From Alphaproteobacteria bacterium (lineage in GTDB: Bacteria > Pseudomonadota > Alphaproteobacteria > Micavibrionales > Micavibrionaceae), in contig JAJFGR010000007.1 in assembly GCA_021776025.1 (NCBI GenBank), positions 124,001 to 188,000 on the forward strand: a stretch of 64,000 nt of DNA, read 5' to 3'. Of the stretch, positions 1 through 64,000 are shown in pieces. Below the pieces are notes generated by a model. The model worked only from the letters and a program-made list of their open reading frames with translations, had not been told where the DNA came from and ran no database searches. The translations under genes and the position numbers were made by a program. Position 1 is the first letter of the stretch. Each line of letters starts with the position of its first letter.

Positions 1-167
1 TTTTCTTCTTGAACGTCGAACTCAATCGTATCGCCTTCGTTCAGACCGCTGAGGTCTGAAGCTTCAACAGCAGTGATGTGTACAAACACATCTTTTCCGC
101 CGTCTTGAGGTTCGATAAAGCCGAAGCCTTTAGTTGGGTTAAACCATTTTACTGTTCCGGTTGCCAT
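1..167 (-). CDS. Cold-shock-domain protein (CspA family), partial
   Basis: The first 55 residues of a cold-shock protein are present and the C-terminus runs off the left window edge (family length is about 66-70). RNP1 is visible as KGFGFIEP (residues 13-20) and RNP2 as VFVHI (27-31). The family consists of small cytoplasmic OB-fold proteins that bind single-stranded nucleic acid and act as RNA chaperones, often cold- or growth-phase-induced. The ATG is preceded by AGGAG with 8-nt spacing. The 282 bp between this gene and the next gene on the other strand may carry a long mRNA leader, as is common in this family. Family identity is firm; the exact paralogue is not known. Confidence 0.95.
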   Translation of the reverse strand, partial: MATGTVKWFNPTKGFGFIEPQDGGKDVFVHITAVEASDLSGLNEGDTIEFDVQEE

Positions 168-449
168 GATAATTTCTCCTTTAGCAAATCGGGTTAAAGC
201 CCTTACTCACCGTGAGTATTGGACTTGTGTCTGATGAACGTTTATCAGACAGATTTTCTAAAAGAGAATTGGTATCTTGTAAAAAGTCGTGTCGTAATCG
301 TCGTTTAGTATCAAACTTACGGGCATTAGCGCAGATTATGGCTTCGGCGTCAACGTTATTCGGTTATTGCTTAAAAAAGCGAGACAGCTTTGTCCGCAGG
401 GGCTATAGTTTTACAGGGTATTTTATCGCCCCTGATAATGGAGGTTTTT

Positions 450-989
450 ATGCGGTATTTGATTTTAAGCATTTTATTTTTGGCGTTTGCACCCGCACCT
501 GTTTTGGCCGCTACGGCGGAGGTGCCGATGGATGTTGAGCTGCATGAACGCCTTACACCTGAGGAAGCGCAAGCCTTGGCGTTGGAAGCTGTGCCGGGCC
601 AACCCATAGAAATGAAAGAGAAATTCGCCGGGCAGGAGATGTATTACAGTTTTATGATTGGCACGGAAGATGGCTCTATCTATGAAGTGCCTGTGCATTC
701 GGGAACAGGTGAGCTTGCTGAAATTAGTGTTGAAAGTCTGGCCAAGCGCCCGAAGGGTATTCCGTTTGAGATTGTTTCAATGGCGGATGCGCGGGCAACT
801 GTTAAGGCGCATGTTATAGAGAACGCCCCGGGCAAACGTCCGCCGTTTATGAAAGACGGGCAGCTCACAGTGCATGAGCGAAAGCTCACTTACGTTTTTA
901 AACCAAAGAGAGACGGACGCTGGTACACGGTTCTGGTTGATGCGCGCTCTGGCGCGGTGATTGATATGCAGGGGAATGCGCCTAAATAG
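450..989 (+). CDS. Exported PepSY-like protein
   Basis: A 179-residue protein with an N-terminal signal peptide of about 20 residues ending in VLA. The mature part looks like two PepSY-type halves (about residues 35-85 and 105-178). Each has a helix beginning with a hydroxyl/acidic N-cap and alanines, then strands, ending in a D/E-x-x-S/T-G-x-hydrophobic turn (HSGTGEL, DARSGAV). PepSY domains are periplasmic or extracellular and are often proposed to inhibit peptidases or sense ligands; no partner is visible here. An upstream in-frame ATG at 390 exists, but GGAGG immediately before 450 and the signal peptide favour this start. The exact role is unknown. Confidence 0.75.
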   Translation: MRYLILSILFLAFAPAPVLAATAEVPMDVELHERLTPEEAQALALEAVPGQPIEMKEKFAGQEMYYSFMIGTEDGSIYEVPVHSGTGELAEISVESLAKRPKGIPFEIVSMADARATVKAHVIENAPGKRPPFMKDGQLTVHERKLTYVFKPKRDGRWYTVLVDARSGAVIDMQGNAPK

Positions 990-1020
990 ATGTGAATGTT
1001 ATTGGCGCGGTTGAGCGAGA

Positions 1021-1365
1021 TTAAGTTGTCTTTGTGTCGTTCATCATTTGTTGCTGTGCTAGTATTTGCTGTTCTTGCACTTTTTGATTTTCGAAAAACT
1101 TTGCCATCTGTTTTTGTTGTTCTGCATTGTTTGCCTGCTCTTGTCGTGCTTGCTCTTCTCTTTGTGCTAGCTCGTATTGTTCTTTTTCTGTTTGTTGTTG
1201 TTTGAGAAAAGCCTCTTTGTTTTGTGCTTGCTTGTCCAGCCAGTTTTGATGGTTTTGTTCGGATTGCTCTCTTTGTTTTTGGGCGAGGCTGTCGCGTCCT
1301 CTAAATAGTGCTTGTTCCTGAGCCTCATCCTGCATCCTTTTGATGATTTCGTCTTGAGTAAGCAT
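1021..1365 (-). CDS. Glutamine-rich coiled-coil protein, function unknown
   Basis: About 114 residues, almost entirely charged and Gln-rich (long runs of Q, E, K and A, with no Cys or Pro), predicting one long soluble helix or coiled coil. I do not recognise a family. The start at 1365 (MLTQDE) is chosen because AAAGGA lies 7 nt upstream. A longer in-frame start at 1398 has no ribosome-binding site. The gene is convergent with the PepSY-type gene ending at 989. Low sequence complexity makes any homology call unreliable, but the reading frame, the ribosome-binding site and the helix-compatible composition favour a real gene. Confidence 0.55.
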   Translation of the reverse strand: MLTQDEIIKRMQDEAQEQALFRGRDSLAQKQREQSEQNHQNWLDKQAQNKEAFLKQQQTEKEQYELAQREEQARQEQANNAEQQKQMAKFFENQKVQEQQILAQQQMMNDTKTT

Positions 1366-1538
1366 TTGTTGTTCCTTTATGACATTGATTGCCGCCATGT
1401 ATATTATAGCAAATAAAAGGTTAATGTTTTCTTATGGATTTATCTAAATTTTTATACGTATTTTATGTTTTTAAGAAATATATGGATATTTATCTTTTAA
1501 AACAGCGGCTTTCCTTAAAATGGGAATCGGCTATAATC

Positions 1539-2126
1539 ATGTCTATGAAGCCTATTTTATTAGTATTATTGCTGTGTTTTTCTCTTCCTGCGGCTGTTTT
1601 TGCCGGGGACGAGGGGCATACGATTAAAATTATACGTGACGACGGTAGCGTCGAGGTGATTGATTTGCGTAAATCTGCGCAGTCATCACCACCAGAGCCG
1701 GATGTTAAGACGCAACCTAAGCCGACTGAAATACAAGCTTCTGTTCCTGCTCAGGACGATGCGCCTGCGCCGGTAAAAAGAGCCAAAAAGAAAGCGGTGA
1801 AAAAAGCGTATGCTCCGCCGCCGCCAAGAACTGTGAAGCCACCGCCGCTTCCTGTTCAAAGAAAAATTCAATCTGGCGCGACAACAACAATTACGCGCGG
1901 CAAGGCGATTTCTATCGCTATGGGATATGCGCCGCCTTCCAGCGATGTTGAAGTTTTTAGGTCAGAGTATGAAGGGACACCTGTCTTTGCTGTTGTGTTT
2001 AAAACAGAAGATGGATTTCATGAAGTTTTGATTGATGATCAGAGCGGCAAAGTTTTGGAGAGCCGCGAAAGTCAAGATTTCAGCGCCAAGGCTGCGCCCG
2101 GGCACTTGCCTGCTGATCTTCGATAG
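1539..2126 (+). CDS. Exported proline/lysine-rich linker protein with C-terminal PepSY-like domain
   Basis: About 195 residues. A signal peptide (MKPILLVLLLCFSLPAAVFA after a second Met) is followed by an acidic segment, then a Pro/Lys-rich linker (about residues 45-115) and a C-terminal domain of about 60 residues. That domain ends in DDQSGKVLESRE, resembling a PepSY repeat like the one in the gene ending at 989. The linker would let the domain reach away from the membrane or bind other surfaces. The in-frame start at 1434 would add a non-signal extension and is less likely. Function is unknown; the PepSY call rests on the strand-turn pattern only. Confidence 0.7.
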   Translation: MSMKPILLVLLLCFSLPAAVFAGDEGHTIKIIRDDGSVEVIDLRKSAQSSPPEPDVKTQPKPTEIQASVPAQDDAPAPVKRAKKKAVKKAYAPPPPRTVKPPPLPVQRKIQSGATTTITRGKAISIAMGYAPPSSDVEVFRSEYEGTPVFAVVFKTEDGFHEVLIDDQSGKVLESRESQDFSAKAAPGHLPADLR

Positions 2127-2128
2127 TT

Positions 2129-2458
2129 TTAGCGCTGTCGCTGTGTTCGCCGGCCCATTAATCGCTCTTCATGCGATGGCTGGGTGTTTTCTGTTGGCTT
2201 TGCATCCATCAGTGCTTCTTTACTTTTTGTTGCTTCATTTGCACCTGCTGTTGCGTCGTTATTACCAGCTTGCGGCTCTTCATTGTTTAAGCGTGCCGCC
2301 GTATCTTCCGCGCGTTTTACAGTTTTTTCGGTGCGATTTACTGAGGATTCAACCTCTGAAACCATGCGGTTAATTTTATCGAATAAGCCTTCGGCGCTTG
2401 CAGCCTGTGGGGCAATGATTATAGATGCACAGATAAAAGTGGTTAAAGTTCTGTTCAT
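2129..2458 (-). CDS. Small exported protein, function unknown
   Basis: 109 residues with a clear signal peptide (hydrophobic core TTFICASIIIAPQ, cleavage near ASA-EG). The mature part is hydrophilic: an amphipathic helical stretch (about 24-60, KINRMVSEVESSV) followed by a disordered N/A/T/E-rich tail ending in RRTQRQR. AGGAGG upstream of the ATG supports this start over one at 2581. The gene is convergent with the preceding PepSY-type gene, with only 2 nt between stops. It lies just downstream of another exported-protein gene on the same strand (2526-3227), so the two may be co-transcribed. No family is recognised. Confidence 0.65.
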   Translation of the reverse strand: MNRTLTTFICASIIIAPQAASAEGLFDKINRMVSEVESSVNRTEKTVKRAEDTAARLNNEEPQAGNNDATAGANEATKSKEALMDAKPTENTQPSHEERLMGRRTQRQR

Positions 2459-2525
2459 GATCAGCCTCCTATAACATGAAAGTTCATTTCTACATTGATA
2501 TGCGCCCGAAGGCAAATTAAGGGGG

Positions 2526-3227
2526 CTATTCGTTATATTGGGCGGCGGTGTCACCACCGGCCTGCGTTTCGATTGATGCAATTTTTGCCAAGGGGCTAAA
2601 GATTTCAGGGTTTTGCATGGCGTGCTCTAACGGCCCTTCACAACCTTTGGCATTGTAAATTCCCATCATTAATGTACGGCGTTGCGCTGCTGTGTCCTGA
2701 ATGCTGTCTGCATTATCTTCAGTTTGTCCAACATTTTGATCTAGCAGAAAACCACCAACGGCTAAACCAACACCGCCGGTTACGGAGCCAATGAGGAAAG
2801 AGCCAATGGCGCCCGCGGCGGTGATGCCGTGGCTTTGCATTTTGGCACGGTCTTTTACATCCTGTGTGTCGTAGATGACATTGCGCATGTGTAGGGCTTC
2901 GCTTGAAAGACGGCCGCATGACATATCAATGTCGCCGGCGCGGCTTACCGTTAAATTCTCGATGTTCTGCGATGGCGGTGGGGGCGCTTTTGCAACGATT
3001 GGTGCAGGCGTTTGTATTGGCGCCGGCGCATTCACCGTTTCAGCGGGTTTTTTGAGTTCAATGCTAATTTGTTCGAGTAAAAGTTTGGCTTCGCTCAGCG
3101 TTGCCGGGTCGGTGCTTGCAAGCTGGTACGAAGGTTTTTGCTCCGGCAATGGCATATCGCTGGCAGCGGCGTTTGAAACGGATAATGTGATGGCAGTAGC
3201 ACAGGTTAGGGCCATAAGGCATTTCAT
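2526..3227 (-). CDS. Exported protein with glycine-rich hydrophobic segment, function unknown
   Basis: 233 residues. A signal peptide (MKCLMALTCATAITLSVSNAAAS) is followed by a Pro/Ala-rich linker with APPPPSQ, then a conserved-looking part with two cysteines. A Gly-rich hydrophobic stretch (GAIGSFLIGSVTGGVGLAVG, about residues 137-156) resembles glycine-zipper membrane-associating segments. The start is set by AGGAGA upstream of the ATG and by the signal peptide; the longer form beginning at 3329 has no signal. Likely periplasmic or envelope-associated. It may form a short unit with the gene ending at 2129. No named family is recognised. Confidence 0.7.
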   Translation of the reverse strand: MKCLMALTCATAITLSVSNAAASDMPLPEQKPSYQLASTDPATLSEAKLLLEQISIELKKPAETVNAPAPIQTPAPIVAKAPPPPSQNIENLTVSRAGDIDMSCGRLSSEALHMRNVIYDTQDVKDRAKMQSHGITAAGAIGSFLIGSVTGGVGLAVGGFLLDQNVGQTEDNADSIQDTAAQRRTLMMGIYNAKGCEGPLEHAMQNPEIFSPLAKIASIETQAGGDTAAQYNE

Positions 3228-3379
3228 GTGGTCGTATCTCCTAATGGGCATTTTCTCATTAAGTGCGTCTAAACGCAAGTGAGCGATTGGTTTTTCCACA
3301 CCACATACAGGGAAATGCTTTGGGGGCAAAAGAGATTAGAGGCTTGTTTTGCAAGCGCTTATACGGATAGCCTTAGGCT

Positions 3380-3922
3380 ATGACAGTACATATAAAAACT
3401 GAACGTTTGATACTTCGTGAATGGAAAGATGAAGATCGCGGCCCGTTTGCACGGATGAACGGGGATCCGATCATTATGGAGTATATGCCGCGTTCTTTGG
3501 ACGAAAAAGCGAGCAACAAGCTGGTTGATCGTTTTCAGAAGCATTTTGATGAGCACGGTTACGGGCTTTATGCCGTTGAGGTTCAGGAAACCGGGCAGTT
3601 TGCTGGGTTTGTCGGGCTTGATACGGTGCGTTTTACTGCGCCTTTTACAAATCCGAAAAAACCGGCGACTGAGATTGCCTGGCGCTTGGACTATGAATTT
3701 TGGGGAAAAGGGTATGGTAGTGAGGCGGCGAGCGCCGTACTGGGTTATGGGGTGAGTGATTTGAAGCTCAAGCAGATTGTCGGTTTTACGGTGTATGATA
3801 ATACGCGCTCTATTCAATTGATGGAAAAAATCGGTATGACGCGTGACATGGACGGTGATTTCGCTTACCCAAGCTTGCGTAAAGGGCATCCAATGGGGCA
3901 TCTGGTTTTATATCGATCCTGA
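3380..3922 (+). CDS. GNAT-family acetyltransferase, RimJ/RimL type
   Basis: 180 residues, full length for the RimJ/RimL-type GNAT family. It opens with IKTERLILREWKDED, the typical first strand and helix. The acetyl-CoA pyrophosphate-binding loop is WGKGYGSEA (108-116), and the late NTRSIQLMEKIGM segment is the usual CoA-side helix. The family transfers acetyl from acetyl-CoA to an amine, either protein N-termini such as ribosomal proteins or small molecules; the substrate cannot be told from sequence. No operon partners are evident: the upstream gene is divergent and the downstream lipoprotein is over 170 bp away. Confidence 0.9.
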   Translation: MTVHIKTERLILREWKDEDRGPFARMNGDPIIMEYMPRSLDEKASNKLVDRFQKHFDEHGYGLYAVEVQETGQFAGFVGLDTVRFTAPFTNPKKPATEIAWRLDYEFWGKGYGSEAASAVLGYGVSDLKLKQIVGFTVYDNTRSIQLMEKIGMTRDMDGDFAYPSLRKGHPMGHLVLYRS

Positions 3923-4095
3923 TTTTATAACTCTGTGGGCCTTTTTGTGAATTAATGCCGAATCATTTGATTTTTTAGGGCATTGTGATTTTTTTCGATT
4001 CGCGCTATATTTAGGGCAGATGCTTATTCGCGTCTGTCCTTTTCTGCGTTTCCACTGCTTGCTAATCTTTAACTTTGAATGACAGGATTTTCACG

Positions 4096-4404
4096 ATGAA
4101 AATGGCGCGTGCTCTGCTTTTAGCTTCTCCTTTGTTACTTGGCGCTTGTGGGGAAGGGTATGAGCTTATCAAGACAGATACTATGTTTCCGTATGGAAAC
4201 CAGCGCACAGCCGGAAGCGGTTATGCCTATGTTTTGGCTAAAATGCTGCCGAAAAAAGAAATGAATTTGCAACCTGTTGCGCCGCGTCCGCAGCCTCAGC
4301 CGCAAGCGGCACCCTTAGCGGAAACAAAGCAAATTATTGAAGATATTCCTGAGCCGCCAGCACAAGATGCTGAAGAAATTTTCCGTGAGCAGCAAGCGAA
4401 GTAA
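4096..4404 (+). CDS. Small lipoprotein, function unknown
   Basis: 102 residues with a lipoprotein signal peptide: a charged start, a hydrophobic core and the lipobox LLGAC with Cys18. The mature part has a short folded-looking region (about 20-60) and then a Pro/Gln-rich tail with repeated PQPQP. The start at 4096 has AGGA 8 nt upstream and gives the correct lipoprotein signal; the in-frame ATG at 4075 does not. The protein is probably anchored in the inner or outer membrane facing the periplasm. No family is recognised. Confidence 0.75.
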   Translation: MKMARALLLASPLLLGACGEGYELIKTDTMFPYGNQRTAGSGYAYVLAKMLPKKEMNLQPVAPRPQPQPQAAPLAETKQIIEDIPEPPAQDAEEIFREQQAK

Positions 4405-4417
4405 AACTTTTTAAGCT

Positions 4418-4744
4418 TTATTTTGCGCAATTAATGCAGGTCGGGATGGCGGGGTCGTTGGTTAAACGAGCTTCCGAGATTTCCTCATCACAGGTTACAC
4501 AATAGCCAAAATTATCGCTTTCAAGGCGCCGGAGCGCGGCTTCAATTCTTTGAATTTCTTCACCGCGTTTGCGGTCTGTGGCCAGCGCCATAGATTGCTG
4601 CATCATTGCATCCTGGCGTGAAAGACGGCCTTGGACAGTTTGGTCTAGCTCCACTGGTGCGCGTGTTTCTTTGGTTTTGGCGCTATGGTCTTCCAGTGCT
4701 TGTTTGCGCTGTAGAAGCTCTTTTTTGAAGGTGTCTGTGTTCAT
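4418..4744 (-). CDS. DksA/TraR-family C4 zinc-finger protein
   Basis: 108 residues. The N-terminal half is a predicted coiled-coil hairpin. The C-terminal half carries the family zinc finger, CxxC at 82/85 and CxxC at 103/106, with GYCVTCDEEI and the PTCINCAK end. DksA-type proteins enter the RNA polymerase secondary channel and, with ppGpp, adjust transcription. This shorter form resembles the TraR/YbiI-like members. The acidic tip residues of canonical DksA (DxxDxA) are not obvious, so the regulatory activity may differ. It is convergent with the lipoprotein gene, 13 bp apart. Confidence 0.9.
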   Translation of the reverse strand: MNTDTFKKELLQRKQALEDHSAKTKETRAPVELDQTVQGRLSRQDAMMQQSMALATDRKRGEEIQRIEAALRRLESDNFGYCVTCDEEISEARLTNDPAIPTCINCAK

Positions 4745-4966
4745 AAATACCTAAAAATTGAAACAGTTTTGATGTGGATTGAACCCAAAACTAACCAAGC
4801 TTTAAAGGGTTTTGATTTAACATAATAATATAAGGGTGCGTTCACGGCATCTTATAGAAGTGATTTCATATATCACCGTAAATGGCTGAAGGATCTGCGT
4901 AAACCCCATTTAAAGATCATCAGTTTTAAATCAATCCATAAATATAAATAAGGAAAGGGTATCGCT

Positions 4967-5614
4967 ATGACATTAGATGTCGAAACCATTGTGGCTGTCT
5001 CGTTAATGATGGCTGTGTTCTCTGCTGTAGCGGCAGTTGGAACGTCTCTGGTTCTGGGGGCGGGATTTGAACGCCTACGGAACGGATTTGAAGTTGTTCG
5101 CAAACAAACTGGATTTTTCAGTGATGCTATTCATAAGCTGGAAGAAAAAGTCGATATTGTTGATCAGCAGACCAATAAATTCAGCCAGTCTATTGATGCG
5201 CTGGATGCCAAGGTTACCAATGTTGGTGAACAGGCGAATATTTTCAGCGATACGGTTTCTAGCCTCGAGAAAAAGGTTAGCGTTGTTGATAGCCAAACAG
5301 GGTTCTTTAGCGATGCGCTGCATAAGCTTGAGAAGAAGGTTGAATTGACCAGTGATCATGAAGAGATCGTAGCTGAGAAGCTTGAGAACTCTGCTGGGAA
5401 TGATTTGATCAGCACCGGTAAAGCCGAAGCTCTTGTGGCTCACGCAGAAGATCTGCTTTCGCAGGTTGGTGATCTGGCCACGAAAATTCAAACACAGCAA
5501 GATATGACAGCGGCGCCAATTGCCGCGCAGGACCTACATCTCACAATGCCCCAGAACCTGCAACATTTTGCGTATCAAGGTGGATCAGACCAAGAAGAAA
5601 TCCACTATCATTAA
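4967..5614 (+). CDS. Membrane-anchored coiled-coil protein with four 21-residue repeats
   Basis: 215 residues. An N-terminal transmembrane segment (about 8-32) leads into a rod containing four contiguous repeats of exactly 21 residues (47-67, 68-88, 89-109, 110-130). Each begins QTxxFS or QAxxFS and continues with a helix containing L-x-x-K-V. Repeats 1 and 4 are nearly identical (QTGFFSDAIHKLE and QTGFFSDALHKLE). A second helical region and a hydrophilic tail ending HYH follow. The repeat is three heptads long, so a trimeric or dimeric stalk is plausible. I recognise no named family. The gene stands alone and is followed by a terminator-like hairpin at 5642-5667. Confidence 0.75.
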   Translation: MTLDVETIVAVSLMMAVFSAVAAVGTSLVLGAGFERLRNGFEVVRKQTGFFSDAIHKLEEKVDIVDQQTNKFSQSIDALDAKVTNVGEQANIFSDTVSSLEKKVSVVDSQTGFFSDALHKLEKKVELTSDHEEIVAEKLENSAGNDLISTGKAEALVAHAEDLLSQVGDLATKIQTQQDMTAAPIAAQDLHLTMPQNLQHFAYQGGSDQEEIHYH

Positions 5615-5641
5615 GCAGAGACAAAGCTTAAAAGAAATTCG

Positions 5642-5667
5642 GGCTCCGTATGCGGGTCCGTTTTTTT
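5642..5667 (+). terminator. Candidate Rho-independent terminator
   Basis: GGCTCCG / CGGGTCC arms (one mismatch and one G-U pair) around a TATG loop, directly followed by seven T residues. It lies 28 bp after the coiled-coil gene and just before the stop of the convergent XRE gene. Confidence 0.55.
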
Positions 5668-6331
5668 ATGATCCGGCTTGTTTTTCTGACGAAGTTTGCT
5701 GCGTGTGTGCTTCACTTGTTTTGTTCCAAAGCTGTTCGAAGCGCCTGATTTCAGAGTGCTGAGCTTCAGGGCTATTGATGATGATGATCATTGATTGGTC
5801 CCAGAGCTGGAGGGCGACTTTGCCGCCGTAAATAAAAGTTGTGAGTCGGCCAACCATGACATCTCTGGAAATCCATCGGCATTCATCGCCCGGGCTTAAT
5901 ACGTTTTTTGTGCCTTCGGCGCATAGAACCCGTTCGCGGATGTTGTTGGTTTTTAGGAGCTCTATATGTTCAAAAAGCTTCTGTGTTGAGATTTGACTGG
6001 AGAGTGTATTGTCGACACTGCTGATGAGGATTTCGCTTCCGCTGGCGAAGGTTGTCGAGCCGATATCATCCAGTAGGTCACTCATACTGGTTGGGCCTTT
6101 AAGAATACGGACATTTTCAGATCGTTTTCGGAGGCCGTTTTGTTCAAGAAATTCTATTTCTGCGCTTTCAAAGGCCATGCGAATTGCGCGTAGTGATTCA
6201 GCCTTGATATCTGAGTGACCCTTTTCGAAGTTATTTATAGCTGTTTTTGACAACCCTGAAGTGTCGGCCAACTCTTGTTGGGTCCAGCCTAAAAGCCCGC
6301 GGGCACCCCTGCATTGTTCAATTGTAAGCAT
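5666..6331 (-). CDS. XRE-family helix-turn-helix regulator with unknown C-terminal domain
   Basis: 221 residues. An N-terminal XRE HTH covers about residues 5-60 (WTQQELADTSGLSKTAINNFEKG carries both helices), followed by an IRMAFESAEIEFL segment common to short bacterial XRE regulators. Residues 75-205 form a separate alpha/beta domain of unknown ligand, with an FASGSEILISSVDN strand pattern. The promoter region upstream (6332-6473) contains a perfect palindrome ACGATATCGT at 6352-6361, a candidate autoregulatory operator. The neighbour on the other strand at 6474 is a small protein that could be a target. The C-terminal domain's identity is not known to me. Confidence 0.85.
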   Translation of the reverse strand: MLTIEQCRGARGLLGWTQQELADTSGLSKTAINNFEKGHSDIKAESLRAIRMAFESAEIEFLEQNGLRKRSENVRILKGPTSMSDLLDDIGSTTFASGSEILISSVDNTLSSQISTQKLFEHIELLKTNNIRERVLCAEGTKNVLSPGDECRWISRDVMVGRLTTFIYGGKVALQLWDQSMIIIINSPEAQHSEIRRFEQLWNKTSEAHTQQTSSEKQAGS

Positions 6332-6351
6332 TTTATTTCCCCTAATTGTTG

Positions 6352-6361
6352 ACGATATCGT
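6352..6361. promoter_or_regulatory. Palindrome upstream of the XRE regulator gene
   Basis: ACGATATCGT is a perfect 10-bp palindrome about 20 bp upstream of the XRE start codon, where an autoregulatory operator would be expected. A second imperfect inverted repeat, ACAAC-TATG-GTTGT (6432-6445), lies before the divergent small gene. Assignment is by position only. Confidence 0.35.
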
Positions 6362-6473
6362 AGCAATACCAGATAAAAAGTCAAATGTAATTGTAAAAAA
6401 ACTCTAATTGTTCATGTTTTCTTAATAAATGACAACTATGGTTGTATTTAATTTGTAAGGGGAGATATGTAAA

Positions 6474-6674
6474 ATGACAGAATTACAGCTTTATCATCAA
6501 TTGGCAATTGAGCGTTGTCGCATGTATATAGCCCAGCTTTGCGCCGCTCATTACTTGAATGTAGAAAATGTTCCGAAGCTATCAGGGGAGAGTAAAACCG
6601 TTGAATCGCTTTTAAAGGGATTAAGCAAAGATTTAGAGGTTTTGGAGCAAATTTTGAGTGAATCTGAGGTTTAA
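6474..6674 (+). CDS. Small hypothetical protein
   Basis: 66 residues, acidic and mostly helical (ESLLKGLSKDLEVLEQILSESE at the end), with two internal cysteines. AGGGGAGA lies upstream of the ATG at a workable distance. It is divergent from the XRE regulator across a 142-bp AT-rich region, a typical regulator/target arrangement, but that link is inference. No family is recognised. Its size alone would not prove it is real; the ribosome-binding site and amphipathic helices support it. Confidence 0.5.
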   Translation: MTELQLYHQLAIERCRMYIAQLCAAHYLNVENVPKLSGESKTVESLLKGLSKDLEVLEQILSESEV

Positions 6675-6804
6675 TTCAAAAATGAGAGAGATTGTGGCGG
6701 CCCGAGGTTTCCCGTTCATATCTTTATACGACTACTGGTCAAAAGCCTTTTGTTTGATTAAAGTTAATGTGTTGGTTTTATAACCACTTTTGAGGAATTT
6801 TAAT

Positions 6805-7665
6805 TTGTCTATTTGGTTGGTTTTTTGGATCATTCTCTCCTTAGTATTGCTTGGGTTTTTAGGATGGTCCTTGTATGTACTGCAACAGCAAAAAGCTGTA
6901 TGGAAGGCTTTCTCTTCTAAGCACAAGCTGCGCTTCAAAAGCAACGCCCTTATGGAGGGCGCGGAAATGCAGGGCAGCATTGAATCTTACAAAATTAGTT
7001 ATTTTACAGGTGAGCATTATACGGCCGATGCGCGGGGTGTTCGTAAATTAACCGCGGTTGAGGTTAGTTTAAATAGCGTGATGCCGATTGGCTTAGGGAT
7101 TGCCAGCGGTGGGATGGTGGCTCTTGTTAAAGAACTTGGGTTTAAAACAGAAATACGTCCAGAGCATGAGAGCTGGAGTAAAGCTTACATAGCGGCCGGA
7201 GATGACCGTCAGGTTTTGGAAGCTTATTTGAGTGATGAGCGTATTGAAGCGCTAGCCAAGCTGATGAAAATTCCGAATATTTGGGTGGTTCTGATTTTTC
7301 GGAGTGAGCGTATGCTGCTTAGAGTGGATACCCCTAATCCGCTTTCTTCGCAGGAATATATTGAAAAACTGACCAAGCTGCTTTTAAAAGCGGCGGACGC
7401 GCTTGAGCTTAAGGAGGGCGAGAGCAGGAAGCTTAAAGCCGAAAAGTTGAGCAAAGAAACTAAAGATACAGATTTGGCGCTGAATGATGAGGATTTAGAG
7501 GCTTCGAGCGCTTTTGAGCTTGAAGATGGTGAAGGGGATGCAGCAGAGGTTGAGGCGCCAGAAGAATTAGCCGTTAAGGGTGATGAGGCTGAAGCTGAAT
7601 CGGGGGTTGAGCCCAAGAAATCATCCAATAAGAAGACAAAATCAAAAAAAAATAAACGACTTTAG
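6805..7665 (+). CDS. Membrane-anchored protein with acidic/lysine-rich tail, function unknown
   Basis: About 286 residues. A single N-terminal transmembrane helix (about residues 3-25) precedes a globular domain (about 35-200) and a long low-complexity tail rich in Glu, Asp and Ala, ending in a lysine block (SKKNKRL). No cleavage site is evident, so the domain probably stays membrane-tethered. The proposed start is TTG at 6805 because GAGGA lies 8 nt upstream; an in-frame TTG at 6790 sits before that site. The stop overlaps the stop region of the convergent glucosidase gene by 4 bp. No family is recognised. Confidence 0.7.
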   Translation: MSIWLVFWIILSLVLLGFLGWSLYVLQQQKAVWKAFSSKHKLRFKSNALMEGAEMQGSIESYKISYFTGEHYTADARGVRKLTAVEVSLNSVMPIGLGIASGGMVALVKELGFKTEIRPEHESWSKAYIAAGDDRQVLEAYLSDERIEALAKLMKIPNIWVVLIFRSERMLLRVDTPNPLSSQEYIEKLTKLLLKAADALELKEGESRKLKAEKLSKETKDTDLALNDEDLEASSAFELEDGEGDAAEVEAPEELAVKGDEAEAESGVEPKKSSNKKTKSKKNKRL

Positions 7666-9251
7666 GGATGCTTTATTTCTGCGATCCAGAATTCATAAGG
7701 TTTTAATGCTTGAGCGGGCGGGTTTTCACTTTGTGGGAATGCGGTTGTTTCACAGTGCGGGAGCATTGGAGGTAATTGGTTTTCGGTATCCGTGAGGTTG
7801 AATGCGCATAAGAGGTTTTGGGTTTCGCAGCGGCGTTCCAAGATCAGAATGTCATTGGAGCTTTCATGGAAATGAATGGTTCCCGATTTCAGGGCATTTT
7901 GTTGTTTGCGCCATGGGAGAAATTCGCGTGTGAAATTTAAGACAGATTGTGTGTCTTTATCCTGAGATTCAATATTGAGGGGCAAGTGTGTTTCTGGCAT
8001 AGGGAGCCAGCTTTTTTTAGGCGGCGCACTGGTCCATGGAATTGGCGTGCGGCAACCGTCGCGCCCTTGCCATTCAGGCCATAGGTGTTTGCCCCATGGG
8101 TCTTGCAGGTCGTCGAATTCAAGCTTGGCTTCGGGGAGGCCGAGTTCTTCACCTTGGTAGAGAAACGTTGTGCCGTATAGGCATCCTAAAAGTGCGATAA
8201 GCATCTTTGAAAGTTTTGGGTCTTGAGTAAAGCCGTCTCCGTTTTTATCCCAGCGAGAGGCGGCCCGCACGACATCGTGATTGGAGAAAGCCCATGATGG
8301 CCAGCCATCTTCTTTGAGGATGTTTTCGATTGGATTTTGGATGAGCTCGGCGGTGAGGGGTTTATGTTTGCCGCTCATCATTTGCGGGTTGTAGCAGGTA
8401 TTGAGGAGGCCGGGGTCTGTGTATTCGCTCGCGCGTTCATAAGGATGATCATCACCGATTTCGCCGATGGTGAAGCGGCTATCGTATTGGTCCATTAACG
8501 CGCGAAGTTTTTTGATGAACTCTAAATTTTCGGGCCGGGATTTATCGTAAATATGGGTTTGTGTGGAGTAGGGGTCGTCGCCTTCGAATTGAGTGGCGGC
8601 GCCGAGTGTTTCATCGCGCGGTGGATTATCGCGGAGTTCTTGGTCATGGAAATAAAAATTTACAACATCGAGGCGGAAACCGTCGACGCCGAGCTCGAGC
8701 CAGAATTTGGCGATGTCGAGGGTTTCGGCTTGGACACAAGGTTCATGAAAGTTGAGGTCAGGTTGTTCTTTTAAAAAATTGTGTAGGTAATATTGCTGGT
8801 GTTCTTCGTGCCATGTCCATGCCGAGCCGCCAAAGACGGAGACCCAATTGTTGGGTGGGACGCGCTCGCCGAACATATCGGGTTTTGGGTCGGCCCAAAC
8901 ATAGTATTCTGGTTTTTCTGTGAACCATGGGTGTTGGTCGGAGGTGTGAGACAGTACGAGGTCGATAATGATTTTGAGATTTAGGTCGTGGGCATGTGTG
9001 AGGAGTGTTTTAAAATCGCTAAGCGTGCCGAACATGGGGTCGATATCGCGGTAATTTGAAACATCATAACCGAAGTCTTTCATGGGGGAGGTGAAAAATG
9101 GAGAGATCCAGATACCGTCTACGCCCAGACCGGAAATGTAATCGAGTTTTTCGGTGATGCCGGGGAGGTCACCAATGCCGTCTGCGTTGGTGTCGTTAAA
9201 CGAGCGCGGGTAGATTTGGTAGATGCACGCGCCTTTCCACCACTCAGGCAT
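7662..9251 (-). CDS. GH13 alpha-glucosidase / oligo-1,6-glucosidase type
   Basis: 529 residues, a full-length GH13 (alpha-amylase clan) enzyme. It opens with the family block WWKGACIYQIYPRSF. Catalytic residues fit the family: nucleophile Asp195 in GFRLDVVNF, acid/base Glu264 in TIGEIGDD and transition-state stabiliser Asp326 in FSNHDVVR. No signal peptide is seen, so it should be cytoplasmic, hydrolysing short alpha-glucosides or possibly acting as a transglycosylase. It is the last gene of a tight run: only 2 bp separate it from the racemase gene upstream, which itself follows a cyclophilin gene by 3 bp. Linkage specificity (alpha-1,4 or alpha-1,6) cannot be settled by eye. Confidence 0.93.
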   Translation of the reverse strand: MPEWWKGACIYQIYPRSFNDTNADGIGDLPGITEKLDYISGLGVDGIWISPFFTSPMKDFGYDVSNYRDIDPMFGTLSDFKTLLTHAHDLNLKIIIDLVLSHTSDQHPWFTEKPEYYVWADPKPDMFGERVPPNNWVSVFGGSAWTWHEEHQQYYLHNFLKEQPDLNFHEPCVQAETLDIAKFWLELGVDGFRLDVVNFYFHDQELRDNPPRDETLGAATQFEGDDPYSTQTHIYDKSRPENLEFIKKLRALMDQYDSRFTIGEIGDDHPYERASEYTDPGLLNTCYNPQMMSGKHKPLTAELIQNPIENILKEDGWPSWAFSNHDVVRAASRWDKNGDGFTQDPKLSKMLIALLGCLYGTTFLYQGEELGLPEAKLEFDDLQDPWGKHLWPEWQGRDGCRTPIPWTSAPPKKSWLPMPETHLPLNIESQDKDTQSVLNFTREFLPWRKQQNALKSGTIHFHESSNDILILERRCETQNLLCAFNLTDTENQLPPMLPHCETTAFPQSENPPAQALKPYEFWIAEIKHP

Positions 9252-9253
9252 GG

Positions 9254-9949
9254 TTAGTCCTCCTGCAATACGGTTTCGAAGGCTTCTTCAACGTGGATGA
9301 GGGTGGTGTCGAAAACGGGTTTTTCGAAGTCGTCTTGCCCTATCAAAGTTGTGATTTCGGTGCAGCCCATAATGAGGCCTTGAGCACCGCGATTAAACAT
9401 TTCTTCTGTAATACGGATGTATTCGGCTTTTGACTTCTCTGTAGGGTTATTTTGGCAGAGCTCATCAAAAATAATGGTGTTCACGAGGTCGCGATCTTGT
9501 TGATTTGGGGTTATGACTTCGATGTTTTGGGCTTCGAGGCGGTTTTTGTAAAAATCATGTTCCATTGTGAAAGACGTGCCGAGCAACGCGATGGAGTTTA
9601 ATCCTGCATTTTGGATGCGGGCGGCGGTGGCGTCAGCAATGTGGAGCAGAGGAATGTTGATGGCACCCTGAACCTGATCTGCCACTTTATGCATGGTGTT
9701 GGTGCCGATGAGCATAATTTCAGCGCCGATCTGTTCAAGTTTTTTGGCTTCATCAGCAAGGTATTCTCCAGCTTTTTCCCATTCACCGTTTTTTTGGAAT
9801 GTTTTTATTTTAGCCCAGTCGACAGAATTTATCAGGATGGGCGGTGTGTTGAGAGGGCCAAGGCGGGCTTGGGCCATTTCATTAAGCCACTTATAATAAT
9901 GGAGGGATGAAACCCAGCTCATCCCTCCAAGAATACCTATTGTTTTCAT
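9254..9949 (-). CDS. Aspartate/glutamate racemase family protein (YgeA/RacX type)
   Basis: 231 residues. It begins MKTIGILGGMSWVSS, the hallmark of the Asp/Glu racemase superfamily. The first active-site position is Thr in GTNTMHK and the second is Cys in MGCTEI. This Thr/Cys pair matches the YgeA-like branch rather than the Cys/Cys enzymes. Members racemise or epimerise amino acids without PLP, supplying D-amino acids. It sits in a tight unit between a secreted cyclophilin and a GH13 enzyme, with 2-3 bp spacings; the combination gives no clear pathway. Substrate is not predictable. Confidence 0.9.
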   Translation of the reverse strand: MKTIGILGGMSWVSSLHYYKWLNEMAQARLGPLNTPPILINSVDWAKIKTFQKNGEWEKAGEYLADEAKKLEQIGAEIMLIGTNTMHKVADQVQGAINIPLLHIADATAARIQNAGLNSIALLGTSFTMEHDFYKNRLEAQNIEVITPNQQDRDLVNTIIFDELCQNNPTEKSKAEYIRITEEMFNRGAQGLIMGCTEITTLIGQDDFEKPVFDTTLIHVEEAFETVLQED

Positions 9950-9952
9950 GGT

Positions 9953-10675
9953 TTATTGAGCAGCAGCTTCTGGCGTTTCACCTGCTGCAGGCTCGGTTGT
10001 TGCTTCGCTTGCTTCTTCTGCTGGAGTTTCAGCTGTTTCGCTAGGCGCTTCTTCCATTGCCGGTGCGGGTGCAGGCTTGGTCTCGGCTGCAGTTTCTTCC
10101 GGAGTAGCTTCTGGAGCTGTTTCTGATTTCGCAGCAGCTTGTTGTGCATCGCCGGCAATCATAGCCTTGGTGACTTTGTCAGGGCTTGCCGGTGGCTCGC
10201 CTTTGGCGATTGCATCAACATGTTCCATGCCTTCGGTTACTTGACCCCATACTGTGTATTGGCCGGTCAGGAAGGAGCAGCCATCATCGCTAAAGCAGAT
10301 GAAGAACTGTGAATTGGCGCTGTTTGGGTTGGCTGTACGGGCCATGCCGATTGTACCGCGCTTATAAGGGTAGTCTGTGAATTCAGCCGTAAGGTCTGGT
10401 TCATCAGAGCCGCCAGTGCCGGTGCCGGTTGGATCGCCAGTTTGAGCCATGAATCCGTCAATAACGCGGTGAAACACAACGCCATCGTAAAAACCTGCAC
10501 GCGTAAGCTTTTTAATGCGCTCTACGTGCCCTGGTGCGCGATCAGGCAACATTTCAATCGTGACGGTTCCGCCAGATGATAGTTCAAGTTTCAATGTGTC
10601 TGCAGCACCTGCTGCATCTGCTGAAGTTGTCATGATGAGTAAGCTCCCGGCTGTAAGGATAAGTTTTCTAAACAT
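9953..10675 (-). CDS. Exported cyclophilin-type peptidyl-prolyl isomerase with acidic Ala-rich tail
   Basis: 240 residues. A signal peptide (about 1-23, ending ADA) precedes a cyclophilin domain (about 28-175) with FHRVIDGFMAQTGDPTGTGTGG and NPNSANSQFFICFSD, the core active-site blocks. A low-complexity tail of about 60 residues rich in Glu, Ala, Pro and Thr follows. The enzyme should catalyse cis-trans isomerisation of X-Pro bonds in the periplasm. The start at 10675 gives the signal peptide and has GGGGGC upstream; the longer form from 10726 does not. It heads the cyclophilin-racemase-glucosidase run. The tail has no predicted fold and may be a linker or surface anchor. Confidence 0.92.
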   Translation of the reverse strand: MFRKLILTAGSLLIMTTSADAAGAADTLKLELSSGGTVTIEMLPDRAPGHVERIKKLTRAGFYDGVVFHRVIDGFMAQTGDPTGTGTGGSDEPDLTAEFTDYPYKRGTIGMARTANPNSANSQFFICFSDDGCSFLTGQYTVWGQVTEGMEHVDAIAKGEPPASPDKVTKAMIAGDAQQAAAKSETAPEATPEETAAETKPAPAPAMEEAPSETAETPAEEASEATTEPAAGETPEAAAQ

Positions 10676-10756
10676 TCTTAAATGCCCCCAATATTGGTTA
10701 AATGAATGATCATAAAGTGGTGCCACAGGGCGGGCAGAAATGCAAGGGGGGAGGTT

Positions 10757-10945
10757 TTAAGCGGTTACGGTTTTATTGTGGGTTTTTACAATATCCTTGA
10801 GTGTATCCAGACATTGGCAGCAATTGGGGGTTTCACCATCGGAGCAGGCTGAATAGGTTTCAGACACAGTTGAGCGGCAGCCTTTGGTTTCAAGGTGCTT
10901 TTTAACGGTTTTATCGCTGAATGGGTGGCAAAGACATACGAACAC
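10757..10945 (-). CDS. bfd: Bacterioferritin-associated ferredoxin-like [2Fe-2S] protein
   Basis: 62 residues. The four cysteines follow the BFD-like pattern: CLC near the start (residues 4 and 6) and CCQC near residues 42-45, with surrounding positions matching [2Fe-2S]-binding BFD proteins. Bfd reduces the haem of bacterioferritin to release stored iron. The start is GTG, preceded by AGGA 8 nt upstream. bfr lies about 700 bp further along on the same strand with a thioredoxin-like gene on the opposite strand between, so the two are probably not one transcript. Several other ferredoxin-like proteins share this fold, so the partner is inferred. Confidence 0.85.
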   Translation of the reverse strand: MFVCLCHPFSDKTVKKHLETKGCRSTVSETYSACSDGETPNCCQCLDTLKDIVKTHNKTVTA

Positions 10946-11097
10946 GTAAAATATCCTTTGTGCGAGTGATTCTTATTTACATGTTTAATATGGTGTTTTT
11001 AACTTGTTATTGCAAGCCATTCTCAGTTTCTGTTTTGTTTTGAACGCTATGAAAATTAATCATGGTTTGTTACTATGGTAACAGGGGGGCGTAATTT

Positions 11098-11571
11098 ATG
11101 CGTATTTTAAAGATTTCGGCGTTTCAGTTTTCATTGTTTGTGGCTGTTTTTTTCTGTGGTTTTCAAACGCAGGCAGCGGATAAATATTATTATGTGTCTG
11201 CTGAAAAGATTGTTGAATATGTTTATTCAAAGCCAGGTAAGCGTGTGGTTTTGATTTATGCGTCATGGTGTCCGTATTGTCGTGAAAAACTTCCTGGTCT
11301 TATGGATCTTGAGCGTCAGAAAAAAGGGTCTGTTATTGCGGTCTCTGTTGATGAAAACCCCGATACTCTTATGCGGTATTTAGGTGGATTTCAATCTATT
11401 CCCTTTCATGTTTTTGTGTCTAAAGATATTGCCAGTGGGGCGGTTGAAAAACAGTTTGGGGCTAAAGCTCGTACAGGCATTCCTTATGTAATTTTGCTGG
11501 ATGAAGATAGTAATCTCCATGCCGCTGGAAACTACAGCACCGAGTATATCGCAGAGTATATTTTGAAATAG
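11098..11571 (+). CDS. Exported thioredoxin-like (TlpA-type) protein
   Basis: 157 residues. A signal peptide (cleavage near QTQA, residue 26) is followed by a thioredoxin fold with active site ASWCPYC (Cys58 and Cys61) and the cis-proline block GIPYV near residue 135. Proteins of this type reduce or isomerise disulfides in the periplasm, often for cytochrome or metal-site maturation. The gene lies alone on the plus strand between bfd and bfr, so a link to iron handling is possible but not shown. The CPYC dipeptide is that of glutaredoxins, and TlpA-like proteins vary here. Confidence 0.9.
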   Translation: MRILKISAFQFSLFVAVFFCGFQTQAADKYYYVSAEKIVEYVYSKPGKRVVLIYASWCPYCREKLPGLMDLERQKKGSVIAVSVDENPDTLMRYLGGFQSIPFHVFVSKDIASGAVEKQFGAKARTGIPYVILLDEDSNLHAAGNYSTEYIAEYILK

Positions 11572-11664
11572 AAGGCGCTTTGATGAAGAATAATGGCAAG
11601 GCAGACACCAAGAACAAAGCCGCAAAAACCTAAGGAAGGGGTTGTGCAAACTTGTGCACGGCTT

Positions 11665-12156
11665 TTACGCGCCTTCAGCGTCTAGCGGGCTTTCTGAGTT
11701 AAGCTGGATGTAATTCTGGATGCCCATATCTTCAATCATCTGTAATTGCGTTTCGAGATAATCGACGTGACCTTCTTCGTCGCTGAGAATTGTTTGGAAG
11801 AGGTCACGGGAAACGAAATCGTTGACGCTTTCAGCGTAGGTAACAGCTTCTTTATAATTCTTCACGCCATCAAGTTCGATCTTCAGATCGCATTCGAGAA
11901 TTTCTTTAACATTTTCACCGATGAAAAGTTTGCCGACTTCTTGTAAATTCGGGAGGCCTTCGAGGAACAGTATGCGCTGGATGAGATCATCCGCGTGTTT
12001 CATTTCCTCGATTGATTCATTGTATTCGTGTTTGCCAAGTTTTGTGACTCCCCAATCTTCGAGCATTCTTGCATGGAGAAAGTACTGGTTGACCGCGCCG
12101 AGTTCTTTTTTCAGGGCTTCGTTCAAATACTGGATTACTTTTTTGTCACCCTTCAT
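11665..12156 (-). CDS. bfr: Bacterioferritin
   Basis: 163 residues, full length. Ferroxidase ligands are in the expected places: Glu18, Glu51, His54, Glu94, Glu127 and His130, and Met52 is the predicted haem axial ligand. [12 protein letters not shown] and the YFLHARM block match the family closely. The protein assembles into a 24-subunit cytoplasmic shell that oxidises and stores iron. Its probable partner Bfd is encoded nearby (10757-10945). The gene is separated from purB by 11 bp on the same strand, so purB and bfr may be read through together. Confidence 0.97.
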
Positions 12157-12167
12157 CGGGAGTCTCC

Positions 12168-13478
12168 TTATGCTAATGCGCGGTTGATAATGGTTTCAAT
12201 ATTCTTTGTGTAAGCATCGTAGGTAAAGATAGCGTTGAGGGCGTCTGAGTCAAGTTTATCTGTGACTTGAGGGTCGCTTTCGAGCGCATCGCGAAGGTTG
12301 AGAGTGCCTTTGCCTGAGCTGCGGTCTTCCCAGACTTCCATCGCTGATTTTTGCACGATGCGGTAGGCGTCTTCGCGGGAAACTCCGGCTTGCGTGAGAG
12401 CCAGCATGGTGCGCTGGCTGAATACGAGGCCGCCAGTCATTTCGAGGTTGTGTTGCATACGGTCCGGGTAGACGAGGAGTTTATCAACTATTCCAGCGAG
12501 ACGGTTTAGCGCGTAATCGGCGGAAATCAGCGCATCGGGCAGTATGGTCCGCTCAACGGAAGAGTGCGAAATATCGCGCTCATGCCAGAGGGCGACGTTT
12601 TCAAGCGCAGGAATAACGGCAGCGCGGATGATGCGGGCTTGGCCGGTCATGTTTTCCGTGCCGATCGGGTTGCGTTTATGCGGCATGGCCGATGAGCCTT
12701 TTTGTTTGGCGTCAAAGTATTCCTCGGCCTCGCGGACTTCCGTGCGCTGCAAGTGGCGAATTTCAACGGCGAGATTTTCGATAGAGCTGGCGATAACGCC
12801 GAGCGTGGCGAAGAACATAGCGTGGCGGTCCCGCGGAATGACTTGCGTTGCGACGGTTTCGGGGCGCAGGCCAAGTTTTTCAGCGACGTGGGCTTCAATC
12901 TCCGGGTCAGCGGTGGCGTAGGTGCCGACGGCGCCGGAAATTGTGATGGTGGAGACTTCCTCTTTGGCGGCTATCATGCGGGTCTTCGCGCGGGCGAAGG
13001 CGGCGTAGTGGCCGGCGAGTTTCATGCCGAAGGTTGTCGGTTCGCCGTGGATGCCATGGCTGCGGCCAATGCAGAGGGTGTCTTTATGTTCCTGTGCGCG
13101 TTTCTTGAGTGCGGCGAGGAGTTTGTCGAGGTCGGCGATGATCAGGTCAGCGGCTTGCGTGAGCATAACGGCAAAGGATGTGTCGATAACATCGGAGCTG
13201 GTCATGCCCTGATGAACGTAGCGGCTGTCTTCGCCAACGAATTCGGCAACGGAAGTGAGGAAGGCAATAACGTCGTGTTTAACTTCGGCTTCGATCTGGT
13301 TGATGCGGGCGACATCGAAGTCTCCTTTTTCGCGCAGGACTTTGGCTGCGCTTTCAGGGACAGTACCCATTTCTGCCATTTTTTCGAGGGCGAGAGTTTC
13401 GACTTCCAGCCAAATGCGGAATTTATTGTCCTGTTCGAAGATGTTGGCCATTTCAGGCCGTGAGTAGCGCGGGATCAT
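12168..13478 (-). CDS. purB: Adenylosuccinate lyase
   Basis: 436 residues, full length for the purB family. The fumarase/aspartase superfamily signature [11 protein letters not shown] is at 261-271, and the TSSDVIDT and [13 protein letters not shown] blocks supply active-site residues (His141 is the likely acid/base). The enzyme catalyses two steps of purine synthesis, cleaving SAICAR to AICAR and adenylosuccinate to AMP, each releasing fumarate. No other purine genes are close. It is 11 bp upstream of bfr on the same strand. Nothing unusual was noticed. Confidence 0.97.
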
Positions 13479-13547
13479 TGCTTACCTTGTGCTTTTGTAT
13501 TGTGGGCACACCATAGCAAGTTTTTCGGAAAAATAAATGCTTAGCGG

Positions 13548-14276
13548 CTAAAAAAGTCGTTTTTGCGGGCTGTTTTTCAGCTTGGCGATGTAGCGGCCGT
13601 TTTTGACGTCGATGTTAGGTGGGATTTTGGTGCGTTCAAAGGCGTTGTAGCCGTCCTGTAGGTTTTGCCAGAAGGGATACCATTTATTATCGGCATGTTT
13701 CAGCATATTGGGCGGGGTCATGCGGAACGGGAAAATGTGAATTGGCACGTTGTAGCCATTGGCGATACTGGCTTCTGTGAGGAGGTAGATTTCTTCAATT
13801 GCCGGGTCGGTGAGGGCGTAGCAACCTTCGGACTTACAATTGCCATGAATCATCAGGTTGGAGCCCGTGCGGCGATAGGTGCGGTCATATTCATTGGGGA
13901 AGCCGATATCGAAGGAGAGGTGGTAACTGCTCCATGGGTTCATTTGGCCAGCGCCGACGGCGTAGAATCCTTCAGGAGCCTGATGGTCGCCTTCGGCCTG
14001 TTTTGGTCCCAAATCGCCCGAATAATTACAGATAGGATAGGTTTTAAACGGAACATAGCGGCCGGTTTCCTGATCCTGAACCCAAGCTTCGACAAGCTTT
14101 TCAGATTTGAAAACGCGAATGAAGGAGGGGGCGCCGAACTGTAAGTTGTCGGTCAGCATTTCCTGCGCCAGAGCTTCCTGTTTGGCCAGCCGTACGCGCT
14201 CCAGCCGTTCAGACGTTGGGAGCTGTGCGGCGCAAGCGTTTAAAAAAATGATGGCGATGAGTAATAATGGGCGCAT
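13548..14276 (-). CDS. L,D-transpeptidase-fold lipoprotein (YafK-like)
   Basis: 242 residues. The N-terminus is a lipoprotein signal with lipobox LNAC (Cys15). The catalytic motif of YkuD-type L,D-transpeptidases is present as LMIHGNCKSEGCYAL, with His144 and Cys152. The overall layout, including a Trp/Tyr-rich C-terminal extension after the catalytic Cys, resembles the YafK (DpaA) branch. YafK detaches Braun's lipoprotein from peptidoglycan; other members cross-link or modify peptidoglycan. The lipid anchor would hold it in the periplasm. No peptidoglycan genes surround it. The branch assignment is a judgement on length and motif context. Confidence 0.88.
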   Translation of the reverse strand: MRPLLLIAIIFLNACAAQLPTSERLERVRLAKQEALAQEMLTDNLQFGAPSFIRVFKSEKLVEAWVQDQETGRYVPFKTYPICNYSGDLGPKQAEGDHQAPEGFYAVGAGQMNPWSSYHLSFDIGFPNEYDRTYRRTGSNLMIHGNCKSEGCYALTDPAIEEIYLLTEASIANGYNVPIHIFPFRMTPPNMLKHADNKWYPFWQNLQDGYNAFERTKIPPNIDVKNGRYIAKLKNSPQKRLF

Positions 14277-14281
14277 GCCGC

Positions 14282-14479
14282 CTAGATTAATCCAAGATTT
14301 TTGAAACTGCTATAACCGTTCTTTGAAATGATGATGTGGTCGTGGATAAGAATGTTAAAGGGTTCGGCGGCGCGGATAATCTGGCGGGTCATATAAATGT
14401 TAGCTTGTGATGGTTTGGGGTCGCCGCTGGGGTGGTTGTGCATGAGGATAATCGCGGTGGCCTTTATAGTGTGGTTCTT
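14282..14479 (-). pseudogene. radC: radC C-terminal remnant (JAMM domain fragment)
   Basis: Translated on the minus strand, this 65-codon stretch encodes the C-terminal part of RadC: IILMHNHPSGDPKPS, then DHIIISKNGYSSF, ending at an amber codon. The rest of the protein (about 160 residues) is missing. An in-frame stop at 14480-14482 directly precedes it, and the stop of map lies 12 bp upstream. The JAMM metal motif H-x-H-x7-S-x2-D is broken: the last ligand is Asn in PSQAN. No start codon with a ribosome-binding site is present. map-radC order is common in Alphaproteobacteria, so this looks like in-place decay of radC after an N-terminal deletion. Confidence 0.85.
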
Positions 14480-14490
14480 CTATTTTCTTA

Positions 14491-15354
14491 TCAGCTGTCA
14501 TAGGGCGGTTTTGTGTAGCCTTTGGGAGATAACGTAAATATCTCAAAGCCATCGTCGGTGACGGCAAGGGAATGTTCGAACTGTGCGGAGAGGCTGCGGT
14601 CTTTGGTGACGGCGGTCCAGCCATCGGGCAGTAGTTTTGTGCGGTAATCACCGGCGTTGATCATGGGCTCGATGGTAAAGAACATACCAGGCTCCAGCAC
14701 TGTGCCTTTACCGGGTTGGCCGATATGCATGACAGAAGGCGGGGCGTGGAAGACTTTGCCAAGGCCGTGGCCGCAAAAGTCGGTGACGACGCCGAAGCGG
14801 TTGCTTTCTGCGTAGGTTTGGATGGCATGGCCGATATCGCCAAGTGTGGCGCCGGGCTTTACGACATCAATGCCTTTCATGAGGCAGTCATAGGTGGTGT
14901 CGACAAGGCGCGAGGCTTTGACAGAGATTTTATCGCCGACGAGATACATACGTGAGGTATCGCCGTGCCAGCCATCGAGGATGACGGTGACGTCTATATT
15001 CACGATGTCGCCCTTGACGAGTTTTTTTGGTCCCGGGATGCCGTGGCAAACAACGTGATTAACGGAAGTGCAGGTGGCCTTGGGGAAGGGCGGGCGGCCA
15101 TTCCCGCCGCCGTAGCCCAGAGGGGCAGGAATAGCGTTGTGTTTGAGGGCATATTCGTGGCATAGGCGGTCGAGCTCCTCTGTCGTGACGCCGGGGACGA
15201 CATGTTCGGTAATCATATCGAGGGTTTCGGCGGCCAGCTTTCCTGCTTTACGCATGCCTTCGAAGTCTGCATCAGTGTGCAGTTCGATGCCTTCAGGGGA
15301 GTATGTTGTGTTCTGCTTCATAAAAGCGTCTTTATCTTTAATGTAATTGGTCAA
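14491..15354 (-). CDS. map: Methionine aminopeptidase type I
   Basis: 287 residues. All five metal ligands sit at the family spacing: Asp121, Asp132, His196, Glu229 and Glu260. The blocks VNIDVTVILDGWHGDTSRM, FCGHGLGK and FTIEPMI are typical. It removes the initiator methionine from nascent proteins in the cytoplasm. The frame allows a TTG start at 15354 with AGG upstream and an ATG at 15321 (MKQNTT); either is possible and the core fold begins after the second. It is followed by a radC remnant after 12 bp. The usual downstream radC partner appears decayed. Confidence 0.96.
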   Translation of the reverse strand: MTNYIKDKDAFMKQNTTYSPEGIELHTDADFEGMRKAGKLAAETLDMITEHVVPGVTTEELDRLCHEYALKHNAIPAPLGYGGGNGRPPFPKATCTSVNHVVCHGIPGPKKLVKGDIVNIDVTVILDGWHGDTSRMYLVGDKISVKASRLVDTTYDCLMKGIDVVKPGATLGDIGHAIQTYAESNRFGVVTDFCGHGLGKVFHAPPSVMHIGQPGKGTVLEPGMFFTIEPMINAGDYRTKLLPDGWTAVTKDRSLSAQFEHSLAVTDDGFEIFTLSPKGYTKPPYDS

Positions 15355-15451
15355 TCTTAACCTGTGTCATAATAAGCATACAGAACCGAAAACCAAGGAT
15401 TTTTCTAAAACGGGACAAAAGTTATCGCGCAAAGAATAACCCGGACATACA

Positions 15452-15482
15452 AAAAGCCCCCGAAAATCTCCGGGGGCTTTTC
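15452..15482. terminator. Bidirectional Rho-independent terminator
   Basis: Arms of AAAAGCCCCCG and CGGGGGCTTTT surround a short loop, with A and T runs on both sides, so it can act for either strand. It lies 29 bp downstream of the autotransporter gene and is its likely transcript end. Confidence 0.9.
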
Positions 15483-15511
15483 AAATTTTATATCAGTCTT
15501 ATTAGGTTAAC

Positions 15512-18500
15512 CTAGAACTTGTAACCGGCTTTCAAAAGACCTGAATGTGATGAGTAATCAGACTTGTATTCGCCGTCATAATTAGCCGTGAAGTTCCAGT
15601 TGTTTGTGCTGTAGTATGTAACACCAACACCACCATTGAATGTCGTCTGCGCAGGATCAAAGCCTTCTGTCTTAAAGGCTGAACCACCACCAACAAACGT
15701 ATTCGTAGATTCAACTTCATCACCGATTACATCGTGACGAACTCCGGCATGAATAGTTGGCTTCAATATAGAGCCATCAGCATTCTGGTTTTCCCAGCTT
15801 GCTTCTACGCCCACACCAAGTTCAAGAATGTTCAGAGTGTCATTGTCCACTGTAAGGTTTGCACCACCAGCACCAGTTTCAGTGTAATCATCTGCATCGT
15901 AGTGCACATAGTTAACATTCACAGAAGGCGTCAAAGTCATGCCATTCCCTGAATTGTATGAACGACCAGCTTCCAAACGAGTTGAGAACTGATCACTGTC
16001 ATAGTCGCCTGATGCATTCAAACCAGCAACACCACCAACATTGTGACGGGTTGTGTCAACATCACCGAAGCTATAAGCAAGCTGACCAGAAACATATGTA
16101 CGGTCATCAACATCATAGTCACCGTAAAGTGTTATCTGATAGCTATCCACTTCAGTAGATGTTGTGGTCGCGTTATCTGAATCTACATCAGTATCAGCAT
16201 AGGTTAGAGCAAGACCAACAACCATATCGTCATGTAAGCCGGCAGTATCAAGACCAACTGCAAGACCGTATGTATCGGCATCGTAACCGTCAATACCGTC
16301 ACGGTCATCTTGATCAGCTGTCGTACCAAACGCCTGACCCCAAGCGTGCAAACCGCTTGAAGAATTACCTGCAGACATCCCTGTTGAAGCATCACCGGAG
16401 CGAAGCGAAGCAAGGCGTGTGTTTGTAATGTTTGATGTTTGGTTCGATACGCCCATCGCCGCAACAACCGCACCACCATCAACAGTTGATGTGGTTGCTT
16501 CAAGAACCTCGTTAAAGGCATCCTGTGTTGGTGCAGAAGCCAGATTGCTGTTGATTGCAACAAGTTGAGTGTTTGTCGTTGCAGCCAAGGTGTCAAGAAC
16601 AGCGGCAACACCCGTAGTAGCAGAATTACTTGCCAACGAAGCAATAGTTGATTTGGTTACTGTCGTGGTAAGATCACCCGCACCATCAACGGCAAATGTT
16701 GTGCCAAATTGGATTGAGTTATCTGTACCTGTGAATGTAGAACCAGCTGCGAAGTCACCTAAAGTATAAGTACCGGCAACGGCTGTATTATCAAGGAAGT
16801 TAATCTTAACAACACCACCAGCAACAACAGTCGCAGCATCCGCTACGGTACCATTATCACCAGCTGTAACAGTGCCACTAGCATCAGCATCCTGCATATC
16901 GAAGCCCAACGTACCAGCGCCAGTATAACCAACTGTGGTCAAAGTAGACGCGACACCCAAGTTAGTCGTACCAGTGTTTGTGAAAGCACCGGCAAAGCTT
17001 GCAGCTGCATCAAATCTTGCAGTTGCGTTTGCAGAAACGGTCGCTGAGGCAAGTGTTGTACCACCGACGATACCGCCGAAGGTCACATTAGAGGTTGTTG
17101 TGCCGTTACCAACGGTCAGTATACCTTCACCGGCACCACCACCATCAAGTGTACCGGACACCGTTTGAGCTGATGTACCGAGGAATTGAAGCGTTGTAGC
17201 CGCATCGTCAACAACGATCGCATCTACATACAAGTTACCGGTTGTCGTCACAATCATGGCAGAACCGGTACCATCGACATTCAATGTCCCAAGAGCCTTG
17301 GCACTTGTACCGATGTTACCTGAAATAGCCGTTGTTGCAGCCGCATCAGCAATGTTAATAGTACCATTGCCATCAACATCAACAACCACGTTTGTCGTCA
17401 GGTTGTTACCGGCAGTCATAGACAATGCACCCGTACCGTTTAGTGTTGTTGTCGTTGCACCAACAGCGCCACCGGCTGTCAACGTCGCACCCGTTGCGAC
17501 ATCAATCGCATCTAGGCCGGCGATCGCACCTGTAACAGCACTGGTCGCGTCAACATCTAGTGTACCAGAAGCGCCTGTAACTGTACCTGTAATACCAGCA
17601 CCGCCTGTAATGTTCACTGTACCGGAAACGGTTACGGCACCTGTTAAAGCGGCACCAAGATCAAGTGTTGCGCCAGTATTAACGGTCACTGTCGTTGCAT
17701 CAATAGCGGCATTGGCATCAAGTTCAGTACCTGTACCGCTAACGGTCAAGGAATCAATGACGGTAGCACCACCACCAGCACCGATGATGCCTGATGTTAT
17801 AATTGTGTTTCCGCCGGAAACAACAACGTTGTCGGTATCACCCGCCGTACCATCAATAGTACCAGCAGCTGTGAAACCAGCTGTTGTGCCGTCCAGTGTC
17901 AATGTGTTGGTGTCTGTATTGAGACCATCACCCAAAGTAATGGCAGCAACGGTTGAACCGGCCGCAAGAGTTGCAGCAGAGTTAGCCGCTGTACCGGCAA
18001 CCAAAAGCGTGTCCCCAGCTGTTGTGCCGTTAAATGTAACACCATTGGCATTGTTTACGGTGATGTCACCATCACCCGCAACGACACCTGCAACAGTTTG
18101 TGCTGCAGTACCGCTCAACACCAACTTAGCGTTTTCAGAAGCACCGCCACCATCTGTAAGCGTAATAGCACCTGTGTTGGTCGCACCGTTCAGAGTCAAA
18201 GTAGACAAAGCCAAGGCGTTTGCGCCACCAGTCACTATTATACCGCCCGTAAAGGCTGAATTACCTGTAACTGTTAAAGCCGCAGTCGAAGCCCCAGCAA
18301 AAGCACCTGCCGTCACAGTAGCCGTCGTCCCGACAGTTAAGGCACCCCCAACAGTCAAGGCAGATGTGTTCGCCTGTGTATTACCGTCACTTAAAACGCT
18401 CAACGTTGTGCCCGTTGTCAAGGCGCCAGTCACTGTCGCCGCCAAATCACCAGCGGCTAAGTCAGCACCAGTTACAGCAAAAGAACCATCAATAACAGCA

Positions 18501-18859
18501 GACCCAAACGTCGCTGTTGAGTTCGCATCAGCAGTCGCATCACCTGTGTAAACAACAGAAGCAACACCAACGCCACTATCAGTAACAGCGCCAAGTACAA
18601 AAGCGTTGGCACCAGTACCATCAGTAAAACCTGCCGTGTTAATAACGGTCAGCGTTGTCCCTGCTGCTGTAACATCAACATTATCACTTGCTGCAGCGTT
18701 TGTTACATCCGTTGTCGGTGTAGAGTTTGCACCACCAGCGCTACCCCAACTTCCGTTTGCGCCCAAAGTAAGGTCGGCAGCTTGTGCCTGAGTGGAAAAA
18801 GCACCAACAGCAACAATTGCCGTTCCGATGAGTAGTGATTTTTTGATAGTCGATTTCAT
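15512..18859 (-). CDS. Autotransporter (type Va secretion) with beta-helix-like passenger
   Basis: 1115 residues. A signal peptide (1-27, ending QAQA) is followed by a long Ala/Thr/Gly/Val/Asn-rich passenger (about 28-840) with recurring units such as GTAAQTVAG and GTSAQTVSG followed by glycine-rich turns, typical of stacked beta-solenoid repeats. A C-terminal barrel of about 265 residues begins near GLHAWGQAFG and ends in aromatic Phe (LLKAGYKF), the outer-membrane assembly signal. I saw no cysteine. No catalytic triad was recognised, so an adhesin or surface-layer role is more likely than an enzyme, though this is inference. The repeats recall rickettsial Sca/OmpB passengers in style. AAAGGGG precedes the ATG. 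A terminator follows the gene. Confidence 0.93.
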   Translation of the reverse strand: MKSTIKKSLLIGTAIVAVGAFSTQAQAADLTLGANGSWGSAGGANSTPTTDVTNAAASDNVDVTAAGTTLTVINTAGFTDGTGANAFVLGAVTDSGVGVASVVYTGDATADANSTATFGSAVIDGSFAVTGADLAAGDLAATVTGALTTGTTLSVLSDGNTQANTSALTVGGALTVGTTATVTAGAFAGASTAALTVTGNSAFTGGIIVTGGANALALSTLTLNGATNTGAITLTDGGGASENAKLVLSGTAAQTVAGVVAGDGDITVNNANGVTFNGTTAGDTLLVAGTAANSAATLAAGSTVAAITLGDGLNTDTNTLTLDGTTAGFTAAGTIDGTAGDTDNVVVSGGNTIITSGIIGAGGGATVIDSLTVSGTGTELDANAAIDATTVTVNTGATLDLGAALTGAVTVSGTVNITGGAGITGTVTGASGTLDVDATSAVTGAIAGLDAIDVATGATLTAGGAVGATTTTLNGTGALSMTAGNNLTTNVVVDVDGNGTINIADAAATTAISGNIGTSAKALGTLNVDGTGSAMIVTTTGNLYVDAIVVDDAATTLQFLGTSAQTVSGTLDGGGAGEGILTVGNGTTTSNVTFGGIVGGTTLASATVSANATARFDAAASFAGAFTNTGTTNLGVASTLTTVGYTGAGTLGFDMQDADASGTVTAGDNGTVADAATVVAGGVVKINFLDNTAVAGTYTLGDFAAGSTFTGTDNSIQFGTTFAVDGAGDLTTTVTKSTIASLASNSATTGVAAVLDTLAATTNTQLVAINSNLASAPTQDAFNEVLEATTSTVDGGAVVAAMGVSNQTSNITNTRLASLRSGDASTGMSAGNSSSGLHAWGQAFGTTADQDDRDGIDGYDADTYGLAVGLDTAGLHDDMVVGLALTYADTDVDSDNATTTSTEVDSYQITLYGDYDVDDRTYVSGQLAYSFGDVDTTRHNVGGVAGLNASGDYDSDQFSTRLEAGRSYNSGNGMTLTPSVNVNYVHYDADDYTETGAGGANLTVDNDTLNILELGVGVEASWENQNADGSILKPTIHAGVRHDVIGDEVESTNTFVGGGSAFKTEGFDPAQTTFNGGVGVTYYSTNNWNFTANYDGEYKSDYSSHSGLLKAGYKF

Positions 18860-19177
18860 ACTGAATACCCCTTTATGATGATTTGTATGATTGAAATTAA
18901 AGAAACTCTGAAAAACTAAGCCTTGTTTATCGAAAAATTCGTGGACCTACACCGCGTAGAGCTTTGAACCCCCATTTAAAACACCTTTGTGCACGTGCAA
19001 AAACTAGATGTGAAAACACGACACTCTGATTTTATAACAAAAACAATAGAGGGGCTCAATATCTTTTGTGTGTGTTTTATGCATTAAAAGTCCAGCCTGT
19101 TGCTAAAATACAACAGGTTAGACTTTTTGAATGTCCGAATTCTTGAAGACTCTATATAATTAGGACTTTGCGGAAAC
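18860..19177. other. Intergenic region before the autotransporter gene
   Basis: 318 bp with no recognisable gene. It holds the promoter and leader of the autotransporter (AAAGGGG ribosome-binding site next to its ATG) and a hairpin at 19086-19127 marking the end of the IalB-family transcript. The part from about 18930 to 19070 shows no motif I can name. Confidence 0.5.
19086..19127. terminator. Terminator hairpin after the IalB-family gene
   Basis: AAAAGTCcAGCCTGTTG and CAACAGGTTAGACTTTTT form a stem of about 17 bp with two G-U type positions. A and T runs on the two flanks make it usable on either strand. It lies 51 bp downstream of the IalB-family stop. Confidence 0.75.
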
Positions 19178-19744
19178 TTATTTCTGAATCGATTCTAAGG
19201 TCATAGCGAAGCCCTGAAGTGGAAGCTGTATCTTCATAGTCTGGCCCTGAGCGTCTGCAAAGCTAATATAAAGATTCTGACCTGCTGACATTTTAGAAAC
19301 AAGTTCTGGCTTTAGCGCGAATCGGGAAATACAACCTGCTGGAAGGCAAGTTTCGATGGTGAATTGCTCGGCCTGCTCTTCTTCATCAATCTGCATTATT
19401 CCGCCCGCATTCACTTGTATGCCAAGCGGCAAGAGCAGGGCTGCGTTTGCCACAGCAGGGCTACCCCTATAGCCAACAGCAAATTCAAGAAATTTCTGTT
19501 TGGTCTCTGTAACGGACAGTATCTGGAATGCTTCGCAATAAGGCTTCTGGTTTTCTGCTCCTTCTTGTGGCGCGTCACAGCGTTTGGACCATGAGCTATC
19601 CGTGTTTTTAGAAATTGTTTGTGGTGTGGTTGCGCCGGTGGGCTGAGATGAAGCGCTGCGTGATTTGCTATAGGTAACAGCCATCAGGCCAACCACTGCA
19701 AAAAAGGCCAAAACTAAAACAATCCGCATTTTACTAGTCATCAC
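19178..19744 (-). CDS. Invasion-associated locus B (IalB) family protein
   Basis: 188 residues. An N-terminal membrane or signal segment (about 7-25) is followed by a serine-rich linker and the IalB-type domain (about 50-185). The domain contains the paired-cysteine blocks WSKRCDAP...YCEAFQ and ETCLPAGCISRF, and G-F-A-x-x at the C-terminus. The family is common in Alphaproteobacteria, secreted or periplasmic, and of uncertain biochemical role; in Bartonella it is linked to erythrocyte entry. Nothing here points to pathogenicity, since free-living relatives also carry it. It is transcribed in the same direction as the autotransporter but separated by a terminator. Confidence 0.88.
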   Translation of the reverse strand: MMTSKMRIVLVLAFFAVVGLMAVTYSKSRSASSQPTGATTPQTISKNTDSSWSKRCDAPQEGAENQKPYCEAFQILSVTETKQKFLEFAVGYRGSPAVANAALLLPLGIQVNAGGIMQIDEEEQAEQFTIETCLPAGCISRFALKPELVSKMSAGQNLYISFADAQGQTMKIQLPLQGFAMTLESIQK

Positions 19745-20023
19745 TCAATATTCCTTTTGGGGCTATCTTAGATAATTAGCCCATATAATGTTTAGCTTAG
19801 TTATCGTGACTCTTTTAATTGAGCTTTGGAATTAGAATTATTAAAACTCAATTGACACTCCGGCAAAATAGCTCAAAATATTTGTCAGGAATACCTCTAA
19901 ATTTGTGCATATGCCTTTTGGAATGAATTTAAGTGTCCATAGGCCTAATTGCTATTCAGCAAAAAGCTTTTCATTGTTATGGCATCCTTCGCCATCAGCA
20001 TATGGGGGGCAGCACATAAACAC

Positions 20024-20848
20024 TTAGCTATTTTTACAAGCTGGAACTCGGCGCAAAAGCGACGGCCAAAGCCGCGCCCAGCCCTCATCATGTGCTGCGC
20101 CCGCAATGATGGCCGAATCCATGCAATCTTTGCGCTGCGCTGCCACTATATAGCTTTGAGCAACAGAAGGAGGTACAACCTCATCCTGTTCACCGATGAA
20201 GTGATATTGTGGAATGTGGTTGGCCGCCTGTGCTTCATCCTTTGCATTCAAGGACGCGGGTATTTGAGACACTCCATGGATTTTATGAAGCAAAGCATGA
20301 TCCAAATTTCCCGCGACTGTCCGCAAGCTGACAATATCATTTCGGCGCGCCGCCAGCAGCGCCGCAATATTGGCCCCGCCGGAAAAACCAATGAGATGAA
20401 ACGACGCGGCATTATGTCTTTTCTTTATATCGTTCAGTGCTGTGTCAAAGGATTCAATTACCTCGGGTGCGAAACGATGTGACGTCCAGTGTTTTTGTGG
20501 ACATGGTTTTTCGCTCACAAGTTTTGAATATTGGCACGGGCGTGCCAGATACACTACGTTAGGGGCGGGGTCCTGCATTGCCAATTTTAACGCTACCGGG
20601 TTTTTAGGGGTGGGGTCTAAAGAGGGCGTGTTTCGCCCAACCCATGCCAGACCATCCCCTTCGATATAAATATGAATCTCATGACCGGGGGAGCGCACGC
20701 GCTCGTGGCTTGTCAACATAAAGGGGGAGGTTGCAATTCCCCTTGCTGTAAAGCCTGCAGAGTATGCCATGTTAAGAGCATTTTCTTCTCTCGAAACCGT
20801 AGAACACGTGGTTAAAAACAGTAATAAAAGCAGACAGATTTTTTTCAT
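20024..20848 (-). CDS. Alpha/beta-hydrolase lipoprotein
   Basis: 274 residues. A short lipoprotein-like signal has its Cys within LLFLTTCSTVS. The alpha/beta-hydrolase elements are in order: nucleophile elbow GFSGG (Ser), acid Asp in FIGEQDEVVPP and His in AGAAHDEGW near the end. The core resembles serine esterases or peptidases of the periplasm; the substrate is unknown. An HIYIEGDG segment near residue 60 matches a conserved motif of alphaproteobacterial alpha/beta-hydrolase lipoproteins. The ATG at 20848 is preferred over the GTG 6 nt upstream. No operon partners. Confidence 0.83.
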   Translation of the reverse strand: MKKICLLLLLFLTTCSTVSREENALNMAYSAGFTARGIATSPFMLTSHERVRSPGHEIHIYIEGDGLAWVGRNTPSLDPTPKNPVALKLAMQDPAPNVVYLARPCQYSKLVSEKPCPQKHWTSHRFAPEVIESFDTALNDIKKRHNAASFHLIGFSGGANIAALLAARRNDIVSLRTVAGNLDHALLHKIHGVSQIPASLNAKDEAQAANHIPQYHFIGEQDEVVPPSVAQSYIVAAQRKDCMDSAIIAGAAHDEGWARLWPSLLRRVPACKNS

Positions 20849-20978
20849 GAACACAGTGTAGCGCGGCTTGTCGCTATAGAAAAGTTAAAGAGCGATTGTT
20901 GTGATTATAAATTCTGTATTTTATCTACAATCGTGAGCGCTGAAAATTCAATCAAGAGGATAGCCAAGTATCATCAAT

Positions 20979-21527
20979 TTAAAAATCTGTTGCAAACATG
21001 TGTTCTTTGCAAATTTTTTGCGTGTCGCTTTTTGAAAGCGGTTCATCGAGAAGACCGCAATAAAATTTGCCGTTATCAAGAGATTGGTTGTAGCAACATG
21101 ATTTACACTGCCCAAATCCCCTAAGGTCACTTTTTGTTTGCCAACCGTGCAGAAGAGCCTTGAGTGTTTCAATCGTCAAATCGTTTTGCGGAAGGGCCGG
21201 TAAGGTATCTTTACTTATATCTTTTAGGCAAGCCTTCCCTTTTGCTGTGAGGTAGAGCCTCGTAACACGGCCATCATTTGGGCATGGCTTACGCTCAATG
21301 TGCCGTGCCTGTTCAATGAACTTTAAACTTTGAGAAATGCTCCCTTTCGTTTGCCCGAGGTAGTCGCTCAAGTCCTTTGCAGTGTTTGAATGTTTGTTAC
21401 AAATGGACAGATAATGAAGAATTTCAAGGTGAACGAGCTGCACGTCGGCTGCGCTCGCTGCTTTTCTCATTTGGCTTTTATGCAGTGAAGCCAAGCGTTC
21501 CAGCCATATAGATACATCATTGCTCAT
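20979..21527 (-). CDS. MarR-family regulator with C-terminal cysteine cluster
   Basis: 182 residues. Residues 20-125 form a MarR winged-helix domain with the recognition-helix block KDLSDYLGQTKGSISQSL and the wing RKPCPNDGRVTRLYLT. A tail of about 45 residues carries five cysteines and a histidine (Cys141, 144, 145, 157, 173 and His176 in CKSCC, FYCGL and KICKEH), likely binding zinc or an iron-sulfur cluster. Divergently placed 120 bp away is an AhpD-like gene; inverted repeats in between are candidate operators. Redox or oxidant sensing is plausible but inferred. The start at 21527 is chosen over 21545 by family alignment. Confidence 0.88.
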   Translation of the reverse strand: MSNDVSIWLERLASLHKSQMRKAASAADVQLVHLEILHYLSICNKHSNTAKDLSDYLGQTKGSISQSLKFIEQARHIERKPCPNDGRVTRLYLTAKGKACLKDISKDTLPALPQNDLTIETLKALLHGWQTKSDLRGFGQCKSCCYNQSLDNGKFYCGLLDEPLSKSDTQKICKEHMFATDF

Positions 21528-21541
21528 TTCTCTATAGTATC

Positions 21542-21611
21542 GCATCTAAACTAACTTGACAAGACTTAGATATGTGTTATATGATGAATATAGTTTCGAT
21601 GCTAAACTATA
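21542..21611 (+). promoter_or_regulatory. Promoter and inverted-repeat operator between marR-type and AhpD-like genes
   Basis: TTGACA (21556-21561) and TATGAT (21580-21585), 18 bp apart, form a good sigma-70-type promoter reading towards the AhpD-like gene. The palindrome TATAGTTT-N7-AAACTATA (21589-21611) starts just after the -10 box. GCATCTAAACTA at 21543-21554 repeats its half-site in inverted orientation before the -35 box. Paired sites around a promoter suit a MarR-type repressor acting on this operon and its own gene. Confidence 0.65.
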
Positions 21612-21646
21612 TAAGTAAATATTAACTCATGAAAAAGGAGACAATA

Positions 21647-22192
21647 ATGTCTAATTTACCTCTTCAAAATCCTGAAAACACATCAGGTGACCACAAAGAA
21701 TTGTTCGACCAAATCAATGGCGCATTTGGTGTTATTCCCAACATGTTTAAGGCCATTGGCAATTCATCTGCTGCTTTAGAGAGCATGTGGACATCATTCG
21801 GCGCACTTGGCAAAGGTACGCTTGGTGCAAAGTTGGGTGAGCAGATCGCTGTATTGGTAGCCGATATTAATCGCTGTGAATACTGCTTGGCTGCACACAC
21901 CATGCTTGGCCAAAATGCCGGTGTGAGTGAGCAGGAAATGGCTTCTGCGCAAGCGGGTCAATCTTCAGATCCAAAAACACAGGCGGCTTTGGATTTCTCG
22001 GCGAAATTGGTTAATAACCGCGCCAATATTTCTAAAGCAGATGTTGATGCTGTTCGTGATGCTGGTTTTAGCGACGGAGAGATTGCTGAAATTTTAGCAC
22101 ATGTTGCTCTGAACATTTTCACCAACTATACCAATGTTGCCTTTGGTGTTGAAGTGGATTTTCCAAAGGTTAATCTGCGTCAGGCTGCTTAA
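21647..22192 (+). CDS. Carboxymuconolactone-decarboxylase/AhpD-family protein
   Basis: 181 residues. The AhpD-like redox motif CEYCLAAH (Cys77, Cys80, His84) is present with the surrounding helices of the peroxidase-related branch of the CMD family. Members reduce peroxides using a CxxC pair or, in the lactone branch, decarboxylate; the CxxCxxxH pattern favours a redox role. The start at 21647 is set by AAGGAG 7 nt upstream; an in-frame ATG at 21629 precedes that site. It is expressed divergently from the Cys-rich MarR regulator and followed by a DUF2024 gene after 59 bp with a hairpin between. Confidence 0.93.
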   Translation: MSNLPLQNPENTSGDHKELFDQINGAFGVIPNMFKAIGNSSAALESMWTSFGALGKGTLGAKLGEQIAVLVADINRCEYCLAAHTMLGQNAGVSEQEMASAQAGQSSDPKTQAALDFSAKLVNNRANISKADVDAVRDAGFSDGEIAEILAHVALNIFTNYTNVAFGVEVDFPKVNLRQAA

Positions 22193-22205
22193 TATTAATC
22201 TAAAG

Positions 22206-22229
22206 GGTGGGTGTTTCTATGCACCCACC
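22206..22229 (+). other. Intergenic hairpin between AhpD-like and DUF2024 genes
   Basis: GGTGGGTG (22206-22213) and CACCCACC (22222-22229) form a perfect 8-bp stem over an 8-nt loop. No T-run follows, so it is more likely an mRNA-processing or attenuation element than a terminator. The ribosome-binding site of the next gene (GGGAGG, 22241-22246) starts 11 bp later. Confidence 0.55.
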
Positions 22230-22251
22230 TTATCTATCCAGGGAGGCAGAG

Positions 22252-22524
22252 ATGCAAATAGATGTTTATGATTCATACGCTCGATCAAAAAACGGAGATG
22301 TCATACATTTTGATGTGTTTGTTGAACGCGGTATATCAAAAGACAAAGCCTTTGAATATGGGCGCTTTTGGTTGACGAAAATTGGCGAGAATTCGGACGG
22401 ATTGGATCAATCACGATGCAATTACTGCCATTCCGAACAAGCCAATAAACATGTGCAGGAAGCTATCCAAAAAAATGGTTATTACATTCTCCAATTGGAA
22501 GGGTGTCCGAACCCGGTTACTTAA
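22252..22524 (+). CDS. DUF2024 family protein
   Basis: 90 residues. The opening MQIDVYDSYARSKNGDVIHFDVF and the later CNYCHSEQA block with the GYYILQLEGCP end match the pattern of DUF2024 proteins. Their function is unknown; the CxxCH motif may bind metal or act in redox chemistry. The start at 22252 follows GGGAGG; an upstream ATG at 22207 lies inside the hairpin. It is probably co-transcribed with the AhpD-like gene and controlled by the MarR regulator upstream. This neighbour pair could reflect a shared oxidant or thiol response (inference). Confidence 0.85.
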   Translation: MQIDVYDSYARSKNGDVIHFDVFVERGISKDKAFEYGRFWLTKIGENSDGLDQSRCNYCHSEQANKHVQEAIQKNGYYILQLEGCPNPVT

Positions 22525-22634
22525 AACGAAAAGAAAGATTTAGAAGCTACAACATAAAATTGGGGCCGGCTGTTCAAGTCTGCTTAGACCTTGTTATGAT
22601 GCTGATGCTTGCCCTCTAATAATATGAGTAGGGT

Positions 22635-23789
22635 TTAGAAATTATCTTTGAGAATGCAACTCTCGTTGATTTCATGAATGTTTTTTACGCCGGACAATGC
22701 CATGGTGACCTTTAATTCATTTTTTATGGTTTCTAAAACATTTTCCACGCCGCATTGACCACGAGCAGCCAAAGCATAAGCCCAAGCGCGACCGAGAAAA
22801 ACCCCGTTAGCGCCACATGCGAGCATTTTATAAACGTCTAACCCACTGCGAACGCCGCCATCTGCAAATATAGTCATTTTGTCTCCAAACTGACTTGCAA
22901 TCTCTTTGAGGGAATCTGTTGCACTGGGCACGCCATCTAATTGTCGCCCTCCATGATTAGATACAACGATCCCGTCGGCGCCAAATTTATTTGCCTCGGA
23001 GGCATCCTCAGGATCTAAAATACCTTTTATCAGTATTTTTCCATCCCAGTTTTCTCTAATGAAGTCTAAATCTTTCCACGTTATGCTTGCGTCGAAGTTA
23101 TCACTCATCCAACGTAAAAAATCTTCTAACCCTGTTTTACCTTTTAAAACGGGGGCCACATTGCCCAAATGGTGCGGTTGTCCCATAATGCCAACATCCC
23201 AAGCCCATTTTGGTTTTCCTGTGGCTTGCAACAAACGCCTGAGTTGCCCGCATGTTCCCGGAGCGCCCGTCAAGCCGGAATGATAATCGCGATAGCGCAA
23301 ACCTGGGACAGCCATATCAACAGTTAAAACCAAAACATCAATTCCTAGCTCTCTTATGTGTTGCAATAAATCCTTCATGAATGTGCGATCACGAATAATG
23401 TAAAGTTGAAACCAAGGGGGCACTTGAATAGATTCTGAAACTTCTTTAGCTGGGCACACACCTACGGTAGATAAACAAAAGGGGATGTTTTTATTTTCGG
23501 CAGCCCGGGCTGCATGGACTTCTCCACGGCGGGCAAACATGCCTGCAAGAGCTACTGGTCCCAATACAGTAGGCATGGAGTATTCTTTGCCTAAAAAATT
23601 TGCTGTGAGGTCAATTTCGGAAACGTCCTGTTTTAAAACCCTCTGCCTCAAAGAAATCTCACTAAGCGCATGTAAATTTTTTGCGAGAGTAATTTCGTTG
23701 CATGATCCTCCGTCTATATATTCGAATAAGAATTTCGGAAGATTTTTACGGGCAAGCTGACGATAGTCAGAAACAGTGAAAGGTTTCAT
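22635..23789 (-). CDS. FMN-dependent alpha-hydroxy-acid dehydrogenase (L-lactate dehydrogenase type)
   Basis: 384 residues with the full TIM-barrel pattern of the family: LPKFLFEYIDGG near the start, WFQLYIIRDR, LTVDMAVPG, LIKGILDPEDA, SNHGGRQLDG (catalytic His and adjacent Arg) and ADGGVRSGLDVYKMLACGA for FMN phosphate binding. It should oxidise an (S)-2-hydroxy acid, most probably L-lactate to pyruvate, passing electrons to quinone. The start at 23789 (MKPFTV) has AAGGCT upstream. It is convergent with the DUF2024 gene, 110 bp apart, and shows no lactate permease or regulator nearby. Glycolate or mandelate are alternative substrates. Confidence 0.92.
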   Translation of the reverse strand: MKPFTVSDYRQLARKNLPKFLFEYIDGGSCNEITLAKNLHALSEISLRQRVLKQDVSEIDLTANFLGKEYSMPTVLGPVALAGMFARRGEVHAARAAENKNIPFCLSTVGVCPAKEVSESIQVPPWFQLYIIRDRTFMKDLLQHIRELGIDVLVLTVDMAVPGLRYRDYHSGLTGAPGTCGQLRRLLQATGKPKWAWDVGIMGQPHHLGNVAPVLKGKTGLEDFLRWMSDNFDASITWKDLDFIRENWDGKILIKGILDPEDASEANKFGADGIVVSNHGGRQLDGVPSATDSLKEIASQFGDKMTIFADGGVRSGLDVYKMLACGANGVFLGRAWAYALAARGQCGVENVLETIKNELKVTMALSGVKNIHEINESCILKDNF

Positions 23790-24101
23790 GAATAGCCTTT
23801 TTACAATGAATAAGCGCAATGATTATATTATGGATTCGAGAGATGAATATCTAGGATTTAAGTTCCCGGTTCCATAGTCCACAGAGCTTATTCTTCAATG
23901 GAAAGTCATGTTTTCTATATTTTCAACATCCTATAAATTGGTTGCCGCAATAGCTTGGCCGGTAGAGCAGTTGATCTGTAATTATCAGCTCCTAGGTTCG
24001 ACTCTTGGTGCCTCTACCATCAATCTAAAAATCTGTTGTCCGTATGGACGTGCCATCTTTCTTGCTGATATTGCAGAAGAACCCTTTAGAAAACTTGACA
24101 G
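23790..24101. other. Intergenic stretch between the hydroxy-acid dehydrogenase and chemoreceptor genes
   Basis: 312 bp with no protein gene recognised. It contains the promoter region of the dehydrogenase, the tRNA-like sequence at 23944-24019 and the end of the chemoreceptor transcript. Confidence 0.5.
23944..24019 (+). pseudogene. Degenerate tRNA-like sequence (tRNA-Thr UGU pattern)
   Basis: This 76-nt stretch aligns position for position with a canonical tRNA. It has TA then D-arm GCTT/GAGC with GGCCGGTA, an anticodon arm with loop TCTGTAA (anticodon TGT), a 5-nt variable loop, T-arm CTAGG-TTCGACT-CTTGG and an encoded CCA end. The acceptor stem does not pair (GCCGCAA against TGCCTCT, only about three of seven pairs possible), position 33 is C instead of U, and one anticodon-stem pair is U-U. 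It is therefore probably a decayed or chimeric tRNA gene. Alternatively, an attachment-site-like event may have replaced one end. Confidence 0.5.
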
Positions 24102-26318
24102 TTATTCCGCGGTTTCCAGGATTTTATCGTCAGGTTCCTGATCAGAAATTTCTTCTGATGTTTCTTCGTCCGTATCGGCCTGGACAGTCTCAGCTTCATT
24201 GGCATTTTCATTGGCATTGTCCGTTCTGATCTTATCGAGGAACTGATCTACAGAACCTTTTAGATTCTCTGAGTATTTTGCAACTTCTCCGGCTGCGCTA
24301 AGAACGGCATCAGCGGATGATCCAGTTTCTCCTGCGCCTTTTTGCACCTCAATAATGATTTGCGACACACTTTGGGCACCTTGCGATGCCTCAGACACAC
24401 TACGGTTGATCTCACTGGATGTAGCATTTTGTTCTTCTACAGCAGCGGATACACCGGTAACGGACTGGTCAATTTCGTCAATATTGGAAATAATACGCTC
24501 CATAGCCGTGACGGTATCGGCTGTTGCATTTTGGATTTCAGTAATCCTATCGTTGATTTCACTCGTTTTCTGAGCCGTCTCTGTGGCCAATTTTTTGACT
24601 TCATCGGCGACAACGGCAAAACCTTTGCCTGCCTCACCGGCACGCGCTGCTTCAATCGTAGCATTCAGAGCTAAAAGGTTAGTCTGTTCGGCAATGTCCT
24701 GAATGGCCACCACCACTTCACCAATATTTTGTACACGTTCGTTCAGATTATCGACAGTTTCATTCGCAGCTTGTGCATTACTGGCCGTGTCATTTGCTTT
24801 TGTTTTAGCCGTGGTAATTTGTGCCGCTATCTCACCGCTACTGGCGGTCATTTCTTCCATAGCCGAGGCGACTGTGCTGACATTCACACTGGATTCTTCG
24901 GAGGAAGATGCCACTGTTGCACTGGCTTGGCTTGTTTCTTCGGCAATTTTTTTCATAGATTCAGCCGTGGATTGCAATTCCGTTGAAGCAGAAGCCAGAG
25001 AGTTAATAAGGCCGCCGACCTGCGAATCAAAGCCATCAGCTATATCGCGCATGGTTTTACGTTTTTCAGCTTCAGCGCGAATTTCTTGTTCTGCCTGCTT
25101 TTCGCTCATTTTTTGTACGGCTGCTACATTCTCTCTGGATGAATCAACAGCCTTAGCAATCTCACCAATTTCATCAAGGCGCTCCTGATGTGTGACTTCG
25201 AAATCAGTTTCACCTTTATCAATGCGTTGCATAAAGGTGATCAACTCCAGAATCGGCGCCGTCAAAGCCTTGCCGATTAAAATAATCGCAGAGATGGAAA
25301 TCAAAACACCGATGATCAAAAGAGCTATATCTTTTATAACTAAAGCATCGACAGTGTTTTTGGCTAGCGCGACATCCTTGCTTAGCAATCCTTTCTGATT
25401 GGCGACCATACCGCTCTGACGGTGACCTGTATCATCTTTTTCTCCGGCCAATGTATTCATGAGCTTGCCCGCCCGCGGTGCGGCTTCGCTCACAAGATAA
25501 AAGTTTGCCATGTTCCATTTATTGCTACTGCGAATCTCAAACATTCTGCCCGGCATAGGATCAAACGCGGCGCGCGCGGTTGAAAAGTCCTTAAAGGCTT
25601 TTTGCTGCCCGGCATCCATCAAATAAGAGTTTTTCTGAAGATCGCCAAAGCGCTTTGTGTTTTTATTCCAAGCGGCATGAAAGCTATCTGCAAATTTTTC
25701 ATCACCGGACAGAAGATAGGCCCGAATGCTGGCCAGTGAGCCTGCAAGAGAGCCGCGTACATCAGCCATCATACCGAGCAGTTGTTTGCGCGCTGGTGTG
25801 GCTTCCATCTCAAGCTCGCGGTCAATAATTTGTGTGATAAGTTTCATTTGTTTTCCGGCCACAGGCGCGGCTTTTTTAAACAATATTTCATTGGCAGGTA
25901 GCTCAGCCGGGCTATGCGCCGTGTCTTCCACCAGTTGCTGCGCAACTCTGAATTCCTCCAGTACCACCATAAAATCTTCCAGCTTTTGCACGTTAGCCGG
26001 ATTAGTCCAGCGTTTTGAAAGCTCCAGCATTTCCGCTTTTGTTTTATCAATATCTTCCCAAATAATGGCACGTTGTTGCTTAAAAACATCCTTGCCAGTG
26101 ATCATGTAGCCGCGCAAATCTGCCAGCGAGGCATTGATATTGTTCACCATATTGGAGCTGGCGCTGGCTGTTGGCACGCGCAACGTGTCGATACGCTCAA
26201 TCTGCGATTTAATCTCTGTCACGCTGAAAATCGTAATCGATATGGCGAGCACTAGGGTGGCCGCTACAGCGCCGAAAGTGATAAGCAATTTTGTACGGAT
26301 CTTTTTATTCTTGAGCAT
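24102..26318 (-). CDS. Methyl-accepting chemotaxis protein
   Basis: 738 residues. TM1 (about 8-30) and TM2 (about 333-355) enclose a large, mostly helical periplasmic sensor of about 300 residues, resembling a bimodular helical domain. A HAMP segment follows, then the signalling domain with the hairpin tip [20 protein letters not shown] (20 residues shown). Methylation helices flank the tip. A 40-residue acidic tail rich in Glu, Asp and Asn ends the protein, with no CheR-binding pentapeptide. It would control a CheA/CheW signalling complex. No che genes are in this window, so it is an orphan receptor locus. Ligand unknown. Confidence 0.94.
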
Positions 26319-26433
26319 GATATTCTTTCTGGTGGGCTGTTTTATGTTTTAAAAAAATACGCAGGAGGTACACAGAATATATATAGGACTTATACAGTAC
26401 AGTATTGTATACGGACAGCTATATTAAATCACA

Positions 26434-26445
26434 ATACAATTGTAT
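26434..26445. promoter_or_regulatory. Palindrome upstream of the chemoreceptor gene
   Basis: ATACAATTGTAT is a perfect 12-bp palindrome about 115 bp upstream of the chemoreceptor start, in a 234-bp AT-rich gap (26319-26552) that holds no other recognisable gene. It is a candidate regulatory site only by symmetry and position. Confidence 0.3.
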
Positions 26446-26552
26446 CTGATTATATTCACTTATTTAAAAATGCAACAGAAATCTTGAATCAGAATTTCCG
26501 GGCCGTCATTGCTCATAGTAGCCAAGTCCGGTTAGGCCCACAATCATTTTTC

Positions 26553-27170
26553 TTATGCGCTTAATCGCCTTCGCAGGGCGCGGGTTGAGAGTTTTGCAGC
26601 CAGAGGCTTTAGACGTTTGTGGTCGATGATATTGTGTCCGGCTTTGACATGCCGGTCCATCAGAATAATCGGTTCGCGTCCCATACCGCGGACGACAATC
26701 GGCGGTTTCGACATTTCGCAGATTCGGCCATCGGGGTTGATGAAGATGCATCCGCTCATTTGCCGGACATGGACGAAATCGAGGCTAAAACACGAGAGCG
26801 TTGAAAATTGAGAATGGCTGATGATGGTGCCATAAATATCTGTAGCGCCGAAAGAGGCGTTGCTAAAATCGCAAGCCGTTATGTTGGAGTCGTTGAAACA
26901 GACATTATAGAGGGCCGTGGCGACAAAGTTTGAGCCTTTTAAGTAGGCTTCGGACATGTTGGCACCGGTTAAGTTGGCGCCGGTGAAATCTGCATGGGGC
27001 ATGATGGCATCATCCAGATTGGCATTGGTTAGGTTCTTGTTACGCAGGTTAACACAGTCAAGTGCAACCCGATCCAGAACCGCACGCTCAAGGCAATCTT
27101 TAAAGCTTTTAAAGTTTCCCTCGAACAACACGGCATCAGAATTGATAGACCGGAGTTGGTAGAGTTTCAT
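26553..27170 (-). CDS. Pentapeptide-repeat protein
   Basis: 205 residues. After about 30 residues, a run of pentapeptide repeats is visible (roughly 47-125): A(N/D)LxX units such as NLTNANLDDA, ADFTGANLTGANMSEAYLKGSNF and CDFSNASF. These form a right-handed quadrilateral beta-helix. The C-terminal 70 residues are different, including EPIILMDRHVKAGHNIIDH. Known pentapeptide-repeat proteins include DNA-mimics protecting gyrase and many of unknown role; nothing here decides. The start at 27170 is supported by GGGAGGA. Upstream lies the perfect short palindrome CAACTAATAGTTG (27258-27270) that may be a regulator site. Confidence 0.9.
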   Translation of the reverse strand: MKLYQLRSINSDAVLFEGNFKSFKDCLERAVLDRVALDCVNLRNKNLTNANLDDAIMPHADFTGANLTGANMSEAYLKGSNFVATALYNVCFNDSNITACDFSNASFGATDIYGTIISHSQFSTLSCFSLDFVHVRQMSGCIFINPDGRICEMSKPPIVVRGMGREPIILMDRHVKAGHNIIDHKRLKPLAAKLSTRALRRRLSA

Positions 27171-27257
27171 GAAATCCTCCCTTTCATATAAAGATGTATA
27201 TTCACACGCACGCACCCTGTTTTTTCGCTTTTATTACGAGAATTTTTTATTTTTATG

Positions 27258-27270
27258 CAACTAATAGTTG
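27258..27270. promoter_or_regulatory. Short inverted repeat before the pentapeptide-repeat gene
   Basis: CAACTAATAGTTG has six-base arms and a single central base, about 90 bp upstream of the pentapeptide-repeat start. Between it and the uvrC start is also the 10-base direct repeat CCTAGGTTAT (27332-27341 and 27368-27377), whose second copy overlaps the uvrC start codon. Function is unknown. Confidence 0.3.
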
Positions 27271-27375
27271 TTATTCTGTCAAGTTTGTCAAGAAAAATTT
27301 CTTAATAAACCTTTGGGATAGGGCATAGTCACCTAGGTTATCAGCGTTGCATCGTCGATATGAACGCCCTAGGTT

Positions 27376-29241
27376 ATGCTTATGAAGGATAAAGCGGCAA
27401 GCACCTCGCTACAAAAGGGCGCGGACATTATTAGGGGCTATGTCAAAAAGCTGCCTGATACGCCGGGCGTGTACCGAATGCTGTCTGAAAATGCTGCTGT
27501 GCTTTATGTGGGGAAGGCGAAATCGCTTAAGAAACGGGTGGTGTCTTATACGCGGCCTGATCAATTGCCAATCCGTTTGCAGCGGATGATTGCTCTGACT
27601 AGTACGGTGGAGTTTGTGCATACGCACACCGAAGCCGAAGCCTTGCTGCTGGAATCCAATCTGATTAAGAAGCTGAAGCCGCGCTATAACGTACTGCTGC
27701 GCGATGATAAGTCTTTCCCTTATATTTTGATGACCGGAGATCATGATTTTCCGCAGGTGGTGAAGCATCGTGGGGCGAAAAAGCGCAAAGGCCAGTATTA
27801 CGGGCCGTTTGCGAGTGCAGGGGATGTGAACCGCACGATCGCGATTTTGCAGCGGGTGTTTATGCTTCGTAATTGTAGTGATAGTTATTTTTTGGCGCGC
27901 AGCCGGCCGTGTCTGCAATATCATATCAAGCGTTGTACAGCGCCATGTATGGGCAAGGTGAGCAAGGATGAATACGCGCAGCAGATTGAAGAGGCGCAGG
28001 ATTTTCTTGATGGAAAAAGCCATGCAATTCAAGAACGGATGGCCGGGGCGATGCAGAGGGCCAGTGGGGACCAAGATTATGAAACGGCGGCGAGTTATCG
28101 TGATCGGATTCAGGCGCTGACCTCTATACAGGCGCGCCAAGACATTAATATAGAGGGCTTAGCGAATGTTGATGTGATTGCGCTGGCGCAGAAAGAGGGG
28201 CGGAGCTGCGTGCAGGTGTTTTTCTTCCGCGCCGGGCGTAATTACGGCAACCGTTCGTATTTTCCACGGCATGATAAAGAGGAGACACCGGAAGCGATTA
28301 TGGCGGCCTTTATGGCGCAGTTCTATGAGAATAAGCCGGTACCGAAAAACGTGATTGTAAATATTGCGCCGGAGGAGAAGGCGTTGCTTGAGGAGGCGCT
28401 TGCTTCGAGGGTGGACACCAAGGTTAGTATCACGAAGCCGCAGCGCGGCGGGCGCAAGCGGGCTATTGAATTTGCGCAGAAGAATGCTCTGGCGGCGCTG
28501 GATCGGCATTTGGCTGAAAAGGCGAGTGAGACGAAATTGCTTAGCGGCGTGGCTGAGCTGTTTGGTATGGATGAGCCGCCGGGGCGTATTGAAGTTTATG
28601 ATAACAGCCACATTTCCGGGACCAATATGGTGGGCGGTATGGTTGTGGCGGGGCCGGAAGGTTTTAACAAAAGCGCCTATCGCAAGTTCAACATCAAGAC
28701 TGCTGCCGAGGCTGATGATTACGGTATGATGCGTGAGGTGATGGAGCGGCGGTTTAAACGAGCGCTTAAGGAGACGCCGGATATGGAGGGCGAAGGGTGG
28801 CCGGATTTACTGCTGATAGATGGCGGAGCAGGGCAGTTTAGCGCTTGTAAGGAAGTGCTGGAGGATTATGGGGTTTTGGATATGCTCACATTGGTGGCGA
28901 TTTCAAAGGGGCCAGACAGGAATGCGGGCCGCGAGCAGTTTCATATGGTTGGCAAAGCGTCGTTTCAGCTTCCCGTTAATGATCCTGTTTTGCATTATTT
29001 GCAGCGCTTGCGTGATGAGGTGCATAGATTTGCTATTGGAACACATAGGGCCAAGCGGCAGAAGCAAATGACGTCCTCGCCCCTGGATGATATTTCCGGA
29101 ATCGGAGCCAAGCGGAAGAGGGAGTTGTTGCACTATTTTGGATCGGGGAAGGCTGTCGCTGGTGCCGGGATTGAGGATCTACAAAAGGTTTCGGGTATTT
29201 CCAAATCAGTGGCACAGAAGATTTACGACCACTTTCATTGA
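27376..29241 (+). CDS. uvrC: Excinuclease ABC subunit C
   Basis: 621 residues, usual length. The GIY-YIG endonuclease domain (about 22-105) has TPGVYRM and VLYVGKAKSLKKRV, making the 3' incision. A UvrB-interacting UVR segment lies near 205-240, an RNase H-like domain making the 5' incision (VYDNSHISG, DLLLIDGGAG) covers about 395-550, and tandem helix-hairpin-helix motifs end the protein (ISGIGAKRKREL, VSGISKSVAQKI). UvrC acts in the cytoplasm in nucleotide-excision repair. Two Met codons (27376 and 27382) are possible starts; neither has a good ribosome-binding site. A Lys/Arg-rich start suits either. Confidence 0.96.
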   Translation: MLMKDKAASTSLQKGADIIRGYVKKLPDTPGVYRMLSENAAVLYVGKAKSLKKRVVSYTRPDQLPIRLQRMIALTSTVEFVHTHTEAEALLLESNLIKKLKPRYNVLLRDDKSFPYILMTGDHDFPQVVKHRGAKKRKGQYYGPFASAGDVNRTIAILQRVFMLRNCSDSYFLARSRPCLQYHIKRCTAPCMGKVSKDEYAQQIEEAQDFLDGKSHAIQERMAGAMQRASGDQDYETAASYRDRIQALTSIQARQDINIEGLANVDVIALAQKEGRSCVQVFFFRAGRNYGNRSYFPRHDKEETPEAIMAAFMAQFYENKPVPKNVIVNIAPEEKALLEEALASRVDTKVSITKPQRGGRKRAIEFAQKNALAALDRHLAEKASETKLLSGVAELFGMDEPPGRIEVYDNSHISGTNMVGGMVVAGPEGFNKSAYRKFNIKTAAEADDYGMMREVMERRFKRALKETPDMEGEGWPDLLLIDGGAGQFSACKEVLEDYGVLDMLTLVAISKGPDRNAGREQFHMVGKASFQLPVNDPVLHYLQRLRDEVHRFAIGTHRAKRQKQMTSSPLDDISGIGAKRKRELLHYFGSGKAVAGAGIEDLQKVSGISKSVAQKIYDHFH

Positions 29242-29435
29242 ATTAATGTTTAACTTTAACGCACAAATTTTTTTTCATTTAATTCAGGGCTTTGTAAGAA
29301 AATCCTCAAAAACGGTATTGCAGGGTTTTCGATGTCATGTTACCGTTTCGTCCATACTCAGTAATCGTTAATTCATTGCTTCTGATCCTTCTATGGCGTT
29401 AGGGGCGTAATATTAAATTGAGAGGTTCGTTGAAT

Positions 29436-30281
29436 ATGTTTCACCGTGTTAAATCAGAAGAGCAAGAGTCTGAAAATACTTCAGCCCAGCAAAATAATGA
29501 GCAGGGTGCTCAAGAACAAGCCAGCGCAGAAACTGCAGAGGCGCAGGAATCTGAAACTGACACAAGTGAGGACACGAACCTTGAAGTAGAAACCTCAGAG
29601 CCTGAAACCACACAGGATAAACCAGAAAACAATTTCCAGGAAAAGGATACGGAAACTATGACTGACCAAGAAAATGCTACAACTGAACAAGAAGAAACAA
29701 CACCAGCAGCTGTGGGTTCATACCAGCGTCCTGGTCATGTTCCTGTAAGAAGCGCCGGTTACCCGGGCGCTTATCCTGGGCTTGGTGGGTCAGCCGCGTC
29801 TGAATCTGTATCAGATTCTGATCGTCGCCTGACAATCGGGCCGGGCATCACAATGTCTGGTGAGATTGAATCTTGTGATTACTTGCTTGTTGAAGGAACA
29901 GTCGAAGCAGCCCTTAAAGGCGCGAATATGTTGGAAATTGCTGAAAGCGGCGTTTTCTACGGCACTGTTGAGATTAATGAGGCCAATATCGCCGGTCGTT
30001 TTGAAGGTGACATTACAGTGAGCGGTCGTTTGACCATTACATCAACAGGGACTGTGACAGGCTCTATTTCTTATAGAGAGATCGAAATTGAAGCGGGCGC
30101 CGTTCTTGATGGTAAGCTGACTCCTTTGGCAGTAGCCCCAGCAGCGCAGGCAAAAAAACCCGCAGCCCCAAAAGTGGCTAAGCCGGCAACTCCGAAAGCG
30201 GCAGATAAGTCTGGAACGCAGCCTGAGCCTGCGAATTCAGATGAAGGTCTGTTTAGCAAGGCGACTGCCGCGGCTGAATAA
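29436..30281 (+). CDS. Bactofilin-family polymer-forming protein with long acidic N-terminus
   Basis: 281 residues. Residues about 125-225 are the bactofilin domain (GPGITMSGEIESCDYLLVEGT, then repeated GxFEGDITVSGRL- and GTVTGSI-type strands), a right-handed beta-helix that self-assembles into cytoskeletal filaments. The first 110 residues are unusually long and acidic (Glu, Gln, Thr rich), and the last 55 are Ala/Lys/Pro rich, so both ends are disordered. The start at 29436 follows GAGAGG; the longer TTG form at 29418 is less likely. Bactofilins scaffold peptidoglycan enzymes and shape cells. A strong hairpin at 30328-30352 ends the transcript. Confidence 0.92.
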   Translation: MFHRVKSEEQESENTSAQQNNEQGAQEQASAETAEAQESETDTSEDTNLEVETSEPETTQDKPENNFQEKDTETMTDQENATTEQEETTPAAVGSYQRPGHVPVRSAGYPGAYPGLGGSAASESVSDSDRRLTIGPGITMSGEIESCDYLLVEGTVEAALKGANMLEIAESGVFYGTVEINEANIAGRFEGDITVSGRLTITSTGTVTGSISYREIEIEAGAVLDGKLTPLAVAPAAQAKKPAAPKVAKPATPKAADKSGTQPEPANSDEGLFSKATAAAE

Positions 30282-30327
30282 TCGGATTTTTCTTTTCCGC
30301 GTACCTAAATATTTGTTGAACAATTTA

Positions 30328-30352
30328 GAACCAGGCTTTATAAGCCTGGTTC
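30328..30352 (+). terminator. Terminator hairpin after the bactofilin gene
   Basis: GAACCAGGCTT and AAGCCTGGTTC are perfect 11-bp arms over a 3-nt loop, followed by a T-rich stretch (TTATTTG). It lies 47 bp after the stop codon. Confidence 0.85.
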
Positions 30353-30382
30353 TTATTTGAGTAATATAGTTAAGAGTTATAA

Positions 30383-30880
30383 ATGAAGCGTAAAATACTG
30401 AGTTTTTTGATGGCCGGTGGGGTCATATTGGGTTTGTTTGTGTTAATCCATGGTTTAAGACAGGGTGAAGGTGAAGCCTTAGCCTCTTCTTCCTCTATTG
30501 CCGGTAAAACTATCGAAGATGGTGCGCGTTATTCTGCCACTCGCAAGCGCTCTATCCGCCGGGCGGTGATGAGCAATGCTGATGAGTTTATGAGCCTGAA
30601 TGGCCGTGATGTGCGCGCTGTGCTAAATCAACCAGAGCTTATTCGACGTGATTTGCCGACGGTCGTTTGGCAATACAGAAATGATGCGTGCGTTTTGGAT
30701 GTCTATTTCACGACGGCGAGCGCTAAGGCTGCGAAAGCGCCTGTTGCATATTATGAAGTGCGTGCGCGGCAAAAAGGCGTGGCGGATGAAGATGTGCAAG
30801 GAATATGCGTTGAAAGCCTCATTAGAGAGCGCGCTGGGCAGAACCTCGTTAATCTTGAGGCGCTGTACAAAGCGAACTAA
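30383..30880 (+). CDS. Exported or membrane-anchored protein, function unknown
   Basis: 165 residues. A strongly hydrophobic segment (about 7-25, GGVILGLFVLIHG) near the start serves as a signal or anchor. The mature part is basic and Arg-rich (KRSIRRAVMSN) and has two cysteines in ACVLDVYFTT and GICVESL, possibly paired. No family is recognised. It is downstream of the bactofilin terminator, so it has its own promoter, and its stop overlaps the convergent nth gene by 4 bp. Confidence 0.7.
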   Translation: MKRKILSFLMAGGVILGLFVLIHGLRQGEGEALASSSSIAGKTIEDGARYSATRKRSIRRAVMSNADEFMSLNGRDVRAVLNQPELIRRDLPTVVWQYRNDACVLDVYFTTASAKAAKAPVAYYEVRARQKGVADEDVQGICVESLIRERAGQNLVNLEALYKAN

Positions 30881-31515
30881 GCTGTTTTTTCTTTAAATTC
30901 ACATAGATCATAAACCTTGCACGCCGCGCAATCGGGTTTGCGGGCTTTGCAGGTGTACCGTCCATGCAGGATGAGCCAGTGATGGGCGTGCAGGGCGAAT
31001 TCATCGGGCACGACTTTGAGCAACGCCTGCTCAACCTGATCTGGGTTTTTACCGGGGGCGAGGTTCATGCGATTGCAGACACGGAAGATATGGGTGTCGA
31101 CGGCCATGGTTGGCTGCTGGAAGACAATGTTGAGCACGACATTGGCTGTTTTGCGACCAACGCCGGGAAGTTTCATGAGGTTTTTGCGGGTTTCCGGAAC
31201 TTCGCCACCAAATTCATTAATCAGGATTCCGGCCATGGCGATGACGTTTTTGGCTTTGTTGTTATAAAGACCAATGGTTTTGATATGGCCTTTCAGGCCG
31301 TCTATGCCTAGATCCAGCATTTTTTGCGGCGTATCGGCGATTTTGAAAAGCTCTTTGGTGGCTTTGTTGACGCCGACATCTGTGGCTTGTGCGGACAAGG
31401 TGACGGCGACCAGCAGGGTATAGGCATTCGTCCATTCCAGATCGCTTTTGGGCTCCGGGTCAATTTCGTGCAGGCGACGGAAGAATTCGTGAATGTCAGC
31501 TTTTTTCATGGGCAT
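30877..31515 (-). CDS. nth: Endonuclease III
   Basis: 212 residues. Helix-hairpin-helix LPGVGRKTANVVLN carries catalytic Lys122, and catalytic Asp140 follows in AVDTHIFRV. The [4Fe-4S] cluster ligands are Cys189, 196, 199 and 205 with spacing C-x6-C-x2-C-x5-C. The enzyme is a bifunctional DNA glycosylase/AP-lyase removing oxidised pyrimidines in base-excision repair. Two in-frame ATGs six bases apart are possible starts. The 3' end overlaps the convergent gene at 30880 by 4 bp. Nothing unusual otherwise. Confidence 0.97.
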   Translation of the reverse strand: MPMKKADIHEFFRRLHEIDPEPKSDLEWTNAYTLLVAVTLSAQATDVGVNKATKELFKIADTPQKMLDLGIDGLKGHIKTIGLYNNKAKNVIAMAGILINEFGGEVPETRKNLMKLPGVGRKTANVVLNIVFQQPTMAVDTHIFRVCNRMNLAPGKNPDQVEQALLKVVPDEFALHAHHWLILHGRYTCKARKPDCAACKVYDLCEFKEKTA

Positions 31516-31564
31516 CCCAAAAAACGGATTGGCGTAAGAGCCTAAGCTAGGCTATCAAGAAGGT

Positions 31565-32395
31565 ATGTTTCAAGAACAAGTTATCGCGGAAAGCATTGAT
31601 TATCTGGTGGGGCATTATGATGAGGGCCCAACTCTTGAATTTCTTGCTAACCGGGCCGGTTACGAAACCACGTATTTTCAAAAAATATTTAAAGAGCATG
31701 TTGGGATAAGCCCGAAGCGGCTATGCCAGTATATGCATATGCGTCAAGCGCGGGTGATGCTGGAAGAAGGGCAGTCGACGCTGGATGTGGCGATGAAGAG
31801 CGGGCTTTCGGGGCAGGGACGTTTACATGATTTGTTCGTATCGTGTGAGGGCGTAACACCGGGGAGCATTCAAAATCGCGGCGTGGGCGTGAAGATCGCT
31901 TACGGCTTCTATCCATCGGTTTTGGGTAATATGATGATTGGTAAGACAGATAAAGGTGTTTGCTGGCTTGGGTTTATCACGGCGGAAAATGATAATTTGC
32001 CATTGGAGGAGTTGCATAGGCGCTGGCCTATGGCTGAGATTGAGCATGATGATAAAGCTATTCGCGGTGAAGGCGATCATATTATGCGGGTATGGCGCGG
32101 GCAGGGGGCGAAAGACGGTAAGCTGAAGCTGGATCTGTATGGAACGAATTTTCAGCTGCAGGTTTGGCAGGCTTTGCTCAAAATACCAACTGGCGAAACG
32201 GTGACCTATATGGATATTGCTGAGCAGGTGTGCAGCCGCAAAGCATCGCGTGCGGTTGGGAATGCCGTGGGGGCGAACCCGATATCCCTGCTTATTCCTT
32301 GTCACAGGGTGATCCGGGCGACAGGCATCATTGATAATTATATGTGGGGAAGCGCGCGGAAGAAGTTATTGCTGGCGATGGAGTTAGAGGCTTAA
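31565..32395 (+). CDS. AraC-type regulator fused to O6-alkylguanine-DNA methyltransferase (Ada-like, without N-terminal zinc domain)
   Basis: 276 residues. Residues about 5-105 form an AraC-type HTH (FLANRAGYETTYFQKIFKEHVGISPK), and about 115-275 the methyltransferase with IPCHRVIRATG (acceptor Cys246). It differs from full-length Ada by lacking the Cys-rich phosphotriester-repair domain, so the signal that activates DNA binding is unclear. The residue after the active site is NYMWG where GYRWG is usual. It would transfer alkyl groups from O6-alkylguanine to itself. Its end overlaps the convergent dapB by 12 bp. Confidence 0.92.
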   Translation: MFQEQVIAESIDYLVGHYDEGPTLEFLANRAGYETTYFQKIFKEHVGISPKRLCQYMHMRQARVMLEEGQSTLDVAMKSGLSGQGRLHDLFVSCEGVTPGSIQNRGVGVKIAYGFYPSVLGNMMIGKTDKGVCWLGFITAENDNLPLEELHRRWPMAEIEHDDKAIRGEGDHIMRVWRGQGAKDGKLKLDLYGTNFQLQVWQALLKIPTGETVTYMDIAEQVCSRKASRAVGNAVGANPISLLIPCHRVIRATGIIDNYMWGSARKKLLLAMELEA

Positions 32396-33154
32396 CACAT
32401 CGCGCATTGAGTATAGGCCGGGTTGCTGGTCTTTGAGCCAACTGGCTGCGCGCAGGGCACCCTTGGCAAATAAAACTCGGTTTGTGGCGACGTGAGTGAG
32501 TTCTATACGTTCGCCTTCGCTGTAGAAATAAGCGGTGTGTTCGCCGACGACATCGCCGCCGCGGGCAACGGAAAAACCGATTTTACCGTCTTCACGTTCA
32601 CCTGTTATGCCATCACGTGCCGCGATTTTTACATCATCTAAATTAACATTGCGGCCTTTAGCGGCAGCTTTGCCAACGGCGAGTGCTGTGCCGGACGGGG
32701 CGTCAACTTTATGCTTATGGTGGCTTTCGAAAATTTCGATATCCCAGCCATCCGGCTCTAGGGACTGGGCTGCTTTTTCTACAAGGGCCAATAGCAAATT
32801 AACGCCGACGCTCATGTTTGCCGCGTAGACGATGGCGGTTTTTTCTGCAGCTTTTGTGAGTTGCTCTTCATCTTCAGCGCTGAGGCCTGTCGTGCCAATA
32901 ATCATAGCGGTGCCAGTATCGGCAGCGAGTTTCACATGTTTTAGTGTGGCTTCGGGGCGGGTGAAATCTATTACGGCATCGGCACGGGCAAAAAGCTCTT
33001 CAGGGTCTGTTGTTGTGAAATAATCTACAGGCACGATACCGGCATCGGGGGCTGTTCCCCCGGCCAGTTCTAAACCTTTCCAGTTTCCTGAAAGAAGTTC
33101 TTCAATAAGTAAGGCGCCTACGCGCCCTGTGCACCCTGCGACACCAATTTTCAT
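32384..33154 (-). CDS. dapB: 4-hydroxy-tetrahydrodipicolinate reductase
   Basis: 256 residues, standard length. The nucleotide-binding loop GCTGRVG is at 7-13, and the catalytic block ESHHKHKVDAPSGTA has His145 and Lys149 at the family spacing of four. It reduces hydroxy-tetrahydrodipicolinate with NAD(P)H in lysine and diaminopimelate synthesis, so it is needed for peptidoglycan. The upstream gene at 33157-33567 ends 2 bp before the dapB start and dnaJ lies 12 bp before that, so these form one tight group with dnaJ. Confidence 0.97.
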   Translation of the reverse strand: MKIGVAGCTGRVGALLIEELLSGNWKGLELAGGTAPDAGIVPVDYFTTTDPEELFARADAVIDFTRPEATLKHVKLAADTGTAMIIGTTGLSAEDEEQLTKAAEKTAIVYAANMSVGVNLLLALVEKAAQSLEPDGWDIEIFESHHKHKVDAPSGTALAVGKAAAKGRNVNLDDVKIAARDGITGEREDGKIGFSVARGGDVVGEHTAYFYSEGERIELTHVATNRVLFAKGALRAASWLKDQQPGLYSMRDVLSL

Positions 33155-33156
33155 TT

Positions 33157-33567
33157 CTATCTCACATAGTTATCGAGTGTTTCCTGCAGCTCATCATACA
33201 GGAAATCACTGAAAGGCAAAGATATTCTGTCTTGGCGTGCGGCTTCCAGAAGGTCGGGTAGGGCTCCGATCAGGTACCAGCGCGCATCAAAAGGCAGGTC
33301 ACTTTTGGTAATCAGGATTTCAAAATCTTCGTTAAGGCACTGATCCAAAAGTTTTTGGCAGGCGTGGTCGAGTTCTCGCTGGCCGATGCCGCGGTCCATA
33401 AGGCTGATGCCAATATTGCCGTATTTCTCGGCCATTTCGGCTAAGTCTGGAGGCATACCACTGAGATAGCCGAGAATAATGTCGAGACCGTTTTTCTTGT
33501 CGTTTAAGGACTTGCCAATTAGGGTGTCGTTAAAGTTAAGCGAGGTGATGTGTGTTTCTTCAGCCAT
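33157..33567 (-). CDS. Small hypothetical protein between dnaJ and dapB
   Basis: 136 residues, acidic and mostly helical (RGIGQRELDHACQKLLDQCL), no signal peptide, so probably cytoplasmic. No family is recognised. The spacing is compact (12 bp from dnaJ, 2 bp to dapB), suggesting co-transcription in a dnaJ-orf-dapB group. The gene's function and its place in the group are unknown. Confidence 0.75.
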   Translation of the reverse strand: MAEETHITSLNFNDTLIGKSLNDKKNGLDIILGYLSGMPPDLAEMAEKYGNIGISLMDRGIGQRELDHACQKLLDQCLNEDFEILITKSDLPFDARWYLIGALPDLLEAARQDRISLPFSDFLYDELQETLDNYVR

Positions 33568-33579
33568 AATTGTGGCGTT

Positions 33580-34734
33580 TTAATCCTTCAAATCATCCCA
33601 GAATTCACGAACTTTGGTGAAGAAGCCACTGGCTTCAGGGGAGTGTTTACCTGTTGTGTCGCTGGCGAAATCTTTATCCAGCGCTTTCAGCATATCAAGT
33701 TGTTTTTTGTTCAGATTCACTGGCGTTTCAACGAATGTTTCGATGTAAAGATCGCCCTTAGCTTCGGAGCCCAGAACACTCATGCCTTTGCCTTTGAGGC
33801 GGAACTGCTGACCGGTTTGTGTGCCGGGCGGGACCTTAACCTTTGTGGCTTTGCCTTCGATCGTTGGCACTTCGACTTCGCCGCCAATGGCGGCTTTTGT
33901 GACGGTGATTGGTACGCGGCAAAACAGGTTTGCGCCATCACGCTTGAAAAGTTTATGAGGTTTAACGGCGAGGAGTACATAAAGATCTCCGCGCGGGCCG
34001 CCCTGAACGCCAGCCTCTCCTTCGCCGGATAAGCGAATGCGCCGGCCTGTATCGACACCAGCGGGGATTTTGACTTTGAGGGTCTTGTCTTTTTGGAGGC
34101 GGCCCTGGCCGTGACATTTTTTACATGGGTCTTTGATGATGTTGCCTTGCCCCTGACATGTGGGGCAGGTGCGTTCGATTGTGAAGAATCCTTGTTGCTG
34201 GCGCACGCGCCCGGCGCCTTCACAGGTGGAACATCCGGCGGAGCTTGTGCCCGCTGCTGCACCACTGCCTTTACACTGCTCACAAGTGTCGTTAACGGGG
34301 ATTTTGATTTGCGCTTCTTTGCCTTTAAAAGCATTTTCTAGAGTTATTTCGAGGGTGTATTGGATGTCTGATCCGCGTGCGCGTCCACCTTGGCCGCCGC
34401 CGCGTCCATCCATGAAGTCGCCGAACATATCTTCGAAAATGTCGGAGAAAGCGCTTGCACCGGCTCCTCCGCCTGCAAAACCGCCACCACCAGGGGCTCC
34501 ACCCATAGAGCCGTCGAAAGCGGCCGCACCATAGCGATCATAGGCAGCGCGTTTTTGTTCGTCCTTAAGGATGTCATAAGCTTCGCTTATTTCTTTGAAC
34601 TTGGCTTCGGCTTCCGGGTTGTCTTTGTTCTGGTCCGGGTGATATTTCATCGCCAGTTTACGATAAGATTTTTTTATTTCGTCGGCGCTGGCGCTTTTTT
34701 CTACGCTGAGTGTTTTGTAAAAATCCTTACTCAT
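33580..34734 (-). CDS. dnaJ: Chaperone protein DnaJ
   Basis: 384 residues. The J domain (1-70) has the HPD tripeptide in YHPDQNKD, followed by a Gly/Phe-rich region (about 75-120). Four CxxCxGxG zinc-finger repeats ([32 protein letters not shown]) span about 145-215, then the C-terminal substrate-binding domains. DnaJ delivers clients to DnaK and stimulates its ATPase. Its start overlaps the stop of a second J-domain gene by 8 bp, in the same direction as dnaK. This is a standard class-A DnaJ. Confidence 0.98.
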
Positions 34735-35044
34735 TGTGTTTGTGCCCTAGCTTTTTAGGCCAAAAAATTTCACTGATTTGAGAAAAGAACCCGGCGTGGC
34801 CTGCGTTGTCGTTTTGTGCTTTGGGCGTTAAAGATTGGCTGTACTCTAAACGCTTTCGCTGTGTTTTAAGCTCGGCGTAAGCTTCGCTAATTAGGCGAAA
34901 GCGCAGTTCGGCCATGCGGCGGTTTTGTGGATTGCGATCGGGATGAAATTTTTTGGCAAGACTGTGATATGCGCGTTTAACATCGTCATCCGATGCTTTC
35001 GAAGAGATTTTTAAAATCTCGTAATAAGAGGGACGCGCGTCCAT
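34727..35044 (-). CDS. Short J-domain protein
   Basis: 105 residues. The J domain fills most of the protein, with HPD in [11 protein letters not shown]. The C-terminal 35 residues have no zinc fingers or other DnaJ domains, and end [13 protein letters not shown] proteins activate DnaK-type ATPases; this one may target DnaK to a special client or site. It sits directly between dnaK (ending 35114) and dnaJ, overlapping dnaJ by 8 bp, so it is likely co-expressed. Such a second J protein in the operon is unusual. Confidence 0.88.
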
Positions 35045-35071
35045 GGTGCTCCTAGTTTTTTGAATAAAGAA

Positions 35072-35098
35072 GCATCCCGGTTTAGTGCGCCGGGATGC
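35072..35098 (-). terminator. Hairpin after dnaK
   Basis: GCATCCCGG and CCGGGATGC form a perfect 9-bp stem with a 9-nt loop, 16 bp past the dnaK stop and before the short J-domain gene. The T-run on the minus strand is weak (TTCTTT), so it may attenuate rather than stop dnaK transcription. Confidence 0.6.
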
Positions 35099-35113
35099 CG
35101 TTATTATGTTTGT

Positions 35114-37069
35114 TTATGCGGACTTTTGATCGTCCTCTTTATCGCTTTTGTTGTCATCTTCGTCTTCGATTTCAAGGTCGGTGAAATCAGCTTCGATGAC
35201 TTCGTCTTCATCAGCGTTCACGGGTTCGGCGTCTTGAGCATTCCCTTCGCCGGCAGCTTCTTCCTGCGCTTTGCGATAAGCAATTTCGCCAAGTTTCATG
35301 CTGGCCTGTGAGAGGCTTTCCGTTTTTGTTTTGATGTCTTCGACGTTATCGCTGTCCATGACATCTTTGAGATCCTGAAGCGCTTGCTCTACAGCGTTCT
35401 TCTCTTCTTCTGGAAGTTCGCTGCCGAGCTCTTCCATCGAGCTTTCAGTGGCGTGGATCATGCTTTCGGCAACGTTTTTAGCTTCAACAGATTCACGTTT
35501 CTCCTTGTCGGCGTCGGCGTTGGTTTCGGCTTCCTTGACCATTTGATCAATATCGGCGTCAGACAGGCCGCCACTGGCTTGAATGCGGATTTGCTGTTCC
35601 TTGTTTGTGGCCTTATCTTTGGCCGATACTTCAACAATGCCGTTGGCGTCGATGTCGAATGTGACTTCGATTTGTGGAATGCCGCGTGGGGCGGGCGGAA
35701 TACCAACCAAGTCAAACTGGCCGAGCATTTTGTTGTCCGACGCCATTTCTCGTTCACCCTGAGCAACGCGGATGGTCACGGCGTTTTGATTGTTTTCTGC
35801 CGTGGAGAATGTTTGCGATTTTTTCGTTGGGATCGTCGTGTTGCGTTCGATCAAGCGTGTGAATATGCCGCCTTGTGTTTCGATACCCAAAGACAGAGGG
35901 GTGACATCAAGGAGGAGAACGTCTTTGACATCGCCTTGTAAAACACCACCTTGAATGGCTGCGCCGTCAGCAACAACTTCATCAGGGTTTACGCCCTTGT
36001 GAGGTTCTTTGCCGAAATACTCTTTCACTGTTTCGATGACTTTTGGCATACGGGTCATGCCCCCAACCAGGATGACATCGTCGATGTCAGATGGTTTAAG
36101 GCCTGAATCTTTCAAGGCTTTTTTAACGGGCTCGATCGAGCGTTTGATCAGGTCTTCTACGATGCTTTCGAGTTTTGCACGGGTTAAAGAGACTTGTAGG
36201 TGCTTGGGACCCGAGGCATCAGCCGTTACGAACGGCAGGTTGACTTCAGTTTGCGTTGTTGAAGACAGTTCGATCTTGGCTTTTTCTGCGGCTTCTTTTA
36301 GGCGCTGCAGGGCCAGTTTATCTTCGCGTAAATCAATGGCGTCGGATTTTTTGAATTCGTCAGCCAGATAATCGATAATGCGTAAGTCAAAGTCTTCACC
36401 GCCGAGGAATGTATCCCCGTTTGTGGCTTTTACTTCAAATACGCCATCGCCGATTTCAAGAACGGATACGTCAAATGTACCGCCACCAAGGTCATAAACG
36501 ACGATTGTGCCAGCAGCTTTTTTGTCGAGACCATAGGCCAGTGCTGCGGCGGTTGGCTCGTTGATGATACGCTCAACTTCAAGGCCGGCAATTTTACCGG
36601 CGTCTTTTGTGGCTTGGCGTTGTGAGTCGTTAAAATAAGCGGGAACGGTGATTACAGCTTTTGTGACAGGTTCGCCGAGGAATGCCTCTGCGGTTTCCTT
36701 CATCTTTTGCATGACCATGGCAGAGATTTGTGAAGGGGCATATTTTTCCCCGTCAATTTCTACCCATGCATCGCCATTATCGCCTTCGATAGTTTTAAAT
36801 GGTGCTTTAGAAGCCATATCCTGAACTTGCTCATCTTTGAATGGGCGGCCAATCAGGCGTTTAATGGCATAAAGTGTGTTTTCTGGGTTTGTGACGGCCT
36901 GGCGCTTTGCGGGCTGTCCAACAAGACGTTCGCCGTCTTTAGCGAAAGCAACCATGGAGGGCGTTGTGCGCGCTCCTTCTGCGTTTTCGATGACCCGTGG
37001 TTCTTTGCCGTCCATGACAGCAACGCAGGAATTGGTTGTGCCGAGGTCGATACCGATAATTTTAGACAT
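35114..37069 (-). CDS. dnaK: Chaperone protein DnaK (Hsp70)
   Basis: 651 residues, standard length. The N-terminal [17 protein letters not shown] phosphate loop and [11 protein letters not shown] are typical of the ATPase domain (1-385); the linker [16 protein letters not shown] leads to the peptide-binding domain, and the acidic C-terminal tail follows. DnaK folds and protects proteins with DnaJ and GrpE, both encoded alongside. AAGGAG precedes the ATG and a candidate heat-shock promoter lies at 37141-37169. The transcript likely starts in the grpE-dnaK gap. Confidence 0.99.
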
Positions 37070-37140
37070 GCTTTATCTCCTTAACTAAGCAAGATTTATA
37101 ATACTCAAAGCCCGTTTTGCACAGCACTTTGTCTAGAGTT

Positions 37141-37169
37141 ATATAAGTGCTTTTTTTAAATTTTTCAAG
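37141..37169 (-). promoter_or_regulatory. Candidate RpoH-type heat-shock promoter for dnaK
   Basis: On the minus strand CTTG (37169-37166) is followed after 18 bp by CTTATAT (37147-37141), close to the alphaproteobacterial heat-shock pattern CTTG-N17-CYTATNT; the spacing is one base long. It sits about 70 bp upstream of dnaK in an AT-rich gap. Assignment is from consensus similarity only. Confidence 0.5.
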
Positions 37170-37220
37170 TGCGTGTTCTATCAAGGGAATTCATGCAATT
37201 TTTAGGCCGAGTTACATTTT

Positions 37221-37940
37221 TTAGGCTTCTGTATCAATATGGCCGCCGGGGGGCATTTCGCTGGGGGGGGTGTCGCTTCCACCTTCATCTTTTACAACGC
37301 CAACGCGGGCGGGGCGAAGCAGGCGGTCGTGCAGGGTGTAGCCCGGCTCCATCAGTTGCATAATTGTGCCCGCTGGCTTACCGGGAGCAGGGCTCTCGAA
37401 CATTACTTCATGGAAGTTGGGGTCGAAAGGTTCATCCATTGGTTCGAGTTTTTTGATGCCATGTTTTTCAAACCCTCGAAGAAGTGTTCGTTCTGTAGCT
37501 TCGATGCCTTCAACCAGGTTTTTAAGACGTGGTTCGCTGTCGAGTAAATCTGTGGGTACGGCCTCCAGAGCGCGACGGAGGTTGTCTGATACATCGAGCA
37601 AATCTTTAGCAAAGCCCGATACGGCATATTTTGAGGCGTCTTGACGTTCTTTTTGGGCACGTTTACGGGTGTTTTCTGCTTCGGCCAAGGCACGCGCAGT
37701 TTGATCCTTGGCTTTGCCGACCTCGTCCTGCAGTGCTTTGATGATGCCTTCGGCTTGTCCGCTGATCTCACCTTGTGGCGCGTCATTCTCATCATCTTCT
37801 GGTAAGGGCTGCGGCGCAAGAGGGTCTTCTGCCATGTAAGCATCTTTTGCGGCTAGGCTTTCCGCTTCGGCTTCTAAACGCGCAGAGCGTTCGGCCAGCG
37901 TTTCTTCTTTATCAGGGTTTTTTGGTGTTGGTGTGTTCAT
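37221..37940 (-). CDS. grpE: Nucleotide exchange factor GrpE
   Basis: 239 residues. A disordered acidic N-terminus (about 1-65) is followed by the long coiled coil (about 67-110, AEGIIKALQDEVGKAKDQTA) and the C-terminal beta domain with MDEPFDPNFHEVMFE and PGYTLHDRLLRPARVGV, the DnaK-contact block. GrpE releases ADP from DnaK. The start ATG at 37940 lacks a clear ribosome-binding site; a TTG 6 nt upstream is also in frame. The order grpE, dnaK, J protein, dnaJ places the whole chaperone team in one region. Confidence 0.96.
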   Translation of the reverse strand: MNTPTPKNPDKEETLAERSARLEAEAESLAAKDAYMAEDPLAPQPLPEDDENDAPQGEISGQAEGIIKALQDEVGKAKDQTARALAEAENTRKRAQKERQDASKYAVSGFAKDLLDVSDNLRRALEAVPTDLLDSEPRLKNLVEGIEATERTLLRGFEKHGIKKLEPMDEPFDPNFHEVMFESPAPGKPAGTIMQLMEPGYTLHDRLLRPARVGVVKDEGGSDTPPSEMPPGGHIDTEA

Positions 37941-37993
37941 GCGCAATATTTAATCTGTTGGCTTGCCGGAATCAATAGCTCGTTTATGTGGGC

Positions 37994-38950
37994 CTATTCG
38001 TATAACCCTGGTTTTCTTGCGAAAACCTCCTTGGTGATTGGTTTATCGTAAGGCCCATCCGCACCGAAATAAAGTTCAGTTGCTTCAATAGCGCCGAAAG
38101 AAAAGGCCCCATTGGGGGGTGGTAATTTTTCTGTGAAATGGCCTTCGACATCTACAGCATAGAGTTTATGAGCATTTTGATAGTGTGGCTTGTAGCCGGG
38201 AAGGATTTCGTCAAGCGGCGTTAGCCCTTTTTTACGGGCTAGAGCTCGAACTTGCTTCATTGTTTCCTCGTCACGTAAATCGGCGTCCGATGAGAACAGG
38301 ACAAGCGTATTTTCAGGGTGTATCCAATATGTGCTTTCTTCGCCTTTCATAGGAAGGTCTGGGCTGCTGAAGTCGCGCATGCTTGACGCGAGGCTAACGC
38401 TGTTTTCTTTTACATTTATGAAAATGTCGTTGAAGGTCCCGACGTCTCTTTTGAAAACCAGTTTTTTAATGCCGTCTTTCATTAGCTTTTTTTTGCTGAG
38501 CGCAATGTCTATTTGCATTTTATTCGTGCTGGGTTTGCATTCGTAATGGAAATAATGGACGGTTTCGTTGTCGGGAAAGATAGAGCCATCAACAATGTCC
38601 AGATATAATGACGAACCACTTATTCGTGTTTCCACCGTGGCTTGTTCGATGTTAAGGCAGCCATTTACCATGCCCGGTGTAAGTACCATAAAATTTAACG
38701 TATCCGGGTCTGCGCCCGGTTTGCGCAAAATCCCTATGAAATGGATAAAGTTTGGCAAAAGACTTTGCCCTTGGATTTTTTCCGGCTCTATGTTGGCTTT
38801 GTACTTGTCATCATACGGGTTCAGAACTTTTGGCTCTTCCTCTTCTTCTTCTTGTTCACCAAACAAGTCGACTTGCGCAAAAACCGGAGCATTTGTGGTT
38901 AATAAAATCGAAAAAGTAAGCAAAAGAGTGAGTAAGAGCTGTTTTTTCAT
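37994..38950 (-). CDS. Exported protein, function unknown
   Basis: 318 residues. A signal peptide (about 1-25, ending VFA) precedes an acidic EEEEEE patch and a domain of unknown fold with two cysteines (NGCLNIE, YECKPS). No known family is recognised. It lies immediately upstream of grpE on the same strand (53 bp gap) and may carry the grpE promoter in its 3' end, but nothing links it to the chaperones. No ribosome-binding anomaly. Confidence 0.75.
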   Translation of the reverse strand: MKKQLLLTLLLTFSILLTTNAPVFAQVDLFGEQEEEEEEPKVLNPYDDKYKANIEPEKIQGQSLLPNFIHFIGILRKPGADPDTLNFMVLTPGMVNGCLNIEQATVETRISGSSLYLDIVDGSIFPDNETVHYFHYECKPSTNKMQIDIALSKKKLMKDGIKKLVFKRDVGTFNDIFINVKENSVSLASSMRDFSSPDLPMKGEESTYWIHPENTLVLFSSDADLRDEETMKQVRALARKKGLTPLDEILPGYKPHYQNAHKLYAVDVEGHFTEKLPPPNGAFSFGAIEATELYFGADGPYDKPITKEVFARKPGLYE

Positions 38951-39129
38951 GTACGCGTGCCTGAATGATATTTAGAAAATATAGGACTCTATCGTGCCAA
39001 GTCATGGCGGTCTAAGCAAGAGAGGCCTTACAAAATTAAGGGTTCATCCACGATCTTTTCTCCTTGAGCTCGGCTGGCATGGTGCGTAGAGTGCCCCATA
39101 ATCTGAACGCGTTTATTAAAGGAAAAACT

Positions 39130-39849
39130 ATGGCCCGACCATCTGGCAGAACATTGGAGCAGATCCGCAAAGTTGAAATTACACCGAACGTGAATAAACA
39201 TGCGGAAGGCTCTTGCTTGATTAAGTTTGGGGATACGCACGTGCTATGCCTAGCAACGGCGGAAGAAAAGGTTCCGGGTTGGATGAAGGGTAAAGGCAGC
39301 GGCTGGGTTACTGGTGAATATGGCATGTTACCGCGCTCGACAGGTTCACGCATGGACCGCGAAGCGGCTAAGGGGAAGCAATCTGGGCGGACGCAGGAAA
39401 TTCAGCGCTTGATTGGCCGGGCTTTGCGCTCGACGATAGATTTTAAGGCGATGGGCGAGCGGCAGGTGCGCGTTGATTGTGATGTTATTCAAGCCGATGG
39501 TGGCACGCGCACAGCGGCGATTACTGGCGGCTTTGTGGCGATGCATCTGGCGTTTCAGCATTGGGTGGAAACGGGCGCGATGGAGAGTGTTCCTATCAAA
39601 GACAGCGTATCGGCGATTTCCTGCGGTATTTATAAGGGGGATCCGGTTGCCGATCTTGATTACGATGAGGATAGCGATGCGGAGACGGATGCGAATTTTG
39701 TGATGACCGGTTCAAGCGGGATTGTTGAAATTCAAGGCACTGCCGAGAAGGAGCCTTTTAGCGAGGGAGAATTTTTGAAGCTGTTGCAGCTTGCGAAAAG
39801 CGGGTGCGCCGAACTCACAGCAATGCAAAAGGATGTTTTGGGGCTTTAA
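39130..39849 (+). CDS. rph: Ribonuclease PH
   Basis: 239 residues. It starts [17 protein letters not shown], standard for the family, and shows the phosphate-binding block [21 protein letters not shown]-like stretch (about 65-85) and [18 protein letters not shown]. RNase PH trims tRNA 3' ends by phosphorolysis. The upstream in-frame ATG at 39064 is unlikely, because AAAGGA is placed for 39130. It is 3 bp from rdgB and in the rph-rdgB-hemW order that is common in Alphaproteobacteria. Confidence 0.97.
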
Positions 39850-39852
39850 GAC

Positions 39853-40461
39853 ATGGTTCGGGTTTTTCAGGAAGCAGAGCTGGTTGTGGCCACGCATAAT
39901 GCGGGGAAGGCGCGGGAGATTTCGGATTTACTTAAGCCTTATATTTCTCAATTTTATACGGCTGGGGATCTGGATTTACCGGAGCCGGAAGAAACGGAAA
40001 CCACTTTTGTTGGGAATGCGGAGTTGAAGGCGTTTTCGGCGGCGAGAGCTTCGGGAAAACCGGCGCTGGCAGATGATAGCGGCCTTAGTGTTACTGCTTT
40101 GAATGGTGATCCGGGGATTTATTCTGCGCGTTGGGCTGGGCTTGATAAGGACTTTAATTTAGCTATGCGTAAAATTGAGGAGGCGCTTGGGACGGCTGAA
40201 GATCGCTCTGCAGCGTTTATCTGTGCATTATCTTTGGCTTGGCCGGATGGGCATGTTGAGACATTTGAGGGGCGGGTTTATGGCGTTCTCAGTTTCCCAC
40301 CTCGCGGGAATAAAGGTTTTGGATATGATCCAATTTTTGTTCCCAATGGTTATGAGGTTACATTCGCGGAGATGGAGCCGGCAGATAAACATGTAATTTC
40401 ACACCGGGCGGATGCGTTTAAGCAGCTTGTGGCTGCTTGTTTCGAATCAAAAGGTGCTTAA
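39853..40461 (+). CDS. rdgB: Non-canonical purine NTP pyrophosphatase (Ham1/RdgB)
   Basis: 202 residues. The opening [14 protein letters not shown] is the substrate-binding loop, [22 protein letters not shown] carries the metal-binding acidic residues, and [10 protein letters not shown] ends the family's active-site part. It hydrolyses ITP, dITP and XTP to monophosphates, keeping deaminated purines out of nucleic acids. It lies 3 bp after rph, most likely in one operon. hemW follows, but only after a separate gene (40598-40990). Confidence 0.97.
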
Positions 40462-40519
40462 TCGGCAGATTTAGGTTTTTAGTTTATCCCAGCTTTTCTG
40501 CGGGTTTTGAAGGAAAAAC

Positions 40520-40549
40520 TTGACTTTTAAGGGCAGTTTATTATATAAA
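40520..40549 (+). promoter_or_regulatory. Promoter before the IcmD-like gene
   Basis: TTGACT (40520-40525), a 16-bp spacer and TATATA (40542-40547; TATAAA overlaps it at 18 bp spacing) form a good sigma-70-type promoter about 50 bp upstream of the 40598 start. It suggests the IcmD-like gene is transcribed independently of rph-rdgB. Confidence 0.6.
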
Positions 40550-40597
40550 ACGCCCACATGGGCCGCATCTACAGGGCTGCGTTTAAGGAGATAGAGA

Positions 40598-40990
40598 ATG
40601 TTTAAGACATTGAAGTTAAATACATTAAAGTTTCAAGCTGCGTTTGTTGTGGGTTTATTGAGCACGGCGTCTGAAGCGCAGGCTGCTGGTAATGACTGGA
40701 GCGATATTGCACGCAACATTACAACTTCAATTGAGGAGCTGCCTGGCTTGATTACAGGTATTTCTTACATGCTCGGCCTTTTGATGGGCGTTGTTGGTAT
40801 TTTGAAGCTGAAAGATCATGTTGAAAACCCAACACAAACACCGATGAAAGATGGCGCTATTCGCTTAGCTGCTGGCGGTGCGTTGTTTGGTTTGCCAATT
40901 GTGTTTGAATCAATGCTCAATACTATTGGAACTACGGGTACAAGCATTCAACCTGCGACGTTGAATAAAGTTACGTTCCAAACAAGCTAA
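40598..40990 (+). CDS. IcmD/DotP-like membrane protein (orphan)
   Basis: 130 residues. A signal peptide (about 1-29, ending SEAQA) is followed by two hydrophobic segments (about 50-71 and 88-105). The pattern MLGLLMGVVGILKLKDHVENPTQTPMKDG followed by a hydrophobic GALFGLP block is the arrangement of IcmD/DotP-type proteins of Dot/Icm systems (I hold the pattern, not a database match). AAGGAG precedes the ATG and a separate promoter is visible at 40520-40549. It is inserted between rdgB and hemW, with no other type IV secretion gene in the window. Function here is unknown. Confidence 0.72.
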   Translation: MFKTLKLNTLKFQAAFVVGLLSTASEAQAAGNDWSDIARNITTSIEELPGLITGISYMLGLLMGVVGILKLKDHVENPTQTPMKDGAIRLAAGGALFGLPIVFESMLNTIGTTGTSIQPATLNKVTFQTS

Positions 40991-41005
40991 TTTAAGCCGT
41001 ATATA

Positions 41006-42190
41006 ATGAACATTAAAGGCCAGAGCGGATTATATTTCCACTGGCCTTTTTGCTTGTCCAAATGTCCGTATTGCGATTTTAACGTTCATGTTCAGGATGG
41101 TGTTGACCATGAACGTTGGGAGGCAGCCTATCTGAGGTCACTTGAAAATTACGCACAGATGCTGGAAGGGCGGACGATATCGTCCGTGTTTTTTGGGGGG
41201 GGGACTCCATCATTGATGCGGCCTGAAACTGTAAAAGCCATTTTGGATAAGGTTCATGCGCTGTGGCCATGCGTGAATGATCTGGAGGTAACGCTGGAAG
41301 CCAATCCAACCTCAGTTGAGGCCGCGAAGTTTGCGGCGTTTAAAGATGCTGGGGTCAACCGGGTTTCCATTGGTGTGCAAGCGCTGAATGATAAGGGCCT
41401 TCAATTTTTAGGGCGGAAGCATTCTGCGGAGGAGGCGTTGAGGGCAATTGATATTGCTGGAGAAAATTTTGAGCGTTTCAGCTTTGATTTGATTTATGCG
41501 CGGCCTGATCAAGCGCTGGAAGATTGGAAAAAAGAATTGCAGAGCGCGGCCGAGTTGGCAAAAGGACATCTTTCTCTTTATCAGCTGACAATAGAGCGAA
41601 ACACACCGTTTCATTATGATGAGGCTCAAGGACTTTTTTCTCTTCCAAGTGAAGATCTTGCTGCTGATTTTTATGACATTACGCAAGATGTTTTGGGCGC
41701 GGCAGGTTTGTCAGCCTATGAAATTTCCAATCACGCGGCGCCCGGGCATGAATCGCGGCATAATCTGATTTATTGGCATTACGGGGATTATATTGGGATT
41801 GGTCCGGGGGCGCATGGCCGCCTGACATTGGATGGTAAAAAATTTGCAACGCGAGAGCACACGGCTCCGCAAAGATGGCTGGAGATGGTTGAGGAAGGTG
41901 GGCGCGGTGCACATCCGTTTCAACCGTTATCGCATGATGACCAGTTTAATGAAGCGCTGATGATGGGGCTGCGCTTGCATGAAGGTGTAAGGCTGGAGCA
42001 TTTAAGCGCGCAGGGCGGACAGGATTGGCAGAATTATATGGACCCTGAGAGGTTGCAAATCATACAGGATCAGGGCTGGCTTTGTCTTAATGATGAAAGA
42101 ATGATATTGAGCCGTGAGGGGATGCTGAGGCTTAACGCGCTGATCCCTTATATTCTTAAAGCTCAGTCTCCTGCGGGGAAGGCTGCGTAG
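41006..42190 (+). CDS. hemW: Radical SAM protein HemW (HemN-like)
   Basis: 394 residues. The radical SAM cluster CxxxCxxC is at Cys16, 20 and 23 (FCLSKCPYCDF), and HNLIYW near residue 250 followed by GIGPGAHGR is the HemW/HemN block. The family carries haem to respiratory proteins rather than oxidising coproporphyrinogen itself; true HemN activity is not expected. It starts 15 bp after the IcmD-like gene and so may share its transcript. The rph-rdgB-hemW order is disrupted by that insertion. Confidence 0.95.
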   Translation: MNIKGQSGLYFHWPFCLSKCPYCDFNVHVQDGVDHERWEAAYLRSLENYAQMLEGRTISSVFFGGGTPSLMRPETVKAILDKVHALWPCVNDLEVTLEANPTSVEAAKFAAFKDAGVNRVSIGVQALNDKGLQFLGRKHSAEEALRAIDIAGENFERFSFDLIYARPDQALEDWKKELQSAAELAKGHLSLYQLTIERNTPFHYDEAQGLFSLPSEDLAADFYDITQDVLGAAGLSAYEISNHAAPGHESRHNLIYWHYGDYIGIGPGAHGRLTLDGKKFATREHTAPQRWLEMVEEGGRGAHPFQPLSHDDQFNEALMMGLRLHEGVRLEHLSAQGGQDWQNYMDPERLQIIQDQGWLCLNDERMILSREGMLRLNALIPYILKAQSPAGKAA

Positions 42191-42203
42191 GTTCTTCTGG
42201 TTC

Positions 42204-43655
42204 TTATGGCTCGTTAAACAGCAGGGCTGCGTTTTGATTATTGATTAAAAACTGTCCAGCCTTGTTCATTTCCAGATCGAATACATGGATGAAGCCGCTT
42301 TCGGCGTCTGTTTCAACGCGGCCCAGTGGTTTAAGTCTTTCAAGTAAACGGGCAAATGCGCGTAGGGATGGGACATATTCTGAGCCGCCGAGGCTTCGGC
42401 CTGCCACTTGCGCGAGGGAGAGCACCTTATCGAGACCTCTAAAGCGCAGCTTGCCGTTTGCAGTGGCGCTGTTGGCCGCGGCGATGTCGGCTCTTAAGGT
42501 TGTTTCAAGATCGATGAGATAGTTTTCGTTTTGCATCGTCGTTTCATAAAGCTCAATATAGCTGCCGGTTTGCGCCAAAATAGCGGGGATTTTTAAGAGT
42601 AGGCTTAAACCCAGCATTTTGGCGTCGCCTTTGGGACTGTTCTCGATAACTTCGCTAACCGAATTGATCGGAATATTATGTTGAGCCAGCTTGATCTGAC
42701 CTGATTGCGGGAGGAGTTCGGCGATTTCCTGGGGGGTGTTGTTCGTTTTGACATCTTTGAAATTAAAACCGAGGCGCGCCGCCATGGTTTTACTTAAAGC
42801 TCCTTCGTAAGCAAGGTTAAAGCCTCCGCTGCCAAGCGTTAGAGATTCCTCCTCGCCAGTGTCATTTTTGTGGCTTGTTTTAAGGCCTGTTACCGATAAA
42901 TTGAAATCTGCGCCGTTGGCTAAGGTTGCTACAGAGGAAGGGCTTGTGGCTGATTTCTTAAAGGCTTCGGGCGCAAACTGATCCAATTTTAATGCTAAAG
43001 TCATCTGCTCAAATGCCGCAGACACGCCGTCGGCTGATGACATGATAAAGCCGGAGACTTGTACATATGTTGGGCCGGACCACCTAGCATTTTCATTTTC
43101 TGTAAGGTCGTAGACGATTTTGAGTTCAGGCAAGAGTGCACTGGCGCTGCCGCCATCAATGGTTATTTGGATGTCGTTATAAATGGCGTCGAGTTTAATG
43201 AAATTTTCTAGCTTTTCGTGCCAGATGCCAGAGGTTTTCTGTTTGCCTATGGCAACGCGCATGACTTCCTGACCTGTTTCGTCGTGCCCTATAATGGCCG
43301 TGGGCAGGGCCATAGTTGTTTTAAATTGGCCGGGTTTATCATGGGGGCTGGCATTCAATGAAATTAGGCCGATATTAATGCGATCGCCATCGGGATAGCT
43401 CAAGGTCATCTGTGGCAGGGTAATGGCGTAATATGTTTCTACGGCTTCGACGGTGACATTGCCGTCTAGGATAAGTTCATGTGGGCGCTTTTTTTGAGCG
43501 GCTATTTCTGTTTGTTTGTTTGCAAGGATATTCTGAAACACGCTTTGCAGGCGCTGGGCTCCGGCTTCGGTGATTTCCTGCGCTTGGGTCGGGCTCGCCC
43601 ACAAAAAGGCAAAGATTAGCGTTATAAAGGTTAGGGCGGGCCGCATGTTTTTCAT
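42204..43655 (-). CDS. Exported protein, function unknown
   Basis: 483 residues. A signal peptide (about 1-26, ending PTQAQ) is followed by a long beta-rich sequence with repeated amphipathic strands and no cysteines noticed. It resembles alphaproteobacterial DUF2125- or DUF945-like periplasmic proteins in style, but I cannot assign it. The start is set at the ATG at 43655 (a TTG 6 nt upstream is also in frame). It is convergent with hemW, 13 bp apart. Function unknown. Confidence 0.75.
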   Translation of the reverse strand: MKNMRPALTFITLIFAFLWASPTQAQEITEAGAQRLQSVFQNILANKQTEIAAQKKRPHELILDGNVTVEAVETYYAITLPQMTLSYPDGDRINIGLISLNASPHDKPGQFKTTMALPTAIIGHDETGQEVMRVAIGKQKTSGIWHEKLENFIKLDAIYNDIQITIDGGSASALLPELKIVYDLTENENARWSGPTYVQVSGFIMSSADGVSAAFEQMTLALKLDQFAPEAFKKSATSPSSVATLANGADFNLSVTGLKTSHKNDTGEEESLTLGSGGFNLAYEGALSKTMAARLGFNFKDVKTNNTPQEIAELLPQSGQIKLAQHNIPINSVSEVIENSPKGDAKMLGLSLLLKIPAILAQTGSYIELYETTMQNENYLIDLETTLRADIAAANSATANGKLRFRGLDKVLSLAQVAGRSLGGSEYVPSLRAFARLLERLKPLGRVETDAESGFIHVFDLEMNKAGQFLINNQNAALLFNEP

Positions 43656-43784
43656 AGGCAATAGATGAGCGTATTTTAGTAAAAAAGCAAGGGTTTGAAG
43701 CGCATGTAGGCGCGAATTGATTGGACATTGCCTAATCTTTGCGTTTATATCGACGGAAATATCAACTCCATTACACGAAAACCT

Positions 43785-44885
43785 ATGCTGAACGCACTAG
43801 ACACACAATATACGCTGGGCGAAGACGGCCAGATTTTTTATCAAGAACAAGCCAGCAATCCTATGCCAGGCGAGTCGATTGCTATGTTGGCGAAAGGCGC
43901 TGATATCCTTAAGCCTAAGGTCATTTTGTTAGAGAATGCGGTTACGGCGGCGCAGGATAAAACAAAGCTGCGTGATTATGTGCAAGCTTGGTTAGGGCGG
44001 CATATTGGTGTGGTGCTGGAGCCTTTGGTGGCTTTGGAAGAAACGGGTGATTTTAAAGCCGCTGTTAAGGGCATCGCTTTTCAGGTGCATGAAGCGCTGG
44101 GAATTGTGCCGCGGGAACAGCTTGCAAGCCTGATTACTGAACTCGATGCTGATGATCGGCGTGATTTACGCTCCAAGAAAATTCGTCTTGGGCCTATTCT
44201 TGTTTTTATTCCTGCTTTGAATAAACCGGCGGCTGTGCGTTTGCGTGGTTTGCTGTGGGGGCTTTTCAATGACAAAGGCTTGCCGATGGATTGCCCCAAA
44301 GACGGTATTGTATCTTTTGAGATTGACCCTAAAGCGATTGATCGTTTGTTCTATCAGGCCATTGCTTATCCCGTCTATGCCAAGCGTGCGATCCGCATTG
44401 ATATGCTGGACCGGGTGATTAGCGCCGTTTATGACGGTGCGAAAGAGGGTAAGTTTAAGGCTGAACATAAGATGGCGGAGTGGCTCGGGTGCTCTATTGA
44501 GGGGCTATATGAAGTTTTGGAAGCGATGGGTCATAAGAAAGTTTATGATCCTGCTGCGGAGGCGGAAAAAGCAGTAGAGGGAGCCCCTAAAACGGAAGAG
44601 GCGAAGACCGAAGACAAGCAGGAAGAAACCCTTAAGGAGAATGGTGAACAAGAAAAACCTGAGCTGGCGACATTCCGCTTGAAAAAAGGCAAAGCTTTTG
44701 AGAAGGCGCAAAGCGCCGCTAAGAAGCCGTTTGTTAAAAAAGACAAACCAGAAAAATCTAAAGGTAAACGTAACAAAGACACAAATCGTACACCAAAAGT
44801 TATGAGTGCTCCGGCAAAGAAAATTGAAGATTCACCGTTTGCCATTCTTGAGCAGCTTAAAAAACAATCTAATGAGAAATCTTAA
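43785..44885 (+). CDS. Stand-alone C-terminal module of SUV3-like helicase
   Basis: About 366 residues. The run RDYVQAWLGRHIGVVLEPL, GIAFQVHEALGIVPRE, DLRSKKIRLGPILVFIPALN, KPAAVRLRGLLWGLF, IRIDMLDRV and the ending DSPFAILEQL with a basic Lys-rich linker match the C-terminal third of the large alphaproteobacterial SUV3/DEAD-type RNA helicase. Walker A/B and the helicase core are absent: an in-frame stop lies upstream at 43707 and the neighbouring gene is on the other strand. Starts at TTG 43728 or ATG 43785 are possible; homology begins at the second. Whether the helicase core is elsewhere in the genome is unknown. It overlaps the next gene by 14 bp. Confidence 0.82.
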   Translation: MLNALDTQYTLGEDGQIFYQEQASNPMPGESIAMLAKGADILKPKVILLENAVTAAQDKTKLRDYVQAWLGRHIGVVLEPLVALEETGDFKAAVKGIAFQVHEALGIVPREQLASLITELDADDRRDLRSKKIRLGPILVFIPALNKPAAVRLRGLLWGLFNDKGLPMDCPKDGIVSFEIDPKAIDRLFYQAIAYPVYAKRAIRIDMLDRVISAVYDGAKEGKFKAEHKMAEWLGCSIEGLYEVLEAMGHKKVYDPAAEAEKAVEGAPKTEEAKTEDKQEETLKENGEQEKPELATFRLKKGKAFEKAQSAAKKPFVKKDKPEKSKGKRNKDTNRTPKVMSAPAKKIEDSPFAILEQLKKQSNEKS

Positions 44886-45243
44886 TTTAATACTGGCATT
44901 TTTTACTGTTCTTGTGTCTGTGCAGCCTGTTTCTGCTGCGTGGTTTTCCGGTGATTATTTGTTACAGGTTTGTGGTGTTGATGCGAAAGATCAGGAGCTT
45001 GTGGAAGGTGGACATATTGCATGCCAAGCTTATATTGCAGGTGTGCTGGATTATCACAATCTCATTCGTTCATTGGGAACGTCACCGAGCGTCGATTTTT
45101 GTGTTCCTGAAGATGTAAGTATGCATGAAATTCATAAGAACGTGGTCAATTATATACATGAAAACCACCATGAGCAGGGGCCGTTTATTGCCGCGCCGGG
45201 TGTGGCGTTGGCGCTGTTTCAAGCCTATCCATGTCCTGAATAA
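44872..45243 (+). CDS. Exported Rap1a/Tai-type protein
   Basis: 123 residues. The start ATG lies inside the end of the helicase-module gene (14-bp overlap). A signal peptide (about 1-20, ending VSAA) precedes a domain with four cysteines: LLQVCGV, HIACQAYIAGVLDY, DFCVPEDV and AYPCPE. This pattern matches Rap1a/Tai-type proteins, which include immunity proteins for type VI amidase effectors but also many exported proteins of unknown role. No type VI genes are in the window. Transcriptional coupling to the helicase module follows from the overlap. Confidence 0.82.
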   Translation: MRNLNLILAFFTVLVSVQPVSAAWFSGDYLLQVCGVDAKDQELVEGGHIACQAYIAGVLDYHNLIRSLGTSPSVDFCVPEDVSMHEIHKNVVNYIHENHHEQGPFIAAPGVALALFQAYPCPE

Positions 45244-46275
45244 TCACATCGTATTAAACAGCATGCCGAGAATGATGATTTGCGGGACTGTGACCAGCGG
45301 TATGGATAGTGCAATCAGCCATGATTTGCTGAACTCGCGAACTACCAACATCTCAGTGTAATCCGTAGAGACACCAGCCATTAAAAACGCAAAGCCGTTG
45401 CCCGGCGCGGCGCCTGTGTTCATGATTTCTGCAGCGATAGGGGCGGAGCCTTCGGAACAGATCTCAACCAATGTTGCAACGATAAGCGTTACTCCCAGCC
45501 CCATCAATGTTGGGCCGAACCAATTCGCGAAAAATTCTGTGGGGATGTATGCGCGCATGGCCGCGGCTATAACTGCGCCGAAAAGGATCCAGCGAATAAT
45601 CATCTTGCCATCATGCCAGCCATCTCGGGCAATTTCTTTTACCCATGCCCATGATGGTTTCCATCCTTTCAGGCGAGCTTTTGCATCGGCCTTTACATCA
45701 AAGCTTTCAGGAACGTCGCAGGTGTTGGGGTTGGGGGGGAGGATGCCATGTTTAACGAGCGCGAGATAAATAAGGCCGGAGATGATGGCGATTATCATGG
45801 AGGCGAGAATAAATACAGCTGTCCATTTGAGACCAATGAGTGCGATTAAGATGAAAGTGAGGCTGAGTGAGTTCCACGGGCTGGCGATTAGGAAGGTTAG
45901 AACCTGAGCAATGGACAGGCCGCGCTCGTAAAGCTTACCGGTGATAACTAAGATACCGTGGTTGCACATGTCGAGGACAACGCCAGCGATGGCGGCTTTG
46001 ACAATGTCGCTGGCAGTATCACCGCGGCCCATGATAGCAGTGAAATATTCACGGGGAACTTTATTCATCAGGCCGACGGAGAGTAAGCCAAGCGCGACAC
46101 CCCATGACATATCGATGAGCAATTCCATTTGTGTGTGCACGAAAACGCCGAGGCCGGGGAATGTTATACCGATCGCGTGCATGGTCAGAGTCACCAGAAT
46201 TACTGCGAGTGAGCCGTGCATTATCCAGTCGGGCTTGAATTTCGGTTTTTCAACCGGGCAGCAATCATTGCTCAT
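45244..46275 (-). CDS. Permease (DUF318/ArsP-like)
   Basis: 343 residues, at least eight predicted transmembrane helices (for example VILVTLTMHAIGITFPG, IIRWILFGAVIAAAMR). The SEGSAPIAAEI motif and the paired repeats each side of the Pro-rich cytoplasmic loop are typical of the DUF318/ArsP-like permease family that exports organo-arsenicals or other metal compounds. Two cysteines begin the protein (MSNDCCPVEKPK). It is the last of the five-gene metal operon, 3 bp after the CsoR-type regulator gene, and so probably exports a metal species. Substrate not determined. Confidence 0.87.
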   Translation of the reverse strand: MSNDCCPVEKPKFKPDWIMHGSLAVILVTLTMHAIGITFPGLGVFVHTQMELLIDMSWGVALGLLSVGLMNKVPREYFTAIMGRGDTASDIVKAAIAGVVLDMCNHGILVITGKLYERGLSIAQVLTFLIASPWNSLSLTFILIALIGLKWTAVFILASMIIAIISGLIYLALVKHGILPPNPNTCDVPESFDVKADAKARLKGWKPSWAWVKEIARDGWHDGKMIIRWILFGAVIAAAMRAYIPTEFFANWFGPTLMGLGVTLIVATLVEICSEGSAPIAAEIMNTGAAPGNGFAFLMAGVSTDYTEMLVVREFSKSWLIALSIPLVTVPQIIILGMLFNTM

Positions 46276-46278
46276 GGT

Positions 46279-46563
46279 TTAAGCCTCGTCATAACGTTTA
46301 AAGAGGTCCTTGATCTCGTTAATTTTTTCCTGTGCGGCGGCTTTATCATTGCCTTCAAAAGCGTCGGTAACGCAATGTTGCAGGTGCGCTTCGAGCACTT
46401 GCGCTTCGACAGTGCGAACAGCTGAACGCACTGCTTTTAATTGCGCCAAAATTTCAGGGCAATAACGGTTGTCCTCAATCATGCGTTTGACGCCTTCAAC
46501 TTGTCCGGCGATCCGGTTGAGTTTGGTAAGTTCTTTTTGGTGGCATGGGTGTTTGTCAGTCAT
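46279..46563 (-). CDS. csoR: CsoR-family copper-type metalloregulator
   Basis: 94 residues, the family length. The Cu(I) ligands fit Cys35 (in NRYCPEI), His60 and Cys64 (in EAHLQHC), the Cys-His-Cys set of CsoR rather than the RcnR or FrmR sets. An N-terminal HPCH motif (His5, Cys7, His8) is also present. CsoR-type proteins repress metal-efflux genes and release DNA on metal binding. It lies inside the operon it probably controls; an ATACCC/GGGTAT inverted repeat sits just before the first gene (48239-48255). The metal could be Cu(I) or another soft metal. Confidence 0.92.
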   Translation of the reverse strand: MTDKHPCHQKELTKLNRIAGQVEGVKRMIEDNRYCPEILAQLKAVRSAVRTVEAQVLEAHLQHCVTDAFEGNDKAAAQEKINEIKDLFKRYDEA

Positions 46564-46571
46564 TGTTCCTC

Positions 46572-46955
46572 TTAAGATAAAATGTAAGGTGCTACAAAGG
46601 CGAAAAAAGCACCAGTTAAAAACATCGCAACCGATAAAATATAGATTACGAGACTAATTTTGCGGAGTCGTGTGCAGATTTTGGCTTTCGCTGGGTCAGC
46701 CGGGCACGGGGCGTTGCGCCCGCGCCATTGTATAAACCCTGCAATGGTTAACATGATTGTGGCGAAACCGAATACTTCGGCTTTGTGCATCGATATCCAG
46801 ATAAGCTGTGGGAAGTCGCTAGCGAGGCCTGCGAGAGTAGCACCCATACCGATTGTTACAAGCAGGGCAGGTAGGGCACAGCAGATTAATGTGCTCGCCG
46901 AAGTGAACAGGCTGAGTGTTGGGGCAAGTGTGTCCTTGAAGCTGTAATGTTTCAT
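46572..46955 (-). CDS. MerT-like small membrane protein
   Basis: 127 residues, three transmembrane segments, with adjacent cysteines in the first (TLICCALPALLV), the hallmark of MerT-like mercury or heavy-metal transport proteins, and two further cysteines in the loop CPADPAKAKIC. Such a protein would pass metal ions between a periplasmic carrier and the cytoplasm. It is part of the five-gene metal operon, with its start overlapping the OM-barrel gene's stop at 46955. MerT and MerC are the closest relatives I recognise; I am unsure which. Confidence 0.72.
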   Translation of the reverse strand: MKHYSFKDTLAPTLSLFTSASTLICCALPALLVTIGMGATLAGLASDFPQLIWISMHKAEVFGFATIMLTIAGFIQWRGRNAPCPADPAKAKICTRLRKISLVIYILSVAMFLTGAFFAFVAPYILS

Positions 46956-47821
46956 TAAAACGTTATTCCGATGCCGATGTTGAACTCAGGGCCGCGAGAG
47001 TTTGAAATACTGCTGGTGTTCTCATAAACCGGGTGTTTGTATTCTGTGCGGAACATGACGTTGTCCTTGTAGAGCACAAGCAGTGGGCCGGAATGAACGC
47101 GGGAGCCACCCGAAGCGGTTGTAAGGTTTCTTGAGCTTGGATCTTCGTTATGGCGCGCGGTGACATCCCACATGATAAAAGCGCCAGAGTTTGTATCATC
47201 GTCATGATAGGGGTGATAGCCGAGATTAACATCTAGCCCGTATGTGTTGCCCGCTTTCATGTCGCGCTTGCCTTCTGTATTGATCCAGGTGAAGGCGTCA
47301 ATGAGGGTGTAGTATTTCGGGTCTTCGCTGCTGTAGGAAAAGCTCAAGCCTAGATCTGTGCTGCCGTCGCTGATTGGGAAGGCGCCGGAAGTGCTGCCTG
47401 TTGGCAGGCGCACGGAAGGTGTAAAGCCGAAATTCTGGGTGAAAGCGCCTTGATTGCTGTAGAGCTTGAGCGGGACACCGAGCACTAGGTCGCCTGATCC
47501 GCTATTATCCTGTTTAACGCCGACGCCGCCAATATTTTTTGTGCGTTCTTGCTGAATATAGGGCATTTTGAATGTGATACGTTTTGAGCGCTCGAAAGTG
47601 TAAACGCCTTCAAACCATGTTTTGTGAACAAAGCGTTCAAGGTCGAGGGGGTTTGCGATTTCGGAATCACCATCCATCAATGTATCAGAGCCATAGGTTT
47701 CATGACGAACTTGAAAACCATATCCGTCTTCCCAGCGTGGTGCCATATCCATGACAGGTTGGTGAGCTTGGGCGGGGGCTACAATAAATAGACCCAGCAG
47801 GGGCAGTATGAATTTTTTCAT
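46955..47821 (-). CDS. Outer-membrane beta-barrel protein
   Basis: 288 residues. A signal peptide (about 1-20) is followed by a beta-rich sequence with alternating aromatic strands ending in FNIGIGITF, the terminal Phe of many outer-membrane barrels. HQPVMDMAPRWEDGYGFQVRHE near the mature start is distinctive. The family resembles the MetA-pathway or transporter-type barrel proteins. It starts immediately after the HMA-type gene (ATG overlapping its stop region) and overlaps the MerT-like gene at 46955. It could provide the outer-membrane exit for the metal system, which is inference. Confidence 0.8.
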   Translation of the reverse strand: MKKFILPLLGLFIVAPAQAHQPVMDMAPRWEDGYGFQVRHETYGSDTLMDGDSEIANPLDLERFVHKTWFEGVYTFERSKRITFKMPYIQQERTKNIGGVGVKQDNSGSGDLVLGVPLKLYSNQGAFTQNFGFTPSVRLPTGSTSGAFPISDGSTDLGLSFSYSSEDPKYYTLIDAFTWINTEGKRDMKAGNTYGLDVNLGYHPYHDDDTNSGAFIMWDVTARHNEDPSSRNLTTASGGSRVHSGPLLVLYKDNVMFRTEYKHPVYENTSSISNSRGPEFNIGIGITF

Positions 47822-47822
47822 T

Positions 47823-48227
47823 TTACAAATCCTTAGGTGTGTGGATGCTGCCGTCATTCATATAGGCTTTAACGGGTTCGTAACCGCCGGATTTTATCGA
47901 TTCAAAAATAACGTCGAAATCAGGCTCCATGCCGGGTTTAATAGCGATTGTTACTTTTTGATCTGAAATTTCGACCTTCACGCCTTTTGTATATTTAGAC
48001 GGGTCAATAAAATCTAGTTTCGAGAGTTTTTTGGTGACACCTTGTGAGCAAAAGGAACAGACAATACCGTGGACTATAATAATAGATTCGTCTGGTTGCG
48101 CCTTGATGTTAGCATCAATCAGTGGTTTATTTATAGCTGGTGTGTGGTCATGCCCTTTGTGATCTGCAAGCGCCGGAACAGGGAGGGTAAACAGGCAAAA
48201 AGCCATGGGGATAAGTGTGTATTTCAT
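47823..48227 (-). CDS. Periplasmic heavy-metal-associated (HMA-type) protein
   Basis: 134 residues. A signal peptide (about 1-21) is followed by a His-rich patch DHKGHDH (22-28) and an HMA-like fold with HGIVCSFCSQGV (Cys57, Cys60), the GxxCxxC metal-binding loop of MerP or CopZ-type carriers. The C-terminal half continues with KVTIAIKPGME and GGYEP, typical HMA strands. It is the first gene of the metal operon, and the CsoR-type operator lies 12 bp upstream of its start. It probably passes metal to or from MerT-like or barrel components. Confidence 0.86.
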   Translation of the reverse strand: MKYTLIPMAFCLFTLPVPALADHKGHDHTPAINKPLIDANIKAQPDESIIIVHGIVCSFCSQGVTKKLSKLDFIDPSKYTKGVKVEISDQKVTIAIKPGMEPDFDVIFESIKSGGYEPVKAYMNDGSIHTPKDL

Positions 48228-48238
48228 ATGCCTAGAGT

Positions 48239-48255
48239 ATACCCTGTGGGGGTAT
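48239..48255 (-). promoter_or_regulatory. CsoR-type operator with overlapping promoter
   Basis: ATACCC (48239-48244), a 5-bp spacer and GGGTAT (48250-48255) form the inverted repeat expected for CsoR/RcnR/FrmR-family repressors. On the minus strand TTGACA (48262-48257) and TATACT (48241-48236) overlap it, 15 bp apart, which is shorter than ideal. It stands just before the HMA-type gene, so repression of the whole five-gene operon by the encoded CsoR homologue is likely. Confidence 0.82.
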
Positions 48256-48318
48256 GTGTCAACTCTGTTTATTGCGTATTAATTTTAGAGTGTGCTAATA
48301 TAAAGTGAGGGGTTATGT

Positions 48319-48735
48319 ATGGACAATTTTCCAGAGCGTTTAGTATTTGTAGATGACGAGCAGGATTTGCGTGAGATGGTGCGTGCAACCATTGAGGATG
48401 CTGGCTATAAAGGTGCGTTTGCAGCTTGTGGTTCGGGGGAAGAGCTTTTAAGTCGAATACGTGTGCTTCAACCGGAGCTGATTTTGCTGGATCTTAAAAT
48501 GCCGGGCATGGATGGTCCTGATGTGATGGCCGCGCTGCACGCTCATCCCGATGCAACGGGCACTCCCATTGTTTTGTGTACGGGGTCACTTAAGCTTGAA
48601 ATGGTTGAGCTGTATAGGCCGCTTGGCGTGGTTGGGGTTATTCACAAACCATTGGATCTGGATAATTTGATGAGCAACATTCAAGAGCTTTGGGCTGCTT
48701 ATTGTGAGCAGAATGATGAACAGGACACGGAATAG
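48319..48735 (+). CDS. Single-domain response regulator
   Basis: 138 residues, a receiver domain with no output domain. Acidic pocket Asp12/Asp13 (VDDEQD), phosphoacceptor Asp58 in LILLDLKMPG and switch residues Thr88 and Lys110 (HKPLD). Such proteins relay phosphate or act by protein contact, as CheY and SpdR-like single-domain regulators do. GAGGGG precedes the ATG. It faces a second receiver gene (48738-49184), ending 2 bp from it. No kinase is close. Confidence 0.9.
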   Translation: MDNFPERLVFVDDEQDLREMVRATIEDAGYKGAFAACGSGEELLSRIRVLQPELILLDLKMPGMDGPDVMAALHAHPDATGTPIVLCTGSLKLEMVELYRPLGVVGVIHKPLDLDNLMSNIQELWAAYCEQNDEQDTE

Positions 48736-48737
48736 TT

Positions 48738-49184
48738 TTAATTTTTTGGTGGAAGTGTGGCGATTCCAAGCCAAAAATCACTGATGACATTTACAGTTTT
48801 TTTGAATTTCATAAAATTGGCTGGTTTTTTAATGAAACAATTTGCGTGTTGGAGATAGCTCTCAGACACATCCTCGGACGTATCTGATGCTGTTAAAACA
48901 ATGATAGGGATTTGCAAGAGTTTTGGGTCAGCTTTGACGACACGCAAAAATTCAAGTCCGTCAAACTCAGGCATTTTTAAATCAAGAAAAATCAAGTCGG
49001 GGCGCGGGGCATCTTTATAGGTGTCCTTATTGTTTAGGAAATCGATTGCGCTAGAGGCGTCGTGTAAAACATGAACACTGTTGGATATTGTCGCGTCATT
49101 AATAGCTTCTGCCATTAAGGTGGTGTCGCTTTCACTATCATCGATAATTAATATATCGGCAGGTTTGCGCGGCGTGTCTGTCAT
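48738..49184 (-). CDS. Single-domain response regulator, Rcp1-like
   Basis: 148 residues. The receiver fold has acidic Asp15/Asp16 (IIDDSESD), phosphoacceptor Asp68 in LIFLDLKMPE and Lys120 (IKKPAN). The pattern MPEFDGLEFL and the extended N- and C-termini fit the Rcp1-like single-domain family linked to phytochrome or other histidine kinases. It is convergent with the other receiver gene and 18 bp from ispB on the same strand, so possibly co-transcribed downstream of ispB. Kinase partner unknown. Confidence 0.9.
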   Translation of the reverse strand: MTDTPRKPADILIIDDSESDTTLMAEAINDATISNSVHVLHDASSAIDFLNNKDTYKDAPRPDLIFLDLKMPEFDGLEFLRVVKADPKLLQIPIIVLTASDTSEDVSESYLQHANCFIKKPANFMKFKKTVNVISDFWLGIATLPPKN

Positions 49185-49202
49185 GCTTCTTTTACCCTGA
49201 CC

Positions 49203-50213
49203 TTAAAATTTACGAGTAATTGTGTAATCTGTTAATTCTTCTAAAAGATTACGCAACTTTGTTTCAGGTGCAAGGCGCAAGGCTTCAATGGCTTTGCACT
49301 TGTATGTCATTGCCAGATTTGAACAGGATTCAATGGCGTTGTGCTTTTTAATGGTGGTGCACGCTTCTTGGAGATCGTCATCGTTTTGATTGAGGTCAAC
49401 AAGCGTGCGGTGCCAGAATTTTCTTTCTTGGTCATCGGCCTTTGCAAGCGCGAATAAAACGGGCGCGGTGATTTTACCTTCGCGGAAGTCATCGCCAATG
49501 GTTTTGCCGAGTTTTTCGCGTTGGGCCATATAATCGAGCGTGTCATCAGCGATTTGAAAGGCGATGCCCATGTTTAGGCCGTAATCGGCCATGGCCTTTG
49601 CTTGTGCTGTGTCGGCGCCTGCTATAATGGGGCCGACTTCACAAGCTGCAGCAAATAGCGCTGCGGTTTTGGCTTCGATGACCTGGAGATATTCATCCAT
49701 GGTTGTTGAAAGGTTGTTTGCGGTTGTGAGCTGCATGACTTCGCCTTCAGCTATAATTGCAGACGCGTTTGAGAGGATGCGAAGGACATCAAGCGAACCG
49801 TCTTCTGTCATAAGCTGAAATGCACGGGAGAAAAGAAAATCGCCAACGAGGACGCTGGCCTGATTACCAAAGACAAGATTCGCGGCATCTTGACCGCGAC
49901 GCTCTTCGCTACCATCAACGACATCGTCGTGCAGCAGTGTAGCGGTGTGAATGAACTCAACACTGGCGGCAAGGCGGTGTGCGCGGGTCATATCACCTTC
50001 ATATATGGCCGTGCTGGCGAGTGTTAATAGGGGGCGAATGCGCTTTCCTCCTGCGGCTATAAGATAAGATGCCAGTTGAGGAATAAGCTTAACGGGGGAG
50101 TCCATATATTTGAGAATGAGCGTGTTGACAGCGCGCATGTCTGAATCAAGGATGTTGCCCAGTTCTTCTAGTGGGTTTACAGGGGTTTCGGATTGGACTG
50201 CTATGTCGCTCAT
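49203..50213 (-). CDS. ispB: Polyprenyl diphosphate synthase (octaprenyl type)
   Basis: 336 residues. First Asp-rich motif LLHDDVVDGSEERRG (Asp96, Asp97, Asp100) and second motif AFQIADDTLDY bind Mg-diphosphate. Length and spacing match the long-chain trans-prenyl synthases (IspB/SdsA) that make the quinone side chain from farnesyl diphosphate and isopentenyl diphosphates. Chain length (8 to 10 units) cannot be given by eye. It is followed by a Rcp1-like receiver gene and preceded by an unknown secreted protein gene. Confidence 0.94.
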   Translation of the reverse strand: MSDIAVQSETPVNPLEELGNILDSDMRAVNTLILKYMDSPVKLIPQLASYLIAAGGKRIRPLLTLASTAIYEGDMTRAHRLAASVEFIHTATLLHDDVVDGSEERRGQDAANLVFGNQASVLVGDFLFSRAFQLMTEDGSLDVLRILSNASAIIAEGEVMQLTTANNLSTTMDEYLQVIEAKTAALFAAACEVGPIIAGADTAQAKAMADYGLNMGIAFQIADDTLDYMAQREKLGKTIGDDFREGKITAPVLFALAKADDQERKFWHRTLVDLNQNDDDLQEACTTIKKHNAIESCSNLAMTYKCKAIEALRLAPETKLRNLLEELTDYTITRKF

Positions 50214-50250
50214 AAAGAGCTTTAAACCAGCTTTTTAAGCGCTAGGCAAG

Positions 50251-50724
50251 TTAGGATGGGTCTTTTTGCGCTTTGGATGGCGAGGTTGGTGTTTTAAAGC
50301 TTTTTGAGCGCATTTCTTTCTGGCTGTCTTTGCTGCTTTTCCATTCATTGAGGATAGCGGCAAAACCGCTTTGTTGTTTTTCGGTGTCTGCCTCGTGATC
50401 TGGTGATTTTGCGGCAGGCTTATCAACAGAGGGTTTTTTCGGCGATTTGGGTTTTTTAGGGCCCTTTTCTGCGGCCTTTTGTTCTTGAGTTTGGCCGGTG
50501 GCGAGTTCTTTATATTTATTCCAGACCAGTGTGGCAGGGTCTTGTTCTTCCTTAGGCGCGTTTTCTACAGCAGATTCTTCGGCGGGTAGGGCTTCGGCTG
50601 GCTCGGCAGTCTTTGGTTTTGCCAAAGTTGTGTAGTTAATACCCGGTTTAAGTTCACGCTGCTGGGCGTGTGTGGGCAGGCTTATGAGTAAAAGACAAAA
50701 AAGAGTTGTGATTCCGAGTTTCAT
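50251..50724 (-). CDS. Exported lysine/proline-rich protein, function unknown
   Basis: 157 residues. A signal peptide (about 1-20, ending THAQ) leads into a low-complexity sequence rich in Lys, Glu, Ala and Pro (GPKKPKSPKKPSVDKP), likely disordered. A short FAAILNEWKSS helix near 125 is the only folded-looking part. The ATG at 50724 lies within the divergent intergenic region, 31 bp from the GNAT gene start at 50756. No family is recognised. It ends 37 bp from ispB on the same strand. Confidence 0.6.
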   Translation of the reverse strand: MKLGITTLFCLLLISLPTHAQQRELKPGINYTTLAKPKTAEPAEALPAEESAVENAPKEEQDPATLVWNKYKELATGQTQEQKAAEKGPKKPKSPKKPSVDKPAAKSPDHEADTEKQQSGFAAILNEWKSSKDSQKEMRSKSFKTPTSPSKAQKDPS

Positions 50725-50755
50725 GGTTTTTATAATAAGGAAGGAGCTCTTCAAC

Positions 50756-51280
50756 ATGCAATTAGAAAACCTCGTGATCCGTCAAGCGACAGTGGATGAT
50801 ATTTCACTTTTGCAGCAAATTGCGGATGATATGAAGAGCGTAAAAGATATCGATTATTTTGAGCTTTCGTTGGAGCATCAGGCGGCTGGCGAACGGTTGG
50901 TGTTTATTGTTGAATATGATGGGAAAACGGCTGGGTATGGGATGCTGAGCTGGGCGCCTAAGTATGCGTTTTACAAGGCGATGGGGTATCCGGAAATTCA
51001 GGATCTGAATGTTTTGCCTGACTTTAGGAGTAAAGGGATTGCGAGCAACGTGATTGCATATTGTGAAGACTTGGCGCGCAAAAAAGGGCGCAGCCATATG
51101 GGAATCAGTGTGGGTTTGACGGCCTCTTACGGGGCGGCGCAGAAGCTCTATGTGAAGCTTGGCTATGTGCCGGATGGTCATGGCGTGACCTGCGACCGAA
51201 AAGCCGTGTCCCATGGTGAAATTCGCCCTGTGGATGATGATATGTGCTTGATGATGGTGAAAGATTTGCAAACGACATAA
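50756..51280 (+). CDS. GNAT-family acetyltransferase
   Basis: 174 residues. Acetyl-CoA loop DFRSKGIASNVI (about 85-96) and the later ASYGAAQKLYVKLGYVPDG block are typical GNAT motifs. It begins MQLENLVIRQATVDDISLL, standard for small-molecule or protein acetyltransferases. AAGGAG precedes the ATG, setting the start at 50756 rather than the 50672 in-frame start. Substrate unknown. It stands before ppdK with 46 bp between stop and start. Confidence 0.9.
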   Translation: MQLENLVIRQATVDDISLLQQIADDMKSVKDIDYFELSLEHQAAGERLVFIVEYDGKTAGYGMLSWAPKYAFYKAMGYPEIQDLNVLPDFRSKGIASNVIAYCEDLARKKGRSHMGISVGLTASYGAAQKLYVKLGYVPDGHGVTCDRKAVSHGEIRPVDDDMCLMMVKDLQTT

Positions 51281-51326
51281 TATGTGCTAAACCCTGAGCA
51301 TTGGTGCGTTTTAGGAGAATATTTAG

Positions 51327-54035
51327 ATGAGTAAATGGGTCTATAGTTTCGGTAAAGACAGGAATGATGGTGATACGTCCATGCGGAACCTTTTGGGTGG
51401 AAAGGGTTCTAATCTAGCCGAAATGGCGGGTTTAGGTTTGCCGGTTCCTCCGGGCTTTACCATCACCACGGAAGTTTGCACCGAATATTATAATAATGAT
51501 CAGAATTTCTCCGAAGAATTAGCCGCGCAAGTTGAAGCGGCGCTGGCCAGTGTCGAGGCCGAGATGGATGCCAAATTCGGCGATGTTTCTAATCCTCTGC
51601 TTGTTTCTGTGCGTTCCGGTGCGCGGGTGTCGATGCCCGGCATGATGGATACGGTTCTCAACCTTGGTTTGAATGATGAAACTGTTAAGGGTTTGGAAGA
51701 GCAATCAGGTGATGCGCGGTTTGCGTGGGATTCATACCGAAGATTTATTCAAATGTATGGCGATGTTGTTTTAGGCATTGATCACCACGAATTCGAAGAT
51801 GTGATTGATCGTTATAAACGTGATGCAGATGTGCGGCAGGATACCGACATTACCGCTGATGGCTGGAAAGAAATTGTTGGTGAATATAAAAAAGTTGTAG
51901 AGCAGGAAATAGGGAAGCCTTTCCCGCATGATCCGCAAGAACAGCTTTGGGGCGCGATTAGCGCGGTGTTTAAAAGCTGGATGGTGCCGCGTGCGATTAC
52001 GTACCGTAAAATTCATGAAATCCCCGGTGATTGGGGCACTGCCGTTAATGTGCAGTCGATGGTGTTTGGGAATATGGGTGAGGATTGTGCGACTGGGGTG
52101 GCCTTTACCCGCGATCCGTCGAACGGTGAAAATTATTTCTATGGTGAATATCTGATCAATGCACAAGGTGAAGATGTTGTCGCTGGTATCCGCACGCCGC
52201 AAAGCCTGACTAAAAAAGGCCGCGAAATGGAAGGTAGCAACATGCCGTCTATGGAAGAGGCGATGCCCGGTGTGTTTAAGCAGCTGGATGATGTGCGTTT
52301 GAAGCTGGAGAAGCATTATAAAGATGTGCAGGATCTGGAATTCACGGTGCAGAAAGACAAATTGTTTATGCTGCAAACCCGCAGCGGTAAGCGCACAGCG
52401 AAGGCTGCTCTCAAGATTGCCGTGGATATGGTGGAAGAGGGTTTGATTACGCAGGAAGAGGCTTTGTTGCGCGTTGACCCGCAAGCGCTTGATCAATTGC
52501 TTCACCCAACGCTCGATCCAGATGCGAGCAAAGATATTTTGACCAAAGGTCTGCCAGCTTCTCCGGGTGCGGCGTCTGGTAAAGTTGTGTTTACCTCTGA
52601 AGAGGCTGAAACGCAGGCTGGAGCAGGTGAGAATGTTATTCTGTGTCGTCAGGAAACATCGCCGGAAGATATTGCGGGTATGCATGCGGCGGCTGGAATT
52701 TTGACCTCGCGCGGCGGGATGACATCGCATGCCGCAGTGGTTGCGCGCGGCATGGGTACATGCTGCGTTGCTGGCGCGGGTGAGCTTCATATTGATGTGA
52801 AAAGCAAGATGATCCGCGTGGGCGAACGTGAAATTAAAGAGGGCGATATTTTAACATTGGATGGTTCCACGGGCGAAGTTATGTCGGGACCAGTTGATAC
52901 GATTCAGCCAGAGCTTTCCGGTGAATTTGGCATTTTGATGGCTTGGGCAGATGAGCGCCGCCGGATGAAGGTTCGTACAAATGCGGAAACGCCGCTGGAT
53001 GCAAAAACTGCGCGTGAATTTGGCGCGGAAGGCATCGGGCTTTGCCGTACAGAGCATATGTTCTTTGATCCTGAGCGGATTCAAAATGTACGTGAAATGA
53101 TTTTTGCGACGAATGAAGCGGAGCGCCGCGCGGCTTTGGATAAGCTGTTGCCAGCGCAGCGCAGTGACTTTGCCGGGCTCTTTGAGATTATGAGCGGTCT
53201 GCCGGTGACTGTGCGTTTGCTCGATCCGCCGCTCCATGAATTTTTACCGCATGAACAGGAAGACATTGATAATTTCGCAAAAATTGCAGGCATTGATGGG
53301 GAGCAGGTTCGACGCCGTTTGAATGATCTTTATGAAACTAACCCGATGCTTGGGCATCGTGGGTGCCGCCTCGGGATTACGTATCCCGAAATTTACGAGA
53401 TGCAGGCACGGGCCATTTTTGAAGGGGCTTTAGAGGCTGCTGAAAAAACGGGTGCACCGCCGGTACCGGAAGTTATGATTCCATTGGTTAGTGCGCGCAA
53501 AGAGTTGGACATTTTGCGTGGGCGCGTTGAAGCGATTGCGGCTGATGTGTTTAAAGAAAAAGGTAAGGACCTCGATTATATTGTTGGGACAATGATCGAG
53601 CTGCCGCGTGCGTGTTTGACGGCGAATGATATTGCCGGGAGTGCAGATTTCTTTAGTTTTGGTACGAATGACCTGACGCAAACCGCGCTGGGGATGAGCA
53701 GGGATGATGCGGCGAACTTCCTGCCGGAATATGTGGGTAAAGGGATTTATGAGCGCGACCCGTTTGCATCCTTAGATGTTGAAGGGGTTGGCCGTTTGAT
53801 TGAGGTTGCCGTGCATGGGGGCCGCCAGACGAACGTGGATATTAAGCTTGGGATTTGCGGCGAACATGGCGGCGACCCGGCTTCGATTGCATTTTGTGAG
53901 CAAGTGGGTCTAGACTACGTTTCCTGCTCGCCATACCGCGTGCCGATTGCACGATTAGCGGCGGCGCAAGCCGCGATCAGGGAGGGGCAGGCAAAGACCG
54001 TCCCTTTAGACAGTAAGGCCGCAGCCAACGGTTAG
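51327..54035 (+). CDS. ppdK: Pyruvate, phosphate dikinase
   Basis: 902 residues, full length. The N-terminal ATP-grasp part has KGSNLAEMAGLGLPVPPGFTI-type nucleotide elements (about 25-50), the central swivelling phosphohistidine domain has GGMTSHAAVVARGMG with the catalytic His, and the C-terminal TIM barrel has CRTEHMFF, IELPRACLTANDIA and GICGEHGGDP. It interconverts pyruvate, ATP and phosphate with phosphoenolpyruvate, AMP and diphosphate, working in gluconeogenesis or glycolysis. It is followed by a small membrane protein gene 20 bp on. No regulatory protein (PDRP) is seen nearby. Confidence 0.98.
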   Translation: MSKWVYSFGKDRNDGDTSMRNLLGGKGSNLAEMAGLGLPVPPGFTITTEVCTEYYNNDQNFSEELAAQVEAALASVEAEMDAKFGDVSNPLLVSVRSGARVSMPGMMDTVLNLGLNDETVKGLEEQSGDARFAWDSYRRFIQMYGDVVLGIDHHEFEDVIDRYKRDADVRQDTDITADGWKEIVGEYKKVVEQEIGKPFPHDPQEQLWGAISAVFKSWMVPRAITYRKIHEIPGDWGTAVNVQSMVFGNMGEDCATGVAFTRDPSNGENYFYGEYLINAQGEDVVAGIRTPQSLTKKGREMEGSNMPSMEEAMPGVFKQLDDVRLKLEKHYKDVQDLEFTVQKDKLFMLQTRSGKRTAKAALKIAVDMVEEGLITQEEALLRVDPQALDQLLHPTLDPDASKDILTKGLPASPGAASGKVVFTSEEAETQAGAGENVILCRQETSPEDIAGMHAAAGILTSRGGMTSHAAVVARGMGTCCVAGAGELHIDVKSKMIRVGEREIKEGDILTLDGSTGEVMSGPVDTIQPELSGEFGILMAWADERRRMKVRTNAETPLDAKTAREFGAEGIGLCRTEHMFFDPERIQNVREMIFATNEAERRAALDKLLPAQRSDFAGLFEIMSGLPVTVRLLDPPLHEFLPHEQEDIDNFAKIAGIDGEQVRRRLNDLYETNPMLGHRGCRLGITYPEIYEMQARAIFEGALEAAEKTGAPPVPEVMIPLVSARKELDILRGRVEAIAADVFKEKGKDLDYIVGTMIELPRACLTANDIAGSADFFSFGTNDLTQTALGMSRDDAANFLPEYVGKGIYERDPFASLDVEGVGRLIEVAVHGGRQTNVDIKLGICGEHGGDPASIAFCEQVGLDYVSCSPYRVPIARLAAAQAAIREGQAKTVPLDSKAAANG

Positions 54036-54055
54036 CGGTCAGAAAGAGAAACGTG

Positions 54056-54211
54056 ATGAGCGATCAAGAACCTGAAAAAAAAGAAGAGGTCTTAAAGACT
54101 TTCGATATGTATCACTTCTTTTCGCGTAAAGACGTGATTTTTGTCATGGCTTTTATTATCGGTTTCCTCATTTTTACGCTGGCGATTTTACTTTATCCGC
54201 AGATAGCATAG
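54056..54211 (+). CDS. Small membrane protein (51 residues), function unknown
   Basis: A 51-residue reading frame between ppdK and the next gene. It has a charged N-terminal region (DQEPEKKEEVLKTF), then one transmembrane helix (about 27-47, VIFVMAFIIGFLIFTLAILL). AGAGA upstream gives a weak ribosome-binding site. It is 20 bp after ppdK and 8 bp before the 54220 gene, so probably in the same transcript. Its size falls below most automatic gene-calling thresholds. No family is recognised. Confidence 0.65.
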   Translation: MSDQEPEKKEEVLKTFDMYHFFSRKDVIFVMAFIIGFLIFTLAILLYPQIA

Positions 54212-54219
54212 AAGATTAG

Positions 54220-54558
54220 ATGACTACGCACACCTTTAACTCCTCTGTTATCGCATCTGCTTATACTGGATATATTCTGATTCCTGAGGGAGAAAAGGAT
54301 TTTTATGAAGCGGTTGGGCCGCTTATAAAGCTTTTAAAGGACCGAGCAGGCCTAGAGGGTGTTGAGTTTCTAGACCCTGAATGTCAACGAGGGATATGTT
54401 CAGAGATGGAAACAATGTTTCCTAATCTTCAAAAATTTAAACAAAAAGTTGATGCTTATTTTGAGAATAGTCCAGAAGGCTTATTTCGCAAAGAGCATTG
54501 GCCAAATGTCAAAAAGCTTGCCGATGAAATTATAGGCGAGAAAACGATCGAAATTTAA
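54220..54558 (+). CDS. Small hypothetical protein
   Basis: 112 residues, soluble-looking, with cysteines in LDPECQRGICSEM (Cys75 region). No family is recognised. It starts 8 bp after the small membrane protein gene and is likely co-transcribed with it and ppdK. Its last codons overlap, on the opposite strand, a 36-bp stretch that reads like the end of ygfZ (54555-54590). The local base composition looks AT-richer than ppdK. Confidence 0.6.
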   Translation: MTTHTFNSSVIASAYTGYILIPEGEKDFYEAVGPLIKLLKDRAGLEGVEFLDPECQRGICSEMETMFPNLQKFKQKVDAYFENSPEGLFRKEHWPNVKKLADEIIGEKTIEI

Positions 54559-54590
54559 ACTTTTACAAGAGCAATCCCAATATCACCGCC
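54555..54590 (-). pseudogene. Possible decayed 3' end of a ygfZ-like gene
   Basis: Read on the minus strand these 36 bp encode GGDIGIALVKV and a stop, closely resembling the C-terminal CGDVGIALLKD and stop of the ygfZ gene at 56119. It could be a leftover copy from a duplication or insertion event that placed the 54768-56039 gene between. Eleven codons may also agree by chance. Confidence 0.3.
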
Positions 54591-54767
54591 CTATAAGCAA
54601 TTATCCAAAGCAATTTCAGGGCATTGGAGTTTTTTTGTTGCGTTTCTAATATAGGATTGCGTAATATATAGCTATATGACAAAGTAGATTTTTAGAGTTA
54701 AGCGCCGCCACAGGGCTTTGCTACAGGCTTTGAGAGTTAAAAGTCGCCAAACGGAGAAGGAATTAGC

Positions 54768-56039
54768 GTGAAACCCACTGCTGAGTTTAATGCCGAATCA
54801 GATAACGCCAAATCAGAGTCGAGCTTGTACGCCAGAATGGTTAGCGTAACGATGGCCGTGGTTGCGACCGCCACATTTGTGGGTGATGCGAATGCAGGGG
54901 AGAAGAAGCTGCGTACTCAATATTCCAATCAGGATACTATTACTCGTCCCTTGAAAGGCCTTCCTTCTGGAGCGTGGCAGCCTGTAGATCCGAAGGTGAA
55001 GGAGCAACAAATAAAGGATTTTCTTGCGGCCAGAGATGAAGCGGAACCAGAGGGTGCAAAATGCCGTCCTGATTTTGCCGCAGTAGAAAAAGGGTGTCCG
55101 ACCGAGGCGCAAGCGAAGGCAGCTTTTACCAAGCTTGAAGATAGGGAAGATCTTTTCGATGAGAAATGGGCGGGGCGGACTACGATGGTGGCATATTCTT
55201 CGCTTGAGAAGGCCAACCAGACTGGCGACAACGACGTTACTCCGAATATTCCAGAAATTACAGGCCGGCCCGCTTACGAGGAGGCTATGAAAAAGCCCAA
55301 TGGCCCCGTCAGAATAGTATTTTATGATGAGGCTAGCGAGGCTAGCAAAAATATTATGGGAGCCCTCCGTGGTCTTGTAAAGGATGGAAGTATTGTACCG
55401 GAAGAGGACGGAATATATGTTTTTGACTTGGGTCTTAATGGCCCGGAAGATCTGGAATGGGTTTTGCGTTCCGGGTTGACGGGGGTAGTCCCCGGACAGA
55501 TAAACACGATTTTCAAAAATATAGAAACAAGCGAGCTTTTGGGTGTTTCGGAAAATCCAGAAGAATTTGTGTTGAGTGTATATAATGCTCTGACTAAAAA
55601 GCCGGAGGATAAAGGGGGATACCCTAAAAATAACAATGTGGTTTTCTATCTTCACGATTATTTGTTTCAGGGTGGTAACATAGATGAGGCCCTTTCAGCT
55701 GTATCTGCTCTGATTGGCGATAAGAATCCGGTTTATTCAATTTATGATACTAAAACCAGAGGAGGCGAAGAACGGAAATCTCTAGAAATATTGGCCTTCG
55801 AAAATGAAATAATGAATTTTGAGTCTGTACATAGTGGGGAAAAACATGCCCTTGTTTTGGTTAATCAGGAATTTATTAACGACTCAAGGCTGGATGGCTA
55901 TGAAAACAAACGGGCGTTCACATGGTACCCAGGTACAGGGCCTGAAATAAAAAAGGTTGCAGGTAGGCAATACAGAGAAAATGGCGCTCTTCAAGGTTTT
56001 GCTCCAGGGTGGGGTGATGTGATGTTAACTAGTAGATGA
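54768..56039 (+). CDS. Exported or membrane-anchored protein, function unknown
   Basis: 423 residues. The GTG start has AAGGA upstream. A hydrophobic segment (about 24-42, VSVTMAVVATATFVGDANA) after a hydrophilic start suggests an unusual, long signal peptide. The rest is acidic with two cysteines (KCRPDF, KGCPTE) and strands such as VRIVFYDEAS and NNVVFYLHDYLF that recall thioredoxin-like folds, but I cannot name a family. It is flanked by ygfZ-like 3' ends (at 54555 and 56119) and may be an insertion. No neighbours suggest a function. Confidence 0.75.
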   Translation: MKPTAEFNAESDNAKSESSLYARMVSVTMAVVATATFVGDANAGEKKLRTQYSNQDTITRPLKGLPSGAWQPVDPKVKEQQIKDFLAARDEAEPEGAKCRPDFAAVEKGCPTEAQAKAAFTKLEDREDLFDEKWAGRTTMVAYSSLEKANQTGDNDVTPNIPEITGRPAYEEAMKKPNGPVRIVFYDEASEASKNIMGALRGLVKDGSIVPEEDGIYVFDLGLNGPEDLEWVLRSGLTGVVPGQINTIFKNIETSELLGVSENPEEFVLSVYNALTKKPEDKGGYPKNNNVVFYLHDYLFQGGNIDEALSAVSALIGDKNPVYSIYDTKTRGGEERKSLEILAFENEIMNFESVHSGEKHALVLVNQEFINDSRLDGYENKRAFTWYPGTGPEIKKVAGRQYRENGALQGFAPGWGDVMLTSR

Positions 56040-56118
56040 TTTCGATTTACAGATTTAATTCTGCTTTTACAAAAACCACAACAACCTCACCGGCCCGTCT
56101 TTCATTTTCTCAAGACAC

Positions 56119-56817
56119 TCAATCCTTCAGCAGCGCTATTCCAACATCACCGCAGGATGAGCGGAGCTGCGCGTTTTCAGGCAGTTCATCAAGCTTTACC
56201 GTTTGTAGATGTTTTTTACCGAGCCCGCGGTAATGCATGCGGGCGGTGAGTTCTTGGCCGATGTAACAGCCTTTATCGTAATCAATGGCACCTAGCTGGT
56301 CCATGCGGGCTTCATCCATTGTGGATTTTTCAACCATAAGATCGCGAGAACCATCGGGGATTGTTAATTCTATGCGGCGGGTATCCCATATCTCAAAAGG
56401 GCGTTCGGGCAAACCCTGTTTTTCAAACGATCGGTTACCCATTTGGGCCCCGCGGGGGTCGGGCAGGCCGATAGGTCCTCCCCAAACGGCGTAGACATCA
56501 TTGTTCTCTTCAACTGAAATTTGGACATTTTTGCGCAGGCGGTACATGTTCAAACGGCGGAACAGATCAGCGGCGCGTTCGCCGCCTTCGCAATCAAGTA
56601 GTGTGAAATCTTTGCCTTCAATAACGAAAAAATCGTGCAGGAATTTGCCCTGTGGTGTGAGGAGGCAGGCGTAAAGCGGTTGATCGGCTGTAAGTTTTTC
56701 GAGGTCATTGGTGATGAGATCTTGCAGAAAGGCATGGCGCTCCGGTCCCTCGATATGAAGGAGGCCGCGATTTTTCAATTTCACATAGAATGCGTTTTCT
56801 GCCATATTTGCGCTCAT
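56119..56817 (-). CDS. ygfZ: Folate-binding protein YgfZ
   Basis: 232 residues. The conserved DKGCYIGQELTARMHYRG motif (about 180-197) with its Cys is decisive. The N-terminal aminomethyltransferase-like fold has QDLITNDLEKL and LTPQGKFLHDFFV. YgfZ helps mature or repair certain iron-sulfur proteins using folate. The ATG is placed at 56817; another ATG at 56805 is possible. Its start codon overlaps that of the divergent glycosyltransferase gene (56816) within the sequence CATG. Single-gene transcript on the minus strand. Confidence 0.93.
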   Translation of the reverse strand: MSANMAENAFYVKLKNRGLLHIEGPERHAFLQDLITNDLEKLTADQPLYACLLTPQGKFLHDFFVIEGKDFTLLDCEGGERAADLFRRLNMYRLRKNVQISVEENNDVYAVWGGPIGLPDPRGAQMGNRSFEKQGLPERPFEIWDTRRIELTIPDGSRDLMVEKSTMDEARMDQLGAIDYDKGCYIGQELTARMHYRGLGKKHLQTVKLDELPENAQLRSSCGDVGIALLKD

Positions 56818-57775
56818 GAAAATTCTGTTTATCACATCGAGCCGGATTGGTGATGCTGTTTTGTCTTCCGGCCTGCTTAATCACATAGAGCAAACTTGGC
56901 CCGATGCCAAGGTGACAATTGCCTGTGGGCCCTTAGTTGTGTCGTTATTTGAGGGGTATTCGTTGCTTGATGCGATACTCCCGCTGAAGAAAGAAAAGCA
57001 TAATAAGCACTGGATCAAGCTGTGGAAGCAGGTTATTGGCACGCGCTGGGATATGGTGATTGATTTACGAGATTCGGCTGTATCGCGCCTTATTCGAGCG
57101 GATCAGCGGTTTATTTTCTGTGCACATATCGATAAGGCTCAGCATAAAGCAGTGCAAAATGCAGCTGTGATGAAGCTGGCTGATGTGCCTGCGCCGAAAT
57201 TATGGTTTAGCGATACGCAAAAGGACAAGGCTCTGGAGCTTATTCCTGATGGCGGACCTGTGCTTGGGGTGGGGCCGACAGCAAATTGGATTGGCAAGAC
57301 ATGGCCGGCGGATCGTTTCATCGAAGTGGTCAAGTTTATGACGGCAGAAGGCGGTGTCATGGAGGGTGCGCGGGTTGCTGTGTTTGGTGCTCCTGGTGAA
57401 GAAGAGGGCGCTTATGAAGTTTATAACGCCATGCCGGAGGGGCGGCTTGATCTCATTGCCAAGGGTTTGCCTGGTGATGCGGCCGCGTCCATTGCGCGTT
57501 GTGATTTTTATCTGGGGAATGATTCAGGGCTTATGCATTGCGCGGCCGCGGCGGGCATCTTGACGATGGGGGTGTTTGGACCCAGCTATCCGCATATTTA
57601 TGCGCCTTATGGGGGTGATGCGGATTTTGCGCGTACGCCAGAGACATTTGATGAGCTGATTGATTTTGACGGGTATAATCCAAAAACGCTGGGCCATACG
57701 CTCATGACCTCATTGAGCGTCGAGAGCGTTAAAACCAAAATTAGGGAACTATTTGAGAAGAAAAAAGCGGCTTAG
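56816..57775 (+). CDS. Glycosyltransferase family 9 (heptosyltransferase-like)
   Basis: 319 residues. MKILFITSSRIGDAVLSSGLL matches the GT9 start, LGVGPTANWIGKTWP the nucleotide-sugar loop, and FYLGNDSGLMHCAAAAG the C-terminal donor-binding motif. The family adds heptose (or another sugar) to lipopolysaccharide core; donor and acceptor here are unknown. It starts within the overlapping CATG with divergent ygfZ, leaving no conventional promoter room between them. It is convergent with a lipoprotein gene (57782-58327) ending 6 bp from it. Confidence 0.93.
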   Translation: MKILFITSSRIGDAVLSSGLLNHIEQTWPDAKVTIACGPLVVSLFEGYSLLDAILPLKKEKHNKHWIKLWKQVIGTRWDMVIDLRDSAVSRLIRADQRFIFCAHIDKAQHKAVQNAAVMKLADVPAPKLWFSDTQKDKALELIPDGGPVLGVGPTANWIGKTWPADRFIEVVKFMTAEGGVMEGARVAVFGAPGEEEGAYEVYNAMPEGRLDLIAKGLPGDAAASIARCDFYLGNDSGLMHCAAAAGILTMGVFGPSYPHIYAPYGGDADFARTPETFDELIDFDGYNPKTLGHTLMTSLSVESVKTKIRELFEKKKAA

Positions 57776-57781
57776 CGGCTT

Positions 57782-58327
57782 TTATTCGTTCAGATCGCCG
57801 AAATCGCCTTCGTCATTTGATGTAGAGTGAGAACGGCGAATGGTGGTGTTCTCAAGGTTAGCAGGATCGTAGTCCTTGTCCACATGGGCGCGAAGGTAAT
57901 TTTGACGGCCCTTGCGGGCCACGTCAAAAGGGGCGTGTTCGACCCTTTCCCAGCCTTTTTCACCCATGCAGGATTCAAAATCTGTGTAATCGCTATGCTC
58001 TGTATAGAGATGTTTGTTACGTTCGGGCGTATCCCAATCGTGCAATTCCTGCTCGTTCGGGTTAAGCGTGCGGCCACGTAAATCTGTTGGGATGGCATTT
58101 TTCAGTGTGCCAAGGCGTTCAAGTTCGCGTAATTCAACAACGCAACGTGAAATATCACGATTTAGCATTTGCTGGGCTTTTGGGCCTTGCTGATATATGG
58201 CATCGGTTACGCTTACGCGTTGCCAGAATTGTCCGCCAACATCATCAATGTTTTTGCCTGGAGAGCAGGCTGTAAGTGCGATAATGGCGGCAAAACCAAA
58301 AATGAAAGGATGGCGTTTTTTGATCAT
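57782..58327 (-). CDS. Lipoprotein, function unknown
   Basis: 181 residues. The lipobox LTAC (Cys about 21) follows a hydrophobic core (FIFGFAAIIA). The mature protein is hydrophilic and charged with two Cys (RCVVELRELE and ESCMGEKGWE) in a Trp/Tyr-rich context, perhaps a small disulfide-bonded fold. No family is recognised. It ends 6 bp from the convergent GT9 gene. Probably anchored facing the periplasm. Confidence 0.8.
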   Translation of the reverse strand: MIKKRHPFIFGFAAIIALTACSPGKNIDDVGGQFWQRVSVTDAIYQQGPKAQQMLNRDISRCVVELRELERLGTLKNAIPTDLRGRTLNPNEQELHDWDTPERNKHLYTEHSDYTDFESCMGEKGWERVEHAPFDVARKGRQNYLRAHVDKDYDPANLENTTIRRSHSTSNDEGDFGDLNE

Positions 58328-58416
58328 GCGAAAGGAGCCTTTAATTCAGCAAGTGATTCAATCTGCAAAAAGCATAGCAAGGGGAGGTAGTCGGCTCAAT
58401 GCTGATTTTACTGTGT

Positions 58417-60087
58417 TTACTGATCCATCCACCATGTTTCTGGTACGGCGCCGTAAAGTCCTGTGGTTTCCGGACGATTTATAGGTGGGTGATAGGCAAT
58501 GTAATCCGCACCTTTGTAGAATAACGGGATTGCCAGATGTTTAGAAACCAGCATTTCATCGAGCCTATGGGCCAAGGTGGTGAGTTCATCATAGGTTCCT
58601 GCATCGGCGATGGCTCTGGCAATCGTATCAATTTCTTTATCGCAAAGACCGGCATAGTTAAACCGTCCGGGCTGGTCAGCGGCCTCGCATCCCCAATACA
58701 GTAATTGTTCCGTGCCAGGAGAGAGGCTGTTTTGCCAATGATGCAAAATCATATCGTAATCATAATTCTGACGGCGGAGTTGAAAAGATGCGCTGTCGAG
58801 AACGCGAATATTTATTTCTACACCAAGGCGTTGCAATGATTTTTTAAAATTAAGCGCAATCTTTTCTTCTTCGGGGGCGCTGAGTATAAGTTTGAATGAA
58901 AGCGGTTTTCCATTTTTAACGCGCTTACCATCTATGATATTCCAACCGGATTCTTTTAGCAGGTCTGCGGCCATGCGCAATTTTGCCCGTGTGGGGAGGT
59001 GTTCTTCGATGGGGGAGTCTTTAGCTGCAGTAAAGGCCAGGGATGAATTTGGAAAATAGCTGTTAATGCGTTTCTGCTTGCCGTAGTAAATGTTTTTTCC
59101 AATCCAATCCTCGTCAAAGACCATAGAGATTGCTTTACGGACATTGATGTCGTTGAATGGCTCACGGCGTGTGTTAAAGATTAGTGCGCGCACCCGTTCA
59201 GGGCGTCTGTGCGCTATTTCGTCTTTGATAATATCTTTATTATCATAGGCTTGTAGCCATTTGCTCATGGAAAATTCACGACGAAAACTGAGCGTGCCTT
59301 TGTTGAAGGCTTCCAGAGCAACCGTGTCATCGCGGAAATAATCGTACGAAACTTCGCCAAAATTGTAATGGCCGACATTGGGAAGTAAGTCTTTTGCCCA
59401 ATAATCAGGGACGCGTTCGTAGACAATTTTGCGTCCTGCATCGACGGTTTTAATTTTGTATGGCCCATTAGAAAGCGGAGGATCTAGCAGGGTTGTTTTG
59501 AACTCTCTGTCTTCCCACCAGCTTTTTGATAAAATAGGCATGAGCGCCATAATCATCACGGTTTCACGGTCATGACCTTCACCGAAAGTAAATGTGATGG
59601 CGTTGTCGAGTGTTTGTACATCATTCACTAGGCTGTATATGCGGCGCATGTTTGGGCGGCCTTTTTCTTTCAGTGTTTCGAAAGAAAACTTTACGTCTTG
59701 GGTCGTAATCGCTCTTCCGTCATGAAATTTTGCTTTGGGGTTGATGTGAAAAGTTATGGACGAACGATTTTCTGGGACGGTGACCCGCTCAGCGATTAGG
59801 GGATACATGGTAAAAGGCTCATCCCAGACCCGGCGCATCAGGCGATCGTAAATTAGATTTAGTCCTTTTGCCGGTGTGCCTTTAATGGCGTAGGGGTTGA
59901 GCGTGTCAAAGCTGCCGGTAGCGGCTTCTTTAAGTGTTCCGCCTTTGGGGGCATCTGGGTTGGCGTAGTCCAGATATGCCGATTCAGGGCCATATTTTGG
60001 CTGGCCGTGCATGGCTAAGCCGTATAATTCCTCTGCTTGTGCCGGAAAGGCGATGAGAACAAGGAGAAAGACTATACGAATAAACAT
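58417..60087 (-). CDS. Peptide-binding protein of ABC transporter (SBP family 5)
   Basis: 556 residues. A signal peptide (about 1-18, ending AQA) is followed by the SBP family 5 pattern: GGTLKEAATGSFDTLNPYAI, YDRLMRRVWDEPFTMYPLIAE, FHINPKAKFHDGRAITTQDVKFSFE and SNGPYKIKTVDAGRKIVYE. The layout resembles YejA-type oligopeptide or microcin C binding proteins. No ABC permease or ATPase is near, so it is either shared with a remote transporter or an orphan. It ends before the lipoprotein gene (89 bp gap) on the same strand. Confidence 0.95.
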   Translation of the reverse strand: MFIRIVFLLVLIAFPAQAEELYGLAMHGQPKYGPESAYLDYANPDAPKGGTLKEAATGSFDTLNPYAIKGTPAKGLNLIYDRLMRRVWDEPFTMYPLIAERVTVPENRSSITFHINPKAKFHDGRAITTQDVKFSFETLKEKGRPNMRRIYSLVNDVQTLDNAITFTFGEGHDRETVMIMALMPILSKSWWEDREFKTTLLDPPLSNGPYKIKTVDAGRKIVYERVPDYWAKDLLPNVGHYNFGEVSYDYFRDDTVALEAFNKGTLSFRREFSMSKWLQAYDNKDIIKDEIAHRRPERVRALIFNTRREPFNDINVRKAISMVFDEDWIGKNIYYGKQKRINSYFPNSSLAFTAAKDSPIEEHLPTRAKLRMAADLLKESGWNIIDGKRVKNGKPLSFKLILSAPEEEKIALNFKKSLQRLGVEINIRVLDSASFQLRRQNYDYDMILHHWQNSLSPGTEQLLYWGCEAADQPGRFNYAGLCDKEIDTIARAIADAGTYDELTTLAHRLDEMLVSKHLAIPLFYKGADYIAYHPPINRPETTGLYGAVPETWWMDQ

Positions 60088-60090
60088 AAG

Positions 60091-61107
60091 TTATGCGGCT
60101 TTCGAGATGAGTTCTTTATAGATGGCTTCGGGGCGCGGTCCCATGTGGCTGATGACTTCGGCGGCGGCGAGAGCGCCCAGTTTTCCGCAGGTTTCAGGGT
60201 CTTTGCCTTCGGTAAAACCATAGAGAAAACCGGCGGCGAACTGGTCACCGGCGCCAGTGGTATCAATAACCTGATCGACAGGGGCGGCGTCAATTTTAAT
60301 TTGTTCACCTTTGGTTATAATTACCGCGCCTTTTTCTCCGCGGGTTATAGCGGCAATCTCGACATGTTCGCTGACTGCGCTGATGGCATCATCAAAGTTA
60401 TCCTGCATATAAAGCGATTTAATCTCTTCTTCGTTGGCAAACAGAAGATCGACATGGCTTTCAACCAAGCGCAGGAAGTCTGAGCGGTGACGATCGACGC
60501 AAAATGGGTCGGAAAGGGTGAGGGCAACGCGATGCCCGGCGTTATGGGCTAGCTCTGCGGCGCGAATGAAGGCTTGTTTGGCTTGTTCACGGTCGAACAA
60601 GTATCCCTCAAGATATGTGATTTTAGCATTGGCAATCAGATCCTCGTCGACATCTTCAGCATTTAGCTCAACGCTGGCACCTAAAAATGTATTCATTGTG
60701 CGCTGGGCATCCGGGGTTATGAGAATCAGGCAGCGGCCTGTTTTGGCACCCATCACAAGGGGTTGCGTATCAAACTGAATGCCTAAAGAGCGTAAATCAT
60801 GTTGGAAAATTTTCCCTAAATCATCATCGGCAACCTTACCGATAAAGCCGCCAGAGCCACCGAATGAAGCGAAACCGGCCATGGTGTTGCCTGCTGAGCC
60901 ACCAGAACTCTCAATTCCGGCGGGTATTTGATTGTAAAGCTCAATAGCACGCGTTTCTTCAATCAGGGTCATAGCACCTTTTTCCATGCCGTGCGCTTCC
61001 GCCTGTTGTTCGATAAAAGCATCATCGGTTTGAGCGAGAACATCGACGAGGGCATTTCCAACGGCGACTACGCCAAGAGCAGGTTCTGACATGAGGTTTA
61101 CATCCAT
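60091..61107 (-). CDS. PfkB-type carbohydrate or adenosine kinase
   Basis: 338 residues. The N-terminal VVAVGNALVDVLAQTDD and GGSAGNTMAGFASFGG segments and the ATP-site IDTTGAGDQFAAGFLYG (anion hole GAGD with catalytic Asp) are classic. It resembles adenosine kinase or ribokinase-like alphaproteobacterial enzymes (PfkB/adoK), with the substrate undetermined. Starts at 61107 (used) or 61092 (MSEP) are both possible; family alignment begins at the second. It is 3 bp downstream of nothing on its strand and lies 3 bp before the SBP gene's start. One of two PfkB kinases flanking a TetR regulator. Confidence 0.93.
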   Translation of the reverse strand: MDVNLMSEPALGVVAVGNALVDVLAQTDDAFIEQQAEAHGMEKGAMTLIEETRAIELYNQIPAGIESSGGSAGNTMAGFASFGGSGGFIGKVADDDLGKIFQHDLRSLGIQFDTQPLVMGAKTGRCLILITPDAQRTMNTFLGASVELNAEDVDEDLIANAKITYLEGYLFDREQAKQAFIRAAELAHNAGHRVALTLSDPFCVDRHRSDFLRLVESHVDLLFANEEEIKSLYMQDNFDDAISAVSEHVEIAAITRGEKGAVIITKGEQIKIDAAPVDQVIDTTGAGDQFAAGFLYGFTEGKDPETCGKLGALAAAEVISHMGPRPEAIYKELISKAA

Positions 61108-61183
61108 TTCTTGTTAGATTCGAAAAAAAGTCTATAAAGATGTACAAAATTCAGGTCGCTGGGCCAAGGAGATACTCGTTAAA

Positions 61184-61762
61184 ATGGCAAAAAAGTCTGA
61201 GAAAGATAATAAAAGTCTGATTGTGGAAAAGGCGTTAGAGCTGTCTGCGCAGCAGGGCTGGGCGCAGGTTACGTTGGCAGATATTGCGCGTGAATCTGGG
61301 CTATCATTACCGGAACTGTTTGATATTGTTGAAGATAAGACGGATGTTCTTGTGCTTTTAGGGCGCCAGATTGATCGCCGGGTGCTTGAAGTTATTGGGG
61401 GGCCGGACGCTGAAACCTCTGCGCGAGATCAGCTGTTTGATATTTTGATGGAGCGCTATGAAATTTTGAATGATTACCGGGCGGGTCTCATTCCAATTTT
61501 GGAGTCGTTTTGTTTTGATCCGAAGCAGGCGGTGATTTCATGTCCGCATCTTTGCCGGTCCATGACATGGATGCTGGAGGCGGCGGGTATTGAGACAAGC
61601 GGCATACGAGGAGCTCTAAAAATCATAGGTTTAACAGGAGCTTACATTAAAACTCTTAGAATTTGGAAAGGTGATGAAAGTGCGGATATGGCGAAGGTTA
61701 TGGCAGCGCTCGATAAAGATTTAGGACGCGCTGAGCAATTTGCGAATACGCTTGGTTTTTAG
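61184..61762 (+). CDS. TetR-family regulator
   Basis: 192 residues. Residues about 15-60 hold the HTH (VTLADIARESGLSLPELFDIVEDKTDVLVLLG), the pattern of TetR regulators with YF replaced by LFD. The ligand-binding region is of the alpha-helical type with two cysteines in SFCFDPKQAVISCPHLCRS. It is divergent from the 61107 PfkB gene (76 bp) and overlaps the end of the other PfkB gene (61759) by 4 bp, so either kinase could be a target. Ligand unknown. Confidence 0.88.
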   Translation: MAKKSEKDNKSLIVEKALELSAQQGWAQVTLADIARESGLSLPELFDIVEDKTDVLVLLGRQIDRRVLEVIGGPDAETSARDQLFDILMERYEILNDYRAGLIPILESFCFDPKQAVISCPHLCRSMTWMLEAAGIETSGIRGALKIIGLTGAYIKTLRIWKGDESADMAKVMAALDKDLGRAEQFANTLGF

Positions 61763-62640
61763 GATTCTTGAAGGGTTTTTAGAAATTCATCAACTTCATC
61801 ACTATAGGGGATGGAGGTATAACCACCAGGGCGTGAAGCGCTGACCGCTGCGGCGATATGGGCTTTTAATATTGTTTTATCAAGAGGTTGGTCAGCATGT
61901 AGTCCGGCGGCAAATGTCCCGCAGAATGTGTCTTCATACCCTTCGGGATAGCTCCAGTCCAAATTTTCGAGATTAATTTTAGGAAGTGGGGACGTTGTGC
62001 CTTTTATCTGCAATTCGATGGTGCCATTGGGGCTTATAAAGATGGTTTTTAATTGGCTGGTCTTGGCTATCGGGCTCGATAAGCGGGCCCACTCGTCTTT
62101 ATGTTTTGCCGAGCAAATCAGGTAGTCTAAATGCTCAATATCCTCTGCAGATATGTCAAAACGTGGGGAGGCATTCAGGATTGTTGTTGCCCCTTTTTCT
62201 TTTGCTGTTTTGAGGGCTTTTGAATTTTCTTCTGCGGGCAGTTCGGTTTGCATGAGAAGGATGCTTTGTTCGTTCAAGACATCCTCAGGAATTTGATCCG
62301 CTGTAGCTTTGGCACTGGCTCCTAGGGCTATAATTGTACGGTTTTCATGTTCGAGGCGAATGGCCGTGCCGGTTTGAACTTTTTCAGTTTTGGCGACCCC
62401 GGAGGTGATGACGCCATGCTTGCGCAGGCGCAAGAGGATATGTTTTGCGAGTTCGTCATCGCCGGTTTTGCTGACAACTGCGGTTTTTGCGCCAGCCTTG
62501 GTGGCCGCAAGCGCTTGCAGGCCGCCTTTACCGCCGACGCTATTTTTGTAATGTTTGCTGAATTCGAATTGCTCATATCGCTGTTCAGCGTCTGTTTCAA
62601 CGCGGATAAGCTGTAAGATACTTCCAAAAACATAGATCAT
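61759..62640 (-). CDS. PfkB-family kinase with altered anion-hole motif
   Basis: 293 residues. NSVGGKGGLQALAATKAG (about 33-50) is the sugar-binding GG switch. The ATP-site anion hole, usually GAGD, reads GYED in GYEDTFCGTF (Gly234, Tyr235, Glu236, Asp237); the catalytic base Asp is kept but the Ala-Gly pair is changed. It resembles ribokinase-like enzymes in length and order. Such a change could alter activity or specificity. It is convergent with the TetR gene, 4-bp overlap, and divergent from hemA at 62798. Substrate unknown. Confidence 0.88.
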   Translation of the reverse strand: MIYVFGSILQLIRVETDAEQRYEQFEFSKHYKNSVGGKGGLQALAATKAGAKTAVVSKTGDDELAKHILLRLRKHGVITSGVAKTEKVQTGTAIRLEHENRTIIALGASAKATADQIPEDVLNEQSILLMQTELPAEENSKALKTAKEKGATTILNASPRFDISAEDIEHLDYLICSAKHKDEWARLSSPIAKTSQLKTIFISPNGTIELQIKGTTSPLPKINLENLDWSYPEGYEDTFCGTFAAGLHADQPLDKTILKAHIAAAVSASRPGGYTSIPYSDEVDEFLKTLQES

Positions 62641-62797
62641 AAATCTTGAAACCCTGCGATTGTGTGTTAAGAAAGCGAACCAACTCTGGCCAATCGATAA
62701 TGTTATCTTTTATACTATAAAGACGCGTTTGATATGCATTGTTTTTTTATGAATTTATCGGGCGCGGGGGACAATAAGAATAAGGATAAAATAAACC

Positions 62798-64000
62798 ATG
62801 TTAGATTTTGATTATCTGGGCCATTTCGAAGAGTGTATTGAAGGCGTTAAAAAAGAGGGACGTTACCGCAGTTTTGCAAACCTAGAGCGGATTGCCGGGC
62901 AGTTTCCGAAGGCCATATATCGGCCGGCTGATGGCGGGGCCTCTCGTGAAGTGACGATCTGGTGCAGCAATGATTATCTGGGTATGGGGCAGCATCCGGT
63001 TGTAGTTAAGGCCGCGAAAGAAGCATTGGAGAATTCCGGCGCGGGCGCGGGCGGTACGCGCAATATTTCCGGCACAACGCGGTATCATGTTGAACTAGAA
63101 GAAAGTCTTGCTGATCTTCATCAAAAAGAGGCAGCCTTGGTGTTTTCATCCGGTTATGTTGCTAATGAAGGGGCGCTGGGAACCTTGGGCAAGATGTTAC
63201 CGGAGTGTGTAATTTTTTCTGATGAAATGAATCATGCCTCGATGATTCACGGGATGCGCGATTCAAGGGCTGAGAAAAAGATATTCCGTCATAATGATCT
63301 GGCGCATTTGGAAGAGCTTTTACAAAGTGTTGATGCTTTAAACCCTGGCCGCCCGAAAGTGATTGCGTTTGAATCTGTATATTCTATGGATGGCGATATT
63401 GCGCCAATTAAAGAAATCTGCGATTTAGCCGACAAGTATAATGCGATGACGTATTTGGATGAAGTGCATGGCGTTGGTCTTTATGGGGCGCGCGGCGGCG
63501 GTGTGGCGGAAGAACGTGGTTTGATGGGCCGTATTGATGTGATTGAAGGCACGTTCGGCAAGGCTTATGGCTGTATGGGCGGGTTTATTACCGGGCAGGC
63601 CGCGGTTGTTGATGTGATACGCAGTTTTGCTTCGAGCTTTATCTTTACAACGTCTTTGCCGCCAGCCGTTTTGGCCGGAGCGCGCGCGGCCGTAGAGCAT
63701 TTGAAGGTTTCGGATATCGAGCGGGCGAAGATGCGCCGCAATGTGAAGCTGTTTAAAGACATGCTGGAGGCAGAGAATCTGCCGTATATGCGCGCCGAAA
63801 GTCATATTGTGCCGTTGATTGTTGGTGAGCCGAATTGCTGCCGCGAGGTTTCACAAATTTTGATGAATGAGCATAATATATATGTGCAGCCGATTAATTA
63901 TCCGACAGTGCCAAAGGGGACAGAGCGTCTGCGCTTGACCGCGAGCGCCGCGCATTCGATTGATGATGTAAAGCATATGGCGAATACCTTGCAGTATATG
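62798..64000 (+). CDS. hemA: 5-aminolevulinate synthase (partial at right edge)
   Basis: The first 401 residues; the C-terminus lies outside the window (typical length about 405). It condenses glycine and succinyl-CoA to 5-aminolevulinate using PLP. ALAS blocks are in order: [57 protein letters not shown] and the PLP-lysine motif GTFGKAYG (family usually AKA or similar). AAGGA lies 11 nt before the ATG. ALAS (C4 pathway) supports an alphaproteobacterial host. It is divergent from the altered PfkB kinase. Confidence 0.98.

Follow-up and report, generated by a model that had tools for sequence, protein, structure and literature searches.

Do five metal genes packed behind a single promoter in a member of the Micavibrionaceae form one route for a metal through the cell envelope, and if so, for which metal and in which direction? 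The genes lie in a window of 64,000 nucleotides (the whole stretch of DNA that we analyzed), and the features are as follows:

45244..46275, minus strand: ArsP_1/DUF318 permease, distantly SO_0444-like
46279..46563, minus strand: CsoR-family repressor with Cys35/His60/Cys64
46572..46955, minus strand: MerT-like small helical membrane protein with Cys25-Cys26 and Cys84/Cys94
46955..47821, minus strand: outer-membrane barrel of the PF13557/COG4313 kind
47823..48227, minus strand: periplasmic HMA (MerP/CopZ-like) carrier with a CSFC motif and, by eye, a Sec-type signal peptide
48239..48255, no strand assigned: CsoR-type operator ATACCC-N5-GGGTAT, between TTGACA and TATACT hexamers

The original prediction described five tightly packed genes behind an operator, and a check of the open reading frames and the sequence bore out the positions, the strand, the spacing, and the operator. 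The order is HMA, barrel, MerT-like, CsoR, permease. The HMA gene ends at 47823 and the barrel probably starts at 47821, at the Met of its signal peptide, rather than at 47857, so that 1 nt separates the two genes (the longer alternative, with its ATG at 47857, would overlap the HMA gene by 35 nt). The barrel and MerT-like genes overlap by 1 nt at 46955, and the remaining gaps are 8 nt (MerT-like to CsoR) and 3 nt (CsoR to permease).

A predicted copper-sensing repressor and its operator

Control of these genes by CsoR is the strongest result of our analysis. The repressor matches PF02583 at 95.2 bits (cut-off 22.8) and the solved CsoR 4m1p with E = 7e-18, and alignment to 4m1p places Cys35, His60, and Cys64 at the Cys-His-Cys ligands of Cu(I), as had been proposed from the sequence alone. 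Across an alignment of 18 CsoR sequences (one of which, from L218, ends early at the end of its contig), Cys35 never varies and Cys64 hardly does; against a copper sensor, His60 is replaced by Tyr in one CsoR (L188). The top NCBIfam match is the copper-sensing RicR, at 69.9 bits and under the cut-off of 175. We rejected a CstR-like persulfide sensor, since the protein retains the His60 of the copper triad.

The operator occurs as ATACCC-TGTGG-GGGTAT at exactly 48239-48255, and neither the window nor the rest of the 2.3-Mb genome has a second exact match. (A version with a 4-base spacer was rejected: it has no exact match in the window, and the true spacer is 5.) On its own, the operator count would prove little. 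If up to two mismatches are allowed, there are 2 sites in the window, as compared to a mean of 1.0 in shuffled sequences, and 25 of 100 shuffles reach 2; with up to one mismatch, the genome has 4 sites, the same number as for a reversed-pattern control. The operator stands above chance because the exact site recurs before CsoR-bearing operons and is missing before those that lack CsoR: ATACCC-N5/6-GGGTAT lies upstream of 20 of 21 distinct CsoR-bearing loci and of 0 of 150 rows without CsoR. (Our first scan did not find it in 3 of 24 CsoR rows; upon re-inspection, it was present in 2 of those 3.) The promoter hexamers TTGACA and TATACT were read by eye, with a spacer of 15 nt to TATACT, and were not reported by a promoter scan.

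The permease in a genome without a P-type ATPase

The permease belongs to ArsP_1 (PF03773, 105.2 bits, cut-off 32.3), as originally predicted. It also matches the model for the SO_0444 Cu/Zn efflux transporter (NF033936) with 94.7 bits and an E value of 6e-27, which does not reach the equivalog cut-off of 300. Its nearest relatives are permeases from the same genus, Cys104 and Cys273 are invariant in 16 relatives, and a sequence search of the PDB gave no match. According to passages of PMC3219624, SO_0444 is required for growth under Cu or Zn stress, and passages of PMC10092412 describe an SO_0444-annotated transporter that is induced by Cu and Cd. The window's permease resembles this family in its PF03773 domain, its conserved cysteines, and its adjoining metal regulator, but the regulator of SO_0444 is ZntR-like (PMC3219624, same passages) and here it is CsoR.

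Relatives have an ArsP_1-type permease at the syntenic site; it follows CsoR at 15 of 56 such loci, and at 50 of the 56, no module genes adjoin it. (An HMA gene is near the permease in 6 loci, or 4 in a later count with a distance limit.) No P-type ATPase (PF00122) was found in the genome, with 14 of 14 controls positive. The idea that the permease substitutes for a P-type ATPase was rejected: among relatives of the same family, the ATPase is present in 34 of 48 genomes with the permease and in 32 of 41 without it (p = 0.48).

A remote relative of MerT and a MerP-like carrier

The claim of a MerT-like protein held for the cysteines, which are of the MerT type, and not for membership: no MerT family model recognizes the protein above its cut-off, and it is a remote homolog, outside the MerT family. 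Cys25, Cys26, Cys84, and Cys94 are invariant in 22 sequences, and hhalign relates the protein to three MerT sequences with a probability of 95.8% and E = 7e-9, with the CC pair and Cys94 aligned and Cys84 shifted. PF02411 (MerT) has no match in this protein or anywhere in its genome; family members from two other genomes match it weakly (G093, 18.3 bits, and G104, 16.2 bits, cut-off 32.9). The MerTP_fusion model gives 13.1 bits, and its cut-off of 180 is not reached. The only PDB match is a weak one to a cytochrome oxidase (E = 0.65), which we take as chance.

The neighboring carrier scores 16.5 bits against PF00403, under the cut-off of 24.8, while its close relative in L147 scores 27.0; the CSFC motif is present, and the CxxC cysteines are invariant in our alignment of the carriers. 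Like MerT and MerP, the pair joins a small membrane protein, with two adjacent cysteines close to its N-terminal helix and two more in the loop, to an adjoining periplasmic CxxC HMA, but the loop cysteines are spaced by 5 residues in MerT and by 9 here. Whereas mer operons have merR and merA, this operon has no MerR or MerA beside the MerT-like gene and has an outer-membrane barrel instead, and neither MerR nor a reductase domain was found in the 14 window proteins that we scanned (41.0-51.3 kb).

A conserved module with exchanged parts

The window's barrel matches PF13557 with 33.9 bits (cut-off 22). The predictions of an outer-membrane-type barrel, a periplasmic HMA with CxxC, and an ArsP_1 permease are thereby supported, the last two by the results above. 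Its sole PDB match, a weak one (E = 0.59), is to the COG4313 channel 4rl8, and its fold prediction, from two sequences only, has a pLDDT of 29. It resembles the COG4313/PF13557 channels by the PF13557 match, but it has both an HMA and a MerT-like partner, which passages of PMC4493636 do not mention for those channels. Barrels of this kind are rare: they occur in 3 of 143 relatives (this genome included), in no other of 289 genomes from the class or 398 from the phylum, and in no plasmids. The usual barrel at such loci (BAR5) is from an unnamed family and is predicted to be a 12-stranded outer-membrane barrel; one BAR5 protein had no match among plasmids.

Conserved co-occurrence of the five families in relatives had been proposed as a check. 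The exact five-gene set is found in just 2 of the 143 genomes searched (this one and G078), and two more (G015 and G073) have the joined five-gene operon with the other barrel. What is conserved is the two halves: the barrel-HMA-MerT-like module and the permease, with or without CsoR, which are joined in the window. (From one search of the relatives, we left out two genomes with weak matches only, G086 and G127, and contig-edge fragments in G098 and G121; the weak second copies of G071 and G097 were likewise left out. From a second search, we left out ten weak-only genomes and a fragment in G091.)

The module itself is widespread, and in the chromosomal loci that we examined it is near-obligate beside the MerT-like gene. 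Among 38 loci from the relatives set, the HMA gene adjoins the MerT-like gene in all 38 (the HMA proteins of L148-L150 fall under our second-round model, which would give 35, yet inspection of the neighbors shows that they are present), and a barrel is present in 36. A search of reference genomes gave at least 561 confirmed stretches, and in the best 80 of these, 10 of which are from relatives-set genomes, the barrel is present in 79. The three plasmid relatives that we examined are without the barrel. In the representatives scanned, the HMA domain is the only Pfam or NCBIfam name above cut-off for the module-specific genes, apart from the PF13557 barrel of the window. As far as our literature searches go, the module is undescribed: among the papers that they listed, with passages of PMC3219624, PMC10092412, PMC13188914, PMC4493636, and PMC9733117 included, none appeared to deal with the operon or the module. 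Because CsoR is missing within 2 kb of the majority of module loci (34 of the 38 from relatives and 72 of the best 80 of at least 561), copper control should not be assumed for the whole family.

In the window, a PF13557 barrel and the HMA that belongs to it have jointly taken the place of the usual barrel and HMA. The window's kinds of HMA and barrel each occur in 3 of 143 genomes, which are the same for both, and lie side by side each time. The HMA and MerT-like trees conflict (for clades that were chosen after the identities had been seen, and with a long-branch warning for L148 in the HMA tree). The two barrel versions of the joined operon share the same operator.

Outward or inward?

We think there is an even chance that Cu(I) induces the operon and that its role is detoxification, with the permease exporting copper as far as the periplasm and the module taking it onward from there. 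We predict that CsoR binds at 48239-48255 and lets go in response to Cu(I): at low cytosolic Cu(I), it would occupy the operator within the promoter, repressing its own operon, and Cu(I) on Cys35/His60/Cys64 would release it. The permease would then move Cu(I) from the cytoplasm to the periplasm, in a genome without a P-type ATPase. Between the inner membrane and the periplasm, thiol exchange would hand the metal on by way of the MerT-like protein and the periplasmic HMA, and the barrel would be the way through the outer membrane. What is known of these families suggests copper as the inducer and the permease as an exporter. A single export route for the five genes, as originally proposed, is something we infer, as are its direction, the outward working of the MerT-like protein and the barrel, and physical contact between the parts. 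That the three-part module moves copper through the cell envelope is probable.

The closest known arrangement is the csoR-copZ-copA type of copper efflux operon, which likewise has a Cys-His-Cys CsoR, a palindromic operator in the promoter, autoregulation, an HMA, and an inner-membrane transporter. The window differs in that it has no CopA ATPase, its HMA has a signal peptide, its transporter is of the ArsP_1 type, and a barrel and a MerT-like protein are added. Several results count against copper detoxification: the Tyr at His60 in L188, the lack of association between the permease and loss of the ATPase, the scarcity of CsoR and of copper genes at module loci, the plasmid relatives without a barrel, and the low pLDDT of the window's barrel. 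In addition, the genome encodes two strong RND pumps that could perform outer-membrane export. Also, because characterized MerT proteins import metal, it would be strange to induce such an importer next to an exporter.

The main rival, which we consider possible although rather unlikely, is that the three module proteins serve uptake of a soft metal in short supply (copper) and that the permease and CsoR joined later as a guard against overload. MerP and MerT carry mercury inward, and the MerT-like protein is remotely homologous to this importer and has a similar cysteine plan. Most copies of the module have no CsoR nearby, and many of the named loci (among the best 80 of at least 561) are, by title, from Methylophilus, Methylotenera, and their kin. 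COG4313 barrels are implicated in the uptake of hydrophobic molecules, according to passages of PMC4493636. Derepression by CsoR in metal excess, however, would suit an acquisition system poorly. Some neighbors of the module also point to tolerance, though at few loci: a CopL-like protein (one of two neighboring proteins scanned, 2.8e-6, below cut-off) and, in L181, a CPx-type ATPase and an HMA protein directly downstream. A multicopper oxidase is near the module in L137, and in a motif scan, copper or P-type ATPase genes were beside just a few module loci (L137, L181, L215, L224, and L230).

The operon might instead detoxify a different soft metal, mainly Hg(II), Ag(I), or an arsenical, which would be handled as by MerT and MerP and moved by an ArsP-like permease. 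This would account for the MerT- and MerP-like parts and for the ArsP_1 domain, but we consider it improbable given that the operon has no reductase gene, that PF02411 has no match in the genome, and that the sensor carries the Cys-His-Cys copper triad and has the operator tied to it. We doubt even more that these are metal genes piled up by chance under one promoter, each acting alone: most permease loci do lack adjoining module genes and the joined form is rare, but the module by itself is close to obligate, two versions of the joined operon with different barrels carry the same operator, and the barrel and HMA were replaced together.

Implications

The usual explanation for copper export through the outer membrane is an RND-TolC pump or a PcoB-type barrel. 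Here, a small module puts a barrel together with a periplasmic HMA carrier, and CsoR controls the module in some lineages. It is conceivable, if doubtful, that this is a widespread and hitherto undescribed RND/TolC-free trans-envelope copper pathway of Proteobacteria, in which a MerT-type protein works outward and feeds copper to a dedicated carrier in the periplasm; carrier and barrel would be fitted to each other and exchangeable only as a pair. That barrel and carrier were swapped jointly is evidence from evolution that both work together, and it makes a handover from carrier to barrel testable.

Operon layout and gene families

The operon has five genes behind a predicted CsoR operator, in a 2.3 Mb assembly of 24 contigs that is 99.98% complete.

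48239-48255: operator, ATACCC-TGTGG-GGGTAT, 11 nt upstream of the start codon of HMA
48227-47823, minus strand: HMA gene (periplasmic CxxC metal carrier), first ORF
47857 or, likelier, 47821 to 46955, minus strand: barrel gene, second ORF; Pfam PF13557, 33.9 bits
46955-46572, minus strand: MerT-like gene, third ORF; no MerT model above cut-off
46563-46279, minus strand: CsoR gene (predicted copper-sensing repressor), fourth ORF; Pfam, 95.2 bits
46275-45244, minus strand: permease gene, fifth ORF; Pfam ArsP_1, 105.2 bits

The original prediction described five tightly packed genes behind an ATACCC/GGGTAT operator and named Cys35, His60 and Cys64 as ligands of CsoR. All of this is borne out: taking the likelier barrel start, neighboring genes either share 1 nt or are separated by 1-8 nt, the operator is where it was placed, and the three residues align with the ligands of the solved CsoR 4m1p. 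The HMA domain scores under its Pfam cut-off.

The MerT-like protein, as originally described, stands in its CC pair but not as a member of the MerT family, which we rejected because no MerT model from Pfam or NCBIfam reached its cut-off. (PF02411 matches two relatives of the MerT-like protein, from G093 and G104, both under cut-off.) Cys25, Cys26, Cys84, and Cys94 do not vary across 22 sequences. Aligning the profile of this family with that of three MerT proteins, taken from mer-like loci in relatives, gave 95.8% probability (E 7e-9); the CC pairs coincide, and Cys94 matches the second cysteine of the loop. Between the loop cysteines there are 5 residues in those three proteins but 9 in the MerT-like protein, whose mode of action may be that of a thiol-relay membrane protein.

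Two conserved halves

We searched 143 genomes, our own included, with the permease and the MerT-like protein. The permease has matches in 60 genomes (58 strong) and the MerT-like protein in 49 (39 strong). Besides the window, the analysis took in 55 loci of the permease and 37 of the MerT-like protein; three loci belong to both sets, and neighbors were called by iterated models. The HMA gene adjoins the MerT-like gene in all 38 loci, and a barrel gene lies beside this pair in 36. In 32 of these the barrel belongs to an unnamed family of about 213 amino acids, BAR5, and in the other 4 it is related to the window barrel; the two kinds do not occur together. (One of the 4, in L148, is a distant relative with 27% identity and itself has no Pfam match; L149 and L150 have no barrel gene beside the pair.) Of the 56 permease loci, 15 have CsoR directly upstream. 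Many of the 56 place the permease at one syntenic site, near a polyprenyl synthetase, response regulators, a Rap1a-like gene, and a conserved unnamed gene.

When co-occurrence of the five families was checked, each half proved to be conserved among relatives, but the joined barrel-HMA-MerT-CsoR-permease form is present in just 4 of 143 genomes (our own, G078, G015, and G073). Two more (G034 and G060) have BAR5-HMA-CsoR-permease without the MerT-like gene. G015 is from the same family as our genome, and its MerT-like protein and cluster are the same as those of the MAG Micavibrio sp. DHS20C02 (L155), so our genome probably belongs to a relative of Micavibrio.

Three features flank the window operon:

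44806-45243, plus strand: Rap1a-like gene (PF18602), whose end abuts the permease end base-to-base; 27 loci, the window among them, have its cluster near the permease
43728-44885, plus strand: 385-aa protein without a Pfam match; 39 loci, the window among them, conserve it near the permease
48319-48735, plus strand, and 48738-49184, minus strand: pair of convergent response regulators, each of a single domain, immediately upstream of the operon; the cluster recurs in 15 loci

The module beyond the relatives

Scanning one-per-species genomes with the MerT-like alignment gave at least 561 confirmed loci, of which we kept the best 80. Among these 80, HMA is within 300 nt of the MerT-like gene in 78, a barrel gene is present in 79 (78 BAR5 and 1 window-type; the remaining locus, L169, begins at a contig end), and CsoR is within 2 kb in 8. 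By record title, the best 80 comprise Betaproteobacteria (44), Alphaproteobacteria (19), Gammaproteobacteria (7), other Pseudomonadota (4), Bdellovibrionota (3), Dadabacteria (2), and one unplaced. Plasmid relatives are few, with 9 records (Variovorax 4, Xanthomonas 3, Vibrio 2), and our models found no barrel gene in the three plasmid regions examined. On a Vibrio diabolicus plasmid (L152:4736-5668), the MerT-like frame overlaps, in another frame, the annotated HMA gene start; an annotated GDCCVxC (seleno)protein gene adjoins and a Tn3-family transposase gene is near.

A small secreted Cys/His-rich protein, C12 (for example L196:4562-4921 and L195:4466-4840), is encoded upstream of BAR5 in many loci, and in 50 of the best 80; its profile has 74 hits in all, some weak. 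Of the two C12 proteins scanned against NCBIfam, that of L195 weakly matches the CopL family (28 bits against a cut-off of 40) and that of L196 does not match it. Copper genes adjoin some module loci: L181 has genes for a CPx-type ATPase and another HMA protein directly downstream, L137 has a multicopper oxidase beside the module, and a motif scan for copper or P-type ATPase genes also flagged L215, L224, and L230.

Two BAR5 members scanned against Pfam and NCBIfam had no match in either. BAR5 is a predicted outer-membrane barrel: its AlphaFold2 model (38-sequence alignment) has 12 strands and a mean pLDDT of 91.7. In structure it most resembles autotransporter barrels (Z 18.2), KdgM (Z 15.5), and the COG4313 channel 4rl8 (Z 14.6, rmsd 3.4, 176 residues); PcoB is a further match (Z 11.8). 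This common fold carries no specific functional information. Because the COG4313 structure is itself a 12-stranded barrel resembling autotransporters (PMC4493636), it is plausible that the window barrel, being of the PF13557 kind, could stand in for BAR5.

Paired replacement of barrel and HMA

Window-type HMA (E up to 1e-10) and barrel (E up to 1e-5) proteins both occur in the same 3 of 143 genomes, namely our own, G078, and G101, and are adjacent in all three.

Amino acid identity to the window proteins (%)
G078: HMA 73, barrel 82, MerT-like 78, CsoR 64, permease 59
G101 (different family): HMA 65, barrel 73, MerT-like only 45
G015 (BAR5 version): HMA 33, MerT-like 75, CsoR 60, permease 57
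G003 (own genus): permease 74

In the HMA tree, which has long branches, the window, G078, and G101 form one clade (100/100), and grouping the window and G078 with G015 is rejected (p-AU 0.0007). The MerT-like tree places the window, G078, G015, G073, and G021 together with support (99/95), and here grouping the window and G078 with G101 is rejected (p-AU 0.0015). The groups for both tests were chosen after the identities were known. In the six other genomes of our genus (G001-G006), the permease is present but has neither CsoR nor the module ahead of it, and four of these genomes have BAR5-HMA-MerT at another place. The simplest account is that an HMA-barrel pair of the G101 kind took the place of BAR5-HMA beside a pre-existing MerT-like gene, and that the HMA-barrel-MerT cassette was then transferred between the G078 and window lineages, in either direction, arriving at a resident permease.

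CsoR operons, MerT/MerP pairs, and ArsP_1 permeases are already known kinds. In the open-access literature that we searched, which is part of all literature, we found no description of this gene set, of the BAR5-HMA-MerT-like module, or of the paired exchange.

Regulation and a proposed copper route

We scanned upstream regions for ATACCC-N-GGGTAT, allowing up to 3 mismatches. An exact operator precedes 21 of the 24 operon rows from CsoR-bearing loci and none of the 150 rows that lack CsoR (of these 150, 3 have a site with 2 mismatches, 30 one with 3, and 117 no site). The 24 rows include three duplicates; of the 21 distinct loci, 20 have the operator (18 by script, plus L107 and L218 on re-inspection). 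The exception is L211, whose CsoR is about 3 kb away. The arms are constant while the spacer letters vary, and the spacer is 6 bases in L224 and 5 in the remaining operator-bearing loci. Read by eye, TTGAC lies at most 5 nt upstream of the operator in 11 of the 18 script-found loci and a TATA-like hexamer often overlaps the right arm, so repressor binding there would obstruct the promoter. Our genome has no second exact copy, and its 3 additional one-mismatch sites are no commoner than sites for a reversed-pattern control. CsoR probably serves only this operon in its own genome.

We found no P-type (E1-E2) ATPase domain in our genome, which is 99.98% complete, while all 14 control genomes have one, as do 104 of the 143 genomes of the relatives set. 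Because no such domain was found, copper export from the cytosol falls most likely to the permease, even though the permease and the ATPase occur independently across the relatives. A related transporter, SO_0444, is reported to be required under Cu or Zn stress (PMC3219624). Given both the missing ATPase and the role of SO_0444, we read the operon as a copper-induced detoxification system. The direction of transport by the module is inferred, and a serious rival is that it works in uptake instead. If the operon does serve detoxification, the permease would export copper from the cytosol and the module would complete the route through the periplasm and the outer membrane.
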